Positions 1 through 64,000 of a stretch of DNA of 64,000 bases are shown here, one piece after another. Under the pieces are notes generated by a model that ran no database searches, had not been told where the DNA came from, and saw nothing but the letters and a program-made list of their open reading frames with translations. Both the position numbers and the translations under genes were made by a program. Source of the stretch: Verrucomicrobiales bacterium (GTDB lineage Bacteria > Verrucomicrobiota > Verrucomicrobiia > Verrucomicrobiales > V1-33); contig JAQGPJ010000105.1 of assembly GCA_028293125.1 (NCBI GenBank), forward strand, positions 1 through 64,000, written 5' to 3'. Within the stretch, counting starts at the first letter, position 1; each line of letters starts with the position of its first letter.

Positions 1-319
1 TGTTGAAGCCGCCGGTGGCGTTGTTGCAGGTGTAGGTCGTGTTGCCGCTGTCGGAGTCGTCCTTGCCGCCGGCGACCTGCTCGAGGTCGGAGTCGGAGAG
101 CTCGGAGCCCTCGGTGATCACGTGGGGGAGGCGCAGGTAGATGGTGTCGCCGGTCTCCTGCACCACCTTCACCTCCATGCCTTCGGGCAGTCTGTTGTTG
201 AGCTGGGTCTCAATGACTTTTTTAGGGTCCTTGAGCAGGGCGGCGCGGTATTCAGGATGACGGGCGGCGTTGCCAATCACGATTTCCTCGATCTCGTTGC
301 GTGTCAGTGTTTCAGCCAT
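1..319 (-). CDS. NHLP-type RiPP precursor peptide (3' end cut by window edge)
   Basis: Read on the minus strand from ATG at 319, the frame stays open for 106 codons to the window edge. The first 85 residues look like the nitrile-hydratase-alpha-like leader of the NHLP precursor family (TIGR03793): a helical start (MAETLTRNEIEEIV), AALLKDPKKVIE, then LPEGMEV, a DTIYLRLP block, and a closing LSDSDLEQVAGG. The double glycine (residues 84-85) is the expected protease site of a C39-type peptidase/ABC exporter. The visible core starts KDDSDSGNTTYTCNNATGGF and is rich in Asn, Thr and Ser with one Cys, so it is a plausible substrate for modifying enzymes. The core end, the modification enzymes and the exporter are not in view and should lie to the left. 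No good ribosome-binding site is seen apart from AAAGG near -10. The family call is strong; the modification class is unknown. Confidence 0.9.
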   Translation of the reverse strand, partial: MAETLTRNEIEEIVIGNAARHPEYRAALLKDPKKVIETQLNNRLPEGMEVKVVQETGDTIYLRLPHVITEGSELSDSDLEQVAGGKDDSDSGNTTYTCNNATGGFN

Positions 320-436
320 GGGTTTAGTGCCTTTGCGGGCGGTTGTTTGTTGATGTTGAGTTGGAAGAGTTGTTGATCCTGTCCGCCGCGGATAGCGGTT
401 TTGAGGATGGAAAGAAATAAAGCTCATGCCATGCCA

Positions 437-925
437 TAAAATTTTACACAACCATAACATGTTGATTTGGAATGACTTAAAAATGAACATTTTTTGACGT
501 CTATTTTTGGCCACTGTTTCCCTTCCATTTTCGGACCTGTTATGGAGCCGGGACTCCATAAAATGGAGCTGTGATTCCGGCGGCGGCCGCAGCGGTGGCA
601 GGTGGGTGGCCTGCCAGCGCCGGGCTCCTGAAATTTAAAGAGTTCCGGACACCATTTCCACGCCCAGCGCGTCCCTCCCAGCCGCAAGCCGGGCAATGCG
701 CGCGCCGGTCTATGCGCTGTTGTCAGCGATTATTGATGGAGCGCCGGTCCGGTCGCCGGAATCTGTGGTTTCCGGAGCGGCATGCAGGCTTCCCCAGGCT
801 GCAATCAGCGCTCCCGGAAATGGGCACGCAGGCGTTCCAGGCAATTGTCACCACTGTCCTGTGAAAATGACCCCGCCGGGATGCCATCAAACCCGGTGCC
901 GGGAAGGACCAGGGACTCAAGGGAT
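437..925. other. Non-coding gap between RiPP precursor and LRR gene
   Basis: No convincing gene is seen here. The part near the precursor (about 437-510) is AT-rich and suits a promoter on the minus strand. A perfect 7-bp inverted repeat TATGGAG/CTCCATA lies at 541-560. Several short open frames between 571 and 938 have no recognisable family and look like chance frames in GC-rich DNA; decayed 3' sequence of the neighbouring LRR gene is possible but not demonstrable by eye. Confidence 0.5.
541..560. repeat. Perfect inverted repeat, possible operator
   Basis: TATGGAG-CCGGGA-CTCCATA forms a perfect 7-bp stem with a 6-base centre, followed directly by another ATGGAG copy. It has no T-tract on either side, so it is not an obvious intrinsic terminator. 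It lies 220 bases upstream of the RiPP precursor start and could be a protein-binding site; this is inference. Confidence 0.35.
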
Positions 926-1590
926 TCAAGCCGGATGAGCTTTCCGGAAAGATTCCTTATTTGGATTGCCCCAAACGTTGAGGGACTGGAGGGAGCCGAG
1001 CCCCGCCAGCGGCTCCAGCATGGTGATTTGGTTTTGGGAGCAGTTCAGGAGCTGGAGCGGGAAAAGCCTTTCCAGCCCCGCCAGACTGGTCAGCTGGTTG
1101 CACCAGCATGCCAGGAACTGGAGGGAGGACACTCCTGACAGCGGCTCCAGCGTGGCAAGCCCGTTCATGGAGCAGTCGAGGGACTTAAGGGAGGGGAGCT
1201 TCGCCAGCGTGGTCAGCCGGTTGCCGAAGCATTCGAGGGACTTAAGGGGGGCAAGCCCTTTGAAAGGGCTCAGATCCGCCCATCCTATTCTGCGGATGTG
1301 AAGACGCTTCAAATTTAGGAGACTGGCCTACCGTCCCCCATCAGGGGTTGGCTGGTTTGGGCCCAGACGGGCTGCGACGCCCGCCATTGCCCGTTCTCAT
1401 ACCAGCCAAGCCCAAGGTTCAACCCTGTGAGAGGCCCCAGCTCCCACAGTTCCTCGGGCCAGGTTTGAAGCCCCAGCTCCCCCAGATCCAAAAATCCGCT
1501 CCTTTCCTCCTTCTCCCTGGCCATGCGCTCGCAGGCGATTCTTAGACTTTCGGGTTCATCGGGCATGGCGGGCAGCGGAAATGGTATCAC
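926..1590 (-). pseudogene. Leucine-rich-repeat protein, frameshifted
   Basis: Two minus-strand frames together encode one LRR protein. The upstream piece (1590-1315) contains GFLDLGELGLQTWPEELWEL, a typical first LRR cap, and stops at TAA (1315-1317). The downstream piece (to 926) continues in the -1 frame with LNLKRLHI and about five LxxLxxLxxLxC/N-type repeats (LKSLECFGNRL, LKSLDCSMNGL, LQFLACWCNQL, LQLLNCSQNQI, LQSLNVWGN). A -1 slip near CAGTCTCCTAAAT would join them. The first frame can begin at GTG 1590, which overlaps the smc stop as GTGA (coupled translation), or at ATG 1566. LRR proteins of this size mediate protein-protein contacts; the role here is unknown. A sequencing error is an alternative to true decay. 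Confidence 0.7.
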
Positions 1591-4500
1591 CCCTCCACCG
1601 GAACAGCCACAGTCTCATCATCCTCCTCTTCCTCAGGGATGGCGGAAGCGGGTTCGGGCCCGGAATCCGCAGAGGAGGAAGGCTCGTGTCCGTCCGGCTC
1701 CACGGAGGTTCCGGCTGATTCGGACGGTGGCGTTTCCTCTGATTCCCCCGCTTCCCGCGCCTCCGCGTCCGGAGCCGGAGCAGGCTCTTTCGCCTGACGC
1801 CCGCGGAAACCCTTCGCGCTTTTCGCCGGCCTCGCTGCTTCCCGCCCGGCTCCGTCCTCCTGTGCGGCATCGGATTCCCCGGTCTCCGGGGTCTCCCCAC
1901 TTTCGCCAGCGGGCTCCCCGGGTTCATCCCCGGAAGCGGAGGCGGGGGGCGCGGTGTACTGGTGTTTGGACCGCCCGGCCTCGGCGCTGAGCTTCATGCC
2001 CACGGGCTTGCTGACGCCGAACTCCTCCATGGTCACGCCGTAGAGCACGTCCGCGCGGCGCATGGTGCGCTTGTTGTGGGTGACGATGACGAACTGGCTT
2101 TTCTCGATGAACTTGTCGAGCATGCGGAGAAAGCGGCCGATGTTGGATTCGTCCAGCGGGGCGTCCAGCTCGTCCAGAATACAGAAAGGGCTGGGCTTGA
2201 CCATGTAGATGGAGAACAGCAGGGCCACGGCGGTCATGGAGCGCTCACCGCCGGACAGCAGGGTGATGCTGGTGGGCTTTTTGCCGGGGGGCTTGGCGAT
2301 GACGTCGATGCCGGACTCCAGCGGGTCGGATTCGTTCACAAGGATGAGGTCCGCCTGGCCGGCATTGCCGAAGAGTTCCTTGAAGGTGTTGCGGAAGTTG
2401 TCGCGGACCTGATAAAAGGTGTCCGCAAAGCGCTTCCGGGTCTCGATGTTGATCCGCTGAATGATGCCCAGCAGCTCCGTTTTGGCCTTCACGAGGTCAT
2501 CATTTTCGCTTTGGAGGAAATTGTGGCGCTCCTCCAGCTCCTCGTATTCCTGGATGGCGTCCAGATTGACGGGGCCCATGGAGTCGAGGCGTTGCTTCAG
2601 CTCCGTCACTGTGGTCTCCACAAACTCCCAGTCCGGACCCTCCTCCAACAGGGCGGCCATTTCCGGATCCAGGCAGACTTCCGGTTCCTCCGGCTCGGGC
2701 TCCTCGGCGGCGGAGAACTCGGCCACGGGCTCCACGTTCAAGGGCTCCGGGTTTTCCTCCTGCCCATCCCCTTCTCCGGCCGGTCCTTGGGCGGAATCCC
2801 GGGCCGCACCGGCATCTCCGGAGGTGGAGGGCATTGCGGTCTCCCGCTCAAACAGCACCCGCCGGTCCACGCGGCGCCGGGGGAATTTTTGATTTTGGAT
2901 GGTCATCAGCAGTGCCGGGAGGTCCTGCGTGAAGGCGTTCAGATCCAGCCGGTAACGCTCGTGGGCGTAGGCCGCGAGGTTGCCCATGCGCAGCACCAGG
3001 CGCTCCATACGCACCTCCTCGGTGCCGCGCTGCTCGGCCCACTGGGCGATCTGCCGGCGGATCTCCGAAAGACCGTTCTCCCGCACGCGGATGGATTCCG
3101 CCAGGCCCGTGCGCTCATCCATGCGGCTTTCGCCGAGTATGGTGAAATCCTCCACCTGCATCCGTCCGGCGGCGCACTCCTCCTCCAGCCGGACGTTTTC
3201 CGAAACCGCGGCCTCGATGCGCTCCCGGTAGGAATCGATTTCCCGCCGGCGGCGCTCGATCACCTCCGCCAGCTCCCGCAGGCGGGAATCCATAGGGGCC
3301 CGCTGCTCGTTCAGCGCCTGCTCCGCGCGCTGCTCCACCGCCAGCGTGGTGCGGAGCTCCCCCAGCAGCTCGCTGGCGTCCGACTCCTGGCGGGCGGCAT
3401 TCTCCAGATCGGCCTCCAGCCGGGCTGACTCCTCCTGTCCGGCGGCCAGTTTCTCCTCCGCGCGGACGCGGCGGCCCGTGGCCTCCTCCATTTTTCGGGA
3501 AAGGGTCTCCTGGCGTTTCTCCAGCTCGCCCCGCTCCCAGTTCAGTCCCTCAAGCTTGCTGGCGAACTGCTGGAGTTCGCGGGCGATCAGCATCAGCTGG
3601 CCACCGAGATGGCTGTCCGCGGCCCTCCGGCTCTGCAGCATGGCGCGCTGCTCCTCCTCCTGGGCCTTCAGCGAGCGCATGAGTTCCTGCCCCTCCCGCT
3701 GCCGGTGCTCCAAGGACTCCACCTCTGTCTCCAGCCGGGCCACCTCCGCCTCCAGATCCGTCAGTTCCACCTGACGCTGAAGGATGCTGCCGCCCCCGTC
3801 CTTCGACACCCCGCCGCGCATGGCGCCCTCGCTGGAGATGAACTCCCCGTGCAGAGTGGCGAAAGCCACCTCCGGGTGGTCGCGTTTCAGCCGCACCGCC
3901 GCCGCCAGATCCGGCACGATGAGCACATTGGCCAGCAGCTGATGCACCAGGGGGCGGACGGAGTCGCGCACCCTCACCTTGTCCAGCGCCCAAGTCACCG
4001 CGCCGTCCGGCAGGGTCAGCATCTGGGTTTCGCTGGTCTGCCGCAGCAGATCCTCCGGCAGCAGCACCACCTCCCCCAGCTGGTCGCGGGTCAGGACCTC
4101 GATAATGTTCTCCGCCAGCAGGGTGTTGGCGATCAGCACCGCGTGCAGGCTGGTGCCCAGGGCCGCCTCCACCGCCGGGATGAACCCGCGCTCCACCTCC
4201 AGAAATCCTGACAGCAGGCCACGGGTGCCGTTTTTGAAAAAAGCGGGATTGTCCAGTCCCTTCAGCACCGCCTGGGTGCCCTTCTCCAAGCCCTCCCCCT
4301 CGGCCAGCAGCTGGCGCAGCACCTCGGCGCGGCCCGCGCGCTCGCTGTGCAGCCGCACGGCGGCCTGCAGGCTTTTCACAGTGGCCTCCAGCCCGTGCTC
4401 CGCGGTCATCAGGTCGCGCCCGCGTTGCTGTAAAAGCAGCTCCTGCTGCTCCACCTCCTCCCGCACCCGCTCCTGCTGGATTTTGGTTTCCCACTCCTCC

Positions 4501-5804
4501 TGCTGCTTGGCGGCCCGCTCCGCCTGGAGGTGGTCCACATCCCGCTGCAGGTGCTCCTGCCGGACGCGGTCGGCCTGCTCCTGGCTGCGGTGGCTGGAAA
4601 GCTCCGCCTCAGCCGAGATGATAACCCCCTCCGCTTGGTGCATCGCCTGCCGGACGGTCCGCAGGGACTGGTCCAGCCGGGTCTTTTGCTCCCGCGCCGC
4701 CGCTGTCAGACGGCTGTGCTCCTCCATCTCCTCCCGCTGCCGCAGGATATTCTCCCGGACGGTGATGAGAGCCTCGTCCGCCGCCTTCAGCGACTCCTCC
4801 TGATCCAGCAGCCGCTCCCCGCTGGCAGCCACGTCGGAGGCGTTCCGGGAGATCAGCGTCTCCAGCTCCCGCGTCCGCTCGGTGTTGAATTCCATGCGGC
4901 TCTGCGCCGCCCGCATCTGGTTCTGCCGCTCATTCAGCTGGTGCTGCAGATTGGCCAGCTGCATATCCAGCTCCCGCAGGGCCGCGCGGTCCTCCGCCAC
5001 CTGGATCTCATCATCGTGAATGCGCTCCCCGTGCTCCGTCTGGAACAGCCGCAGCGCCTCCACACTGGCTTCCAAGGTGGCTTTCTCCACAGCCATCTCC
5101 TGATACTTCCGGGCGCTCAGGTGGGAATCCAGAATGAGCACATCCTCCTGCAACTCCTGGTAACGCCGGGCCTTCATGGCCTGCCGGTGCATGGTGCCCA
5201 TCTGGCGCTTCATCTCCGCGAGCACATCCGAAACGCGAAGCAGGTTGGCATCCGTGTATTCCAGCTTCCGGAGGGCCTCCTTCTTCTCCACCTTGCTTTT
5301 GGTGATGCCCGCCGCCTCCTCGAACACCTGCCGCCGGTCCTCGGGTTTGGCGCTCAGAAGCATGTCGATCTTCCCCTGCTCCATGATGCTGTAGGCGCTG
5401 CGGCCCACGCCCGTGTCCATGAACATCTTGTTGATGTCCTTCAGCCGGCAGGTGCTGCCGTTCATTTCATATTCACTTTTCCCGTCCCGGTAAACCCGCC
5501 GGGTGATGCAGATCTCGTTGAAATCCACGCCCAGGCTGGTTTCGCAGTCCGCAAAGGTCAGGCTCACCTCCGCCATGCTCAGGGGTTTGCGCTTGTCGGT
5601 GCCGTTGAAAATCACGTCCGCCATCTCCCCGCCGCGCAAGGCCTTGGCAGAGGTCTCCCCCAGCGCCCAGCGCACGCCGTCCACCACGTTTGACTTCCCG
5701 CAGCCGTTAGGCCCCACGATCCCCGTCACGCCGGAGTGGAAATCAATTTTGGTCCGGTCGGCAAAGGATTTGAAGCCGTGAAGTTCAAGGCACTTGAGAC
5801 GCAT
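1587..5804 (-). CDS. smc: Chromosome segregation ATPase SMC
   Basis: SMC forms an antiparallel coiled-coil dimer that, with ScpA/ScpB, extrudes and compacts DNA. The N-terminal head has Walker A GPNGCGKS at residues 31-38; long heptad-rich arms flank a glycine-rich hinge (about residues 500-660, including GTRGLLSGF); the C-terminal head has the ABC signature LLSGGERSMTAVAL near 1180-1190 and Walker B CILDELDAPLDE near 1205-1215. At 1405 residues it exceeds the usual size of about 1190. The excess is an acidic, Pro/Glu/Ala-rich insert in the returning arm (after RRRVDRRVLF) and an acidic low-complexity tail of about 124 residues after the head. ATG 5804 gives the canonical N-terminus MRLKCLELHGFKSF. 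The stop overlaps the GTG of the downstream LRR frame. Confidence 0.97.
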   Translation of the reverse strand: MRLKCLELHGFKSFADRTKIDFHSGVTGIVGPNGCGKSNVVDGVRWALGETSAKALRGGEMADVIFNGTDKRKPLSMAEVSLTFADCETSLGVDFNEICITRRVYRDGKSEYEMNGSTCRLKDINKMFMDTGVGRSAYSIMEQGKIDMLLSAKPEDRRQVFEEAAGITKSKVEKKEALRKLEYTDANLLRVSDVLAEMKRQMGTMHRQAMKARRYQELQEDVLILDSHLSARKYQEMAVEKATLEASVEALRLFQTEHGERIHDDEIQVAEDRAALRELDMQLANLQHQLNERQNQMRAAQSRMEFNTERTRELETLISRNASDVAASGERLLDQEESLKAADEALITVRENILRQREEMEEHSRLTAAAREQKTRLDQSLRTVRQAMHQAEGVIISAEAELSSHRSQEQADRVRQEHLQRDVDHLQAERAAKQQEEWETKIQQERVREEVEQQELLLQQRGRDLMTAEHGLEATVKSLQAAVRLHSERAGRAEVLRQLLAEGEGLEKGTQAVLKGLDNPAFFKNGTRGLLSGFLEVERGFIPAVEAALGTSLHAVLIANTLLAENIIEVLTRDQLGEVVLLPEDLLRQTSETQMLTLPDGAVTWALDKVRVRDSVRPLVHQLLANVLIVPDLAAAVRLKRDHPEVAFATLHGEFISSEGAMRGGVSKDGGGSILQRQVELTDLEAEVARLETEVESLEHRQREGQELMRSLKAQEEEQRAMLQSRRAADSHLGGQLMLIARELQQFASKLEGLNWERGELEKRQETLSRKMEEATGRRVRAEEKLAAGQEESARLEADLENAARQESDASELLGELRTTLAVEQRAEQALNEQRAPMDSRLRELAEVIERRRREIDSYRERIEAAVSENVRLEEECAAGRMQVEDFTILGESRMDERTGLAESIRVRENGLSEIRRQIAQWAEQRGTEEVRMERLVLRMGNLAAYAHERYRLDLNAFTQDLPALLMTIQNQKFPRRRVDRRVLFERETAMPSTSGDAGAARDSAQGPAGEGDGQEENPEPLNVEPVAEFSAAEEPEPEEPEVCLDPEMAALLEEGPDWEFVETTVTELKQRLDSMGPVNLDAIQEYEELEERHNFLQSENDDLVKAKTELLGIIQRINIETRKRFADTFYQVRDNFRNTFKELFGNAGQADLILVNESDPLESGIDVIAKPPGKKPTSITLLSGGERSMTAVALLFSIYMVKPSPFCILDELDAPLDESNIGRFLRMLDKFIEKSQFVIVTHNKRTMRRADVLYGVTMEEFGVSKPVGMKLSAEAGRSKHQYTAPPASASGDEPGEPAGESGETPETGESDAAQEDGAGREAARPAKSAKGFRGRQAKEPAPAPDAEAREAGESEETPPSESAGTSVEPDGHEPSSSADSGPEPASAIPEEEEDDETVAVPVEG

Positions 5805-6061
5805 GGTTCGGATCGGAGCTGACTGGGGGGAAAAGACTCAGGCCGGAATATTTTCCAAATCCAACGCTGAAGCCTTCCGTAAATCCCCTGCCTCCGGCCC
5901 TCAAGCTGAAAAGGATTTTTCCTCCCCGGCATCCTGTGGTCCAAACGTCACCAAACCCCATATCCAAGGATCCGGCATCGAAGCCGGCGCACGCCTGTTC
6001 ACCTCCGAACCGGGCCTCCAGCCTCCGGCTTTCCGTAACTGAACGGACGGGAGCAGGTCAA

Positions 6062-7294
6062 TCACGGCTCCTGCCCCTGCGGAGGATCCCAAAGGGTGGG
6101 AGGGAGGGATTGGCGGATGGTGCCCGATTGCACGGTCTGCGCCCAAGTCCGCGCCGTTTCGGAATCCCCTGCCCGCACATAATAGTTCACGATTCCCGCC
6201 ACCGCGGAGTCGCGGCAAGGGGAGCTCCGGTTGCTTTCCACCCACCGGGCCATTTCCTCCGGAGCGGTTTTGGCCCACATCTCCACAGTCTGACGCACTC
6301 CGGGATAAGGATCCGAGGGATCCTTTCCCATAGGCAGGGCGGCACTCCACTTGGCGGCTTTTTCAGGATCCGCCGCCGCCATGGCCCGGGCGGTGCGCAT
6401 GATGGCGCCGTCGCTCCGCCAGGGTTTGTCCGCCTAGGCCGCGATCCACTCCACTCCCTTCTCATGGGAGGCGTGCGTCATGCGGGCCGCCACCGCATCC
6501 GTCGCCAGCACCCGCATGGCCCCGTCTTTATTCCCGTCTCCCTTGACGACGGTCATGGTTTGAAACCATTGCTCCATGCCCTCGGTTCCCCCGGCCCGCA
6601 CGGCTGATTCCGCCAAGGTGTTCATGACCTCACTCGCCCTCTGCGGGTCATCCGGGCAGCGCTCCAAAGTCAGCCGCCAAGCGCGCACCGGATCCTTTTG
6701 GGCCAAAGCGGCAATGGCTCCCTTGAAGACATCACGTGAAACTTCCGGATCACCCTTTTCATCCGCCCATTTCAGTGCCTTCTCCGGTTCAGAAGCGGCC
6801 CAGCCTGTGAAAATGCGGTTCCGATACCACTCCATTTCACCGGGATTGGCGGTTGGCCCCCGGTTCTCCTCCAGCCACCTCATCGCCCCCTGGGCATCGA
6901 GCTCCCCCCACCGCTCCATGAAGGCCTCGAAGGTGTGGTCATCCTGAAAAGTGGCGGCGGAGCGGTCCATGCGCGTGAACAGCCGCTCAATCTGTGGAGC
7001 CTCCTCCGCCGTCATGGATTCGAGAAAGGCGGAGAACGCGCGCTGCCGCCTGGAGACGCTGGCCAGAACCAGTGCATTCCGGGCCTTGGTGACCCGGTTG
7101 CCTGCGCCCGGAGGTTTGCCAGCCGCGCCGATGGATTTGGCGGAGGCATTTGAGGCCGCCAGCCCCGCTTGCTCCACCGTCACCCCGCGGAAGGGGCCGG
7201 CAGGGGAATCCGCCCCCTGCGGTTTACCCGGATTCCGTCCCAGCAGCCAGCCCGCCGCCACAGACACCTCAATAATGCCTGACTGTTTCAACAT
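6062..7294 (-). pseudogene. Helical-repeat protein interrupted by an in-frame amber codon
   Basis: The frame encodes a protein with a short hydrophobic N-terminus (MLKQSGIIEVSVAAGWLLG, ATG 7294) and repeated units such as ASEPEKALKWADEKG, KDPVRAWRLTLERC and DPEKAAKWSAALP, which suggests an alpha-solenoid exported or membrane-anchored protein. A TAG at 6434-6436 interrupts it; the same frame continues for about 123 more codons with the same repeat style (TAPEEMARWVES, SETARTWAQTV) to the stop at 6062. TAG is used as a normal stop elsewhere in the window (for example at 18679, 42470 and 63464), so recoding is unlikely and a nonsense mutation is the simplest reading. The true start could also be ATG 7324 or further upstream. 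The function of the family is not known to me. Confidence 0.75.
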
Positions 7295-7443
7295 ACTGGA
7301 TGTCCGCAGGCGTTTTTCAAACATCCCTGCGGCGATAACGGATATTGGTTTCGAAGCCAAGATAAAAATCCATTTCCAGTGATAGTGATGGTTTGGAAAA
7401 TTCCAAAACCGCCGGGAGCCACCCGGCTGCTGACAATCCAGAA

Positions 7444-7481
7444 CACAAAAGAAGGGACCACCCCTTTCAGAGCGGTCCCTT
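7444..7481 (-). terminator. Intrinsic terminator of the beta-propeller gene
   Basis: On the minus strand AAGGGACC pairs with GGTCCCTT (8 bp) and is followed by CTTTTGTG. It lies 54 bases after the stop of the secreted beta-propeller gene that ends at 7536 and before the interrupted repeat gene, so it would end the propeller transcript. Confidence 0.7.
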
Positions 7482-7535
7482 GGAAAAAAGCCGGCACAGC
7501 GAGACGGCGCACACCAGGATGAGTCAATCAATCAA

Positions 7536-9071
7536 TCAGGCCCCCGGCTTCGCGAAGGCGTAGAGGTGGCTCATGGTCATGAGGTAGAGCGTGTCATTGG
7601 CGTACACCGGGGAGGCGTAGAGCGGTCCGGGGAAGTCGATGGTCGCCACCTCCTTCAATTCCTTTCCGGTCTGGAGAATGTGCAGTTCGCCCTCCTCATT
7701 GCCGATGTAGAGCTTGTCATCCACCACAAGGGTGCTGCCCCAGACGTGGCCCTTGGTGTCATACTGCCAGTACTGCTTGCCGGTCTTGGCGTCGAGGCAG
7801 TGGATGAGGCCGGAGTATTCGCCGACGTAGATCAGGCCGTCCTTGATGGAGGGCGTGGAGACGGAGCGGCCGATGCCCTTGAAAGTCCAGACGGGGTTGG
7901 CGCTGAGGTCGCCTTTGCCTTTGGGATCGATGCAGCTCATCATGGCCAGACCCTCGCCATGCTCGGGGTCCTGTCCGCTGTTGCTGTAAACCAGGCCCTC
8001 ATAGAAGATGGGGGTGGCGATGATCTCGCTGGGACCGTCAAAGTCGGCGTATTTCTTCTTCTTGCCGTCCGGCCCGGTGCGGTATTCGGGAGGGTTCCCG
8101 TCAAAACGCCAAATTTCGTTCATGATGTTGAAATCATCCTCCTTTTTGAAGGTGGTGTCGAAACCATAAACAAAGCCGTCGCCGCCCGCGAAGATGATCT
8201 GGGGCTTGCCCTGCACATTCGCCAGACCGGGGCTGGCCCAGGAACAGTGCAGACAGCGCTTGCTGATGCCGCTGCCCTCCTCGCCCATGAGCGCGCCCGT
8301 CTTCTTGTCGAGGCAGATCAGGCTGGGGGCCGTGGGCGCGGGGATGTTGGAGTGCGTCCAGTCCATCCCGTTGGAGGTGGTGGCGTAAACGCGGTCCTCC
8401 AGCACCAGCACGTTGCTGGAGGTCTGGTTGTGCGGGAACACGCCGCACTCGTCGCGCATGTCGAAGGCCCAGATGATGTCCCCGTCGGTGTCGCCCAGGG
8501 CCTCGATCTTGTTGTCCGGGCTGGAGAGGTACTTGGCCTCGTCCTTGAAGGGGCCGTCATTGCCGTTCTTCAGACCGTTCATGTCCACACAGACCACATG
8601 GCAGCGGTTGGTGGTGAGATAGGCGCGGTCGCCCTCGATGGTAGTGGTGGAGCAGAGGCCGAGGTATTCCCAGTCGGAGACCTTGCCGGTGCCGAGCTTG
8701 GCGAAGGGAAGCTGCCAGACCATCTTGCCGGTTTTCTCATCAAGGCACAGCAGGATGGAGCGGTCACCGGTGTATTTGGAGTCGAAGGGCTTCTCGTTGT
8801 TGGTGCCCAGCAGCACCTTGCCGCCGGCCACGGTGACGCTGCCGTAGGACTGGGATCCCAGTTCCACCACCCATTTCAGGTTCTTGGTGGTGGCCATGTC
8901 CACCGCGTCCTTGCCCTTGAGTTTTTTCCCGGGATTGAATTCGATGATGGGGTCTTTGCCGTTGGCGACCATGTTCCGGGAGGCGGTGCCGGCCCACATG
9001 GGCCAGTCGGCGCGGGCGGTTCCCAGCGGGGCCATCGCCAGCAGGAGAGGAAGAGTGAAGCGGGATATCAT
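7536..9071 (-). CDS. Secreted PQQ-like beta-propeller repeat protein
   Basis: ATG 9071 gives a clear signal peptide (MISRFTLPLLLAMAPLGTARA) and a 511-residue product. Starts further upstream add a proline-rich segment without signal character. The mature part opens DWPMWAGTASRNM, like the DW.xxRG start of outer-membrane-assembly-type propellers, and carries repeated CLDxKTGxxxWQ motifs (CLDEKTGKMVWQ, CLDKKTGALMGE, CLDAKTGKQYWQ) typical of PQQ-like (BamB/alcohol dehydrogenase-type) WD40-like propellers. These repeats usually form an eight-bladed scaffold; no catalytic dehydrogenase residues or haem motif are seen, so enzyme activity is not supported. It is the last of three similar genes in a row on this strand (66 bases after the previous stop) and is followed by a terminator. 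Confidence 0.88.
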   Translation of the reverse strand: MISRFTLPLLLAMAPLGTARADWPMWAGTASRNMVANGKDPIIEFNPGKKLKGKDAVDMATTKNLKWVVELGSQSYGSVTVAGGKVLLGTNNEKPFDSKYTGDRSILLCLDEKTGKMVWQLPFAKLGTGKVSDWEYLGLCSTTTIEGDRAYLTTNRCHVVCVDMNGLKNGNDGPFKDEAKYLSSPDNKIEALGDTDGDIIWAFDMRDECGVFPHNQTSSNVLVLEDRVYATTSNGMDWTHSNIPAPTAPSLICLDKKTGALMGEEGSGISKRCLHCSWASPGLANVQGKPQIIFAGGDGFVYGFDTTFKKEDDFNIMNEIWRFDGNPPEYRTGPDGKKKKYADFDGPSEIIATPIFYEGLVYSNSGQDPEHGEGLAMMSCIDPKGKGDLSANPVWTFKGIGRSVSTPSIKDGLIYVGEYSGLIHCLDAKTGKQYWQYDTKGHVWGSTLVVDDKLYIGNEEGELHILQTGKELKEVATIDFPGPLYASPVYANDTLYLMTMSHLYAFAKPGA

Positions 9072-9136
9072 GGTGGGAGGAGGGGTGTTGGATATAAACG
9101 GGCGGCTTCCATGTTGCGGCATCGGAGGCACCGGGC

Positions 9137-11422
9137 TCAGGGGGTGTTGGGGGTGACGGAAATGTTGTCGATATACACCGGGTGCATGCCTTGGAGCGCG
9201 AAGCCGTAAAGGCCCGGCGACCCATGGTTGTGGGCCACCTCATGGGGCACCTCGATGGTCCACTTCTCCGGCTCCGGCTCGCCCTTCGGCCAGGCCTTGG
9301 CCCGGATGACGCCTGATCCGTCCGCCGCCACGTCGACGCGGGTTTTCAGGGTGTACCAGGTTTTGGCGGCGATGGTGAACGGGGCCGTGACTTTCAGCCG
9401 CTCCTGATTGGAGCTGACCTCGATCTCATTGGCGTTGCCCTTCAGCGCGATGAGGTAGTGCTGGTTGATGAGCCCCACCTCGGACTTCATGCGGCGGTTG
9501 CCCTCGGTGCGGACATCGGCCTGCATGGTGTAGTTCTTCATCTCCGGCGTGCCGATGAACGAGAAGGCGCGCTGGAAGAAGACATTGCTGAGGGTTTTGA
9601 AGAGCGCCTTGTTGCCGTCAATCTCACGCACTTCCCATTTGAAGCGCGCGCCGATCCATGGCAGCGGCGGGTAGGCGAATTTGTCGCCGGTGTCGGGTGC
9701 TGTCTCGGCGATGTCAAAGGACTCCAAATCCTGCTTCAGCGGCAGGTCGGGCATCACCCGTCCGCGAATCACGCCGGAGGCGCCGCCGCTGGTGGCCTTG
9801 AACGCTCCGGCGCTTTCCTTCGCGGCGGCGGCGACGGTGAGGACGCCATCCATGAAGTTGGCGTCCATATGGGCCTTCACCTTGGCCGTGGGGGGCACGA
9901 AGGACTCCCAGGATGCCTGCTTTACGGGTCCCACCGGGAATCCCTGGGCGTTCAGGCCCTGGATCGTAAAGCTCTGTTTGCCGCCGGGATGGAGACGCAC
10001 CTCCTGCGGCACGGGCTGCAGGGCTACAACCTTGGTGTCCGTGGATTTCGGCACAGTGAACCAATCGCCGGTGCCAGTGATCTCCCCTTTTCCAATGGTG
10101 AAGGCGTAGAGATGCTTGGTGGTGCCGATGTAGAGTTTGCCGTTGGAGATGGCGGGAGCTCCGAGCGCGAAGCCCTTGAGTTTCACCCGCTTCACGATCT
10201 CGCCTTTCTCCCGGCCGGGCTTGATGGCGTAAAGCAGACCGTCGTCGCTGGCCACATCGCTGATGATGGGCACATACAGCATCCCGTTCACATAGGCGGG
10301 CGAGGCGTGGAGGTTTCCGGGCCCGAGCTTCATGTTCCACAACTCAGCACCGGTGACCGGATCCACCGCGGACAGAACGCCGGTGGCCGCCACTTGGAAA
10401 ATGATGCCTTCGGCATAGACGGGCGAACTGCTCTCCGCGGAGTAGGGCTGGCGCCAGACTTCAGCGCTGGCGGGCAGGACCGGAACCGGATCCTCCGCGG
10501 TGCCCGGAGGCAGCGGACCCTCGGGCAGGCGGATACACTCCATGCCGCCGATTTCGGTGCTGTCGATATTCTCCTTGTCATGCGCGGCCATCAGCTTGCC
10601 GTCCACAAGGATGCAGGAGGCGTTGATGCCGCCCTTGGCGATCTTGTAGCGCCAGATGGGTTTGCCGTTCAGGGGATTCAGCGCCACATAGTGCCCGCAG
10701 CCCGTGGTGGCATACATGATGGGCGCTCCATCCTTCAGGGCGAAGATGCCAGACGAGAACGAACTGTCCTGCGGCTGGGTGCCCGGCGTGGAGACCCACA
10801 CCAGCTCCCCCGTGATTTTGTGATAGGCATAGAAACGGTCGCGGGCCGGGCCGTCGCCGCCCCAGTTGGCGGTGATGCCGCGCACGATCACCAGATCGCC
10901 CAGGATCACCGGGGACCCCGTGCGTCCGTTGGGAAAGCTGAGGCGGCCGATCTCCTCCATCAGGCTGTGCTGCCAGAGGGTCTTGCCATCGCGGTCCATG
11001 CCCACGAACTCCCCGGCGGTGGAGACCAGATAGACATTGGCGGTCTCTATGTCGATGGCGGCGCTGCCGATGGCGTAGCGGCTGTAGGAGTTGTCCGTGA
11101 GGAAGTCCGGCAGGCGCTTCTCCCAGAGAAGCTTGCCGGTCTTCACATCGAAGCAGCTGAGGGCCTCCGCCTGAAGTGCGCCGGAGCCCTTGTAGCTGAA
11201 AAGGAACAGCCGGCCTTTGGCCACCACCGGAGCCCCGCGCGTGGAGATGTCATAGGTCCAGTCGGGGGTCTCGGAAAACACGTTCTCCGTGTATTTCTCG
11301 GCACTGCGGCCATCCTGCGAGGGCCCGCGCCAGGCGTACCAGTCATCCGCGCGGGCGGCGGCGGGCAGCAGGGCCAGACTGAGAAAAAAGGCGGGGACGG
11401 AACGGATTCGGCGGAGGTTCAT
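9137..11422 (-). CDS. Secreted PQQ-like beta-propeller protein with C-terminal LamG-like domain
   Basis: The product has 761 residues. A signal peptide (MNLRRIRSVPAFFLSLALL, ending PAAARA) precedes DDWYAWRGPSQDGRSAE, the usual entry to this propeller family. Blades carry CFDVKTGKLLWEKR, AVDPVTGAELWNMKL and LNPLNGKPIWRYKI. After about residue 450 the character changes: a segment that speaks of an Ig-like linker (EVRLHPGGKQSFTIQG), then a concanavalin-like region with YTMQADVRTEGNRR and a closing PVYIDNISV, similar to DUF1080/LamG carbohydrate-binding folds. This layout suggests an envelope or extracellular protein that may bind polysaccharide. It lies between two other propeller genes on the same strand, with gaps of 65 and 38 bases, so an operon is likely. 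Confidence 0.88.
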   Translation of the reverse strand: MNLRRIRSVPAFFLSLALLPAAARADDWYAWRGPSQDGRSAEKYTENVFSETPDWTYDISTRGAPVVAKGRLFLFSYKGSGALQAEALSCFDVKTGKLLWEKRLPDFLTDNSYSRYAIGSAAIDIETANVYLVSTAGEFVGMDRDGKTLWQHSLMEEIGRLSFPNGRTGSPVILGDLVIVRGITANWGGDGPARDRFYAYHKITGELVWVSTPGTQPQDSSFSSGIFALKDGAPIMYATTGCGHYVALNPLNGKPIWRYKIAKGGINASCILVDGKLMAAHDKENIDSTEIGGMECIRLPEGPLPPGTAEDPVPVLPASAEVWRQPYSAESSSPVYAEGIIFQVAATGVLSAVDPVTGAELWNMKLGPGNLHASPAYVNGMLYVPIISDVASDDGLLYAIKPGREKGEIVKRVKLKGFALGAPAISNGKLYIGTTKHLYAFTIGKGEITGTGDWFTVPKSTDTKVVALQPVPQEVRLHPGGKQSFTIQGLNAQGFPVGPVKQASWESFVPPTAKVKAHMDANFMDGVLTVAAAAKESAGAFKATSGGASGVIRGRVMPDLPLKQDLESFDIAETAPDTGDKFAYPPLPWIGARFKWEVREIDGNKALFKTLSNVFFQRAFSFIGTPEMKNYTMQADVRTEGNRRMKSEVGLINQHYLIALKGNANEIEVSSNQERLKVTAPFTIAAKTWYTLKTRVDVAADGSGVIRAKAWPKGEPEPEKWTIEVPHEVAHNHGSPGLYGFALQGMHPVYIDNISVTPNTP

Positions 11423-11460
11423 GCGGAGGAGGAATATTACGGAAAATCAAAACCCGGCTT

Positions 11461-12723
11461 TCAGTTGACAGGCGGCCCGGACGGGGAGCCGGTCAGCCGC
11501 AGGTCCAGGCAGACCAGGGTGCCGTTGTTGTTGCGGACAAACAGCCGGCCATCGCTGAAGGCCGGCGGAGCCCAGACGCGGCCCGGCAGGGGATGGGTGC
11601 TGCCCAGCTCCTTGAAACCGGCGGGCCCGGCCTCCGCAAGCAGGACCTCACCACTGTCCGGCACCACGATCAGGCGACCGCCGACGGCGATGACATGGCC
11701 ATTGCTCCCGCTGCCCACGCGGTGGGACCACCGCACGGTGCCGGTGGCAAAATCGAGGCACTTCAGCTCGGCCTTGGAGGAATTGTCACCGCTGACCACA
11801 TACACCTCATTGCCCGCCAGCACGCCGCTCTGAAACTGGGTCATGACGGCTTTGTTTTTCCATTTCAGACTGGTCGATCCCGGCGACACCTGCGCCAGGC
11901 CCGCGCCCGTGCCGTATCCGGTGCTGAGGAAAAAGGATCCATCGCGGTGGATGGGCTGGGAGGCGTTGACATCGTAATCCGTTTTCCAAGGCTGGCGGAA
12001 CAGCTCGTCGCCGTTGACGGGGTTGATGCCCACCAGACCGCTGGCATTGAAGAGCGCCACCCCGCGCATGGCCGGGCCGCTGAAAATGATGGGGGCCGCA
12101 TAGGCGGCGGGATCGCTCCCTTTCTGCCACAGCGTTTTGCCGGTCGTCTTCTCCAGCGCCGCCACAGAGGAGCCGTTGCCTCCCGGCTCCACGATCAGCA
12201 TGTTTCCCACCACCAGCGGACTGCCCGCCCAGCCCCAGCGGGGCCGCACACCCTTGAAATCCCTCTCCAGATTCCGCTGCCACACCTTGCTGCCGTCGGC
12301 GGCGCGCCAGCAGTAAAGATCCCCTAAATAACTCAGGGTATAGACCAGATCCTTGTCAATCACCGGCGTGGAGGAAGTCCCGCCGTCGAACATCCGCTTG
12401 TCGAATTTGCACGGATACTCCTGCCGCCAGATCTCCTTCCCCGTGGCCGCATTCAGGCAGATCACCGCCTCCCGCCCCTCACGGTGCGCCCCCATGGTGT
12501 AAAGCTTCCCACCCACGACGCTCATGGAGGACGAGCCCACTCCCACCTGCACCTTCCACGCGGTTTTGGGCTCCGCGGCCTCCCATTCCTGATTCCAGAG
12601 TGTCTCGGCGGACACCCCGCGCCGCTTGGGTCCCAGGAAGTCCGGCCAGTCGTCGGCGCGCACTGTTCCCCAGCTCCCGCCCAGCAGGAGCCCGGTCACC
12701 GCCAGTCTCAAAGTCCGCCTCAT
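11461..12723 (-). CDS. Secreted PQQ-like beta-propeller protein (first of three)
   Basis: ATG 12723 gives a 420-residue product with a signal peptide (MRRTLRLAVTGLLLGGSWG, ending TVRA) followed by DDWPDFLGPKRRGVSAE, the conserved opening of this propeller family. Blade motifs include CLNAATGKEIWRQEY, CWRAADGSKVWQRNL, LEKTTGKTLWQKGSD and CLDFATGTVRWSH. A longer frame upstream to 12822 lacks signal-peptide character. The sequence upstream (12780-12860) is AT-rich and probably holds the operon promoter, shared back-to-back with queA. No catalytic motif is visible; it is best described as a periplasmic or extracellular scaffold of the BamB-like class. Confidence 0.87.
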   Translation of the reverse strand: MRRTLRLAVTGLLLGGSWGTVRADDWPDFLGPKRRGVSAETLWNQEWEAAEPKTAWKVQVGVGSSSMSVVGGKLYTMGAHREGREAVICLNAATGKEIWRQEYPCKFDKRMFDGGTSSTPVIDKDLVYTLSYLGDLYCWRAADGSKVWQRNLERDFKGVRPRWGWAGSPLVVGNMLIVEPGGNGSSVAALEKTTGKTLWQKGSDPAAYAAPIIFSGPAMRGVALFNASGLVGINPVNGDELFRQPWKTDYDVNASQPIHRDGSFFLSTGYGTGAGLAQVSPGSTSLKWKNKAVMTQFQSGVLAGNEVYVVSGDNSSKAELKCLDFATGTVRWSHRVGSGSNGHVIAVGGRLIVVPDSGEVLLAEAGPAGFKELGSTHPLPGRVWAPPAFSDGRLFVRNNNGTLVCLDLRLTGSPSGPPVN

Positions 12724-12982
12724 TCCCGCACCTACGCACGCCGCCCCCGGCTTGTCTTTCACGGACTTGCGGAATGTGGGAAAATTCACCGCTCGTGAGG
12801 CGGATGGGAAACATATGCGCAATAATGCATATTATAAGCAATTAAGTCCAAGCCCCATTGGAGAATATTTCATGGAGCCGGTTTGACGGGATGGGACTGC
12901 GGGGTTGTGCCGGGCCGCAGGCTGCCTGATGGACTTACCCCTTTTCACTTCGCCCCTCCGCCTCCCGCGGGATACCCCTGAC

Positions 12983-13969
12983 ATGCTGCGCACCGACGAT
13001 TTTGATTATCATCTTCCCGAGGAACTCATCGCCAGCCGCCCTCCGGAACGCCGGGACGGCGCCCGGATGCTGGTGATCGACCGGGCATCCGGAACTCTGG
13101 AGCACCGGCAGTTCGCTGATTTCCCGGAACTGCTGAACGTGCAGGGCGGTCTGGCGGTGCTGAATGACGTCCGCGTGGCCCGCGCCCGGTTTTTCTCGGA
13201 TGACGGGCGTTTCGAGCTGCTGCGCCTCCGGGCGCTGGCCCCGACTCTCTGGCACTGCATGGCCAGGCCCGGCAAGCGGCTGGCCCCCGGCAAACAGGTG
13301 ACCGTCGGCGGCATCACGGGCACGGTGCGGGAGGTGATGCCGGACGGCACGCGGACTGTGGAGTTTGAGGCCGTCATTGATGAAAAGGCCCACGGCCATC
13401 TGCCCCTGCCACACTACATGCGGCGGGATGACGATTCCGGCGATGACGAACGCTATCAGACGGTTTTCGCCTCCCCGGACAAAACCACGGCCATTGCCGC
13501 CCCCACCGCCGGACTGCACTTCACCCCGGATCTGCTCTCCCGCATCCCCCACACATTTCTGACCCTGGAGGTGGGGGCCGGCACCTTTCAGCCGGTGAAG
13601 GCGGAGCTGCTGCAGGACCACGTCATGCACACCGAGCGCTACGCCATCACGCCGGAGGCCGCCGCCGCCATCGAGTCCGCGCCGCGCCGCGTGGCCATCG
13701 GCACCACCGTCACCCGCGTGCTGGAGCACTGCGCCCGCACCCATGGCAGGGTCATGCCCCACGCCGGGGAAACCTCCATCTTCCTGCATCCCCCGTGCGG
13801 GTTCCTGCGCACCGATGCCCTGCTGACCAATTTCCACCTGCCCAAATCAACGCTCTTCATGCTGGTCTGCGCCTTCGGCGGCACCGGACTGATGCGGGAG
13901 GCCTATGCTGAAGCCATCGCCCGGCATTACCGCTTCTACAGCTACGGCGACTGTATGTTCATCCGTTGA
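12983..13969 (+). CDS. queA: tRNA preQ1(34) S-adenosylmethionine ribosyltransferase-isomerase
   Basis: QueA transfers and isomerises the ribosyl group of SAM onto preQ1 in the wobble position of GUN-anticodon tRNAs, the penultimate step of queuosine synthesis. The 328-residue product starts MLRTDDFDYHLPEELIASRP, the family hallmark, and has RMLVIDR, GGLAVLNDVRVARAR, PTAGLHFTPDLL, LEVGAGTFQPVK and the C-terminal LTNFHLPKSTLFMLVCAF. The length is close to the usual 340. Upstream in-frame codons to 12905 are not conserved, so ATG 12983 is chosen. It is divergent from the propeller operon and convergent with the regulator ending at 14021. Confidence 0.96.
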   Translation: MLRTDDFDYHLPEELIASRPPERRDGARMLVIDRASGTLEHRQFADFPELLNVQGGLAVLNDVRVARARFFSDDGRFELLRLRALAPTLWHCMARPGKRLAPGKQVTVGGITGTVREVMPDGTRTVEFEAVIDEKAHGHLPLPHYMRRDDDSGDDERYQTVFASPDKTTAIAAPTAGLHFTPDLLSRIPHTFLTLEVGAGTFQPVKAELLQDHVMHTERYAITPEAAAAIESAPRRVAIGTTVTRVLEHCARTHGRVMPHAGETSIFLHPPCGFLRTDALLTNFHLPKSTLFMLVCAFGGTGLMREAYAEAIARHYRFYSYGDCMFIR

Positions 13970-14020
13970 GAAGGCCTGGCGGCCTGTCCTCCCTTCCTTT
14001 CATTCCTTTCTTTTTCTGAC

Positions 14021-15412
14021 CTATTCCCCCAGCAGCTTCTTGAAGGCCGCCGGCTTCACGGCCAGCAGCCGTGCGGCGTTCATGGCGTTGCCCCCCTCAC
14101 GGCGCAGCGCCTCCTGGGCCAGCAGCAGCTCGATCCAGGTCACAGGGGCCTCGCTCAGGGAAACTGCGGCGTCCAGCAGGTGCTGGATGGCCGATTCATG
14201 AGTCAGCGCCGGACTGGCCGTTTCGTTTTCCGGTCTGGGGGCAATGCCCAGCCCCAGCGGAATATCCCGCCCGGTGAGGACATCCGTGCTGGCGAGCACG
14301 GTGGCGCGCTGGATGGTGTTCTCCAGCTCGCGGACATTGCCCGGCCAGTTGTAGCTCTCCATCAGGGCGTAGGCATCCTCCGCGAAACGCAGGCGGGGAT
14401 TGTTCTTTTTCTTCGCCAGACGGTCGAGGAAGAACCGCGACAGCAGGGGGATGTCCTCCGGCCGCTCGCGCAGCGGCGGCAGGTGCACCCGCACCACATT
14501 CAGCCGGTAGAACAGGTCCTCGCGGAAGCGGCCGATTTCGACCTCCTTCTCCAGGTTCCGGTTGGTGGCCGCAATGATGCGCACATCCGTCCGCAGGGTT
14601 TCATTGCCGCCCACGCGGGAGAATTCCCCCTCCTGCAGCACGCGCAGGATCTTGGTCTGCACGTGCATCGGCATTTCGCCGATCTCATCCAGAAACAGAG
14701 TGCCGCCGTCGCACTGCTCGAACCGGCCCATCCGCATGGCGGTGGCCCCGGTGAAGCTGCCCTTCTCGTGACCGAAGAGCTCGCTCTCGAGCAGGCTTTC
14801 AGGAATGGCCGCGCAGTTGATGGCCACAAAGGGCTTGGTGGCCCGCAGGCTGTAGCGCTGGATGGCGCGGGCAACGACCTCTTTGCCGCAGCCGCTCTCC
14901 CCCGTGATCATCACTGCGGCCTCGGACCGGGACACGCGTCCGATGATCTTGAAAACACTCTGCATGGCCTGCGACCGCCCGATCATGACGCTGTCGCCAA
15001 GGTCGAAGGTGGGTTCCGCCGGCGCGGTCTCCTGGGACATCAAGGCCTCCCGGGATTTCAGGGCGCTCTCCACCACCGGCCGCAGGTCGTAGGGCAGGGT
15101 CTCCTTCCGCAGGAAATCGAAAGCCCCCAGCTTCATGGCCTCGATCACCGCATTCGTGGGAGGAAAGCCGGTGCTCAGCACCACCATGGCGTTGGGATCC
15201 GTCTGGCGCAGGCGCTTGAGCAGCTCCAGACCGTTCACAGGCTTGAGGTGGAATTCCGCGATGACCAGATCCGGCTTCTCGGCCACGAATTTTTTTAACC
15301 CCTCCTCCGCGTTCATGGCGGTGAAAACGCTTACAGCACTGGTGGAAAGGTGGCGTTCGGCCCACTCGAGAAAATCACTCTCGGGGTCAATGATCAGAAT
15401 GGATTGGGGCAT
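14021..15412 (-). CDS. Sigma54-type response regulator with Asp-to-Glu receiver
   Basis: The 463-residue product has a receiver domain (about 1-120), an AAA+ sigma54-interaction domain (about 145-380) and a short Fis-like C-terminus. The AAA domain shows Walker [24 protein letters not shown] (the GAFTGA loop as GSFTGA), [12 protein letters not shown] and [12 protein letters not shown], so it should activate sigma54 RNA polymerase. In the receiver the position that normally carries the phospho-accepting Asp is Glu53 ([10 protein letters not shown]), and the acidic pair is D9-P10-E11, while Lys103 is kept. This suggests a receiver that is not phosphorylated and may be locked active. The HTH ([13 protein letters not shown]) is divergent. 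No histidine kinase is adjacent. It sits between queA (convergent) and mnmE (same strand, upstream). Confidence 0.92.
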
Positions 15413-15545
15413 CAGCGGGATCGGGAAGCGGGGACCATCACAGGCTGCGGTGAAGGATTCAAGCCGGGGGGTTGGGAAATCGCATGAAATCCACTGAAAT
15501 TAATTCATCCCAAATAAACCCGGCGGATAAATAAAAATGCCGCGC

Positions 15546-16898
15546 TCATTTCCCGATGCAAAATTGGGAAAAGATCACGCCCAGCAGGTCCTCGGTGTCC
15601 ACCCGCCCCACCATACCGCCCAGCGCCTCCAGCGCCAGCCGCAGATCCAGGGCCACGAACTCCCCCGAGGCTCCGGCCTGGAATTCCGCCAACGCGGCCC
15701 CCAGGGCGGTGCGGGCGCTCTCGAGCGCCGCCTGGTGGCGGGCATTCACCGCCACCTCCGTCTGCTCGAACGCTGCGCCGCCGCCGGTGATGACTTCAAT
15801 CAGCCGGTCCCTCAGGTCCGGCAGACCCTCCCCGGTCAGACTGGAAACCCGCACGCCCTCCGCCTCCAGCCAGCCGGGGTGTGCAGGCAGATCGCTTTTA
15901 TGCAGCACGCGCACCCATTTCTCCGCCATCCCTTCCGCCAGCTGAAGGGGCGGACCGGGCGGCTGGCCGGCATCGACCACCTCGACGATGAGGTCCGCCT
16001 CCGCCATCTCGGCGCGGGTGCGGTCCATGCCGGCCTGCTCGATCCCGTCCGCCGTATACCCGCGCAGTCCGGCGGTGTCCACCAGGCGGAGAGGGAATCC
16101 CTGAAGGCTGATGACCTCCTCTATGGTGTCGCGGGTGGTTCCGGGCTGATCGCTGACGATGGCCCGCTCAAAGCCCAGCAGGCGGTTGAGCAGGCTGCTT
16201 TTACCCGCATTGGGGGCTCCGGCCAGCACCGTGCGCACCCCTTCCCGCAGCATCCGGCCCTGATCCGCCGTGGCCAGCAGGGCTTCCAGCCGCGCCTGAA
16301 GCTGAATGATCCTGCTTTTGAGCGCCTCGCCGGTGTCGGGGTCGATGTCCTCCTCCGGGAAATCAATATAAGCTTCCACATGGGCCACAATGCCCAGCAG
16401 ATCATCCCGCAGATCCAGCACCGTGTGCCCCAGCGCCCCATCCAGCTGGCGGCGGGCCACGTGCAGGGCGCGGTCGGTCTGGGCGGAGATGACATCCATC
16501 ACGGCCTCCGCCTGGGTGAGGTCCAGTTTCCCATTCAGAAACGCCCGCTGCGTGAATTCCCCCGGCCCCGCGGCCCGGGCCCCCGCCTGCAGCAGCCGCT
16601 CCAGCACCCGCCGGGTAACCAGCACCCCGCCGTGACAGCAAATCTCCAGCGTGTCCTCCCCGGTGTAGCTGGCCGGCCCTTGGAAAAAGGTCAGCAGCAC
16701 CTCGTCGATCACCATTCCGTCCGCCGCCGTCAGTCGACCGAAAAGCGCCGTCCGGGGCTTGAGCGCCGGGCCTTTGAAAACGGTCTCCGCCACCGCTTTG
16801 GACTGAGGGCCGCTGACCCGCAGCACGGCGATGGCACCGGTGCCGGAGGGGGTGGAAAGGGCGGCAATGGTGTCGGAGGTCAGCGGTGGAGAGGACAT
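15546..16898 (-). CDS. mnmE: tRNA uridine-34 modification GTPase MnmE
   Basis: MnmE acts with MnmG to install cmnm5 or related groups on U34 of tRNAs reading split codon boxes. From ATG 16898 the product is 450 residues: an N-terminal formyl-THF-binding domain (TIAALSTPSGTGAIAVLRVSG, then YTGEDTLEICCHGG), a helical part, an inserted G domain with G1 GAPNAGKSSLLN, the DTAGLRG switch and KSDL, and the C-terminal catalytic Cys motif FCIGK. Length matches the family. The longer upstream frame to 16985 is not conserved. The tRNA-Lys(UUU) in this window is a predicted substrate class. Confidence 0.96.
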   Translation of the reverse strand: MSSPPLTSDTIAALSTPSGTGAIAVLRVSGPQSKAVAETVFKGPALKPRTALFGRLTAADGMVIDEVLLTFFQGPASYTGEDTLEICCHGGVLVTRRVLERLLQAGARAAGPGEFTQRAFLNGKLDLTQAEAVMDVISAQTDRALHVARRQLDGALGHTVLDLRDDLLGIVAHVEAYIDFPEEDIDPDTGEALKSRIIQLQARLEALLATADQGRMLREGVRTVLAGAPNAGKSSLLNRLLGFERAIVSDQPGTTRDTIEEVISLQGFPLRLVDTAGLRGYTADGIEQAGMDRTRAEMAEADLIVEVVDAGQPPGPPLQLAEGMAEKWVRVLHKSDLPAHPGWLEAEGVRVSSLTGEGLPDLRDRLIEVITGGGAAFEQTEVAVNARHQAALESARTALGAALAEFQAGASGEFVALDLRLALEALGGMVGRVDTEDLLGVIFSQFCIGK

Positions 16899-17219
16899 GA
16901 ATGGGCGGCAAAAAGAAAAACGGCAGCGGACCCCCAAGGGGAACGGCAGGCTGGCTTTCTGCTTACCACACTCTCCGGGCGCCACAACCCGCCCCTGCCT
17001 ATGCCGCTTTTCATTTTATGCCAGCGGCTGCTCCGTTCGAGGATGCGGCATTTTGCGCCTCCCTTTCCAGCCTGTTTGCGGAATGCGCGTCCGCACGGGG
17101 GGCACCGGAGCGGTCATCGCACCCCAATCCGCTCATTACGAATTAGTTACATTACATAACCAAAGACGGACTCATTCCTGCGGAGATATATGATGAAACT
17201 CTGAACTTTTCTATTTGTC
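16899..17219. other. Intergenic region upstream of mnmE and the acidic gene
   Basis: This is a divergent promoter region between mnmE (minus) and the acidic orphan gene (plus). The right part is AT-rich and contains GTTA-N7-TAAC at 17146-17160, a small inverted repeat that could be an operator. No RNA gene or convincing open frame was recognised. Confidence 0.4.
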
Positions 17220-17603
17220 ATGAAAACCAATCCTCCCGCCGCCGAGGCCGCCGCCAGCACTTTCCCGGATCCGGACGACGTTCTGCAGACTGACTTCGAA
17301 GCGCCGGCAGGCGGGGAATACGGGAATTCGAATTCAGAAATTGCCGATCCCGAAGTTCCCCCCGGTGCCGAGAATCTGGTGACTTGGGATGAGGTGCCCG
17401 TGAACCTTCACTCCTCCAGCGGGGATCAGGTGGATGATGAAACACAGGTATCCCTGAACCTCGTTCAGGAAGGCATTGATGAGGCGGACCGGGAACTGCG
17501 CCTGAATGCCGCCGACCAGTCTGAAACGGAAGGGGAGGACGAGGATCTGTCCGATGATGCGGAAGCCGCTGAGGATTATCCGCGGCATGGTATTCTCTCC
17601 TGA
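17220..17603 (+). CDS. Acidic orphan protein, predicted disordered
   Basis: The 127-residue product is strongly acidic (runs such as ETEGEDEDLSDDAEAAEDY) with few hydrophobic residues, so it is probably disordered. No domain or signal peptide is recognised. It begins at ATG 17220 after an AT-rich leader and ends 74 bases before the diacylglycerol-kinase-like gene on the same strand; the two may be co-transcribed. The absence of a comparable open frame with better character on the other strand supports coding, but evidence is modest. Codon use is similar to neighbours. Confidence 0.55.
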   Translation: MKTNPPAAEAAASTFPDPDDVLQTDFEAPAGGEYGNSNSEIADPEVPPGAENLVTWDEVPVNLHSSSGDQVDDETQVSLNLVQEGIDEADRELRLNAADQSETEGEDEDLSDDAEAAEDYPRHGILS

Positions 17604-17677
17604 GGCGGCAGGCCTTCCGGCTTCGGCTCCCGGTTCCCCTGTTTTTTTCACCCCCTTTACCCCCTCTCCCTCCATCT

Positions 17678-18679
17678 ATGTCCGCCGCTCTTGCTGACCC
17701 GGAACCTGAACTTGGTCAGCCGAACCCCGCTCCCCGCTGGAGAAAGGTCACCGTGATTCTCAACTCTCAATCCGGCACCATTGCCGGCCTGGGGCCGGAG
17801 AAAGTGAGTGAACGGCTGAAATCCCTTCTTCAGGAGGCGGGCTTGGAGGCGGATGTGCACTGCGTCCCCGGCAACGAGATCAACGCGACGCTGGAAAGCG
17901 CGCGGGCCGGCGACTCCGATGCCGTGATCATCGGCGGGGGTGACGGCACGGTGGCGGCGGCGGCGGGCATTTTTTCGGGTTCGGACAAACCGCTGGGCAT
18001 TCTGCCGCTCGGCACCTTCAACTTGGCCGCCCGTGATGTAGGCATGCCGCTGGATTGGGAAGCGGCCGCCGCCGCCCTGCTGACCGCGCCAGTGGCGGAA
18101 ACGGACCTCCTGGATGTCGGCGGCAAGCCGGCCCTGTGCGTGCTGGTGCTGGGATTCTACCCGGCCCTGCAGATGGGCCAACCGGAATACCACGGCAATT
18201 GGCTGGTGAAAGCCTGGCGCACCGCTAAAATGGCCGTGCGCAGCGCCGCCGTTTTCCCGCCACTCAGTCTTACGGTTTCCGGCAATGGCACTCACAGCCA
18301 GTACCGGAGCCGTATTGCCTTGCTGGCCAATAATGACTACGAGGATCTGTTTGGCCTGATCCCCCGGCGCAAAACCCTCAGCGCCGGGTATTTCACGCTT
18401 TATATTTCCACCCACCGCACCCGGCTGGGCATGCTCAAGTCCTTTCTCGCGTGGACGGTGGGCCGTTGGAAACAGGACCGCGAGCTCAAGGTGGTGCAAG
18501 CCACCGAGATCGAAATCCGTGTTCCCCGGCGGAAGCGGCTGCCAGTGATGCGGGATGGCGAGCTTGAAAAGACTCCCATGCCTCTCCGTGTCACCCTTCT
18601 CCCCAAAGCTCTCCTGGTTCTGGCTCCCCGCCTGGCGGAGGAAAAGGCTGGCACCCTGGCCTTGGAATCCCGCCTGTAG
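17678..18679 (+). CDS. Diacylglycerol kinase family (lipid kinase) protein
   Basis: The 333-residue product has the DAGK catalytic fold: strand-turn ILNSQSGT (28-34), the nucleotide-binding GGGDGTV (86-92) and ILPLGTFNLAARD (108-120), which corresponds to the PLGTxN motif of YegS/DgkB-like kinases. Members phosphorylate diacylglycerol or related lipids and are cytosolic or membrane-associated. No C-terminal transmembrane segment is seen. The gene is followed at 82 bases by a metallophosphoesterase on the same strand, an arrangement that could couple lipid phosphorylation and dephosphorylation, though the substrate is not defined by sequence. The stop is TAG. Confidence 0.9.
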   Translation: MSAALADPEPELGQPNPAPRWRKVTVILNSQSGTIAGLGPEKVSERLKSLLQEAGLEADVHCVPGNEINATLESARAGDSDAVIIGGGDGTVAAAAGIFSGSDKPLGILPLGTFNLAARDVGMPLDWEAAAAALLTAPVAETDLLDVGGKPALCVLVLGFYPALQMGQPEYHGNWLVKAWRTAKMAVRSAAVFPPLSLTVSGNGTHSQYRSRIALLANNDYEDLFGLIPRRKTLSAGYFTLYISTHRTRLGMLKSFLAWTVGRWKQDRELKVVQATEIEIRVPRRKRLPVMRDGELEKTPMPLRVTLLPKALLVLAPRLAEEKAGTLALESRL

Positions 18680-18760
18680 CGCCCGCCATCCCGTTGAGGT
18701 GGAATTTTCAATAGTGGGCACTCCGGATCAATGCTGACCCTCATCCCGCATCTTCGCCCT

Positions 18761-19753
18761 ATGAAAATCGCCCATCTTTCAGACCTGCATTTCGGGGCCA
18801 TCGAACCCGAGGCTCCGGCGGCTCTGCGTGAAGCCCTGCTGCAGGCCGCCCCCGAACTGGTGGTGGTCAGCGGCGACCTTTCCCAAACGGGAACTTCTGC
18901 GGAACTGCGCGAGGCGCGGGCATTTCTGGACTCAATTCCCATTCCCCAGCTGATCGTCCCCGGGAATCATGACATGCCCCGGGGCTGGCGATTGTGGGAT
19001 CGCTTCCGCCGTCCGTGGCATCACTACCGGAAAATCGTGAGTGAGGATCTGGAGCCGGTGATCACCCGCCCGGACCTGCTGGTCATCGGCACCAACTCCG
19101 CCCGCTCCGCCGGCTGGAATGCGGACTGGTCGCAGGGCCGCATCTCCCACTGGCAGCTGGACCGCATCCGCCAAGCCTGCGTCAGTACGCCCCCCTCCGC
19201 GCTGCGGGTGCTGGTCATCCATCATCCCCCCGCCGGCCCCGATACCGGAACCCATCGGGCACTGCTGGGACGGCGGCAGCATTTTTTCGAAGCCATCAGC
19301 CACGCGGGCATTGACCTCGTGCTGTCCGGCCACTTTCACACCAGCTACGCCATTCCGGTCTCCCTGCCGGGAGCCGATCCCCGGAACTGTGTGCTGTCGG
19401 TCACCTCCACGGCCACCTCCCACCGCCGCAAGGGCGAGCCCAACGGTTTCCATCTCATTGAGGGCGGGGCCAGCACTCTGAAAATCACCCGCTGGCAGGT
19501 CGGCCCCACCGGTCTTCAGCCCGCCCACGCCTGGCACTTCCAAGCCACCGCCCCCCGCCGTCACTGGAGTGCCGCCTCCGCCGATGAAACCGGTGCCGCC
19601 GCACCGTCCCTATCCACGCCGCCGCCCTCCCGCGAATCCATCCTTCCCTTCAGCCAGACCAAGCTCCACAAGGGCACCACCCTCATGCCTCCCGCCTCCG
19701 TCCGCTTCTCCAGCAGCAGCAGCACCGGGGGGTTTTCCTTTGTGGAGGGATAA
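18761..19753 (+). CDS. Calcineurin-like metallophosphoesterase
   Basis: From ATG 18761 the product is 330 residues and starts MKIAHLSDLHFG. Metal-ligand motifs are all present: D8 and H10 (SDLHFG), GDLSQTG (D39), GNHD (69-71 region), VIHHPP and SGHFH. This is the class III cyclic-nucleotide phosphodiesterase/MPE fold, which hydrolyses phosphomono- or diesters with two metal ions. The last 60 residues are Ser/Pro/Ala-rich and not part of the fold. The upstream frame to 18731 is less likely because SDLH should lie near the start. It follows the lipid kinase on the same strand. The substrate is not predictable from the motifs. Confidence 0.9.
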   Translation: MKIAHLSDLHFGAIEPEAPAALREALLQAAPELVVVSGDLSQTGTSAELREARAFLDSIPIPQLIVPGNHDMPRGWRLWDRFRRPWHHYRKIVSEDLEPVITRPDLLVIGTNSARSAGWNADWSQGRISHWQLDRIRQACVSTPPSALRVLVIHHPPAGPDTGTHRALLGRRQHFFEAISHAGIDLVLSGHFHTSYAIPVSLPGADPRNCVLSVTSTATSHRRKGEPNGFHLIEGGASTLKITRWQVGPTGLQPAHAWHFQATAPRRHWSAASADETGAAAPSLSTPPPSRESILPFSQTKLHKGTTLMPPASVRFSSSSSTGGFSFVEG

Positions 19754-19764
19754 ACCGGATCCAA

Positions 19765-19811
19765 CCAAGGCTGGGACTCGAATCCAGAGCCCAGTGGTTA
19801 AAAGCCAACAG
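19765..19811 (-). repeat. Inverted 3'-half copy of tRNA-Lys
   Basis: On the minus strand this stretch reads as an anticodon arm (GTTGGCTTTTAACCA, identical over 15 bases to the functional tRNA-Lys at 19952), a variable segment, and a complete T-arm (CTGGATTCGAGTCCCAG) followed by CCTTGG. No D-arm or 5' acceptor half is present, so it cannot be a functional tRNA. It lies in inverted orientation about 140 bases from the intact gene, between that gene and the metallophosphoesterase. Such fragments often mark old integration at tRNA genes; that origin is inference. Confidence 0.75.
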
Positions 19812-19951
19812 CCGCCATCCCTTCAGGCATCCAGCGTTTCTGGCAGCACCCTCCTGAACCCTTTCCCCTTTTTCAAAAAACAACTTGCGTCCCCGTGGGA
19901 ACCGTGTAGCTCTTCCCCTCCCCGCGACCTCCACCCGGACCGCAGGGAATT

Positions 19952-20027
19952 GGGCAGGTAGCTCAGTCGGTAGAGCAGTTGGCTTTTAACCAATTGGTCC
20001 TGGGTTCGAATCCCAGCCTGCCCACCA
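19952..20027 (+). tRNA. tRNA-Lys (anticodon UUU)
   Basis: A full cloverleaf is visible: acceptor GGGCAGG pairing with CCTGCCC, D-arm GCTC/GAGC, anticodon stem GTTGG/CCAAT with loop CTTTTAA (anticodon TTT), T-arm CTGGG-TTCGAAT-CCCAG, and an encoded CCA end. It decodes AAA/AAG. A weak promoter (TTGCGT at 19885, 16-base spacer, TAGCTC) lies upstream and a strong terminator follows at 20037. MnmE-type modification of its U34 is expected. Confidence 0.98.
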
Positions 20028-20036
20028 TTGATTTCA

Positions 20037-20067
20037 CCCCGCATCAGATTGCCGATGCGGGGTTTTT
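20037..20067 (+). terminator. Intrinsic terminator of tRNA-Lys
   Basis: CCCCGCATC pairs with GATGCGGGG (9 bp, 8-base loop) and is followed by TTTTT. It starts 10 bases after the tRNA CCA end, so the tRNA is a single-gene transcript. Confidence 0.92.
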
Positions 20068-20518
20068 CGTGGGGGATTCTGTGCAAAGCGTTGGTATTTC
20101 AGATATTTGTCGGGGAATGGACAGGCGTGTGGCGCGAGCGTGCGACGTGTTCAGCAAGCACGCCTGTATCACAAGCGGCAGGGTCCGCACCTCCCGGATC
20201 TGAGCGTATTCCGCGCCGGCCCGTGGCTGCCGGAGGAGGATGCGCTGCCTTAATTGCTGACGGTAGCGCAGTTTGATACGATGCCGGCGCGGGTCACGTG
20301 GCTGGAATTGCACGAGGGGCGCTGCCTGCTGATCGACCGCAACCGGCCGGAGGAGGAGGTTCGCAAGAAGCGCGGCATCCGGACCAGCAGACCACCGTCA
20401 GCCCGGCGAGGCGGGAGATGGCGGGCTGGAGGAACTGGTTTTGGAATCAATGGGCTTTAGTCATGGCTGGGTATGAATCGGAGTTTTGCTTTTTCCTGTC
20501 CACGGAATCCTTGCATGC
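20068..20518. other. Gap without a recognisable gene
   Basis: Short open frames exist on both strands (for example 20254-20460 plus, containing ARVTWLELHEGRCLLIDRN), but none has a family signature, a good start or neighbours that support it. Frames change repeatedly, as expected for decayed coding DNA or chance GC-rich frames. No RNA structure was recognised. Confidence 0.4.
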
Positions 20519-21502
20519 TCACTTTACCGGCGCTGATCCCGTGCCGGCAGGAGGATTCTCCGGGGAGGGCGGAAGCGGCACTGCAATGGCTTTGGGTCTG
20601 AGCAGAGAGGCCACCACACTGGCCGTCAGGATGGCGACGATCACACCGAGGGAGACGACGGTATCGATCTTATAGTCGGTGTGGGCCAGAATCATCTTTA
20701 CGCCGACAAAGGTCAGCACCACCCCAAGTCCGATTTTCAGGTAGTGGAACTTGTCCATCACCCCCGACAGGGCGAAGAACAGCGACCGCAGCCCCAGGAT
20801 AGCGAAGACATTGGATGTATAAACAATGAATGGGTCTTTCGTCACCGCGAAGATGGCCGGAATGCTGTCCACCGCAAAAATCAGGTCGGTGATTTCCACA
20901 AGAATCAAAACCACAAACAGCGGAGTGGCCATTCTCACACTGTTCTCCACCACGAAAAACTTCTCGCCGCGGAAATCCTGCGTGACAGGCATGAATCTTT
21001 TGAACCACCGCACCACCGGGTTGTTTTCCGGATGGATCTCCTCCTCCTTTTTGAGGATCATCTTCAAGCCGGTCAGGATCAGGAAAGCGCCGAAGATGTA
21101 GATGATCCACGCGAACTTGGTGATGAGCGCGGCCCCGAGGAAGATCATTCCCGCCCGCATGATCAAGGCCCCGACCACCCCCCAGAACAAAATTTTGTGC
21201 TGATACAGCGGTGGCACCGCGAAGTAGGCAAACAGCATCGCCCAGACAAATACGTTGTCCACGCTCAGTGATTTTTCGATCACATAGCCCGTGAAAAACT
21301 CCAGTCCCTTCTCGGACCCGTAGGTTTTCCAAAGCCACGCATTGAAGACCATCGCGAGAGCCACCCAGACCGCCGTCCAAGTGATCGATTCCCTGAAAGT
21401 CACGACGTGGCATTTCTTGTGAAAAACCCCAAGGTCGAGCGCCAGCATGGCCAGCACGAATACGTTGAATCCGATCCAGAGCCAGATTTGATCAATTATC
21501 AT
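20519..21502 (-). CDS. TerC/Alx-family integral membrane transporter
   Basis: The 327-residue product has about eight to nine membrane spans and the TerC signatures: LALDLGVFHKK, EKSLSVDNVFVWAMLF and, in the second half, EITDLIFAVDSIPAIFAVT, with acidic residues inside membrane segments. Alx and related TerC proteins export manganese or help metal loading of exported enzymes. The C-terminal tail is Pro-rich and cytosolic or periplasmic. The short leader (21503-21580) does not show a yybP-ykoY manganese riboswitch. It is followed upstream by an HPF-like gene on the same strand (gap 73 bases), suggesting a shared stress context. Confidence 0.93.
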   Translation of the reverse strand: MIIDQIWLWIGFNVFVLAMLALDLGVFHKKCHVVTFRESITWTAVWVALAMVFNAWLWKTYGSEKGLEFFTGYVIEKSLSVDNVFVWAMLFAYFAVPPLYQHKILFWGVVGALIMRAGMIFLGAALITKFAWIIYIFGAFLILTGLKMILKKEEEIHPENNPVVRWFKRFMPVTQDFRGEKFFVVENSVRMATPLFVVLILVEITDLIFAVDSIPAIFAVTKDPFIVYTSNVFAILGLRSLFFALSGVMDKFHYLKIGLGVVLTFVGVKMILAHTDYKIDTVVSLGVIVAILTASVVASLLRPKAIAVPLPPSPENPPAGTGSAPVK

Positions 21503-21575
21503 TTTTTAGTTATTTTCAAGTAGTCGGGAAATCGCAAGTGAGGTGGCGGAAGCTGTGACCTAGCCTGCCAACACA

Positions 21576-21914
21576 TTAATCAATATAAGCCGCAGGTGGA
21601 TTGGACGGCCTGTTGCCACGGTGCCGACCGGCACGTTTTGCCTCGCGGGAATCGAGGATGTCCTCCAGTTCCGCAAGGTTCTTGGCAAAGGCGGCAGCCA
21701 GCGTGTGGTCCCGCGTCGTGGCCCTCAGATCCGGCCCCGGCGTGACAAGGTGGATGAAGATTTCCCAAGGTGGGCTGGCTTCTGAATGACGGGTCACCTT
21801 GACGATGGCCTCGTCAATCCGGCGGCGCTGCGCGATCGCCGTGAGGCGTTCTCCAACCCAGTCTTCGGAAGCATCATTCAGGTCGAGGGGGGAGGTGGTG
21901 AGAGTGATTTTCAT
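21576..21914 (-). CDS. HPF/RaiA-like ribosome-associated protein
   Basis: From ATG 21914 the product is 112 residues. It has the short HPF/sigma54-modulation layout: beta strand MKITLTTSPLDLN, helix VGERLTAIAQR, strands VKVTRHSEASPPWEIFIHLV and PDLRATTRDHTLAAAF, and a helix with a basic tail. Short HPF proteins bind the decoding centre and dimerise or inactivate 70S ribosomes in stress. The match is by fold pattern rather than by strict motif, so the call is moderate. It sits upstream of terC on the same strand and is divergent from an NhaR-like regulator. Confidence 0.7.
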   Translation of the reverse strand: MKITLTTSPLDLNDASEDWVGERLTAIAQRRRIDEAIVKVTRHSEASPPWEIFIHLVTPGPDLRATTRDHTLAAAFAKNLAELEDILDSREAKRAGRHRGNRPSNPPAAYID

Positions 21915-22031
21915 AGAAGTGGTGATGGAAGTGCCGCATTTTCGGCACAGCATTCCATGGCTGCGGATTTCGTTTCGGAAAATGACAAATTATGGAATGG
22001 ACAGTGTGGATTTCCCGAAGCATTCCTGAAT

Positions 22032-22934
22032 ATGGATTGGCTGAACTATCATCACCTTCGTTATTTCTGGACGGTGGCCCGCGAGGGCAGCCTGGCGCGG
22101 GCAGCCTCCGTTTTGAATGTCTCCCAGCCTTCCATCTCCGGGCAAATCCGGGAGTTGGAGACAGCAGTGGGCCAGCCGCTTTTCCGAAGACAGGGACGCA
22201 ATAACATTCTGACGGAAACCGGCCAGCTCGTGCAGCGTTACGCCAATGATATTTTTCTTCTGGGAGGCGAACTGATGAATGAACTGGCGGGCGGCCCCGC
22301 CGCGCGGGCGCTGCGGGTGCGCGTGGGCCTGACTGATTCCTTTCCCAGGCTTGTCGCCAACGAAATTCTGCGCCCGCTTTTCCTCCCGGAGCGTCCGGTC
22401 CACATCGTTTGCCGTGATGGCAAAGCCGAGGAACTGCTAACTCAACTTGCCGCCCACCGGCTCGACGTGGTGCTGGCCGAGGAAGCACCGCCGGGGAGCG
22501 CCAGCATCCGTGTCTTCGACCATCCGCTGGGCAGTGCCTCATGCCTCTTCGCGGCGTCGGATAAACTGGCCGGGCGGCTGCGTCCGGAATTCCCTGAATC
22601 CCTGGCCGGGGCCCCCGCCCTCTTCCCCGCCGAATCTTCTCCAATGCGCCGCGTCGTTGAAACATGGTGCCGGGTTCACAGCATCCGCCCGCGGCTGGTC
22701 GCGGAATTTGATGATCCGGGGCTGATGAAAGTCATGGCGGCGGAAGGCCGCGGTTTTCTGGTTCTGCCGGCCACGGCCGCTGCTTCCGCTCTGAAACGTT
22801 ATGGCCTGCACGTTTTCGGCATGGCGGCGGACTGCCGGGTCAGCTTTCATGCCTACACCGGGGAACGCCGCACGGACCATCCGGCAGTCACGGAACTACT
22901 GCGTAGCAAGGCATGGATGGTGGATTCCCCATGA
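22032..22934 (+). CDS. LysR-family regulator, NhaR-like
   Basis: ATG 22032 gives a 300-residue product starting MDWLNYHHLRYFWTVAREGS, close in pattern to NhaR. The winged HTH (residues 5-65) includes RAASVLNVSQPSISGQIREL; the rest is a periplasmic-binding-like effector domain. NhaR responds to sodium and pH in enterobacteria. The long upstream frame to 21786 is antisense to the HPF-like gene and is discarded. Divergent arrangement with the HPF-like/terC genes makes them its likely targets, which would fit an ion or alkaline stress locus. Confidence 0.9.
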   Translation: MDWLNYHHLRYFWTVAREGSLARAASVLNVSQPSISGQIRELETAVGQPLFRRQGRNNILTETGQLVQRYANDIFLLGGELMNELAGGPAARALRVRVGLTDSFPRLVANEILRPLFLPERPVHIVCRDGKAEELLTQLAAHRLDVVLAEEAPPGSASIRVFDHPLGSASCLFAASDKLAGRLRPEFPESLAGAPALFPAESSPMRRVVETWCRVHSIRPRLVAEFDDPGLMKVMAAEGRGFLVLPATAAASALKRYGLHVFGMAADCRVSFHAYTGERRTDHPAVTELLRSKAWMVDSP

Positions 22935-23041
22935 ATCCTCCAACGTAGGAGTTGTCCTCTCTTGATTTTTCTCCCTCCCAACCCCGAGTGTCCTGATGGA
23001 TTAATTCGTTGAAAAATTCTTGATTGAGTCCTGTCGCCACC

Positions 23042-23300
23042 ATGGAACCCACCCGTGAGGAGCGCACCAAACCGGAGGAGCTGCCCCGGTGCCGCAAAAC
23101 TTCCCAGGCCATGGCTTTGCGGTCCCGTATTATCCTGGGCAGCGCCGACGGCCTGACAAACACACGCTTCCGCTGATACCGGGCCAGCAGGAGCGGCGCA
23201 CCCACGATTTATGGCCGGCACAGCACCACCTGCCTGTTCGCCGCCCAGGACATCGCCACTGGCCAAGTGATCGGCCAGTGCCACCCGCAACATCGCAAAT
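23042..23300 (+). pseudogene. IS630-family transposase relic
   Basis: Two conserved parts of an IS630/Tc1-like transposase remain. The N-terminal HTH start reads KTSQAMALRSRIILGSADGL, like the SRKTPQAVALRARIIL block of this family, and ends at an in-frame TGA. After a large internal deletion, a second part reads PGQQERRTHD and, after a frameshift, YGRHSTTCLFAAQDIATGQV and IGQCHPQHR, matching the region after the second catalytic strand. The DDE residues are mostly lost, so it is inactive. Inverted repeats were not found. Confidence 0.75.
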
Positions 23301-23330
23301 GGCCCAGCGGAGCGGAGCCTTACCTCCCCG

Positions 23331-23630
23331 CTACACCCGCGCGATCACGTGAGGAAATTTGGCATTCGGCTCCGGGTTGTAGCCGGAACGGGGTTCATCG
23401 AAGGTCTCGTTCAGGACGGTGGGGAGACTGATGCCGGAGAGCAGGTACTCCCTCCAGCCGTGTCCGCCGCGGCGGGAGTATCCCCGCACAAACCATGCGC
23501 TGAGCACCGGCTGACCGGTCTCATTGAGGGCCAGCATGTGCGGCTCCACGACCCGGATGCCGCCATTGTAGGTGAATTCAACAAGGCGGCATTCCGCGAT
23601 GGCGCCGGCGAGGGTGGTCTGCGTGTTCAT
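23331..23630 (-). CDS. Small WYL-domain-like protein
   Basis: The 99-residue product from ATG 23630 is almost entirely one WYL-like unit: AIAECRLVEFTYNGGIRVVE, PHMLALNETGQPVLSAWFVR and a GWREYLL segment. WYL domains bind ligands or nucleic acids and normally follow an N-terminal HTH; here no HTH is present. Such stand-alone units occur in bacterial accessory regions. The stop is TAG at 23331. The next gene upstream on the same strand is the FkbM methyltransferase ending at 23727. The role is unknown; it could be a remnant or a ligand-sensing partner. Confidence 0.75.
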   Translation of the reverse strand: MNTQTTLAGAIAECRLVEFTYNGGIRVVEPHMLALNETGQPVLSAWFVRGYSRRGGHGWREYLLSGISLPTVLNETFDEPRSGYNPEPNAKFPHVIARV

Positions 23631-23726
23631 CCCGAAGGAAGCGCACCGGGCACGTGATTTCAAACGGTCCCCATCAACGGACCGTATATCCCATCCAGCA
23701 GCAGGCTGCGGGTTTTGGACCCCGGA

Positions 23727-24518
23727 TCAGGCTTGGCGGGTGTATTCAATCACGCCGCTGCGGCCCTTCTTGGGATGGTAGGTGATGGCGAATCCGGATT
23801 TTTGCAGATGCTCCGTCAGGGATTCGTGGCCATCCCGGTGGTACTCCAGACCGATGCGCTTTACTTTTTTCAGTGTGTCCGGCCCGGCACCCAGCAGCGC
23901 TTCGTACTCGGCTCCCTCAATGTCCATCTTGAGAAAGTCGATGGTCTCCAGCCCCTCCATCCGCATGAAGCTTTCAAGCGAATAGGCCTGGATCCGCGTG
24001 ACATTGTCCACCGGAGGGCCTTCATCAGCGATTTTCCGGCTGTGGCTGGGGATGTCGGTGGAGCTGTCAAAACTCACGATGCGGTCGGAGCCCGCCAAGG
24101 CACAGGCGCGGGTGCGGACACGGTCTCCAAGCTGATTTTGCGCAATCGTGGCATTGAGGCGGTCGAAATTGGCGGGAAAGGGCTCCACGCACACAATCGT
24201 TGCCTGGGTGTTCTCATCCGCCGCCAGGATGGCGAAGGCCCCGATATTGGCTCCGAAATCGACGATGGTCCTGTCACTGGGGAAAATCCGGTATTCACTT
24301 CCCAAGAAAACCACCCATGCCGTTGTCAGATCCGCCCAGTCCTGGAGATCCAGCCGGTATTTGGTCTTGTAAACAACCTGACGCGGGGGCTTTGCCAGCT
24401 GCAGATAGCCCAGGATCACGGACACCGGGCTCCCGCATTTTTTCAGACATTGGGCAATCTCCGGCAATCGCCCGACGGACTTCATCCCCTTCACCAAACG
24501 GTTTGCTAATTTCCCCAT
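23727..24518 (-). CDS. FkbM-family SAM-dependent methyltransferase
   Basis: The 263-residue product has the Rossmann SAM site IVDFGANIGAFAIL, an acidic strand IVCVEPFPANFDRL and the FkbM hallmark TIDFLKMDIEGAEYEAL. FkbM enzymes O-methylate sugars of glycans, lipopolysaccharide or secondary metabolites. Length is usual for the family. No glycosyltransferase is adjacent, so the acceptor is not indicated by context. The AT-rich sequence upstream (24519-24545) is a plausible promoter. Confidence 0.9.
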   Translation of the reverse strand: MGKLANRLVKGMKSVGRLPEIAQCLKKCGSPVSVILGYLQLAKPPRQVVYKTKYRLDLQDWADLTTAWVVFLGSEYRIFPSDRTIVDFGANIGAFAILAADENTQATIVCVEPFPANFDRLNATIAQNQLGDRVRTRACALAGSDRIVSFDSSTDIPSHSRKIADEGPPVDNVTRIQAYSLESFMRMEGLETIDFLKMDIEGAEYEALLGAGPDTLKKVKRIGLEYHRDGHESLTEHLQKSGFAITYHPKKGRSGVIEYTRQA

Positions 24519-24998
24519 TGAATTTTTTGATTTTTGTTTATCGGATGGCTGAATTGTGCTGGCTGCTGAAAGTCAAACTAAAGTCCGGCCCCATCCGGGG
24601 CGTTCAACTTATTCACGGCCCTTTCCGTCACTGCTGTCACAGGCGCCATCCGACGGTTTCTCCATGTCTGGCTTGGGCAATGAGTCATTCATTTCGCGGA
24701 ACGGGACAGTTTTCCCTTGCTGGAACCGGGCCATACTGGCGTTATTAAAAGTCCTTCCGCAACGGTTTGTTTCATGAATCAAGATATCCGCAAACACGGA
24801 GTAATTTTTTAATCCCTCAGCCAGCAACCGCAGGGGCGGTTTTTGTTTTGTTGTCCGCAGGGCGGGAGGGCTTTTCCCAAGCCCCGGTTCAACGCCTTGA
24901 AAGCTGCCGCAGCGTGAGGCACGGACGGAAAACCAAGCCGGGCCGGCTGCTCTGCGCAGCTCCCACGGGTGCGGTTGCGCGGAAAAGGGGACCGGCGC
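24519..24998. other. Intergenic region with an orphan terminator
   Basis: No protein gene is supported. The left end serves as promoter region of the FkbM gene. An intrinsic terminator on the plus strand at 24826-24848 has no annotated gene before it, so an unrecognised short transcript may lie in 24550-24820. Confidence 0.45.
24826..24848 (+). terminator. Orphan intrinsic terminator
   Basis: AACCGC pairs with GCGGTT across an AGGG loop and is followed by TTTGTTTTG. The stem is short (6 bp) but GC-rich. It is 150 bases upstream of the truncated haemoglobin gene and 300 bases after the divergent FkbM start, so no known plus-strand gene uses it. Confidence 0.55.
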
Positions 24999-25400
24999 AT
25001 GAGGGTGGATTTCATGGATGAGACTCTGATCACGGAACATTTGGATGAGCCCGGAATGCGGCGGCTGGTGGCAGTTTTTTACCGCCGGATGCGGGAGGAC
25101 GACCTCATTGGCCCTCTGTATCCGGCGGATGACTGGGAGGGGGCGGAGGAGCGCCTGGCAGGGTTTCTGTGCTTCCGGTTTTATGGGAACATGGACTATA
25201 TCGCCGCCCGCGGGCACCCCCGGCTGCGGGGGCGGCACGTTCCCTTCCGCATCGGGGAGGCCGAGCGGGACCGGTGGCTGGAGATCATGCGCGCCTCTCT
25301 GCTGGAAACCGCCGTGCCGGCGGAGGCCGCCGCGGCTCTGACCGTCTTTTTCAAGCAGACCGCCGATTTCATGCGCAACACCCCCAGGAGCGTAATATGA
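24999..25400 (+). CDS. Group II truncated haemoglobin
   Basis: From ATG 24999 (preceded by AAGGGG) the product is 133 residues with the 2-on-2 globin pattern: LVAVFYRRMREDD in helix B/C, FYGNMDYIAARGHPRLRGRH with the proximal His at H80 followed by VPFRIG, and Trp93 in helix G. Group II proteins bind oxygen and detoxify NO or reactive species in the cytosol. It is followed by an FMN alpha-hydroxy-acid oxidase on the same strand (gap 122 bases); that enzyme uses oxygen and makes peroxide, so a functional link is possible. Confidence 0.9.
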   Translation: MRVDFMDETLITEHLDEPGMRRLVAVFYRRMREDDLIGPLYPADDWEGAEERLAGFLCFRFYGNMDYIAARGHPRLRGRHVPFRIGEAERDRWLEIMRASLLETAVPAEAAAALTVFFKQTADFMRNTPRSVI

Positions 25401-25522
25401 ATTTTTCCGCCTTCCTTCCCGGCGGCCTGTCCGTTTTCCGTTCTTTCCCTTTTCTTCCCTCTCTGTTTTCTGATGGCACTGCTCCTGCCCTGTTTTGAAG
25501 CATTTCCCCTTCAGCATCTCCC

Positions 25523-26707
25523 ATGACGTTCCCTCTGCCGCCGCTGACCAGCATACCGCCGGAAATTGCCGCTCTCACAGACTATGAGCCTCTGGCGCGG
25601 AAGCATCTGGGGGAGCAGGCATGGGCCTACTTTGCGGGAGGCGCGGCGGATGAGATCACGCTGACAGGCAACCGCTCCTCGTTTGATGGCATCCGGATCG
25701 TTCCCCGGGTGCTTCAGGATCTGCGCGGCGGGCACACGCAGGTGAACCTGCTGGGACGGACCTTCGCCTTTCCCATCCTTGTGGCTCCCATCGCCTACCA
25801 CCGCATGGCGCATCGCGATGGGGAAATGGCCACCGTGCTGGGGGCCTCCGCCATGCAGGCGGGAATGGTGGTCAGCACCCGCGCCTCCGTGCCGCTGGAG
25901 GACCTGGCGCGGAATGCGGTGGCTCCGCTCTGGTTCCAGCTCTACATCCAGCCGGACCGGGGCTTCACCGAAGCTTTGGTGCACAGGGCAGAGGATGCCG
26001 GTTACGAGGCCTTGGTGCTCACGGTGGACGCACCGCTGAATGGAATCCGCAACCGCATGCAGCGCGCCGGCTTCCGCATGCCCGAGGGGGTGGAGGCGGT
26101 GAATCTCCGGGGCATGGCGCCTCCCGACCTGCGCCCCCGCACGGCGGGCGAGAGCGTGGCCTTCGGGCCGCTGCTGGACGGGGCACCCACTTGGCATGAC
26201 ATCGCCTGGCTGCGGTCCAAAACGAAGCTGCCCGTGATCCTGAAGGGCATCCTCTCCCCGGACGATGCCGCGCTGGCCCTAAAACACGGGTGCGCGGGCA
26301 TTGTGGTGTCCAACCACGGAGGCCGCACCCTGGACACCCTGCCGCCGGCCATTGAGATGCTGCCGGAGATCGCCGACCGGGTGGCCGGAAGCATGCCCAT
26401 TCTACTGGATGGCGGCATCCGGCGGGGGACCGATGTGTTCAAAGCCATCGCACTGGGGGCCCAGGCGGTGCTGGTGGGGCGGCCCTGTATTTTCGGGCTG
26501 GCGGTCGCCGGGGCTGTCGGGGTGGCCCATGTGCTCAATATTCTGCGTGCGGAGTTCGAGGTTGCCATGGCGCTGGCCGGATGCGCCACCACGCGGGACA
26601 TCCGTCCGGAGCATCTGCGCCTGTCGGAAGCGGCCATGGAGAGCGGATGGCGCTCTGTGCCTGCCGCAGCCACCGGCGCTCCGCGGGCCGGGAACGGGCC
26701 GGGGTGA
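25523..26707 (+). CDS. FMN-dependent alpha-hydroxy-acid oxidase/dehydrogenase
   Basis: The 394-residue product belongs to the TIM-barrel family of glycolate oxidase, lactate oxidase and L-lactate dehydrogenase. FMN and substrate motifs: YFAGGAADEITL, LVAPIAYHRMAH, WFQLYIQPDRG, VILKGILSPDDAALALKHGC, the catalytic-base segment VVSNHGGRTLDTLPP (His near 264) and LLDGGIRRGTDVFKAIALGA. It oxidises an L-2-hydroxy acid to the 2-oxo acid, with oxygen or a quinone as acceptor; the acceptor cannot be decided by eye, although the length and lack of a membrane segment fit an oxidase. It converges on jag (12-base gap). Confidence 0.93.
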   Translation: MTFPLPPLTSIPPEIAALTDYEPLARKHLGEQAWAYFAGGAADEITLTGNRSSFDGIRIVPRVLQDLRGGHTQVNLLGRTFAFPILVAPIAYHRMAHRDGEMATVLGASAMQAGMVVSTRASVPLEDLARNAVAPLWFQLYIQPDRGFTEALVHRAEDAGYEALVLTVDAPLNGIRNRMQRAGFRMPEGVEAVNLRGMAPPDLRPRTAGESVAFGPLLDGAPTWHDIAWLRSKTKLPVILKGILSPDDAALALKHGCAGIVVSNHGGRTLDTLPPAIEMLPEIADRVAGSMPILLDGGIRRGTDVFKAIALGAQAVLVGRPCIFGLAVAGAVGVAHVLNILRAEFEVAMALAGCATTRDIRPEHLRLSEAAMESGWRSVPAAATGAPRAGNGPG

Positions 26708-26719
26708 ATGGGTGCTGGA

Positions 26720-27184
26720 CTACTCCGCTGCCGGCTGGCGGGGGAGCAGGGTGATGCGCTTCAGACGGCCCGCATCCTCAGGGGACCATGAGCGGACGGT
26801 CGGGTGGTCCTTGAAGGCGTTGTGGACCAGACGGCGCTCGTAGGAGTTCATGGGATCCAGCTTCACCGGCTGGCCGCTGGCATGGACCTGCTCGGCCAGC
26901 TTGAGGATTTTGGAAAGGAAATGGTCAATCTCCCGCCGGCGGAAGTTCTCCACATCCAGCCGCACGCGCGGGGCGTCGGGATACTTGCGGCGCAGAAGCT
27001 TGTTCACGAGGTGCTGCAGGTCATCCAGCCGCTCTCCCTTGCGCCCGATGAGGGCATGGGGCTCGGAGGTCCGGACATGCAGGGAGGGCCCGGTGGGGTC
27101 CTCATCCATCTCGATGGTCACGGTGTAACCAAGGTGCCGGAGCATGATTTCGAGGATTTCGCGTGCGCTGTGGGCGGCGTTCAT
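26720..27184 (-). CDS. jag: Jag/KhpB-type KH-R3H RNA-binding protein
   Basis: From ATG 27184 the product is 154 residues: an N-terminal helix-strand unit, a KH domain with the loop LIGRKGERLDDLQHL, and a C-terminal R3H domain with MNSYERRLVHNAFKDH. Jag/KhpB binds RNA and affects cell division and envelope synthesis; it is conserved downstream of yidC. The Jag_N domain found in Gram-positive homologues is missing, so it is the short form. It is the last gene of the rpmH-rnpA-yidD-yidC-jag cluster. Confidence 0.92.
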   Translation of the reverse strand: MNAAHSAREILEIMLRHLGYTVTIEMDEDPTGPSLHVRTSEPHALIGRKGERLDDLQHLVNKLLRRKYPDAPRVRLDVENFRRREIDHFLSKILKLAEQVHASGQPVKLDPMNSYERRLVHNAFKDHPTVRSWSPEDAGRLKRITLLPRQPAAE

Positions 27185-27304
27185 GGCGTGTGGGGCGGAG
27201 AAAAAAGGGGATCGGGCGAACCGATGACAGGGACGGCCCTGCGGGGACAACCCTGCGGGGACGATAGCACTCTCCGCGCCGGTTGCAGCGCCGGATTTCC
27301 CCGG

Positions 27305-29143
27305 CTACTTGCCTTTTTTGAACACGCTTTTTCCGCCGCCCCCGGGGGCGGGGCGGCCGGCCTTGGCTTTCTGTTGGGCCTCGGCGGCGGCTTGGGCACG
27401 CTCCAGAAAGGAGGGGCGGCGGGCCACCTTCACCAGTTCCGGCTCCGGCCTGCGCTTGGCGATCCAAGTCTGGAGGATGGAGACCAGATTCTGCACGGAC
27501 CAGTAAAGCGCCAGGGCGCTGGCGGTCCCGTAGCAGAACCAGAGGAAGAACAGCGGCATGATCTTGAAGATTTTCTGCTGCATCTCCATCTGCGGATTGG
27601 TCTGCAGCGGCTGGGGGGCAACCTTCATCTGCAGATACATGGTGACCGCCATGACCAGCGGCAGAGGATTCAGCGGGAAGCCGGCGATGTGCGCCACGGT
27701 GTCCGGCAGGGACAGGTCCGGGACCCACAGGAAGGGATGGCCGCGCATCTCCACGGCATTCTGCATCATGCCGAAGTAACCGAGGAAGATGGGGAACTGG
27801 AGCAGCACCGGAAGACAGCCGCCGACGGGGTTCACTCCGTACTCGCGGTAGAGCTTCATGGTCTCCATGTTCATCTTCTGGGGATCGTCCGCATGCTTCT
27901 CCTTCAGCTGCTGCATCAGAGGTGCCAGCTTGGCCATGCGCTTCATGGAGTTGGTGGACTTGATCGACAGCGGCCAGATGACGATGCGGACCAGAATCGT
28001 GAGCATCACGATGGCCACCCCGAAGGAGGCCACCCAGCCGTGGAAGGTGTTGAGCAGCCAGAGGAAAAGATTGCTGAGGCTGCGGAACATGCCGTAGTGC
28101 ATGCCCTCCCGGCGGTCGCCGCCGAGATTGCTCAGCACGGTGCCGGAGCGGGGGCCGGTGTAGATCTGGCCGGACCAGGCGGCGGTGTTGCCGGGCTCGA
28201 GGGCGGTGCCGGGCATCTCCAGGGCGGTCTGCATGGCCCAGCCCTTCACATGCTGGCGCCCGGGATCATCGTGCTCCACCCAGACACGGCTGGACCATAG
28301 GTTGGTGAAACCGCCCTCCGCCACCGCCGCCGGGCTGATCATCAGGCTGTAATACTGATTGTGCAGGCCAGCCCACTTCAGGTTTTTCAGCTGCCGGGTC
28401 ATTTCCGGCACTGCGGCGCGGGAGTTGAAGCCGAGAAAGCTGGAGGCATCGAATTTGTCGGCATGGATCTCATCCGCGCTGCCGTCGGCATACCAGTCGC
28501 TGGCGATGGTTCTGCCCAGCTCCGTGCTGTGGACGGCCCCGATCACCCCGGCGAAAAGACCGTAGGAGCCCGCCAGCTTCTGGGTGCCGGTGTTGCGCAG
28601 GGTGACCTTCAGATTCCACAGATACCCCCAGCCATCGCCGGGTTTGCCGTCGGTCATGGTCCACTCCTTGGTGATCTCCACCCCGTTGGCGGTGGCGGTG
28701 TAGGTGATGGACCGGTCGGTGACCGCGCGGACCTGGTACACGGTGGTCTCACGGACACCGCCATTCTGAGTAAGGGCCCCGATGGGGGAGGAGGAATGAT
28801 CATTGAGCACCTGCTCGGTCCGGCCGGCATAAGGACCGGCGAGAATTTTCACCAGCTTGATGCCGCCGCCGGCACTGGTGAAGGTGGTGACCGTGGCCTC
28901 ATTTTTCAGCATGTTCTCCTGAACAGGGACTGCGGGCGTGCCATTGGCGGGCTCCACTGGAGTGGCTGGGGCCGGAACGGCGGGCGCAGTCGAAGCCGGC
29001 GCAGAGGTTCCCGGAACGGCGGCCGTCGTCTGGGTGGCAGGCACCGTAACCGGACGCGGCGCGGGTTTCTGCATGAAGATCGTATAAGCGAGGCCAAGGC
29101 CGCAGAGGAGAACGACTGCCTTTTCAAGGCTGGACATTTTCAT
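27305..29143 (-). CDS. yidC: Membrane protein insertase YidC
   Basis: The 612-residue product has the Gram-negative layout: an N-terminal transmembrane anchor (EKAVVLLCGLGLAYTIFM), a Pro/Ala/Thr-rich linker, a large periplasmic beta-sandwich (about 90-350), and the C-terminal insertase core with the hydrophilic-groove region (ILVRIVIWPLSIKSTNSMKR) and GGCLPVLLQFPIFLGYF. YidC inserts and folds inner-membrane proteins alone or with SecYEG. The C-terminus is basic, suited to ribosome binding. It lies 146 bases after yidD and 121 before jag. Confidence 0.97.
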   Translation of the reverse strand: MKMSSLEKAVVLLCGLGLAYTIFMQKPAPRPVTVPATQTTAAVPGTSAPASTAPAVPAPATPVEPANGTPAVPVQENMLKNEATVTTFTSAGGGIKLVKILAGPYAGRTEQVLNDHSSSPIGALTQNGGVRETTVYQVRAVTDRSITYTATANGVEITKEWTMTDGKPGDGWGYLWNLKVTLRNTGTQKLAGSYGLFAGVIGAVHSTELGRTIASDWYADGSADEIHADKFDASSFLGFNSRAAVPEMTRQLKNLKWAGLHNQYYSLMISPAAVAEGGFTNLWSSRVWVEHDDPGRQHVKGWAMQTALEMPGTALEPGNTAAWSGQIYTGPRSGTVLSNLGGDRREGMHYGMFRSLSNLFLWLLNTFHGWVASFGVAIVMLTILVRIVIWPLSIKSTNSMKRMAKLAPLMQQLKEKHADDPQKMNMETMKLYREYGVNPVGGCLPVLLQFPIFLGYFGMMQNAVEMRGHPFLWVPDLSLPDTVAHIAGFPLNPLPLVMAVTMYLQMKVAPQPLQTNPQMEMQQKIFKIMPLFFLWFCYGTASALALYWSVQNLVSILQTWIAKRRPEPELVKVARRPSFLERAQAAAEAQQKAKAGRPAPGGGGKSVFKKGK

Positions 29144-29288
29144 AGATCAGGAAAATCGGGGAAAGGGGGAAGCCGGCGGCGGGCGAAAGGGGAAAGGAGG
29201 GTCGCTTTACGGTGGCCTGCGGGAAATGACAAATGGCAAAAAGCGGGAATGCGCCCGGCGGAAAAGCCTTCAGTCGGTGCGGGGAAAC

Positions 29289-29633
29289 CTAGGGGCCGGC
29301 AGCTGCCGGGGGAAGCTTCGGGGGCGGCGGGGATGGACAGCACGCGGAATGATCCTTGAAAAGTGGCGGCTGCGGTGTTTCCGCCGGGGTGTTTTCAGAG
29401 CGGCGGCCCGGCACCGGATCATGGCCATATCCCCCCCAGGGATGGCACCGGCCAATGCGGCGGATGCCCAGCCAGGATCCACGCAGAAAGCCGTGGGTCT
29501 CCAGCGCATCCAGAAAGTATTGGGAGCAGGTCGGCTGGTAACGGCAGCCGGCACCGGGTCCGGCCAGCCCGTGCAGCACCGGGGAGATCACCACCTGATA
29601 TACCCGGATCAGCCAACGGAGCACCCTTCTCAT
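29289..29633 (-). CDS. yidD: Membrane protein insertion efficiency factor YidD
   Basis: The first 75 residues are classical Yid[40 protein letters not shown] and [20 protein letters not shown], with conserved Cys residues and an amphipathic N-terminal helix. It assists YidC-dependent insertion at the inner membrane. The product, 114 residues, carries a Pro-rich C-terminal extension not usual in the family. Its ATG overlaps the rnpA stop as ATGA, indicating translational coupling. Confidence 0.95.
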
Positions 29634-30082
29634 GCCCCGGGGGACGGCGGTGTTCCGGGCGGCAGGAACGGCGGCCCCTGCGGCGCATCCGCAACAGGAG
29701 AGGGGGCTTTATCCCGGTTCACGGAAGCTTTCAAGGCCGGACCAAACAGTCCGGCCTTTCCTGCCAGGCGCAGCCAGTCCTGGCGCAGGGTTTCATACTC
29801 CGCGCGCACGGCGGAGTTCCGGGCGATGGTGACCACATCGCAGGTCAGCCCGATTTGGCAGGCGAACTCCCGGGCGATCATGCGCAGGCGGCGGCGCACC
29901 AGGTTCCGCTTCACGGCATTGCCCACCCGGCGGCTGGTCGTGAAGCCGAAATGGGCGTGCTTCCGGTCCGGGCGGGCACGCACCGCCACAATCAGGTGCC
30001 GCCCTGTCCACGAGCGGCCGGATTCACGCATTGCGGCGAAATCCGCCGAACGGCACAGGCGCTGGGCGCGTGGCAGGGCCAT
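29630..30082 (-). CDS. rnpA: Ribonuclease P protein component
   Basis: RnpA binds the RNase P RNA and helps position pre-tRNA 5' leaders. The 150-residue product shows the family RNR motif region [20 protein letters not shown] and [12 protein letters not shown]. The last 35 residues are Pro/Ala-rich and extend beyond the usual end; part of this extension overlaps the start of yidD by 4 bases. It is 62 bases downstream of rpmH. Confidence 0.94.
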
Positions 30083-30144
30083 GAGGAAGCCGGGAATGGG
30101 AGCACACCCGGAAATCAGGAAAACGCGGAGGCGCCTTCCGGGTC

Positions 30145-30321
30145 CTAAGACTGGGTGTGGCGGGCGTACTGCACTTCAGCGCCCTTTGGCAGAAGGCGCT
30201 TGCGGCCTTTCTGGCGGCGGCGGGCGAGGCAGGCGCGGCCATTCTTAGTGGCCATGCGGGCGCGGAAACCGTGCTGGTTTTTACGGGTGCGCTTGGAGGC
30301 TTGATACGTGCGTTTGGACAT
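30145..30321 (-). CDS. rpmH: 50S ribosomal protein L34
   Basis: The 58-residue basic protein starts [20 protein letters not shown] and continues with [19 protein letters not shown], the L34 signature. ATG 30321 is chosen; the open frame continues upstream but L34 always starts here. C-terminal [10 protein letters not shown] makes it slightly longer than the common 44-46 residues. It heads the conserved cluster with rnpA. Confidence 0.96.
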
Positions 30322-30422
30322 GACGGGTGTAGGTTGAAAGTGAAAGTGCGGGGGAAACGGGCCTGTCCGGTCAGCCATTCCATGAGACCACGGAATGCCA
30401 GCGCTGACGGAAGCGGGCGCGC

Positions 30423-30450
30423 AAACTAGGTTCTGCCCGCCCGTTGTCAA
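30423..30450 (-). promoter_or_regulatory. Sigma70-type promoter of rpmH
   Basis: On the minus strand TTGACA is followed after 16 bases by TAGTTT. The predicted start near 30416 leaves a leader of about 95 bases before the rpmH ATG. Confidence 0.5.
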
Positions 30451-30550
30451 CCGGCGAAAGGATTTCCCTTTCCGTCTCCCGGGTTTTTCAGCGGCGGCGG
30501 ACGTTTTGGGACCCGGACCGTCGGATTTTTTGGAAGACTGCGTTCTTTAT

Positions 30551-30600
30551 TTGCCAATAACTGGCATTTGCTTGTGTTTATGAACAGTATAAACTGGCAA
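30551..30600. repeat. TTGCCA/TGGCA repeats
   Basis: TTGCCA-ATAAC-TGGCA forms a short palindrome at 30551-30566 and a further TGGCAA lies at 30595-30600. The spacing and AT-rich context suit a repressor or activator site between divergent genes, but no regulator is identified. Confidence 0.3.
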
Positions 30601-30715
30601 AATGCGTGTGCATTTGAAAACCCTCCTGCGGATTGCATGGAAAGATTACAAATGACAAAAACGTTAAAATCCTTAACTGTTTGTAAATCAATATCTTAAG
30701 TCAAATTCTCCCTGC

Positions 30716-30730
30716 TGGCTTGGATTGTGC
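30716..30730 (+). promoter_or_regulatory. Weak sigma54-like promoter
   Basis: TGGCTTG-GATT-GTGC keeps the invariant GG and GC 12 bases apart but misses two bases of the -24 box and one of the -12 box. A start near 30742 would leave a 40-base leader for the lipoprotein gene. Confidence 0.25.
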
Positions 30731-30781
30731 GGAGGTTAAATTCCATCTCCCCCCAAGGAAACTCAAACCACACCATCCATT

Positions 30782-30982
30782 ATGAAACTCTCCCGATTTG
30801 TCCCCGCCGTTCTCGCTCTCGGTGCCGGCCTTTTTGCCAGCTGCACCACTGTGGTGGAAAAGCCCGCACCCACCACTGAAGTCCGCACCCGGCACACCCA
30901 GAGCAGCACGACCTATCCGGTCAGCCCCATGACCCCCGCCATGTCCACCAGCACGGAAACCCGCTCCGTGCGGGCCGAATAG
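30782..30982 (+). CDS. Small lipoprotein
   Basis: The 66-residue product has a type II signal peptide: MKLSRFVPAVLALGAG followed by LFASC with the lipidated Cys at residue 21. The mature part is short and Thr/Ser-rich with no charged core, so it is probably an envelope lipoprotein of unknown role. Two terminators follow directly. A weak sigma54-like element (TGGC at 30716, GTGC at 30727) lies upstream at the right spacing. Confidence 0.75.
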   Translation: MKLSRFVPAVLALGAGLFASCTTVVEKPAPTTEVRTRHTQSSTTYPVSPMTPAMSTSTETRSVRAE

Positions 30983-31000
30983 CCTCAGCGGACAGAAAGA

Positions 31001-31043
31001 CGGAAAGGCGCCTGTCCCTGTCCAAGCCTTTCCGCCACTTTTT
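31001..31043 (+). terminator. Intrinsic terminator after the lipoprotein gene
   Basis: CGGAAAGGC pairs with GCCTTTCCG (9 bp, 16-base loop), followed by CCAC and five T. It begins 18 bases after the lipoprotein stop. Confidence 0.8.
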
Positions 31044-31056
31044 GTTCAACCCCCGG

Positions 31057-31092
31057 AGAGGGCAGCTGCCTTGTGGCACTGCCCTCTTTTTT
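31057..31092 (+). terminator. Second tandem terminator
   Basis: AGAGGGCAG pairs with CTGCCCTCT (9 bp) and is followed by a run of T. It backs up the terminator just before it; the pair insulates the lipoprotein from the convergent large gene. Confidence 0.8.
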
Positions 31093-31190
31093 CGTCTGTG
31101 ATTCCCAGTGTCCTGAATGCCGCGACACAGGGCACCTGCCATGTATTGGAGACAACCTTGGCAGTCTGCACCGGTGCGGGTGTCATAAAT

Positions 31191-31225
31191 AAAAAAGCCC
31201 CTGCTCCGGGAACGGAACAGGGGCT
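31191..31225 (-). terminator. Terminator of the giant surface-protein gene
   Basis: On the minus strand AGCCCCTG pairs with CAGGGGCT (8 bp) and is followed by TTTTTTATTT. It lies 33 bases after the stop of the large LamG protein gene. Confidence 0.85.
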
Positions 31226-31257
31226 CGGAGAACAGCCATTGGGCGGCTGTTTAAAAA

Positions 31258-34200
31258 TCAGGGCACCAAACGGTAAAACCTGCGGCCCGCCGCGGGAGCC
31301 ACGTAGGGACTGACCGGTGACCCTGGCACATCCGTCCAGATCAGCAGATCGCCGGATTCCTGCAGTTTTCCTGCTCCGCTCCAAGTGATGGTCACATTGC
31401 CGTTGGCCACCACCGGCACATTCAGACCGACCAAGGGAATGACATTGTAACTGGAGAGGTAGGCACTTGGAATGGCCGGCAGCGAGGCGGCGGCAGTGGC
31501 GTCACCGGCCAAGCGCCAGGCAACCTGAACGTAATCGCCGCCTCCGCCCTCCTTCTGGAACGCCTCGATGTAATAGCTTTGACCGGCCACCAGTGCGATC
31601 GGGGATGAGGTCTCCGGCACGGTGTCGGAAGGCTCCAGGAATCCTCTGCAGCAACCGGTCACCAGAGCGATGGTGTCGGCATTGGCCGGATTGCTGTCCG
31701 GGCTGATCCTCAATTCGGATCCATCGTCGCTGTCGAGGAAGAAGGTGTATGCACCGCTGACCGTCGGAGTGACCCAGCCGTAGATGTGGGTGCCGTAATT
31801 GTCCCCCAGTCCCAGCGCCGCATATTCCGGATTATTCTTCAGATCCCCGCCGGTCAGTGCCTTGGTGCTGAAACTATCGAGCGATGCCGCATGTCCCACA
31901 CCGTCCGGAAACAGATCGGTGTTGTTGGTCAGGTCCTCCACGTTGTTTCCGGTTATTCCGGCATAGAAATAAGCGGCCAGCACTCCCGGCCGCACTGTCA
32001 AAGCGCTGAAGGGCGTGCTGTTGGGGCCAATGAGATTGTGGGCCGCGCGCTCATCCCTGATCCCGGAAACGCTCAGGCTGTAAACAGTCCCCGGCGTCAG
32101 AGGGGTAGGGAACACAAGATCCACCACTGACGGGATATTGGTCAGAACCACAGCGCTGGGGGTGATGCCGCCGCTGACCGTGTAGTTGCCCACCATGCTG
32201 GCAGTTTCCGGGGTCACCCACCGGTTGAATCCCACCCGCACCCGTCTCATGCTGCCGTCCGCAGTCACATAGGCGACGGCCGGCGGAGTGGTGTCCGCGG
32301 CCACCGTCACCACAGTGACAGAGGAGGTTTTATTGCCGAGGGGATTGGTGACCACCAACTGATACGAGCCGGCATCCAAGGCATTGCTTTGGCTGATGAC
32401 AAGGTTGGAGGAATTGAATCCCTGCGGATAATGCGCGCTGCCGTCCGGATTGGTGGAGGCCTCCAGCGGCACTCCGTCCTTGAGCCATTGGTAAGTGTTG
32501 GGAAACCCCGTGGCGGCGGCAGTGATGGTGATGGTGCCGGTCTCCACCGCGTTTACCGTGGCGGCGGGTTGCTCCGTGATCACTGAGGGAATCCAAGTGA
32601 TGCTCCAATGCTTCCTCAGCTGCTCCAGAGTGAGCGCTTTATTGTAAAAGGCGACCTCATCCAAGGTGCCGTTCCACGGAAGCTGTCCATTGAAGCGGCT
32701 TCCGAATTCCAGCTTCTGGGCGGAATTGGCCCGGAAGGGACCGCCGGTCATGGTATTCACGATAGCGCCGTTCACGTAAAACTGGAAGGTGTTCGATCCA
32801 TCCCAGGTGGCAGCGATATGGTCCCAGCGGCCGGCAGCCGGGGCGGGTCCGCCTCCCAGCCGGATAACCCCTTCTTCAAAGCCCACGTGCATTCCCCAGA
32901 ATTCACCGTCGAATCCCTGATAGAACACATAACCCGCGCGGCCGGTGTTACGGTTTTGACTGGCCAAAGGTGAGGTGCTGGGGGCTCCCGACACTCCCGG
33001 CTTCACCCAGCATTCGACCGTAAACGGCCCGCTGGGATTGAGGGTGGGGGTGTAGGGCACCTCCGCATTGCTCAACGGGGTGCCGGATGCCGGGAAATTC
33101 GCCGCGGCGTCCGGCGGGACAATATCCGGAACTCCGGCTATTCCGCGTTCCACGGTGGATGAATAAGTGCCGTCCAACCCGCCCGCGTAATCCTTCAGCA
33201 CGGTGGAGGTGTCATTCATTCTCCAGTAGGCGGAGGGGCCGTCCGCGAGGACGTAACTGGAATAGTTGTCCGGCGGCGCGGAGAAATTGACGGTGAAGGG
33301 ATCACTGGTGTCCGAACCCTGGGGATTGCTGACCGTCACCGTGTACTGTCCGGACATGGCGACTGTGGACTTGTCCAAAACCAGAGTGGGCGTGGTGGCG
33401 GTGGGGTTGCCTGCGATGTTGGCGCCGTTCAGTTTCCATTGATACGAGAGCGGGGCGGTGCCGGAGTTGGTGACCCGGAAGGAGGGAGCTCCTCCGGCCA
33501 GAACATTGGTGGTGCCGCCAGGCTGGCTGGTAATTTCCGGCGCGGTGACCGCCGTGCCGAATTTGAAACGGGTATTGTGAACCGCCATGGTGGTCGGCGA
33601 CAGACTGTCGCCGTAAATAGCGAGCTCATCGATGGTCCCCCGCCAAGGGCTCAGGGGGGCTCCATCGCCGTCCAGACCAGCGGAGCCGATATTCGCGGTC
33701 AGTCCGGGAACGGCTCCGAAGCTGGCAAGCAGCTTGGTTCCGAGTGATTCCCCATCGACGTAGGCAGTCACGGAATAGACAGGGCCCTCCGCCCCGGCGA
33801 CCGCCGAGAAAACAAAGCCCACATGGGCAAACCGGTTTTTGAGGGAAACCGGAACCGACCAGCTGACCGGCTGGGTCAATTGATCGTTGGTGCAGGAAAT
33901 CGATCCCCCGTCCAAGGACGCCCTCAGCTGGTAATAAGCAGAGCCTCCCTCCCCGATGGAGAAGAGAGTGGCCTGCCCCACATTGGCATCGGGCTTCAAG
34001 TAAACGATGGCTTCAACGGTTCCGGTGCCATCCGTGAATTCGTAAGCCGCATTGGGGGCAAGGGAAACCTGCCCTTTTCCCGTGAATCTCAGGGCTCTTT
34101 GTCCCAGCGATCTGTCTGTGCGGCCGTCATAGGTGACGATCCCGGCTGCCGTTCCGTTCTGAGCCGGATTTTTGACATTGCTGAGAGTGGTCCCGCTGTC

Positions 34201-35412
34201 GCCATCGACTGGGAAGAACGCCAGCAGGGACGCCTCCGCCTGAACCTCGGTTCGGTAAGCGTTTGTATCCGCTGTTTTTTGAGGAATGACCGTCAGCACA
34301 GCGCTGCCGCTGGTGACCGTGACCCCGTCGCTGGTGATATCCGCGCTGTAGCTGGCACCATTGTCAGTGGCGGCGACGGAGGGGAGAATCAGGTCCGCGG
34401 TGGTGGCCCCGGGCACAGCGGCTCCGCCCAATTTCCACTGAAAGGTGGCCGTTTCATCATAGGCGATACCGATTTCGAAGGGGGACGCCCCACCCTCCCA
34501 TACCGAAGTGGCGGCAGGCTGTGTCAAAATCTGGGGACCTGGCGCACGGGTCAGTAAATCAGATGGAAGGAACTTGCCGGCCTCAAAAGTGGAATACCGG
34601 ATTTCATCCATGTAGCCATGGAAGGGATTTGCTGTGTCATTGCCGCCCCCCACGTAGGCGGGACCCACGGATGCTTTGTCAAAGCTGAGAGGATCGCCGG
34701 TGGCCACTCCATTTATATAAAGCTGAAGCGATCCGGCATCATTCACTGCCGCCACATGGGTCCACTTGGTTTTTGGAACTGTGACCGGCTGTGTCTCCTG
34801 GGAATTTCCCGCCTCGAAAGTGACCAGCCGGAGTTCGATGAGCTCCGGGGTCAGAACGACCTCAGGATTCTCCGGATCATATTCGGCGGGAATATATCTT
34901 GTCCGGAATGCGATGCCGGTGCCGCCCGCATTGTTGCCGGTGCTGGCGAACTGGGAGTTGACATTGTTCCCCATGCTCCCAGTGCCGAGAGGCAGAATCC
35001 AAGCCTCCAATGCATAATTGACAGCGGGAAAGGTCCAAGGATCCTGCCACATGGCGGAGTTCACCCGTCCATTCGGGCCGAACAGAGTGGAGATGGTGCT
35101 GGTCGGACCGGCAGCGCCGCCAAGAGGTCCGCCAGCGGGAAATGGCACCAGCGCAAAATCCAAAGTGCCGGTGTTTCCCGTGGAGAAAGCCATGTTGAAG
35201 GTGCGGTTGTTGCCACTGGAATCCACATACGGACTATTGGCCTCGCCCCCCCGGATCCAGGAATAAGGGGTCACCGCCGCTGTGGCGGAACTCCCGGCAA
35301 GCACTGCGAACGCGACTGCCAAAGACGGAACTGCATATTTTTGAACAGTATTCAGTGAAGGGAGTTTGCTGAAACGCCTGCGCGATAAGGGTGTCGAATG
35401 GGCTGGTATCAT
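31258..35412 (-). CDS. Giant secreted LamG/Ig/PA14 surface protein
   Basis: The 1384-residue product starts at ATG 35412 with a basic N-terminus and a signal peptide (VPSLAVAFAVLAGSSATAA). Three concanavalin/LamG modules are visible (first near 60-285 with NYALEAWILPLGTGS; second near 385-640; third near 720-970 with GPFTVECWVKPG and KLEFGSRFNGQLPWNGTLDE), separated by Ig-like units (PTLVLDKSTVAMSGQYTVTV). Near 1070-1160 is a Big_5-like unit, then a PA14 domain (about 1170-1340; GAYTFFLDSDDGSELRI). PA14 and LamG domains bind glycans, so it is probably a polysaccharide-binding adhesin or cell-surface scaffold. The C-terminus is KLQESGDLLIWTDVPG... FYRLVP, a module shared with the phosphodiesterase at 50525. 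There is no LPXTG or PEP-CTERM anchor. Confidence 0.9.
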   Translation of the reverse strand: MIPAHSTPLSRRRFSKLPSLNTVQKYAVPSLAVAFAVLAGSSATAAVTPYSWIRGGEANSPYVDSSGNNRTFNMAFSTGNTGTLDFALVPFPAGGPLGGAAGPTSTISTLFGPNGRVNSAMWQDPWTFPAVNYALEAWILPLGTGSMGNNVNSQFASTGNNAGGTGIAFRTRYIPAEYDPENPEVVLTPELIELRLVTFEAGNSQETQPVTVPKTKWTHVAAVNDAGSLQLYINGVATGDPLSFDKASVGPAYVGGGNDTANPFHGYMDEIRYSTFEAGKFLPSDLLTRAPGPQILTQPAATSVWEGGASPFEIGIAYDETATFQWKLGGAAVPGATTADLILPSVAATDNGASYSADITSDGVTVTSGSAVLTVIPQKTADTNAYRTEVQAEASLLAFFPVDGDSGTTLSNVKNPAQNGTAAGIVTYDGRTDRSLGQRALRFTGKGQVSLAPNAAYEFTDGTGTVEAIVYLKPDANVGQATLFSIGEGGSAYYQLRASLDGGSISCTNDQLTQPVSWSVPVSLKNRFAHVGFVFSAVAGAEGPVYSVTAYVDGESLGTKLLASFGAVPGLTANIGSAGLDGDGAPLSPWRGTIDELAIYGDSLSPTTMAVHNTRFKFGTAVTAPEITSQPGGTTNVLAGGAPSFRVTNSGTAPLSYQWKLNGANIAGNPTATTPTLVLDKSTVAMSGQYTVTVSNPQGSDTSDPFTVNFSAPPDNYSSYVLADGPSAYWRMNDTSTVLKDYAGGLDGTYSSTVERGIAGVPDIVPPDAAANFPASGTPLSNAEVPYTPTLNPSGPFTVECWVKPGVSGAPSTSPLASQNRNTGRAGYVFYQGFDGEFWGMHVGFEEGVIRLGGGPAPAAGRWDHIAATWDGSNTFQFYVNGAIVNTMTGGPFRANSAQKLEFGSRFNGQLPWNGTLDEVAFYNKALTLEQLRKHWSITWIPSVITEQPAATVNAVETGTITITAAATGFPNTYQWLKDGVPLEASTNPDGSAHYPQGFNSSNLVISQSNALDAGSYQLVVTNPLGNKTSSVTVVTVAADTTPPAVAYVTADGSMRRVRVGFNRWVTPETASMVGNYTVSGGITPSAVVLTNIPSVVDLVFPTPLTPGTVYSLSVSGIRDERAAHNLIGPNSTPFSALTVRPGVLAAYFYAGITGNNVEDLTNNTDLFPDGVGHAASLDSFSTKALTGGDLKNNPEYAALGLGDNYGTHIYGWVTPTVSGAYTFFLDSDDGSELRISPDSNPANADTIALVTGCCRGFLEPSDTVPETSSPIALVAGQSYYIEAFQKEGGGGDYVQVAWRLAGDATAAASLPAIPSAYLSSYNVIPLVGLNVPVVANGNVTITWSGAGKLQESGDLLIWTDVPGSPVSPYVAPAAGRRFYRLVP

Positions 35413-35435
35413 AATTTTAGGGTGGCTGGTCAAAA

Positions 35436-35454
35436 CATGCCTCCGGCGGGCATG
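35436..35454. repeat. Hairpin in the leader of the giant gene
   Basis: CATGCC-TCCGGCG-GGCATG forms a perfect 6-bp stem 24 bases before the ATG of the giant surface protein. Its position in the leader could affect translation; alternatively it is an operator. Confidence 0.35.
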
Positions 35455-36251
35455 CCAAAAAACCAGGATAAAAACGCATCATTTTTGCGAATGCACCAAA
35501 CTTTGCACCGATCAGGAATAAAAGCCCGATTAATATTTTTCGAATCTTTAAAAAGCAGCATTTTAAAATTATTTCCCCGCTTCAGCAGACTGTTTGATTA
35601 TTAAAATCATCGGGATGCGCTCCAAGCGTGAAAATCAGCGCGGCGGAAGAGAGGCTTGGCGGGGGCCTGACTCACAAACGATGTCAAATTAATAATTCCG
35701 GTTGGCGCATTCGCATGAAAAATGTCACAGTGGAATGCTTCGGCCGTTGAGTGGAAAACACACTGTTGGATGAGTTTTTCCTGTCTTTCTGTCCCCTGAT
35801 TTGCCGGCCGAATGATTTTTCCATCGGGGACGGTGGACTGCTAATTCCATCCCTCTCCATCAGCGGCAGTCCTTCCCACGGATTCTTTGGCCATAATTAC
35901 CGTCCTTCCCGGCAATTGGAAAAAATGCTGCAGGGGGGATCCATGAACACAATGTCCTCAATTGATGGAGTCGCCACTTCTAAATCCAGGTAAGGTTTTG
36001 AGCTTTAATCTTTTTGCGACTGAAATATTCAAATGAGCGGTCCAGCCCCCGGAGGCAGGAATTTCTAACAGAATATTTTGCATTGTGCTCAAATTATTAT
36101 TGTAAATACCCCCTGTTCCGCAACCCGCGAAGAATGCGTGTTCTATATTATTTTATAGACAAATGCGTGCTCCCCGCCACGATTTCCACAAATACACCGC
36201 TTTCCGAAGCTGCAAACGGGTCGAATACTCAAGCGACGCTTTCATATGAAA
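35455..36251. other. Long AT-rich gap upstream of the giant gene
   Basis: The base composition is clearly lower in GC than the neighbours. Short open frames (for example 35751-35993 plus) show no family features and no ribosome-binding site. The left third is the probable promoter region of the giant gene; the right end borders the IS701-like relic, so the stretch may be partly imported or decayed element sequence. Confidence 0.5.
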
Positions 36252-36579
36252 TGACATTTGGAAACGGGCGCTGCAGGACGCCAAGGGTGCGGCGGGCATG
36301 GGCGGGTATCAGATGCGCGCCTAGATGGGCTGGCACCACCATATGGCCCTGGTCATGCTGGCCATGATCTTCATGCTCCGGGAGCGGGTGCTGCTGGCGA
36401 AGGAACTGCCCCTGCTGACCGCCGGGGATATCGTGTGGATGATCGAATATGGCCTCCGGCGTCCCCATGCAACGGAGGAGGAGTTTCAGAAAGCCTCGGC
36501 GCGCCGATACCGGAGACGGCAAACAGACATCGATTCCAAAAAAAGCCGCAGCCCTGTGACTTTGGAGGACATTTTATAA
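36252..36579 (+). pseudogene. IS701/IS4-like transposase 3' relic
   Basis: The frame reads ALQDAKGAAGMGGYQMRA, an in-frame TAG (36322-36324), then MGWHHHMALVMLAMIFMLRE and ELPLLTAGDIVWMI, ending in KRQ-like basic sequence. This is the C-terminal part of a DDE transposase of the type that carries the WRGWHHHMxLVMLAM block. The catalytic region upstream is absent. It is inactive. Confidence 0.75.
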
Positions 36580-36627
36580 CACAGTAAAACCAAGGAAGTC
36601 GGGCATTTGGAAAAGGGGTGCCGGCAC

Positions 36628-37267
36628 TTAAACCTGAAGCCGGAGCCGGATAGCGGGCGCCGCCTTCCGGGGATTGGTGGTCAGCAGCTGATCGAAATCG
36701 CAGTCTTTAAAGCCTTTTTCCCGCAAGTCTGGCAGCAGTTTGGTGAACAGGGATCCGTCGGGCGCTTTGTTGCCGTTGCTGAAAAGCGCCAGTTTGTTGG
36801 CGGACGGGGCACCACCCTCCACGGACCAGCCGCCGGCGTGAGAGAGCAGCACCCGGTTGAGGGTGCCGGCATCGCGGTGGCCCACCATGAAGCTCAAAAA
36901 GCGGAGCACGTTGTGCGGTGCCAGGGAATAGCCGTCCAGGCTCACCCGGGCCCCGGGTTTGGCGGCTTCAATCTGTATGAGGCCGGGGTCATGCATAACA
37001 TGGGCCCAGATGAGCGGATGGGGGCCCACCCTCCCTGCGCAGCAGCCGGATTTCGTCCAGGGCTGCCGCGTCGTCCGCGGTGTGGATGGCGATGGTCAGT
37101 CCGCTGGCCCGGTGCACACGGGCGCGGCCCAATTCCTCCGGGCGAATACGGCCGGAGACCGTCATGATGCGGTCTCCGCTCTCCGCCGCCTTTTCAGCGG
37201 CGGCATTTCCAGCAAGGCCCGCAGCGGCCATGGTGACGATGGCGGAGACAAACTGGCGGCGGTTCAT
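36628..37267 (-). pseudogene. Phosphotriesterase-family hydrolase, decayed
   Basis: The start is intact, with a signal-like MNRRQFVSAIVTMAAAGLAG and the family entry MTVSGRIRPEELGRA. The following segment, which should carry the THEH metal motif and about 130 residues, is missing: the frame jumps to ASGLTIAIHTADDAAALDEI. A frameshift in a GGGCCCCC run near 37022 then leads to HPLIWAHVMHDPGLIQIEA, LLSHAGGWSVEGG and LLTTNPRKAAPA, the C-terminal part of the fold. With two metal ligands deleted it cannot be active. The homopolymer shift could be a sequencing error, but the deletion is independent of it. Confidence 0.75.
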
Positions 37268-37468
37268 GATGGTATCCGGTGGAAGTGGACCGGTTAATCA
37301 CGCGGGGACTTCGGGCCGGTTTTTACGAACACCCCTGCCCTGCGGACCCCTCCTTCCTCCCGGCAGTCTGCCTTTCCCCCGGATGCAAAAACAGGCTCGG
37401 ATTTTGGGATAGTCTTTTGACACTTCCCTCCTTAGGTAGTTTCTTGGCGGCACTGCCCAAAGAAACCC

Positions 37469-39736
37469 ATGTCAGGCTCTGAATTCCGCACGGGCACCCC
37501 GGCGCCCTTCCCCTCCTCTCCGGAGACATTCCGCCCCCACACCGAAACGGCACCGCGGGAGAACCTTACGGAGGAGCATGACGGAAAAGTCCGCCGGCTG
37601 GAGGAGGAATTGGAGCGGACCCGCCGGCGGCTTTGTGAAATGGAGGAGAGGGAGAACCACCGCGCGGTGGTCGCAGAGGAACTGCAGGCGGGCCACGGGG
37701 ATTTGAAAAGGCGCTTGGAGGAACTGGGCCGCGCCAACAGCGGACTGCGTCAGCTTATGGAGGCCACTGACGCGGCAACCTTGTTTGTGGACCGCGAGCT
37801 GCTCATCAGATGCAACACCCCCGGCGCCGCCGCGGTTCTCAGTCTGGATTCCGCCGGCCTGAGTTCAGGCCATCCGCTGCGGGAGGCAGTCCGGCAGCTG
37901 GATTATCCGGAAATTGAGGCTGATGCGCGTCGGGTGCTGGAAACCCGGGCTCCGGTGATACGGAAGGTGCAGGCCGGCGGGCGCTGGTATCTGGCCCGGT
38001 TTCAGTTCGGCGGCTGTGCGGAGGGGGACGGCAATGCCGGCGTGCTGCTGACGCTGACGGATATTACCGCACGTCATGCAATGGAGGAGGCGCTCCAGGT
38101 CTCCGAGGGGAAATACCGGACTCTTTTTGACTCCATTGACGAGGGCTTCTGCGTTATTGAGGTTCTCTTCGACGAAAAGGGCGTGGCCCACGATTACCGC
38201 TTTATCGAGGCCAACCCCGCTTTTGAAAAGCATACCGGCCTGAAAATGGAGACAACCCTGGGCCGGACGATGCGGGAACTGGCACCGGATCATGAGCCTC
38301 ACTGGTATGAAATCTACGGTCATGTGGCCCTCACAGGAGAGCCTCGGCGTTTCGATCAGCCGGCGGAGGCGCTGGGCCGATATTATGATGTCTACGCCTT
38401 CCGGATGGGGAAACCGGAGGAGCGCCAAGTGGCGGTGCTCTTCAATGACATCACCGCCCGCAAGCAGGCCGAGAAGGCGGTGGCGGCGGACCTCCGCGCC
38501 ATGCAGACGCTGAGGGAATTCGGCGCATTGGTGATTCCGCAAACAGAGATCGAGACGCTTTACGGGGCCATCAACGCCGCCGCCATGAAGCTCACGGGTG
38601 CGGACGCAGGCACCGTGCAGATTCTGGATGCTGCCACCCGTGAGCTGGTCCTGCTGGCCGCCCACGGGTTTCCGTCCGATTCCCCTCAGCGCTTCGGGCG
38701 GCTCGACGCCGCCAGCGCCACCTCGTGCGGCATGGCGCTGGCCTCCGGGAAGCGCACGGTGGTTGACTTCGATGACCCGGTCCTGAGCGATCCCAAGGGG
38801 GATCTGCGCTGGCATGTGGACGCCGGTTATCTTTCCGCCCAGTCCACTCCGCTGCTGACCCGCTCCGGCAGACCCCTCGGCATGATGTCCACTCACTGGC
38901 ATACCCCGCACCGCCGGCTGACGGAGCAGGAGGGACGTCACTTTGACCTGCTGGCGAGGCAGGCGGCGGATCTGATCGAGCAGCGTCTGGCTTTCATGGA
39001 AATTCAGTCCGCGCGCCTGGAGGCGGAGACCGCAGGCCGCGCCAAGGACCATTTTCTGGCGGTTCTGAGTCATGAGCTGCGCACACCGCTTACCCCGGTG
39101 CTTATGGTCTTGGACGATCTGCTGTCGGAGACCGCGCTGCCGGAATCCATGCGTGGCATTCTGAGCATGGCCCACCGCAATGTGCTGCTGGAGGTGCAGC
39201 TGATCGACGATTTGCTGGACATGACACACATTACCCGCGGAAAAATGGAGTTCCGGCACCGTCCGATGGATGTGCATGAGTCCGTAAAAAAGGCGCTGGA
39301 GGTCTGCCAGCGGGACTTGGAAGCGAAAAACCACCGGGTGGAACTGAGCCCCGGAGCGGCGGTCTGTGAAATCGCGGGGGATGCCATGCGCCTGCAGCAG
39401 GTGTTCTGGAACCTCATCAAAAATGCCTGCAAATTCACGCCACCGGGCGGAAGCATCCGCATAACGTCACACAATCCCGAACCGGGCGTGATCGAGATCG
39501 ATGTGGCCGACACCGGTGTCGGGCTGAAACCGGAGGTTCTGAAACACATCTTCGATCCCTTCATGCAGGCGGACAGCCAAGTAGCCCGGAGGTTCGGGGG
39601 ACTGGGGCTGGGGCTGGCCATTTCCAGAGCCATCACCGAGGCCCACGGCGGCACTTTAAGCGTCAGGAGTGCGGGTATTGATCAGGGAGCGGTCTTCACC
39701 GTCACCCTGCCAGTTCTCCCCGCTGGGGAGCAATGA
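37469..39736 (+). CDS. PAS/GAF sensor histidine kinase
   Basis: The 755-residue soluble product begins with a Pro-rich and coiled-coil segment ([20 protein letters not shown]), a divergent PAS of the CheR-associated type, a canonical PAS ([20 protein letters not shown]), a GAF domain (about 345-510), and a kinase core: HisKA with H535 in [12 protein letters not shown]-box [10 protein letters not shown]1 [11 protein letters not shown] and G2 [10 protein letters not shown]. No transmembrane helix and no receiver domain are present, so it senses a cytosolic signal. No response regulator is adjacent. Its 3' end overlaps the 3' end of ilvD by 81 bases on the opposite strand. Confidence 0.93.
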
Positions 39737-41470
39737 TGGAGTTGGAAGACCGCTGCTCCCCTGCTCTTTCCCGGAATTTGAATCCCCGGGCAGTCCCAGC
39801 ACCGCGCCCTCGTGCGCCCCGCGGACCAGGGCCGCATAACGCGCCAGCCAGCCGCCAGTCGTGACTTTGGAGGCCGGACGCCTCCAGAGAGACCGCCGGC
39901 GGGTCAGGGTCTCGTGATCCACCAGCAGCGTCAGCGTGCGGGCGGGAATGTCGACGGCGATGAGGTCGCCCTGCTTCACCAAGGCAATGGGACCGCCCTC
40001 CGCCGCCTCCGGACAGACGTGGCCGATGGCTCCCCCGCGGGTGGCTCCCGAGAACCGGCCGTCCGTGATCAGCGCCACGGATTCGCCCAGGCCCCGGCCG
40101 GCGATGGCGGCAGTGGGGGCCAGCATTTCCCGCATGCCGGGACCACCGCGCGGCCCCTCGTAACGGATGACCACGATATCCCCCGGCTGCACCTGTCCGA
40201 TGCGGATGCCCGCAGTGGCCTCCTCCTCGGATTCAAAAACCACCGCCGGTCCCTGAAACTTCATCATCCCCGCAGCCACACCGGCGGCCTTCACCACCGC
40301 TCCCTCCGGAGCCAAGTTGCCAAACAGCACCGCCAGCCCGCCCTGGGAGGAGTACGGATTGTCCAGCGGACGGATCACTTCCGGATCCATCACTTCCGCC
40401 TCAGCCATGGACTCTCCCAGCGTGCGGCCGGTCACGGTGATGGTGTCCTTCTGAATGATGCCCGGCTTTCCCGACAAGGTTTTCAGAATGGCGTGGATCC
40501 CGCCCGCGCGGGCGATGTCCTCCATGTGGTGGAGCCCGGAGGGAGCGACTTTGCAGAGATGCGGCACCCGGGCCGAGATGTCATTGAAGTCCCCCATGTC
40601 CAGCGGCACGCCGGCCTCGCGGGCGATGGCCAAGGTGTGCAGGATGGTGTTGGACGATCCGCCCATAGCCATGTCCAGCGCCAAGGCGTTGGCGAAGGCG
40701 GCCGGAGTCAGGATATCAGAGGGCCGGATGTTCCGGCGGACCATCTCCATAATGGCCCGGCCCGCCGCCTCAAAGAGCCGGTCCCGCGCCGGATCGGTGG
40801 CCAGAATCGAGCCGTTCCCCGGCAGCGCCAAGCCCAGGGCCTCGCACAGGCAGTTCATGGAGTTTGCGGTGAACATGCCGGAGCACGAGCCGCAGGTGGG
40901 GCAGGCATGGCGCCCGATCTCCTCCAGACGGCTTTCGGTAATGAGCGAGGCCGACTGTTGCCCCACCGCCTCGAACACCGAGGCCAGATTCAGCGCCGTG
41001 CCGGTCACCGGATCACGCCCGGCCGCCATGGGGCCGCCGGAGACAAAGACAGTGGGAATATTCACGCGGGCGGCGGCCATCATCATGCCAGGCACGATTT
41101 TATCGCAGTTGGGGATGCAGACCACGCCGTCGAAGCAGTGCGCCCGCAGCATCGTCTCCACGCTGTCGGCGATTAGCTCCCGCGAGGCCAGGGAATACCG
41201 CATGCCGCCGTGACCCATGGCGATGCCGTCGTCCACGCCGATGGTGTTGAACTCGAACGGCACGCCGCCCGCAGCCCGCACCGCGGCGCGGACCTTCCGG
41301 CCCACCACATCGAGATGCGCGTGGCCGGGGATGATCTGCACAAAGGAATTGGCGATGGCGATGAAGGGTTTGTCCCAGTCGGCATCGGATTCGATGAGAC
41401 CGGTGGCCCGCAGCAGACTGCGGTGCGGGGCGCGGTGAGGACCTTTTTTGATGGTGTCGCTGATGGGCAT
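39656..41470 (-). CDS. ilvD: Dihydroxy-acid dehydratase
   Basis: IlvD dehydrates 2,3-dihydroxy acids to 2-oxo acids in valine, isoleucine and pantothenate synthesis and needs an Fe-S cluster. The 604-residue product has [16 protein letters not shown] and [19 protein letters not shown] (cluster Cys residues), [13 protein letters not shown], and [12 protein letters not shown]. It starts [20 protein letters not shown]. The family normally ends near 560 residues; here about 37 extra residues (from [13 protein letters not shown] on) are encoded antisense to the end of the histidine kinase. A LysR regulator is divergent, with 115 bases between. Confidence 0.96.
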
Positions 41471-41585
41471 GGCAAATGCGGGTTTGGCTCCGCGGCGGCG
41501 GTTGAAGTGCCGGCGGTGGGGAAAAATGACTGCGTTTGCTCATGACAAAAATTCCCTTCCTGTCGTTCTGTGATACCGTTCCGGT

Positions 41586-42470
41586 ATGGACTGCGACTGC
41601 ACTTTGCGGGAACTGGAATGCTTCACGGCGGTGGCCGAGGAGTTGTCTTTCACCCGGGCGGCGCGGCGGCTGCATCTGGCCCAGCCACCGCTTTCGCGGC
41701 ACATCAAGGCGCTGGAGGACCGGCTGGGAGTGCGGTTGTTCGAGCGCACATCAAAAGGCGCTTCCCTCACGGCGGCAGGCGGACGGTTCAAAGAGGAAAC
41801 GCGGGGCATTCTGACCCAGCTGGCCCGCGCGGCGGACACCGCCAAACGTGCGGCGCACGGCGAACTGGCCCGGCTGCGTCTGGGATTTGTCAGCGCGGTG
41901 CTGACCTCGGAGCTGGTGGACAGCTTCCGCCGGTTCCGGGCGGAGCACGCCGCCGTCCAGATTCTGCTGCACGATCTGCCGCCCGCGGATCAGCTGCGGG
42001 AGATCGTCGCGGGATCGCTGGATGGCGGTTTTGTCGGAGTGCTGCCGCCGGGGGAGTCGCCCGGCATCCAGTTCACCCCATGGAGGCGGGAACCGCTGAC
42101 CGCCTTTCTCCCGGCGGATCATCCGCTGGCCCGCCATCCCCGGCTGGCGCTGGCGGATTTGGCGCAGGAGCGTTTTGTCGCTGTGGCCGGAGAGGCCGCT
42201 CCCGCCTTTGCCGCCTTGGTCAGCAGGGCATGCCGCGCCGCCGGCTTCCGTCCCCGCGTGATTCTGGAATCCTCCCGCGCCCAGGCGGTGGCGGTCATGG
42301 TGGCCGCAGGCAGCGGCGTGGCCCTGCTGCCCCAAAGCCTGGCGCGCATCCCCGGCGAGGGCGTGGCCGTGATCCCCCTGAAAGAGGCCCCGGTCATTAC
42401 CCACGTTTTCGCCCACGCCGCCGGAGAAACGCCGGACGGCCTGTGGCGATTCATCCGGATGCTGTGTTAG
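41586..42470 (+). CDS. LysR-family regulator divergent from ilvD
   Basis: The 294-residue product has a canonical LysR HTH (ELECFTAVAEELSFTRAARR, then LHLAQPPLSRHIKALED) and an effector-binding domain with FVSAVLTSELVDSFRRF and AVMVAAGSGVALLPQSL, of the CatR/BenM-like group. Divergent transcription from ilvD makes ilvD the probable target, with a pathway intermediate as inducer (inference). Stop TAG. Confidence 0.92.
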   Translation: MDCDCTLRELECFTAVAEELSFTRAARRLHLAQPPLSRHIKALEDRLGVRLFERTSKGASLTAAGGRFKEETRGILTQLARAADTAKRAAHGELARLRLGFVSAVLTSELVDSFRRFRAEHAAVQILLHDLPPADQLREIVAGSLDGGFVGVLPPGESPGIQFTPWRREPLTAFLPADHPLARHPRLALADLAQERFVAVAGEAAPAFAALVSRACRAAGFRPRVILESSRAQAVAVMVAAGSGVALLPQSLARIPGEGVAVIPLKEAPVITHVFAHAAGETPDGLWRFIRMLC

Positions 42471-42670
42471 AGCGTTTTTCCGGATGCGCCTCAAAGCCGG
42501 GCTTGAATCATACAACGTCCATCCTGGCGGCTGAATTACTGTTTAAAATAACAGTTATACCCGAGCGGATGTGATTTTTCCGGATTTTGCCCCCGTCAAA
42601 CCGGTTGCCAAATGAACACATCCCATGAGGGTGAATCGCCCACAGGGCCGTAACTGACAACTACCCGAAT

Positions 42671-43015
42671 ATGACTGAAGGACTGGATGATAAAATCGCC
42701 CGAGTAACGGCGGAACTCAACAAACTGAGACAGCAGAAACTGGAGGAGCTGAAACGCGTCATGCGCCAGCTGGAGGGCGCAGGTGACGGTGCCCCAACCC
42801 GGCAGGCCTACCGGAGATTCTCGGAGCAGGAAGTGAAGGAACTGCTGGAGAAAGCGGTGACGGAGGCCGGAGATGAGGGGGTCTCCGCCATGAAGGCGGC
42901 GGAAATCACTTCAATCCCCTATACACGCGTGCGGCCTCTCATGCCGAAGCTTTTTAAAAAGACCGGAGCAGGCAGGAGCACGCTCTATATCCTGAAACCC
43001 AAACGCGGAAAATAA
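42671..43015 (+). CDS. Small coiled-coil and winged-helix-like protein
   Basis: The 114-residue product has a charged N-terminal coiled coil (ELNKLRQQKLEELKRVMRQL) and a C-terminal basic part that reads like a winged helix (SAMKAAEITSIPYTRVRPLM, then a Gly/Arg turn and a strand). This suggests a DNA- or RNA-binding protein; the architecture resembles H-NS-like or small nucleoid proteins only loosely. ATG 42671 follows ACCCGAAT without a clear Shine-Dalgarno. I do not recognise the family. Confidence 0.65.
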   Translation: MTEGLDDKIARVTAELNKLRQQKLEELKRVMRQLEGAGDGAPTRQAYRRFSEQEVKELLEKAVTEAGDEGVSAMKAAEITSIPYTRVRPLMPKLFKKTGAGRSTLYILKPKRGK

Positions 43016-43250
43016 GGCGCATCCCATTGGCGGACGCCGGTGTGACACGGAAAAGCATCTTCGCTCTCCTTCATCGTCGGCGCACCGGCGGCCTCATGGG
43101 TTCCCTGCCGCCGCCGCCAGGGTGACGGGCACCCTTTTCCATGGACACGGTCGGCGGGCCATCCATGGCGAGGCCCGGAATCATCCTGCGGGGTTGGAAA
43201 TTCCTGTCAATGTGGACAGAATGCCAGCCTGGCTCCGGCGGGAGCCACCA

Positions 43251-43740
43251 TCACTGCTTGTATTTTTCAGTCAGTTCCACCTTCAGGGCCGGATCAATAG
43301 ACCAGGCATTGCCGAGGCGCTCCCGAATCGCGGGGAGATCGGATACGGGCAGCGAACCGAGCCACGCTGTGATCCCTCCGTCTCTGAATGCGGAGGTCAC
43401 CGCCGCCACTCTGGTGGCGCGCTGGGTGCCGTCCGGAAGAGTTCACATCCAGTTTTGGGCATCGTCGGGGTCCACCGCGTTCCAGTTCTGAATCACCCGC
43501 TGCCGCACCTCATCCGCCACCTCCGGACGCAGTCCCGCAGTCCATTTCATACCCGCCGGGCCATCTCTCCGCACCAGATACCGGCCGGCCGTGACCAGCA
43601 GGGAGACCGGTGTCTGGGCGCCTTCCGGCGTTCCCAGCCAAGCCAGCGCCTCCCCCGGAGCTGCCGCCAGCCAGATAGCCAGCAGCGGCTTCCAGATCAT
43701 CCCGGGCCCACTCCTTTACCATTTCGGAGGCGAAAACCCG
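43251..43740 (-). pseudogene. Decayed helical-repeat protein
   Basis: The minus strand encodes repeat-like text in broken frames: EMVKEWARDDLEAA, then in another frame WLAAAPGEALAWLGTP and WNAVDPDDAQNWM, an in-frame TGA (43443-43445), and further in the same frame TAWLGSLPVSDLPAIRERL and LKVELTEKYKQ before the stop at 43251. The GEALAWL and DPDDAQNW units resemble those of the interrupted gene at 6062. Both a frameshift and a stop are needed to explain it, so it is a true remnant. The 5' part may run into the end of waaA. Confidence 0.65.
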
Positions 43741-43747
43741 CCTCCAA

Positions 43748-45064
43748 TTATTGAAAATCCAGCAGCAGGGACGCGGTGCGGGCAGCTGCGCCGGCATGGC
43801 GGTCGAGCGCCGCCTTGCCCCGCGCGGCCATGGCGGCGGCCCGGTCCGGATTGTGCAGCATATCCCTCAGCGCCTCCGCCACCTGCTCCAGCGAGGCCAC
43901 CTGACGAATGCCCCCGGCATCCGCCAGCAGATGCATCAGAGGGGTGAAGTTCTCCATGTGCGGCCCCGTCAGCACCGGCACGCCGGCGGCGATGGCCTCG
44001 GCGGGATTCTGCCCTCCATTGGCCAGAAAGCTTTTGCCGATGATCACCACTTGGGACAGCGCCTGCCAGTGCCGCAGCTCGCCGGTGGAGTCCACCACCA
44101 GCACATCCGGCGGGGCGTCTCCCGGCGGCAACGGCAGGGACCGCAGCGCCACGGTCAGCCCCGCCGCCTCCAGTCCCGCCCGGACTTCGGCCCGGCGCTC
44201 GGCATGGCGGGGGGCAATGAGAAATTTCACACTGGGAAATTCCCCCTTCAGACGCTGCCAGATTTCCCCCAGCGCCTGCTCCTCGCCGGCATGGGTGCTG
44301 GCGGCCAGCACCACGCGCGGCAGCACCCCGCTCCAGCAGGTTTTCAGGATTTCCCGGAATTCCTCCATGCAGGCCGGCGAGGCCTGTCCAGTGCCGGACT
44401 GATCGTATTTCACACTGCCGGTAACCCGGATACGGTCAGGCGGCACGCCGATGCCTGTCCACCGCGCCACGTCCTCCAGTTCCTGCACCATCACAGCATC
44501 CAGCATCCCGAACACAGGGGACGCCAGCTTCCGGAACCGGCGGTAGCGGCGTTCGGAACGCGGTGACAGCCGGGCATTCACCAGCCGCACCGGCACCCCG
44601 CAGGACCGGGCGGAGTGCACCAGATTCGGCCAAACCTCCGCCTCGACGAGGATGAACTGGACAGGCCGGATACGGCACAGAACCGACTTCACCACGGGAG
44701 GAAGATCCACGGGGGAATAGATGACGGTGAGGGAAGGCGGGGCCTTCTCCACGGCCACGGCGTAGCCGGTGGAAGTGGTCACGGACAGCACAATGGGCTG
44801 GTCCGGCCGCAGGCGCAGCAGCTGATCGATCAGTTTGCGCGCCACATTCACCTCCCCCACGCTGACGGCGTGGATCCACAGGCAGCGGCCCGCTCCGTCC
44901 GCCAGACGCTGCTTCTCCGGGCCTCGGAAAAACCCGAAGCGTTGCCAGAATTTGGATCCGTAGCCGCCCCGCCGGCGCATCTTCAGCACACTCGCCGGCA
45001 GCAGAATCAGCAGGACGAACGGCAGCAGCAGGTTATAAATGAGCAGAACCAGGCGCAGGGGCAT
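43748..45064 (-). CDS. waaA: 3-deoxy-D-manno-octulosonic acid (Kdo) transferase
   Basis: WaaA adds Kdo from CMP-Kdo to lipid A precursor at the inner membrane. From ATG 45064 the 438-residue product has an N-terminal membrane anchor (LVLLIYNLLLPFVLLILL), the acceptor-domain catalytic Glu in HAVSVGEVNVARKL, FILVEAEVWPNLVHSA, and the donor domain with VLAASTHAGEEQ and a C-terminal GGQNPAEAIAAGVPVLTGPH. Its first 32 bases overlap the end of rsmD in another frame. A longer upstream frame (to 45271) is antisense-like low-quality sequence and is discarded. It confirms an LPS-type envelope together with lpxA. Confidence 0.94.
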   Translation of the reverse strand: MPLRLVLLIYNLLLPFVLLILLPASVLKMRRRGGYGSKFWQRFGFFRGPEKQRLADGAGRCLWIHAVSVGEVNVARKLIDQLLRLRPDQPIVLSVTTSTGYAVAVEKAPPSLTVIYSPVDLPPVVKSVLCRIRPVQFILVEAEVWPNLVHSARSCGVPVRLVNARLSPRSERRYRRFRKLASPVFGMLDAVMVQELEDVARWTGIGVPPDRIRVTGSVKYDQSGTGQASPACMEEFREILKTCWSGVLPRVVLAASTHAGEEQALGEIWQRLKGEFPSVKFLIAPRHAERRAEVRAGLEAAGLTVALRSLPLPPGDAPPDVLVVDSTGELRHWQALSQVVIIGKSFLANGGQNPAEAIAAGVPVLTGPHMENFTPLMHLLADAGGIRQVASLEQVAEALRDMLHNPDRAAAMAARGKAALDRHAGAAARTASLLLDFQ

Positions 45065-45653
45065 CGGGCAGAGGGGACGGCGGGGATGGGGAAGCAGCAG
45101 CGGGCAGAGAGAACAGACGGACCGCCACATCGCCGTAACGGCGTTCGACAGCCAAATGCCACGGGCTGTCCGGGGGCGGAGGATGAGCGGCGCGCGCAAA
45201 AGATTCCAGGACAAAAATCCCGCCTGGCACCAGCAGACCGCGCAGGTCCGTGGACTCCAGCAGCAGGGCATCCCAGTCGCGGTCGGTCTTCTGCTTTTTG
45301 AAAGGCGGATCGGCGAAAATAAGATTGAACGCTCCCGCCCTGCCCTTCAGCCACGACTCCACCGGAGCCCCCGCCACCGTGCCGCCGCCCAGTCCGGCTT
45401 TTTTCAAATTCGCCGTGATCACCGGGCCCGCCGAGCGGTCGGACTCCACAAACACGCACGACTTCGCCCCCCGGCTCAGGCATTCCAGCCCGTATGATCC
45501 GCTGCCCGCGAACAGATCCAGCACCGCCGCTCCCTCCACCTCCTCCCCCAACATGGAGAACACCGCTTCCCGCACCCGGTCCGCTGTGGGCCGCAGAAGG
45601 GTTTTCGGCACTTGGATCGGTATCCCGCCTGCTGATCCGCTGATGATTCGCAT
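45033..45653 (-). CDS. rsmD: 16S rRNA guanine-N2-966 methyltransferase RsmD
   Basis: From ATG 45653 the 206-residue product begins MRIISGSAGGIPIQVPKTLL, then PTADRVREAVFSML and VLDLFAGSGSYGLECLSRGA (SAM site), and FADPPFKKQ, the catalytic (D/N)PPF motif. It methylates G966 in the 30S subunit. The C-terminal 30 residues are Pro/Ser-rich and overlap the start of waaA. Together with waaA it forms a two-gene unit. Confidence 0.95.
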   Translation of the reverse strand: MRIISGSAGGIPIQVPKTLLRPTADRVREAVFSMLGEEVEGAAVLDLFAGSGSYGLECLSRGAKSCVFVESDRSAGPVITANLKKAGLGGGTVAGAPVESWLKGRAGAFNLIFADPPFKKQKTDRDWDALLLESTDLRGLLVPGGIFVLESFARAAHPPPPDSPWHLAVERRYGDVAVRLFSLPAAASPSPPSPLPDAPAPGSAHL

Positions 45654-45781
45654 GGCGGCACAGAACCCTTCGGACGGGGGTTGGAAAGACGGAATTTGGT
45701 CCAACGGTTGGCTTCTGGCGGCGGGGCCGGGTCTGTGCTTTGGTGCCCGGACCTGTCGTCCACCGCCCGGAATTCCCTCCC

Positions 45782-46126
45782 ATGACCATTTTAGAACTCA
45801 CCGCTAAAATCCGCCACTTCCGCGACGCCCGTGACTGGCAGCAGTTCCACAGCCCCAAAGATCTGGCGGTGGCTATTGTGGCCGAGGCCGGAGAACTGCT
45901 TCAGCCCTTTGTCTGGAAATCCGCCGATGAGTCCTGGGAGATTGCGCGCCGGAAGCGCTCCGAAATCTCCGATGAGGTCGCTGACGTGGGCATTCTGCTC
46001 TTTGAACTCGCCGACCAGCTGGGACTCGACCTCGCCCACGAAATGGCTGCCAAGCTGGAGCGCAACGAAATCCGGTATCCCGTCGAAAAAGCCAAGGGCT
46101 CCAATCTGAAATACAACGAACTGTGA
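45782..46126 (+). CDS. MazG-like nucleotide pyrophosphohydrolase
   Basis: The 114-residue all-alpha protein has the MazG/RS21-C6 metal motifs: IVAEAGELLQPFVW (EXXE) and DEVADVGILLFEL (ExxD). Such single-domain enzymes cleave dNTPs or related NTPs to monophosphates, removing non-canonical nucleotides. ATG 45782 is chosen because LxxKI near the start begins the first helix. It is divergent from rsmD with 128 bases between. Confidence 0.9.
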   Translation: MTILELTAKIRHFRDARDWQQFHSPKDLAVAIVAEAGELLQPFVWKSADESWEIARRKRSEISDEVADVGILLFELADQLGLDLAHEMAAKLERNEIRYPVEKAKGSNLKYNEL

Positions 46127-46281
46127 CAAACCTAATGATGTGACTGCGGGCTTAAAACGGGCATGCAGCTGTTGATCCTGCCTGCCTTCCGGTCTATTTC
46201 CAGTCTTTCCTCACTCAGCTTTTCCGCTTTTAATCGAATGACAGCCTCTCCATTTTTTTACCGGCGCTCTCTTTTACCTTG

Positions 46282-46506
46282 ATGCGCCACTCTCCAGGAC
46301 TCCAGTTTGCCGTGCTGAGCGCCACGGTGCTGACTTCCGCGCTGGGCGCGGCGTTCAGTTATTTCCAAGCCTGGCAAAGGACCCTGATTGGGCCGATGGC
46401 TGTGCTCCTTGGGCTGATCTGGGGTGGGCTCGGGATTGGAGCCATCCTGCGTGCCCGCCGTGGCGCTGGTGGCAGCGCATCCCGGACAGAAGGGAAAAGC
46501 ACGTGA
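46282..46506 (+). CDS. Small two-span membrane protein
   Basis: The 74-residue product has two hydrophobic segments (LQFAVLSATVLTSALGAAF and IGPMAVLLGLIWGGLGIGA) and a basic tail. No family is recognised. ATG 46282 follows a TTG that also lies in frame. The following gene, metX, begins 135 bases downstream. Coding is likely because of the coherent hydrophobic pattern, but it lacks other support. Confidence 0.55.
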   Translation: MRHSPGLQFAVLSATVLTSALGAAFSYFQAWQRTLIGPMAVLLGLIWGGLGIGAILRARRGAGGSASRTEGKST

Positions 46507-46641
46507 AAATCATGGGCAAACCCCATTCCCGACAGACACGGGAAACTATCAAATTTCAGCCGCCAACGCCTCTCTCCCGCCCGCGCTGGCTATTGACTTG
46601 AAGCCGGGCCGGCCTTCAACTGCGGGGCGTTATCCTGCCCC

Positions 46642-47826
46642 ATGCCACTGACATTGTCCTCCGTGAGCGGTTCCTCTGTGGAAAACCGCGTTTACCACCA
46701 CACCAGCCCGTTCACCTTCCGGTCCGGCCAGATGCTGCCGGGGTTCACGCTGGCTTACGAAATGTGGGGGGAGATGAACGCGGACCGGTCCAATGTGATC
46801 CTGCTGTTCCATGCCCTGTCCGGCAGCCAGCACGCATCGGGCTGGAATCCCGCCGTGCCGGACACGGGGATCCGCTGGACGGAGGACCTGCACCATGGAT
46901 GGTGGACCGATTTCATCGGTCCCGGCAAGGCGCTGGACACCGGCAAATACTGCATCATCTGCGCCAACTTCATCGGCGGCTGCTACGGCTCCACCGGTCC
47001 CGCTTCGCAGAATCCCTCCACGGGAAATCCCTGGGGCAGTGCGTTTCCCCACGTCAGTGTTTCGGACATCGTGCGCACCCAGATACTGCTGCTGGACTCC
47101 CTGGGGGTGCAGACGCTGCATGCCGCCATAGGGCCGAGCATCGGAGGGCTCTGCGCCTTGGCGCTGTCGACCCAGTTTCCGGACCGTGTGCGGCTGATCG
47201 TCCAGATCGCCAGCGGATGTCAGACCACGGTGCTGAACCGCCTGTTTCTCTTTGAGCAGATTCTGGCCATCGAGAACGATCCCAACTTCAACGGCGGGGA
47301 CTTCTACGGCGGGGCACCACCGCTCTACGGTCTGGCGCTGGCGCGCATGGTCAGCCACAAGAGCTTCGTCCACTTGGATGAAATCGAAAACCGCGCCCGC
47401 GGCGAGGTGAAGCAGCCCGGCGAGGGACTGGCCTGGTACCGGCTGCGCGACAACATCGAGAGCTACATGCTCCATCAGGGCAAAAAGTTCGTGACCCGGT
47501 TCGACGCCAACACCTACCTGCGGATCTGCGAGGCATGGAGCAGTTTTGACCCTGTGAAGGAGGGTCAGGCCCTGTCATGGAACGAACTGCTGGCCCCTGT
47601 GCGGAAGCACAACCACCACTACCTGGTGTTCAGCATTGACAGCGATTTCTGCTTCTACCCCGAGGAGCAGAGCGCTCTGGTGCGCCACCTGCGCGAGGCA
47701 GAGGTCAATGTCATGCACATTACCGTCCACTCGCTGAAGGGCCACGATTCCTTCCTCCTCGAGCCCCTGCTCTACACGCCGCATCTCGCCTACGCGCTGG
47801 AGGCCGCCCGGCCCGTGCCGGCCTGA
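46642..47826 (+). CDS. metX: Homoserine O-acetyltransferase (MetX-like)
   Basis: The 394-residue alpha/beta-hydrolase matches MetX: LAYEMWGEMN, LLFHALSGSQHASG, GPGKALDTGKYCIICAN, GSTGPASQNPSTGNPWG, nucleophile S166 in AIGPSIGGLCAL, the Asp in SIDSDFCFYPEEQ and His in LKGHDSFLLEP. It acetylates homoserine with acetyl-CoA for methionine synthesis. The nucleophile elbow is GPSIGG where many members have GGSxGG, so a succinyl- or serine-acetyl activity cannot be excluded. No SAM riboswitch was found in the leader. Confidence 0.9.
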   Translation: MPLTLSSVSGSSVENRVYHHTSPFTFRSGQMLPGFTLAYEMWGEMNADRSNVILLFHALSGSQHASGWNPAVPDTGIRWTEDLHHGWWTDFIGPGKALDTGKYCIICANFIGGCYGSTGPASQNPSTGNPWGSAFPHVSVSDIVRTQILLLDSLGVQTLHAAIGPSIGGLCALALSTQFPDRVRLIVQIASGCQTTVLNRLFLFEQILAIENDPNFNGGDFYGGAPPLYGLALARMVSHKSFVHLDEIENRARGEVKQPGEGLAWYRLRDNIESYMLHQGKKFVTRFDANTYLRICEAWSSFDPVKEGQALSWNELLAPVRKHNHHYLVFSIDSDFCFYPEEQSALVRHLREAEVNVMHITVHSLKGHDSFLLEPLLYTPHLAYALEAARPVPA

Positions 47827-48032
47827 ATCCGGGGATTGGAACCCGTGCAGGCCACAACCCACCTTGGACAGAATCTTTACGCTTCCGCCCGGCGCACTTT
47901 TTTTCTGGGGAGGCCTTTGGGGAACCGCCGGAAAAAACAGTTCTGTTTCGCCCCTTGCCCACACGGATTTTCAGAGTAACCGGACAGCCATCCGGGTGTG
48001 GGGTTTAATCTTCGGCCCGCTGTTTTTCCTTT

Positions 48033-49034
48033 ATGAAGATTGCTCTCGACGCCATGGGCGGTGATTTTGCTCCCGGCAATATGATCGCCGGTGCCCGCAT
48101 GGCCCTGGCGGATTTCCCGCGGATCACCAAACTTTATCTGGTGGGGGACACCGCCACTCTGAAGACGGAAATGGAAAAGGCTGGTCTCCGGGATTCCCGC
48201 GCCGAAATCGTGCACGCATCGGAGATTGTGGCCATGACCGACAGCGCGGTGAAATCCATCCGCCAGAAAAAGGACAGCAGCATCGCCGTGGCCACCGATC
48301 TGGTGAAGCGCGGGGACGCCCAGGCCGTGGTCAGCGCCGGCCATACCGGGGCCGCCGTGGCCGCCGCCACCCTCAGGCTGCGGACACTGGAGGGCGTGGA
48401 GCGGGCCGGTATTCTGTCACCGTTTCCGAATCTCCACGGCACCTGCGGCCTGATCGATGCCGGGGCGAATGTGGACAGCCGGGCCATCCACCTGGTGCAG
48501 CATGCCATCATGGGCCATGTCTTCTCGAAGGCCGTTTACCAGATGCCCGACCCTGTCGTCGGTCTCATGAGCAATGGCGAGGAGGAGGGCAAGGGCAACG
48601 CTGTAAGCCAGGAGGTCTTCGAACGGCTCAAACAGGTGCGGGGCCTGAATTTCAAAGGCAACGTGGAGGGCCGCGACATTCTGAACATGCCCCTGCATGT
48701 GGCGGTCTGCGACGGTTTCACCGGCAACATCCTGCTCAAAGGCTGCGAGGGCACCGCCAAAGCCCTGCTGACGGTTCTCAAACAGCAGCTGACCGCCAGC
48801 CTGAGCCGCAAAATTCTGGCCGGGATGCTGAAACCCGCGCTTAAAGCGGCCGCCGCAAAACTTTCCTATGAAAGCTACGGCGGCAGTCCTCTGCTGGGCG
48901 TGAACGGCGCGGTCGTCATTGCCCATGGCTCCTCTTCCCCGCTGGCCATGCGCAATGCCCTGCGGGTCGCCACGGAGATGCTGCAGCACTCCGTGAATCC
49001 GCTCATTGAGCAGATGATCGCCGGTCAGTCGTGA
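48033..49034 (+). CDS. plsX: Phosphate acyltransferase PlsX
   Basis: PlsX makes acyl-phosphate from acyl-ACP for glycerolipid synthesis. The 333-residue product starts MKIALDAMGGDFAPGNMIAG, and contains AVVSAGHTGAAVAAATLRL, VGLMSNGEEEGKGN, AVCDGFTGNILLKGCEGTAK and YGGSPLLGVNGAVVIAHGSS, all family blocks. The usual rpmF gene does not precede it. fabH follows on the same strand after 141 bases, the conserved plsX-fabH order. Confidence 0.97.
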   Translation: MKIALDAMGGDFAPGNMIAGARMALADFPRITKLYLVGDTATLKTEMEKAGLRDSRAEIVHASEIVAMTDSAVKSIRQKKDSSIAVATDLVKRGDAQAVVSAGHTGAAVAAATLRLRTLEGVERAGILSPFPNLHGTCGLIDAGANVDSRAIHLVQHAIMGHVFSKAVYQMPDPVVGLMSNGEEEGKGNAVSQEVFERLKQVRGLNFKGNVEGRDILNMPLHVAVCDGFTGNILLKGCEGTAKALLTVLKQQLTASLSRKILAGMLKPALKAAAAKLSYESYGGSPLLGVNGAVVIAHGSSSPLAMRNALRVATEMLQHSVNPLIEQMIAGQS

Positions 49035-49175
49035 GCGCCGCAAAGCTCCCCGTGGTTTTCCCAATACCCTGCGCCACCCTGACCGCGCCGGAAAGTTCGC
49101 CTTGCGGCCCGCGGCATCCGGTATTTCCGAATCCCTCCGCCATTTTTGTCCCGCCGCGCCCCGCGCCGACCCCAC

Positions 49176-50195
49176 ATGAGCCATTCGTCCCCTGAATCCC
49201 TCCCCTGCGTCATGACTATCGCCGGCACCGGCAGCTATGTCCCGGAGCGTGTCCTGACCAATGCGGACCTGGAAAAACTGGTGGACACCACGGACGATTG
49301 GATCTTCTCCCGCACCGGCATCCGGGAGCGCCGGATCGCCGCGCCGGAGGAGGCCACCAGCCACCTCGCCACCCACGCCGCCCGCCGGGCCATGGAAAAT
49401 GCGGGGGTCACGGCGGAGCAGCTGGACCTCATCATCGTCGCCACCATTTCCCCGGACACTTTCTTTCCCTCCACTGCCTGCCATGTGCAGCGGAATCTGG
49501 GGGCGCTGAACGCCGTGGCCTTCGATATCTCCGCCGCCTGCGCGGGCTTCCTCTACGCCCTGCAGATCGCCCGCCACTTCATCAACAGCGGCAACCGCAA
49601 AACCGTCCTCATCATCGGCGCCGACAAGCTCAGTGGCATCACCAACTGGCAGGACCGCAACACCTGTGTCCTTTTTGGCGACGGAGCCGGAGCTGCTATT
49701 CTCCAAGCCCGCGACCCCACCGATCCCACCCCGCGCGGGGTGCTCTCCACTGTCATGGCCAGTGACGGCCGGCTTACCGATATTCTCAGCGTGCCGGGCG
49801 GCGGCTCCGCCATGCCCATCACTCCGGAGAATGCCGACCAGCGGCTGAACACCATCCACATGATGGGCCGCGAGGTTTTCAAAGCCGCCGTCAAGCACAC
49901 CTGCGAAGCCTGTGAAACCGCCATCGCCCGGGCGGGGCTCAAGCCCGAGGACATCAGCCTTATGATTCCCCATCAGGCCAACGTCCGCATTGTGGACGCT
50001 ATCTGCGAGCGCCTTAAACTGCCCCCGGAAAAGGCTTTTCTCAATCTCCATAAATACGGCAACACCTCCGGGGCCGCCATCGCCATCGCCCTTGATGAAG
50101 CCGCCCGCAGCGGACGCATGAAAAAAGGCGACAATATTCTTCTTGTGGCCTTCGGTGCCGGCTTCGCCTGGGCCGCCAGCATCATCCGCTGGTGA
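49176..50195 (+). CDS. fabH: 3-oxoacyl-ACP synthase III
   Basis: FabH condenses acetyl-CoA with malonyl-ACP to start fatty-acid synthesis. The product (339 residues from ATG 49176; 327 from the alternative ATG 49212, which gives MTIAGTGSYVPERVLTN) has the Cys-His-Asn triad: DISAACAGFLYAL (Cys), MIPHQANVRIVDA (His) and YGNTSGAAIAIAL (Asn), plus RTGIRERRIA. The 12 residues before 49212 are probably not conserved. Together with plsX it forms a lipid-synthesis pair. Confidence 0.96.
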   Translation: MSHSSPESLPCVMTIAGTGSYVPERVLTNADLEKLVDTTDDWIFSRTGIRERRIAAPEEATSHLATHAARRAMENAGVTAEQLDLIIVATISPDTFFPSTACHVQRNLGALNAVAFDISAACAGFLYALQIARHFINSGNRKTVLIIGADKLSGITNWQDRNTCVLFGDGAGAAILQARDPTDPTPRGVLSTVMASDGRLTDILSVPGGGSAMPITPENADQRLNTIHMMGREVFKAAVKHTCEACETAIARAGLKPEDISLMIPHQANVRIVDAICERLKLPPEKAFLNLHKYGNTSGAAIAIALDEAARSGRMKKGDNILLVAFGAGFAWAASIIRW

Positions 50196-50524
50196 GGCAC
50201 CGGCCTTGGCGGCGGCGGGAGTGTGACGGCCTGCTGTGGGGCATGGGAGAGGACTTTTGACCTGCTTTGCTGCCGTTGTCCGCCCAAAAGGGCAGGACTT
50301 GCCGCCTGTATTCAGCCCCACGGTTTGGTGACTTGAGAAGCTCCACCGCCGTACTGCGCACTAAGAGAATTTTCCCCAGGGGCAGACAGACACCGTAAAA
50401 TGGGTTTCTGATCCGGCTGGGCAATCCGCAGATGCACCCGTCGCGGCCGGAAATTTATTTCTCATTACTTTCTCATTTCCTCAACGCTTGGAATGGACTA
50501 GGCTCTTTACCATTTCCTCACAAA
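50196..50524. other. Gap between fabH and the phosphodiesterase gene
   Basis: No gene was recognised. A short GCCC-AAAA-GGGC hairpin lies at about 50282-50293 without a T-tract. The right third is more AT-rich and probably holds the promoter of the phosphodiesterase gene. Confidence 0.35.
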
Positions 50525-51817
50525 ATGAAGCGCCGATCCTTCCTTCCCCCACGGAAGGAAAGCCGCGCACTCCGGCTGCTCATAACTCCGCTGGTGGCCG
50601 CCGGCCTGATGACAGTGCCGGCGGAGGCCCGGATCAGCCACATCATCCATGTCAGCGTGGACGGACTGCGCGGGGATTTTCTGCGGGCCCTGGTCGAGGA
50701 GCGGGGCAGCCAGTATTTCGGTTTTTCCCGCCTGCAGCGGGAGGGCGCGGTGACTTACAATGCCCGCTGCGACTATTCGCACTCCATCACCATTCCCAAC
50801 CATACTTCCATGCTCACCGGCCGGCCGGTGATTGCCGAAGCGCCGCTGCCTCCGGAAATCCAGCACGGCTACACCACCAACTACACCATCATCACGGACC
50901 TCCTCCAGGAGCAGGGCTCTCCGGTGGGCTACAAGGCCAGCACCTTCGACCGCGTGCATGACCGGGGCCTGCGCACCGCCCTGCTGCTCAGCAAGGAGAA
51001 AATGAGCATCTTTGCCCGCAGCTGGGGACCGGACCACGGGGCGCCGGACACGGATGGCGAGGACAACGGAAGGAATAAAATCGATCTGACAGCCATCCAT
51101 GAGGGCAACACCGCGCCGCTGATCAACCGGCTGGTGACGGAGATGGACGGGAATTTCCCCGCCTACACCTTTCTGCACCTCTGCGATCCGGACTACGCCG
51201 GCCACGGATCCGGCTGGTCCTCCCAGAACTGGCGGACCGCGGTCAAGGGCGCGGACACCCAACTCAGCCTCATCCTCGCCGCTCTGGATGACCGCCCGGT
51301 CCTCAAGGCCTCCACAGCCCTCATCCTGTCGGCGGACCACGGAGGCGGAGTGCCGGACTACACACACCTTGATCCGGAGAAGATCGAGAACATCACCATC
51401 CCTCTAATCATCTGGGGTGCCGGCATTCCCGCCGGAGTGGACGCCCACACTCTTTTCAGCAATCGCACGGATCCCGGCCCGGAGCGCATCAGCAACACCA
51501 ATCCCGATCAGCCGCTGCGCAACGGCGACACCGGCAACATCGCCATGGCCCTGCTGGGACTCCCGCCGGTGGAGGGGTCCTTCCACCGGCCGGTATTCGC
51601 ACCCGGACTGGAAATTCTGCGTTACCTTCCGGGCCAGCCGGCGAATTCCGTCACGGTGCGCTGGCCTTTCTATCTCACTGGATGGCGGCTGCAGCGCAAT
51701 GCCTCCCTCGACAGGGAGACCTGGGAGGATGTGCGGATATCGGGGGATGAATGCAGTCACACCGAACAGACACTCCCCGGCACCCGGCAGTTTTTCCGTC
51801 TGGTGCAGCCCAACTGA
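50525..51817 (+). CDS. Secreted alkaline-phosphatase-superfamily phosphodiesterase
   Basis: From ATG 50525 the 430-residue product has a signal peptide (basic start, LLITPLVAAGLMTVPAEA) and the type I phosphodiesterase/nucleotide pyrophosphatase fold: HVSVDGLRGDF (first metal Asp), TIPNHTSMLTGRPV (nucleophile Thr region), LCDPDYAGHGSG (metal Asp and His), ILSADHGGGVPD (metal Asp-His). It should hydrolyse phosphodiesters or phosphate esters in the periplasm or outside. The last 60 residues form a separate module (LQRNASLDRETWEDVRI... FFRLVQPN) similar to the end of the giant LamG protein, which may serve secretion or surface attachment. Confidence 0.9.
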   Translation: MKRRSFLPPRKESRALRLLITPLVAAGLMTVPAEARISHIIHVSVDGLRGDFLRALVEERGSQYFGFSRLQREGAVTYNARCDYSHSITIPNHTSMLTGRPVIAEAPLPPEIQHGYTTNYTIITDLLQEQGSPVGYKASTFDRVHDRGLRTALLLSKEKMSIFARSWGPDHGAPDTDGEDNGRNKIDLTAIHEGNTAPLINRLVTEMDGNFPAYTFLHLCDPDYAGHGSGWSSQNWRTAVKGADTQLSLILAALDDRPVLKASTALILSADHGGGVPDYTHLDPEKIENITIPLIIWGAGIPAGVDAHTLFSNRTDPGPERISNTNPDQPLRNGDTGNIAMALLGLPPVEGSFHRPVFAPGLEILRYLPGQPANSVTVRWPFYLTGWRLQRNASLDRETWEDVRISGDECSHTEQTLPGTRQFFRLVQPN

Positions 51818-52039
51818 GTCCTGCGGCCCTGTCCTCTTATTCCAGACAGGCCATTGACCGGGCGGCGGAGGTTTTCCCTGCTCGGGAAATCCCGTGTCCG
51901 GCACGGACGGACAGGCGTATAACCGCTGGGGGCCGCTAAAACCCCCGGTTGCTTGACGGAAAATTCCGCAAAAAATCCGGACCTCACCACGCATTCGGAT
52001 TACCCTTCCCCTCCGCACCCGCCACGCTGCTCCCACTCC

Positions 52040-53998
52040 ATGAAAGAACCCCACTCCGCCCCCCCTCCGATCCCGGCTGTCATCCCCTCCACGCCTGACG
52101 CGGAATGGGGAGTCGAGGACTCGCTGGAGCTGTATGGCCTGCCGGCCTGGGGCAACGGCTACTTCAGCGGCAGCAAAACCGGCGAGGTCACCGTCCGGCT
52201 GCAGAACAACGGCGATTTCGCGGAGGTGTCCCTGCCCGAGATCATCCGCGGACTGGTCAAAAAGAACCGGGACTTCCACCTGCCCGCGCTCTTCCGTTTT
52301 CCCGATCTGCTTTACGCCCGCATCAAGGAACTCAACGAGACCTTCCGCGAGGAGATGCGCAACCAGGGCTACAAGGGTCGTTACCGCGGGGTGTATCCTA
52401 TCAAGGTCAACCAGCAGCAGCAGGTGGTCAAGGAGGTCACCGAGTATGGCCGCCAATACCACCACGGCATGGAGGTCGGCTCGAAGCCGGAGCTTCTGGC
52501 CGCCCTGGCCTTCATGCACGACCGCGAGGCCCTGCTGATCTGCAACGGCTACAAGGACGCCGAGTTCATCGACCTCGCGCTCCAAGCCAAGCAGATGGGA
52601 CTGAATGTGGTCCTCGTGCTGGAGATGCCGCCGGAGCTGGAGCTGGTCATGGAGCGCAGCAAAAAGCTGGGCATCGAGCCCACGCTGGGCATCCGCATCA
52701 AGCTCTCCACCAAGGGCAGCGGCCACTGGGCGGAGAGCGCCGGCGACCGCTCGCCCTTCGGCCTGAACTTTTCCCAGACCATCGCGGTGGTGGACCAGCT
52801 CAAGGCCATGGGCAAACTGAAGTGCCTGCGCATGCTGCACTATCATCAGGGCTCCCAGATTCCCAAGGTCTCCACCATCCGTCTCGCCGCCCAGGAGGCC
52901 GCGCGCGTTTACGTCAATCTGGTGAGGGAGGGCGCGCCCATGGGCCTGCTCAACCTCGGCGGCGGCCTGGCTGTGGACTACTCCGGCAGGAAGCACGCCG
53001 ACGAGAACTCGATGAACTACACGCTCCGCGAATACAGCGCGGACCTCATTGAAGCGGTGCAGAAGGTCATGGACGAAGCCGGGGTGAACCATCCGGACAT
53101 CGTTACGGAGTCCGGCCGCGCGGTGGTGGCCTACTACAGCGTGCTGGTCTTCGACATTCTGGATGTGAACCGCATGGCCAGCGACGAGCCGCTGCCCAAG
53201 CTGCCGCGCGGGGCCGGCGACACGCTGAAGTCCATGATGGAGGTCATCGAGCGGCTGGAGAGCACCAGCGCCCAGGAGTCCTACACGGACATTGTGTTTT
53301 ACCGCGATGAACTGCTGACCCTTTTCCGCACCGGCCAGGTCTCCCTGCGCGAGCGGGCGCTGGGCGACCGGATTTACTGGCACGTGCTGACCCTTATCGC
53401 CCAACGCACCCGTGACGACACCAGCGAGGAGATGGCCGGTCTGCGCACACGGCTGGCGGACTTCTATTACGGGAATTTCTCCATGTTCCAGAGCCTGCCG
53501 GACGTCTGGGCCATTCAGCAGTTTTTCCCCACCGCTCCGCTGCACCGGCTCAACGAGCGCCCCACCCGCGAGGCGGTGGTGTCCGACGTCACCTGCGACT
53601 GCGAGGGCGTGCTCAACTGCTTCATCGGCGAGAACGGCAAACGGTCCGCCACCATCCCCCTGCACGCCCTGCGTCCCAATGAGGACTACATGATGGGTGT
53701 TTTCCTTGTCGGGGCCTATCAGGAAACCCTGGGCGACCTGCACAATCTCCTGGGCGATACCAGTGTGGTGACCGTCCGCCTCCGGAGCGGCAAAATCTCC
53801 TACAGCCGCCAGCTGGAGGGCGACAGCGCCGAGGAGGTGCTCTCCTATCTGGAGTATGTCCCCCGCGATCTCCTGAAGCGCTTCAAAACCCTTACGGACG
53901 ATCCGGCCACGCTCAAAAAAGTCAGTGAGGAGCAGGCTTCCGCCATCTATAAAGCCTACCGCAAAAATCTGAAGTCCTACACCTACTTCAGCGGCTGA
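52040..53998 (+). CDS. speA: Biosynthetic arginine decarboxylase
   Basis: SpeA converts arginine to agmatine for polyamine synthesis, using PLP. The 652-residue product begins (after a Pro-rich leader) [20 protein letters not shown], and carries [15 protein letters not shown] with the PLP Lys122, [58 protein letters not shown] and the C-terminal VTCDCEGVL segment typical of the long family. ATG 52040 is preferred over in-frame codons from 51953. A long antisense frame covers the gene and is an artefact of codon bias. No agmatinase gene is adjacent. Confidence 0.96.
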
Positions 53999-54125
53999 GA
54001 GGAACGGGCATGCCTGCGCGGGCGTGCCGGCCCGCCCCCGTCAATCCCGGCCTGGAAGTCTGAAAGGCGGGGTGGACATTCTGTTTTCCCCGGTCAACAG
54101 AATGCCAACCCTCCAATCCCTCCCT

Positions 54126-54938
54126 ATGTGGACCCCCCAAGCTGAATTCACCGACATCCGTTACGAGACCAGTGCCGACGGCATCGCCAAAATCACCATC
54201 AACCGTCCGGAGGTCCGCAATGCCTTCCGGCCTTTGACAGTGCAGGAGCTGCTGCGGGCTTTTGACCTCGCTCACGAGGATCCGCAGGTCGGAGTCATCA
54301 TTCTTACGGGTGAGGGAGACTTGGCATTCTGCTCCGGAGGGGATCAGAAAGTGCGCGGCCACGCCGGTTATGTGGGCAGCGACGGCGTGCCCCGGCTGAA
54401 TGTGCTGGATCTTCAAAAGAAAATCCGCAGCATTCCAAAACCCGTCATCGCCATGGTGGCTGGCTACGCCATCGGCGGCGGGCATGTGCTGCACGTGGTC
54501 TGCGACCTGACTATCGCCGCCGACAACGCCCGTTTCGGCCAGACGGGGCCAAAGGTCGGCTCCTTTGACGGCGGTCTGGGCTCCAGCTATCTGGCCCGCA
54601 TCGTCGGCCAGAAAAAGGCCCGCGAAATCTGGTATCTCTGCCGCCAGTATGACGCGCAGCAGGCGCTGGACATGGGGCTGGTGAACACCATCGTCCCGCT
54701 GGCGGAGCTGGAGACGGAGACCGTGAAATGGGCCCGCGAAATCCTTCAGCACAGCCCCTTGGCCCTGCGCTGCCTGAAGTCCGCGCTCAACGCCGACTGC
54801 GACGGCCAGATGGGCCTGCTGGATCTCGCCGGCAACGCCACGCTGCTTTATTACATGTCCGAGGAGGCCAAGGAGGGGAAAAACGCCTTTGTCGAAAAAC
54901 GCGCTCCGGATTTCTCTAAGTTTCCGCGCGTGCCCTGA
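54126..54938 (+). CDS. menB: 1,4-dihydroxy-2-naphthoyl-CoA synthase MenB
   Basis: MenB closes the second ring of menaquinone from o-succinylbenzoyl-CoA. The 270-residue crotonase-fold protein has [31 protein letters not shown] (family-specific oxyanion loop), [40 protein letters not shown] and the C-terminal [17 protein letters not shown] 54126 is used; ATG 54102 is an alternative. Other men genes are not in the window, so the pathway is dispersed or continues elsewhere. Confidence 0.96.
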
Positions 54939-55094
54939 GCCGTTTTTCACCCTGTCGACAGCGACCTATAGCGGCTAGGCCGCCAACCGCGGGGATTGAC
55001 AGGAATCTTTCCACTCTGGAAATCCGGCAGTGCGGTTTTTCCGCGTGACCTCACCGACGGAGCTGGCTATTCATGAATATCCCATCCTCCCTCC

Positions 55095-55901
55095 ATGCCG
55101 CCAGACTCCGCCAGTGATCCGTCCGGGCCGACGGGCTCCTCCGCTCTTCACGATGTGGCGCCTCTCCCTGCTCCGGCGGAACGGGAACCGGAACCGGCGG
55201 CGCGGCGGCACCAGCGCATCCACGACCTGCCACAGGATGAGCGGCCCCGTGAGAAGATGTTGACCAACGGCCCCGGTGCCCTGACGGACGCCGAACTGCT
55301 GGCACTTTTCTTCCGGACCGGCACCAAGGGACTCAGCGCCATCGACATCGGCCGGCTGCTTCTGAAAAAATACGGCAGCCTGGCCGCTCTGAGCCGGCAG
55401 CATCCCACGGAGATCCAAAAACAGAAAGGCCTGGGGCCGGCCAAGGCCATGGATCTCGCCGCCGCTTTTGAACTGGGCAAACGCCTGGCCCGCCATGAGG
55501 CCGCGGTCCGGCCTCTGGACTGTCCGGAAAGCATCTGCGAACTCATCGGTCCGGAGATGCGCGCCGAGCCACTGGAGGTCTTGAAGGTCATTCTTCTCAC
55601 CACCCGGAACACCCTGCTGGCGATCGAGGAAATCTCCCGTGGCGCTCTGACCGAAACACCTGCCCACCCGCGGGAAATCTTCCGCCCGGCGCTGATCCAC
55701 GCCGCCGCCAGCATCGTGCTGGTGCATAACCATCCCTCAGGCGACCCCTCCCCCAGCGCCGCCGACCTCTCCATCACCCGCCACCTGCGGGACGCCGCCA
55801 GCCTGCTGCAGATCCACTTTCTCGACCATCTCATCATCGGCCACCGCACTCCTGTTTATCCTCAGGGATACTACAGCTTCCGGGAAGCCGGCGTGATCTG
55901 A
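55095..55901 (+). CDS. radC: RadC/JAB-domain DNA-repair-family protein
   Basis: The 268-residue product has the RadC order: a helix-hairpin-helix-like N-terminal half (REKMLTNGPGALTDAELLAL, then LGPAKAMDLAAAFELGKRL) and a C-terminal JAB/MPN metalloprotease-like domain with VLVHNHPSGDPSPSAADLSI (JAMM motif). Despite the name its role in repair is uncertain. Length is slightly above the usual 225 because of a Pro-rich N-terminal tail (start could be internal, near residue 40). Confidence 0.9.
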   Translation: MPPDSASDPSGPTGSSALHDVAPLPAPAEREPEPAARRHQRIHDLPQDERPREKMLTNGPGALTDAELLALFFRTGTKGLSAIDIGRLLLKKYGSLAALSRQHPTEIQKQKGLGPAKAMDLAAAFELGKRLARHEAAVRPLDCPESICELIGPEMRAEPLEVLKVILLTTRNTLLAIEEISRGALTETPAHPREIFRPALIHAAASIVLVHNHPSGDPSPSAADLSITRHLRDAASLLQIHFLDHLIIGHRTPVYPQGYYSFREAGVI

Positions 55902-56045
55902 AAAGACGCTGGGGAGACGCCTTCAATGGTTTGCCGTTGCCGATCCGGAGTGAATCGTCAAAACCGGATGGCCGTCTTTTTCTATAAAATTCGAAAGCCG
56001 CTCCACCGCTCACTCAGCCGGCAATACACCCCTCCCGTTTAAAAA

Positions 56046-56837
56046 ATGCTCCGTCACCCCTCGGCCCTTATTGCCCCCACCGCCCGGCTTGCCGATGATG
56101 TCGAAGTCGGCGCTTTCGCCATTATCGAGGACGGCGTGGCGCTGGGACCAGGCTGCCGGGTTTTGCCTCACGCCCAAGTGCTGGCCGGGGTGGTCATGGG
56201 CACGGGCAATCTGGTGGACCGCGGAACCATCATCGGCGGCAATCCCCAGTCCCTCAACTTCGATCCCACCATCCACAGCGGAGTGCTCATCGGCGACGGC
56301 AACACCTTCCGCGAGCACGTCACCCTCCACCGCAGCATGCACCCCGGGGGCAATACAGTCATCGGCAGCCAGAACTTTTTCATGGCCGGCAGTCATGTGG
56401 GGCACGACAGTGTCATTGGTGACCGCAATGCCATCGCCAATGCGGTCCTGCTGGCCGGCCACGTCACGGTCGGCAACCGGTGCTTCCTCGGCGGCGGATC
56501 CGTCTATCATCAGTTCATCCGTGTGGGGGACATGGCCATGCTTCAGGGAAACAGCGCCTTTTCCTCCGATGTGCCGCCTTACTGCATCGGCCACAGCGTC
56601 AATCTGCTGACCGGCGTCAATATCATCGGTCTGCGCCGGTCCGGCTTCGATGCCCCCACACGCAGCGAAATCCGCCGCCTCTACACCACCGTCTTCCGCC
56701 ATCCTCTCGGCCCCGTCAAAGGAGCCGCCGCCCTGCTGGAGGAGGGTGCCATCCTGTCGGAACCGGCCCGGCATTTTCTGACTTTTCTCACTCTGGCCGG
56801 TTCCCGCGGACTGGCCACACCGGGGGCGGCGGCCTGA
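56046..56837 (+). CDS. lpxA: UDP-N-acetylglucosamine O-acyltransferase LpxA
   Basis: LpxA adds a 3-hydroxyacyl chain to UDP-GlcNAc, the first lipid A step. The 263-residue left-handed beta-helix has hexapeptide repeats (VEVGAF, VALGPG, TVIGSQ, SVIGDR, VTVGNR), the catalytic-His region GSHVGHDSVIG (H120), GDMAMLQGNSAFSSDVPPYC and the C-terminal helical cap from SEIRRLYTTVFR on. Length is standard. It is a stand-alone gene here, outside the usual lpxD-fabZ-lpxA order. Confidence 0.95.
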   Translation: MLRHPSALIAPTARLADDVEVGAFAIIEDGVALGPGCRVLPHAQVLAGVVMGTGNLVDRGTIIGGNPQSLNFDPTIHSGVLIGDGNTFREHVTLHRSMHPGGNTVIGSQNFFMAGSHVGHDSVIGDRNAIANAVLLAGHVTVGNRCFLGGGSVYHQFIRVGDMAMLQGNSAFSSDVPPYCIGHSVNLLTGVNIIGLRRSGFDAPTRSEIRRLYTTVFRHPLGPVKGAAALLEEGAILSEPARHFLTFLTLAGSRGLATPGAAA

Positions 56838-56976
56838 GGATCAGGCTCCGCAGGTTCCATTTCCATGCACCTGCGGACGGTATCCGGATCCGGCAGTCCG
56901 CGATGGCCCTGTTGCCGGCGGCATCACCGCATCGTGATCATGGCATGGCGGGTGCTTTGAAGGGCATTGCACCGCG

Positions 56977-59436
56977 ATGCCCGACCCTCCGCCCCACGGG
57001 AGCGCCCCCGCCCGATTTCCAGCACTCTGCGCCCTGGCCGCCGGGCTGCTGGTTTCGCTGCTGGCCGCGTTCCAGCTGCAGGCCAGCCAGAAACACGCGC
57101 TGGAGGAGGAGGTGCGGAGACTGGCCCAGGACCGCACGGAGGTTCTCCGTATGCAGCTGACCCGGTCCATGGAGGTTCTCCAGTCCGTGGCCTCGTTTTT
57201 CGATGCCCGCGGCACCGTGTCCCGCGCGGAGTTCCATACCTTTGTGGACCGCGCCCTCGCCCGTCAGCCGGAGCTTCAGGCCTTGGCTTGGGATGCCCGC
57301 GTTCCAAGCCCCGACCGCCCGGCCTGGGAGGCCCGTGCGCGCAGCGAGGGGTTTCCAGACTTTGTCTTCACGGAGGAGGCACGGGAGGGGGTGCGGGTTC
57401 CCGCCGCTGCCCGCGATGAGTATTTCCCAGTATTCTATGTCGAAAGCCTGACCAAAAACGCGCCGGCCTTCGGTTTCGATGTGGGTTCCGAACCCCGGCG
57501 CCGCACTGCCTTGGAGCAGGCCCGCGCCTCCGGCAATCCTGCCGCCACCGCTCCCATCCGGCTGGCGCAGGAATCGGGATCCCAGCGTGGCTTTATCGTC
57601 TTTTGCCCTCTCTATCAGAAGCTGGCCTCCACTGCGGAGGAGCGCCGTGCGGCCCTGACCGGGTTCGCCACCGCTGTCTTCCGGATCGGGGATCTGGTCG
57701 AGCTTTCCCTGCGTTCCATGAACGGCCACGGGGTGGCGCTGGCCATCCGGGATGAGGGCACCGGTGAGACCATTTATCATCAGGAGGCAGCACGGCTTTC
57801 CGGCCATCCCGCCTGGCATTCCACGCTGGAGGTCGCGGGCCGCCGCTGGTCACTGCATTTTGAGCCCACCACCGCCTTTCCGTCATCCCACGGCGGGTTG
57901 CTGCCGTGGATCGTGCCCGCAGCGGGTTTGGTCATCACCGGACTGCTGACCTCCTATCTCCGGAGCAGCGCCCGGCAGGCCGCGCGGCTTCAACGGTCCT
58001 ATGCCGCCCTCAGCCGCGAGGTTGCGGTGCGCCAGCGGGCGGAGGCCGCCGCCGACAGCGCCAGCCGCGCCAAATCGGAGTTCCTGGCCAGCATGAGCCA
58101 TGAGATCCGCACTCCGCTGCACGCCATTCTCGGTTACTCGCAGATTCTGGCGCAGGATGAAACCCTGCCGCCGTTTCACCGGGATGCCGTGACCACCATC
58201 CTCGGCAGCGGACGCCACCTGCTGCGGCTGATCGACGAAATTCTGGACCTGTCCAAAATCGACGCCGGGCGCATGGAGATCGCCGCCGGCGATTTTGACC
58301 TCGGCACCCTGCTGCGGGACCTTGCCGGCATGGTGCAGCCCTCCTGCGAGGAAAAGAATCTCGGCCTGCTCTGTGAAGCCCCCGCACGTCCTGCGGTGCT
58401 CCATGGAGATGAGGGCAAGCTGCGCCAGGTGCTGCTCAACCTGCTGGCCAATGCCGTGAAGTTCACGCAGCATGGGCGCATTCTGCTGAGCGCATCACCG
58501 GTTGGCGGCGGAGGTGATTCATGGGAATTCCAAGTGGTGGACACCGGCATCGGTATTCCCAAGGAGGCGCAGGCGAAAATTTTCGATCCCTTTCAGCAGG
58601 GACCCGGCTCCCGCCGGCACGGCGGCACCGGTCTGGGGCTGGCGATTGCCCGGCGGCAGGTGGAACTGATGGGCGGTCGTCTGACAGTGGAATCCACCCC
58701 CGGCACCGGCACCCGTTTCTCGTTCACACTGCCTCTTCCATCGGTGGCGGGCGGCGGTCATGCGGAGGAGGAGGCGGGTGGCATCCTTCGTCTTTCCCCC
58801 GGCCAGCAGGTGCGGGCGCTGGTGGTGGATGATATTGCGGAAAACCGGCACGTGCTGGCCACCATGCTGACCATGGTGGGCTGCGAGGTGGTGCTGGCGG
58901 AAAATGGCCGCCAGGCACTGGAGGCGGCGCGCGTCTCCCGTCCGGGCATTATCTTTCTTGATATGCGGATGCCGGATGCCGATGGTCTGGAAACCGCCCG
59001 CCGCCTGATGGAGACCTTCGGCGCCGCCACTCCCAAAATCGTGGCCACCTCCGCCTCCGCCCTGAGCCATGAGCGGGACCAGTGCCTGCTGGCCGGCTGC
59101 GATGATTTTGTCGCCAAGCCCTTCCGGGCCGAACGCATTCATGGCTGCCTGCGCCAATGGCTGGGCGTGGAGTTTGACCAGTCTCCGGGGCCGGCGGAGA
59201 GCCATCCGGCCATGGAGACCATTGACCTTCTCCAGCTTGTCCTGCCGGAGGACCTCTCGGCCCGCCTGGCCATGGCGGCGGAGCTGCACAGTGCCACGGT
59301 GCTGAAAAACTGCCTGCTTGAAGTCGGAAAACTGGGTCCCGCCGGGGAGCGCGTGGCGGCCCATCTGCGGACTTTTCTGGCCAGCTATGACATGAAAACC
59401 ATCCAGCGGCTTGTCGCCCAAATCCCGGTCGCATGA
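56977..59436 (+). CDS. CHASE-domain hybrid histidine kinase
   Basis: The 819-residue membrane protein has an N-terminal TM (about 14-36), a periplasmic CHASE domain (about 60-300; [17 protein letters not shown] and [13 protein letters not shown]), a second TM ([20 protein letters not shown]), a coiled linker, HisKA with H375 ([20 protein letters not shown]), a HATPase with [18 protein letters not shown] and [11 protein letters not shown], and a C-terminal receiver with Asp662 in [13 protein letters not shown] and VAKPF. It senses an extracytoplasmic signal. Its stop overlaps the next gene's start (ATGA), so kinase and regulator are coupled. Confidence 0.95.
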
Positions 59437-60977
59437 CTCCTCCCCGCATTCTCATCACCGACGACACCCCTGCCGGCCTGACGCTTCTCGCCAGCCTGCT
59501 GGAGCCGCATGGGTATGAAATCCTGACCGCCTCCAACGGTCGCGACGCCCTGCGGCTGGCGGCGCGCGCGAAGCCCGACCTCATGCTGCTGGATGTCGTG
59601 ATGCCCGGCCACGACGGATTTTATGTCTGCCGCGAGCTGAAGGCGGAGACCGCCACCCGCGATATCCCCGTCATCTTCATCACCAGCCGTCGGGAAACGG
59701 AATTTGTGGTGCAGGGCTTCCGGCTGGGAGCCGTGGATTATATTGAGAAACCCTTCCAGGCTGAGGAGGTCCTGACCCGGGTCGCCACCCATCTGCGCCT
59801 CAGCCGGCTGACGCGGGACCTCCAGCAGCGCAATGCGGAGCTGGAGGAGGAGATCACCCGCCGCCGCGCCGCTGAGCAGGCGAAGGAAAAGGCTGACGAG
59901 CGGCTGGCGGTGCTCACCGCCCGCGAGGCCGTGCGCTGGGGTCTGGGGGGATTTGTAGGGGAAAGCCCGCACCTGAGCCGCATTCTGGAGGACATCACCC
60001 GGCTCCAGCCGTTTGGCAAAACAAGTGTCCTCATCACCGGCGAAAGCGGCACCGGCAAGGAACTGGTGGCCCGTGCCGTGCACCATCACAGTCCCCGCGC
60101 CGCCGGACCTTTCATCCCGGTCAACTGCGTGGCCATTCCCCCGGATCTCGCGGAGTCCCTGTTCTTCGGCCACACCAAGGGAGCCTTCACCGGCGCCACC
60201 GCCGACCGTAAAGGCTGGTTCGAACTGGCGGACGGCGGCACGCTTTTCCTGGATGAGATCGGCGACATGCCCGCCGCTCTTCAGGCCAAGCTGCTGCGGG
60301 TGCTGGAGGATGGCGAGGTCACCCCGCTCGGCTCATCCGGTCCGCGCAGGGTGGATGCCCGCGTGATCAGCGCCACCAATGCCGACCTGCCCGCCAAAAT
60401 CGCCTCCGGCGATTTCCGTCAGGATCTTTACTTCCGCCTCGCCCGTTTCAGCATCACCACCCCGCCCCTGCGCGACCGCCCGGAGGACCTGCCGCACTTG
60501 GCGTCCCACTTCCTCTCGCTCTTCGCCTCCGAGATGGGGCTTGCCGCCCCTGTGCTCACCCCTGAAGCCCTGAACTCCCTGAGCCATCATCCCTGGCCGG
60601 GCAATGTGCGGGAACTGAAAAACGTCATGGAGCGCGCCCTTATCCTCAGCGGCGGCGTTCCCATCCAGCGCAGCCATCTCCAGCTGTTTCCCGCGCCGGC
60701 TCTTTATTCCGGCACGGTCTCCTGCATATCCTCTGCGACGGTGCCGTCCCCGGCGGTGAAAGCCATCCTCCTGCCCAACACTGCTTCCCTTCCCTCCTCC
60801 CCAGCTTCGCCCGCCGCCATCATCGCCGATCTTCCCCTGAACCTTGAAGCCGCCGAGCACGCCCTTATCCTGCGCGCCTTGGAGCAGACCCACGGCAACG
60901 TCGCCGAAGCCGCCCGACTCCTCGACATCAACCGCAGCCGCATTTACCGCAAATTCCCCCAGGTTGGGAAGGCGTGA
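59433..60977 (+). CDS. Sigma54-dependent response regulator (NtrC family)
   Basis: The 514-residue product has a canonical receiver (D10, D11, phospho-Asp54 in [13 protein letters not shown], Lys106 in YIEKPF), a coiled linker ([20 protein letters not shown]), an AAA+ domain with [30 protein letters not shown] (GAFTGA loop), [13 protein letters not shown] and [14 protein letters not shown], and a Fis-type HTH ([23 protein letters not shown]). It activates sigma54 promoters when phosphorylated, most likely by the CHASE kinase whose stop it overlaps. A good candidate target is the promoter at 62486. Confidence 0.96.
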
Positions 60978-61067
60978 TTTGCCGGTGCGCAGCGCGGGAA
61001 TTACATTTTCCAACACAGGACGGGCCCCTTTGGTTGCATTCCTCAAGTCATCCGGTTAGGAATTGAA

Positions 61068-61604
61068 ATGGGGTTATCCTTTGATTCCGAAATAACCCAA
61101 TCCATTCTCAGAGCCCTTCCGGGAGCCGGCGCATTGCTGGTGCTGGGTTTGCTGTCATGGTTTGCCCGTCGGGAATCCCTGAGGAACGCAGGACAAAAAG
61201 TGTTTGAATACACCACCGCCATAAAAATTCCGGCAGCGTTGTTCCTGCTGACACTGTGCGGAGTGGTTGTGTTTGTCGAGGCGCCATGGGAGGCGCGGGA
61301 TGCCGGATTGGGTGTTATTATGGGGCTGGTCATGAATGGAATGGCGCTTGCCCTTTATTTTGAAGTGTTTTTTGTCCGGATCACTTGGGATTCGGAGAAT
61401 ATTTATACCCATTCCCCATGGCGGCGGAGCCGGGTTGTCCCATTCGCCGCTGTGAAGTCCTGGGACGTCTCGCATGCGATGCAGTGGCACCGGATCCATA
61501 CCGAAGGGCATGGAACCATCCGCCTTCCTTTTCTGGGACGCGGGGCCGATCAACTGTTGGCGGACCTGCGGTTCGCTGGTCAATTCCGCGGATTGGACTC
61601 CTGA
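61068..61604 (+). CDS. Membrane protein of unknown family
   Basis: The 178-residue product has three hydrophobic spans (GAGALLVLGLLSWFA, AALFLLTLCGVVVFV, GLGVIMGLVMNGMALALYF) and a C-terminal soluble part (IYTHSPWRRSRVVPFAAVKS, DQLLADLRFAG) with a PH-like strand pattern. No family is recognised with confidence. It begins 90 bases after the regulator on the same strand and may belong to its operon. Confidence 0.7.
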   Translation: MGLSFDSEITQSILRALPGAGALLVLGLLSWFARRESLRNAGQKVFEYTTAIKIPAALFLLTLCGVVVFVEAPWEARDAGLGVIMGLVMNGMALALYFEVFFVRITWDSENIYTHSPWRRSRVVPFAAVKSWDVSHAMQWHRIHTEGHGTIRLPFLGRGADQLLADLRFAGQFRGLDS

Positions 61605-61671
61605 CGCCGTGCCCGTTTTCCATATGGGGAAAAGGGACTGCTATGCTTCCTCCGCCGCAAGTGGCCGTCAT

Positions 61672-62157
61672 TCAGCGCCGGGCCAGAATAAAAAGCATCG
61701 AAGCCGCCAGAGAGCAGCAGGCGCGGACGTGGTTCCATTTCACCCACTCCGACACATAGACCGGCCAGAAGTGCGCTGCCGCGGCGGCGGCTGGATCGTG
61801 GGCGGCCAGCCGGTTGTTGAGAGGGACATTGAGGCCTGCTGTCACGCCGAAGACTCCAGCCAGGTAAAGCAGGCAGGCAGTCAGGAGGAGAGGTGTGTTC
61901 AGCGGTGCTTTTCCCCACACCGCCGTCACCACAAGGGCGGCTGACACCAAGGCCGTCCCCATGAATGCGGACAGAAACAGCGGGTTCAGAATGTCCCGAT
62001 TGATGGTCTGCATGGTGCGGATGCCATGCTCCACCGGCTGCCGGGCGAGGGCCTTCATCAAAAAGTTGGAGAAGGCGAACAGCAGGCCGCCAATCAGCCC
62101 GCAGCCGACGGCGGCAAAAACCACGAGTCCGGAAACCAGGGCGGGTGGGGGGTTCAT
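61672..62157 (-). CDS. DUF1772 family membrane protein
   Basis: The 161-residue product has four membrane spans and the DUF1772 pattern: GLLFAFSNFLMKALARQP, INRDILNPLFLSAFMGTA, FGVTAGLNVPLNNRLAAHDP and WVKWNHVRACCSLAASM. The family contains anthrone oxygenase-like proteins of poorly known activity. ATG 62157 is chosen because the longer frame upstream is antisense to the dyad region. It converges on the unknown membrane protein. Confidence 0.85.
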   Translation of the reverse strand: MNPPPALVSGLVVFAAVGCGLIGGLLFAFSNFLMKALARQPVEHGIRTMQTINRDILNPLFLSAFMGTALVSAALVVTAVWGKAPLNTPLLLTACLLYLAGVFGVTAGLNVPLNNRLAAHDPAAAAAAHFWPVYVSEWVKWNHVRACCSLAASMLFILARR

Positions 62158-62370
62158 AGGTGGAGAGCAATAGGAGCGGCGGGGAGTGGGAGATCCCTGC
62201 TCCGCCGTGAGCTGTTGGGCGGAGGATGGATCAGGGACAACCAGCGGTGGCCCGCGGAGAGCCAAGGCGGACGGACGGCACCACGGTCATTCTGGCTCCG
62301 CGAAGGACCGCACTCAAATTGATTTTCCAAGTCCTGTTCTCCGCTCCCGGCCAATAAGCGGGCCGGAAAG

Positions 62371-62415
62371 TGCCGCAAGTGTTGCAGGGCGGAACACCCG
62401 CAACACCTGACGGCA
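62371..62415. repeat. Extended dyad, possible enhancer (UAS)
   Basis: GTGTTGC (62379-62385) and GCAACAC (62400-62406) form a perfect 7-bp inverted repeat with 14 bases between; outside it TGCCG (62371-62375) matches CGGCA (62411-62415). No T-tract follows, so it is not a terminator. Its centre lies about 120 bases upstream of the start predicted from the sigma54 promoter, a normal enhancer position for NtrC-type activators. Confidence 0.5.
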
Positions 62416-62485
62416 AAGCGGAGCAACCTTCATTTAAAAGTGTATTCCTTTGATTATCAATATCTTGCAACTGTAAAAACCTATT

Positions 62486-62500
62486 TGGCACGAGCGGTGC
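62486..62500 (+). promoter_or_regulatory. Sigma54 promoter of the porin-like gene
   Basis: TGGCACG-AGCG-GTGC matches the sigma54 consensus TGGCACG-N4-TTGC with one mismatch and the correct GG-to-GC spacing of 12. The start would be near 62511, leaving an 18-base leader to ATG 62529. The two sigma54-type activators in the window support a functional sigma54 system. Confidence 0.7.
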
Positions 62501-62528
62501 GATGCCGGGAGGCCACCATCCAAACCAC

Positions 62529-63464
62529 ATGAACATACTGAAGCTTTCATCCCTTCCCCTGCTGGCCGCCGCGATCGGGCTTTCCGCTCCCGCAGCCGCC
62601 CAGGCGGGCACCGCGCCGGCCCCGGCGGCACCGCCGCCGGTGATGACCATGCCAGAGTCCGATCCTTGGGCGCATGTGCTGCTGCAGCTCGATTTTTCCG
62701 ACCACTACATCACGCCGCGGGGCCTGAATGTGGAGAACAAGGGCCTCGTCTTCCAGCCCCTGCTGCTGGTGTTCTGGGATCTTTACTCCAACGAGTCGGG
62801 CTTTCTGAAGGACGTCAGCCTGACCACCGGGGTCTGGAGCTCCATCCACAGTGAGAAATCCGGGGCGGATCCCGGCCACTGGAATGAATACGATCCCATC
62901 CTTGGCCTGACCTTCAAATTCGCCGGCAACTGGAAGCTGGACACGACCCTCACGCAGTTCGAGAGCATGGTGGACTCCTACCCCACCTCCACCCACTTCG
63001 AGGCCAAACTGTCCTACGACGACTCCCCCCTGTGGGGCAGTGTCTTCTCAATGAACCCTTTTGTGGCCTACTGGCAGGAGCTGGATGAGAAGGCCACGGT
63101 GGTCTTCAACAACGCCACTTCGGACCAGAGCTATTATTTCACGCTTGGCGTCAATCCCACCATCAAGCTGGATGCGGTGAAGTTCGAGTTTCCGACTTAT
63201 ATCAACCTGGTCGGCAGCGACTTCTATCAGAAATTCGACGGCTCGGACGGCGGCTCCGGACTGGCGGTGTTCAGCACCGGGCTGAAGGCCACCGTGCCGC
63301 TCAAATTCATCCCTAAATCCGCCGGCTTCTGGTCCATCTATGCCGGAGTGAAATACTACCGCCTCGAAAACGACGGACTGCTGGACGGCAATATGGTCCT
63401 GACACCGCAGGAGCATAAAAAGGATCTCGTCCAGTTCTCGGGCGGCCTTTCCATCTTCTTCTAG
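62529..63464 (+). CDS. Outer-membrane beta-barrel, porin-like
   Basis: The 311-residue product has a signal peptide (MNILKLSSLPLLAAAIGLSA, then PAAAQA), a short Pro/Ala linker, then alternating amphipathic strands with aromatic girdles (NWKLDTTLTQFES, AKLSYDDSPLWG, YYFTLGVNPTIKL) and a final LVQFSGGLSIFF ending in Phe, the outer-membrane C-terminal signature. It resembles TorF-type putative porins. It is preceded by a sigma54 promoter and followed after 79 bases by a cysteine amidohydrolase on the same strand, so it may admit that enzyme's substrate. Confidence 0.85.
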   Translation: MNILKLSSLPLLAAAIGLSAPAAAQAGTAPAPAAPPPVMTMPESDPWAHVLLQLDFSDHYITPRGLNVENKGLVFQPLLLVFWDLYSNESGFLKDVSLTTGVWSSIHSEKSGADPGHWNEYDPILGLTFKFAGNWKLDTTLTQFESMVDSYPTSTHFEAKLSYDDSPLWGSVFSMNPFVAYWQELDEKATVVFNNATSDQSYYFTLGVNPTIKLDAVKFEFPTYINLVGSDFYQKFDGSDGGSGLAVFSTGLKATVPLKFIPKSAGFWSIYAGVKYYRLENDGLLDGNMVLTPQEHKKDLVQFSGGLSIFF

Positions 63465-63543
63465 GCCTGCGTTCTGCTTCTTCAAACAGAACTGCCGCAA
63501 GTCTAAACCGCGCCCTGCCGCACCGCGTCCTTTCCTGCCCGCC

Positions 63544-64000
63544 ATGGAAATCACTGTCTCCTCCTCCGACCTTACCGCCTCCATTGAAGCCGAGCCTTAT
63601 CCCTTTGAACTGGTGAAGCGGAAATGCGCGCTGCTGATCATCGACATGCAGCGCGATTTTTTGGAGCCTGACGGATTCGGGGAGATGCTGGGCAATGATG
63701 TCTCCCAACTCCGCCGCACCATCGAACCCAACCGGCTGCTGCTGGACGCCTGGCGGGCCGCCGGGCTGACCGTGATCCATACCCGCGAAGGCCACCGCCC
63801 GGATCTAAGCGATCTGCCCCCCGCCAAGAAGGTGCGCGGCCGCGGCGTCAAGACCATCGGCGACCCAGGTCCCATGGGCCGGATCCTGATCCGCGGCGAG
63901 GCCGGGCACGACATCATCCCGGAGCTGTATCCGCTGCCTGCGGAACCCGTGATCGACAAGCCCGGCAAAGGCGCGTTCTTCGCCACCGACCTGCACGCCA
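63544..64000 (+). CDS. Isochorismatase-like cysteine amidohydrolase (3' end cut by window edge)
   Basis: The frame is open from ATG 63544 to the edge (152 codons). It has the isochorismatase-fold start ALLIIDMQRDFLEPDGFGEM with catalytic Asp34, VIHTREGHRPDLSDLPPAKK, the phrase GDPGPMGRILIRGEAGHDII, and the Lys segment VIDKPGKGAFFATDL (Lys139/Lys142 region). This is the subgroup that includes biuret- and ureidoacrylate-type amidohydrolases, which release ammonia from small amides. The catalytic Cys lies beyond the edge. Its position behind a sigma54-driven porin fits a nitrogen-scavenging role (inference). Confidence 0.88.
   Translation, partial: MEITVSSSDLTASIEAEPYPFELVKRKCALLIIDMQRDFLEPDGFGEMLGNDVSQLRRTIEPNRLLLDAWRAAGLTVIHTREGHRPDLSDLPPAKKVRGRGVKTIGDPGPMGRILIRGEAGHDIIPELYPLPAEPVIDKPGKGAFFATDLHA

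Follow-up and report, generated by a model that had tools for sequence, protein, structure and literature searches.

Scattered precursor genes with one nearly constant core, likely encoding a class II lanthipeptide, in a Verrucomicrobiales bacterium

In the genome of a Verrucomicrobiales bacterium, at least six scattered copies of an NHLP-leader precursor gene encode a near-identical core peptide, and a single locus appears to provide maturation and export for all of them. The core varies even less than the leader, and this near-constancy is unusual since scattered precursors normally encode many different peptides. Judged from the encoded proteins, the product is likely a lanthipeptide of class II with its ring at [TS]-Y-x-C, and we consider with good confidence, function excluded, that the dispersed genes form a sigma-54 regulon which makes one near-identical secreted peptide of this class.

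Precursor gene at the contig edge

The window, i.e., the whole stretch of 64,000 nucleotides that was analysed, comprises bases 1-64000 of contig C13 (214,651 bp) in a draft genome of 6.48 Mb (120 contigs, 99.1% complete). The features of the precursor gene and its upstream region are the following.

2-319, minus strand: NHLP-leader precursor gene, ATG at 319, truncated by the contig start (TIGR03793 and overlap with C55)
65-319, minus strand: leader peptide of 85 residues with C-terminal ELSDSDLEQVAGG (translation and alignment to the other copies)
2-64, minus strand: core residues 1-21, KDDSDSGNTTYTCNNATGGFN; the complete core is KDDSDSGNTTYTCNNATGGFNTRNEFSSEVSLI, its last 12 residues lying on C55
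422-436, minus strand: sigma-54 -24/-12-like element TGGCATGGCATGAGC, of the form GG-N10-GC (motif search)
542-568, minus strand: tripartite upstream site CTCCATTTTATGGAGTCCCGGCTCCAT, a candidate enhancer for a sigma-54 activator (exact-pattern search)

On the minus strand, positions 2-319 translate to MAETLTRNEIEEIV...ELSDSDLEQVAGG followed by the core KDDSDSGNTTYTCNNATGGFN, and the GG at the end of the leader is, from the alignment of the copies, the predicted cleavage site for a C39 peptidase. The TIGR03793 model for the NHLP leader matched residues 6-85 of the window precursor with 65.4 bits (E 3e-18) and a second precursor with 68.9 bits, against a cut-off of 50.9, which together with the translation bears out the sequence-only reading of this frame as an NHLP-type RiPP precursor with a leader of 85 residues. 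Because the window starts at base 1 of contig C13, the minus-strand frame runs off the contig before its stop codon. The remainder is found on contig C55, whose first 105 bases match exactly the final 105 of the precursor copy in the window; within this overlap lies a synonymous ACG codon that is common to C13 and C55 only, among the precursor copies read. On C55 the frame ends after ...TRNEFSSEVSLI with a stop codon, 33 residues 3' of the GG.

The match of the window precursor to the nitrile hydratase alpha subunit was weak (28.7 bits, cut-off 249.85), and this identity was rejected, as the frame stops 33 residues past the GG and the score is far under the cut-off. Two outcomes had been named beforehand as contrary to a precursor; the globular nitrile hydratase continuation is absent, and exporter and modification genes, the lack of which was the other, exist in the genome. 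An AlphaFold2 model of the single precursor sequence was poor (pLDDT 46) and was left unused. Nearby in the window, a leucine-rich-repeat coding sequence (926-1590, minus strand) lies in two frames, 926-1312 and 1315-1590, possibly one frameshifted gene.

Copies of the precursor gene in the genome

A DNA search showed that the first 420 bases of the window match eight other places in the genome. There are nine precursor pieces in total, eight at contig ends and one interior (on C2), and the contig-end matches, which fall in or just past the precursor gene, are those on C38, C89, C75, C55, C120, C110 and C46 plus the window copy. This placement at contig ends marks the precursor genes as the repeats at which the assembly broke. 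Counted by distinct 3' ends, the copies occupy at least six loci (C13/C55, C38, C2, C89/C120, C110 and C46), with the C13-C55 and C89-C120 joins based on contig-end overlaps in a draft assembly; C75 carries a further 5' half, which may pair with C110 or C46.

The genomic neighbours of the copies are unrelated to one another, and the window copy is a stand-alone satellite gene. Its position beside smc had been read as an odd setting; it looks like mere dispersal, the other copies lying among equally unrelated genes. The complete cores each contain one Cys and 9-10 Ser/Thr, and the only core positions that vary within the genome are 4 (S/A), 10 (T/S) and 17 (T/V). The calculated monoisotopic mass of the linear core is 3543.53 for the KDDSDSG form and 3527.54 for the KDDADSG form. 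Among the four complete copies, pN/pS was 0.151 for the leader and 0.057 for the core, these being simple Nei-Gojobori proportions, uncorrected and from short sequences, in which codon bias or gene conversion may shift pS. Further copies with the same leader, which the sequence-only reading had led us to look for, thus exist, while the different cores expected along with them do not, the core being near-constant.

Modification and export genes

C89 ends with the same 127 bp with which C120 begins, an exact overlap that lies inside another precursor copy. A k-mer size of 127 is common in assemblers, and because the shared stretch is of that size, the two contigs are very probably neighbours in the genome. 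Read across this join, the order is a Ser/Thr-kinase-like gene, a TolC-like gene, HlyD, ABC1, ABC2, a sigma-54 activator, a DUF7005 gene, the precursor and LanM; the large kinase-like gene, identified by eye, is on the opposite strand, and LanM is followed on C120 by genes for a GNAT protein and an unknown protein and by a leader-only ORF of 73 residues on the other strand.

The exporter proteins on C89 all score above their cut-offs, namely HlyD (TIGR03794, 314 bits against 156), ABC1 with its C39 peptidase (TIGR03796, 1089 bits against 853) and ABC2 (TIGR03797, 889 bits against 709), and the C39 peptidase domain in ABC1 has its Cys/His/Asp motifs. Genome-wide, one protein per NHLM ABC family exceeded the cut-off, both of them on C89. 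The LanM on C120, immediately after the precursor copy, scored 686 bits with TIGR03897 against a cut-off of 304 and is the sole LanM of the genome, there being one DUF4135 match genome-wide. It aligns with LicM2 over most of its length, the dehydratase motifs are kept, and its zinc-site motifs are WCHGAPG and LCCG, the latter within HLCCGTMG at residue 1031 (CCG type). The exporter operon also contains an AAA+ sigma-54-interacting activator in which the GSFTGA motif is present. The C39-peptidase exporter and the modification enzyme anticipated from the precursor were thus located on C89/C120, but not to the left of the window, where the biosynthetic locus had been placed; the 20 kb read on C55 hold no LanM or NHLM gene, the sole ones being those on C89/C120.

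The DUF7005 protein of this locus (L023 15800-16945, on C89) carries an HExxH-like motif, HEACH. Its family was found in 4 of 388 genomes of the phylum, and the motif is present in three of the four members and lost in the G398 member. As a dedicated NHLP partner it was set aside as a weak candidate, given four genomes out of 388 and only two members beside NHLP export genes. The leader-only ORF (L027, on C120, 5616-5834, minus strand, 73 residues) resembles an NHLP leader with a TIGR03793 score of 35 bits, below the cut-off; a GG and a core are lacking, and the ORF is preceded by a GG-N10-GC element and by a degenerate form of the upstream site.

Common promoter architecture

A GG-N10-GC element, with the spacing of a sigma-54 -24/-12 promoter, was present 106-117 bp before the start in all five copies of the genome with readable upstream sequence. 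The pattern TGGCAYGNNNTGAGCTTTATT, allowing at most one mismatch, occurs four times in the genome, always 5' of a precursor, and CTCCATNNNATGGAGNCCNNGCTCCAT in exact form occurs five times, once per readable copy, about 213-251 bp 5' of the start; the controls, for the former a reversed pattern, gave no match. The upstream site has the tripartite layout CTCCAT/ATGGAG/CTCCAT. Three-mismatch matches to it were found 5' of the leader-only ORF and, on the other strand, overlapping the C89 site, and a two-mismatch match lies at C100:11458-11484, where a GG-N10-GC element is also present. The gene that these sites precede (L070 3850-8193, minus strand) encodes about 1450 residues with FG-GAP repeats and a peptidase S11 domain, probably secreted, and judging from these two sites it is a possible further member of the regulon.

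RpoN is present in the genome (422 bits), and the parts of a sigma-54 regulon were all found, i.e., the GG-N10-GC promoter, the upstream site, RpoN and the AAA+ activator. The activator of the exporter operon is the obvious candidate regulator of the upstream site, the link being one of proximity only.

Core conservation in related genomes

The same core was absent from 12 other genomes of the family and from the viral contigs searched. Among 388 genomes sampled across the phylum nearly all were without a precursor and the few matches had unrelated cores, and the other matches were distant ones, on two plasmids (Azospirillum B510 and Nostoc) and on Acidobacteria and Myxococcota contigs. In an order-level sample of 387 genomes a related core was found in two, G453 and G554, which belong to one genus of another family of the order and carry at least 11 and at least 5 copies, respectively, both lower bounds from the 11 first-look candidates that were scored. 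Their cores are KDDTYSCNESIGGFNTRNEFSASVF or begin with KDDTYTC, and two others read KGG(G)DTYPCNEKSGGFNTRNEYNVGL. The joint consensus with the cores of the first genome is [TS]-Y-[STP]-C-N-x-x-x-GGFNTRNE[FY], and the residue at Cys-3 is T or S in all cores read (TTYTC, TSYTC, DTYSC, DTYTC and DTYPC), while Cys-1 may be Pro.

For ten cores of G453, by the same uncorrected proportions and with the same reservation about pS, pS was 0.44 in comparison to 0.45 for the leader, and core pN was 0.006, giving a pN/pS of 0.013. Because the synonymous divergence of the core equals that of the leader while pN is near nil, the G453 copies are not recent duplicates and selection holds the core, which these substitution proportions place under purifying selection.

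The promoter element recurs in these relatives. Of the 12 KDD-type precursors whose upstream sequence could be read, 10 have a GG-N10-GC element 89-108 bp before the start, and the two without it are the last genes of tandem triples. These elements have the same spacing as in the first genome and mostly read GGCACGNNNNTTGC, with the classical TTGGCACGNNNNTTGC. Inverted TGGAG/CTCCA sites lie 5' of several G453 and G554 precursors, the upstream site being less regular than in the first genome. Each relative also has one KGG(G)DTYPCNEKSGGFNTRNEYNVGL precursor (KGGDTYPC type) without a sigma-54 element (L105 2087-2395 and L102 3975-3664). Three tandem precursors adjoin the same neighbour gene in G453 and in G554 (L095 1451-2894 and L103 76-1615), a conserved array, where the annotations of neighbours are readings by eye, made without a family search. 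Reading the precursor contigs of the two relatives and, in the 8.8-Mb genome with 11 copies, another 40 stretches (0.47 Mb) brought up no LanM.

Comparison with known systems

By every sequence test made, the system is a member of the NHLP/LanM kind. NHLP precursors and the NHLM exporter were defined by Haft et al. 2010 (PMC2887384), who noted LanM partners and stressed hypervariable cores. The present system shares with theirs the leader family, the GG site, the exporter subunits, the presence of several precursors per genome and the pairing with a LanM-like enzyme, there described for Nostoc. It differs in that the published sets are hypervariable after the GG, as in natural combinatorial biosynthesis, while in the present copies no part is more conserved than the core, which is recognisably common to two families of the order.

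The second comparison is with the prochlorosins and synechococsins of ProcM and SyncM (PMC10783134), where likewise one LanM with the CCG motif is found along with many precursors scattered in the genome; this motif characterises ProcM-like synthetases, and a part in their promiscuity has been proposed for it. Leaders of the prochlorosins are of the Nif11 type and their different cores number in the tens, in contrast to the NHLP leaders and the one near-constant core here, and the word 'sigma' is absent from that paper. In the NCBIfam scan of our precursors no Nif11 leader model matched, and the NHLP leader did.

Two loci resemble the present one in gene content. In the Acidobacteria MAG contig QQVD01000056 (L055 9493-13958) two NHLP precursors stand before a LanM of the CCG type and a TolC-like gene, but the core is unrelated (VPVQCEVTQVGG..., read in one precursor) and the LanM is 29% identical. 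In G360, of the same phylum, a locus with two NHLP precursors contains DUF7005, TolC-like, HlyD-like and NHLM-like ABC genes, but the cores are unrelated and the neighbours, as read by eye, look like radical SAM-type maturases; other neighbour annotations there that no family search supports are likewise readings by eye. No paper with the core motif was found in the literature searched, which leaves most subscription journals outside, and no description of the product was found, in keeping with the earlier expectation that it is likely undescribed. What appears new here, at the level of genes and their upstream regions, is the constant core, the multiplied gene and the shared sigma-54 architecture.

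Proposed pathway and alternative explanations

From the protein families and the anatomy of the precursor, we propose the following pathway. An activator binding CTCCAT/ATGGAG/CTCCAT, probably the AAA+ sigma-54 activator of the exporter operon, would act with sigma-54 on GG-N10-GC to switch the scattered copies on together. The single LanM would then recognise the NHLP leader, dehydrate Ser/Thr and close a thioether, which would most likely join the Cys to the Thr/Ser three residues earlier ([TS]-Y-x-C), although a single Cys with several Ser/Thr would also allow other outcomes, such as dehydrated residues only or another ring. Cleavage after the GG would fall to the C39 peptidase domain of NHLM ABC1, and ABC1/ABC2/HlyD/TolC would export a core of about 33 residues. 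The copies would raise the dose or give independent maintenance, not chemical diversity. Weighing against this pathway are the LanM not found in the stretches read of the multi-copy relatives, the two KGGDTYPC-type precursors that have no sigma-54 element, and the less regular upstream site in these relatives.

The strongest competitor departs from this pathway in function only, and takes the product to be an ordinary antibacterial class II lantibiotic whose extra copies serve yield. A LanM with a C39 exporter is the standard lantibiotic apparatus, and we treat this explanation as a real, if minority, possibility. It fits less well with a locus in which no clear immunity gene was recognised, and with a core that is near-invariant across copies and shared between families, where NHLP sets are reported to be variable (PMC2887384). 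In view of a fixed core and a multiplied gene, we put a peptide of conserved function, signal or surface-active, slightly ahead of an antibacterial one; the former falls not far short of an even chance, and an arms-race antibiotic is somewhat less probable.

It is unlikely that the copies arose when a single precursor cassette was recently amplified in the manner of a mobile element, with copy number unselected and core constancy due to recency or gene conversion. The homologous unit in the first genome does begin at about -280 and end shortly after the stop codon, the flanks beyond diverging, and the C89 leader has diverged at residues 1-50 while its core is near-identical, as gene conversion would give. 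Against this stand the synonymous divergence of the G453 cores noted above, which speaks for old copies with a core held by selection, and the lack of a transposase recognisable by eye next to the copies.

More improbable still is that the precursors are exported without lanthionine formation and that LanM acts on other substrates. Each core has one Cys only, as this would allow, but the sole LanM stands right behind a precursor copy, a second type of intact NHLP precursor was not found in the genome, and T/S at Cys-3 is kept in every core. Least probable of all is that the dispersed copies are satellites whose leaders titrate or feed LanM and the exporter, some as decoys, with the leader-only ORF and its two upstream elements as the extreme case, since in full-length copies the core and not the leader is the most constrained part.

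Biological meaning

Large dispersed precursor sets with one promiscuous LanM have been interpreted as natural combinatorial libraries. The present genomes have the same anatomy and the opposite evolution, with many copies, diverged synonymous sites, a fixed core and a specific common promoter architecture. In general, the favoured pathway leads us to suggest, tentatively and with somewhat less than even confidence, that this is a case of one product from many genes, in which a lanthipeptide recognisably conserved between families of one order, encoded by about six to at least 11 scattered genes in a sigma-54 regulon, would serve the producer as a signal or a structural peptide and not as an antibiotic. 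With this system one can test what a cell gains from many genes for a single modified peptide, be it dose, a synchronised burst or signalling, and a LanM of the CCG type whose natural repertoire is close to a single substrate becomes available for contrast with ProcM.
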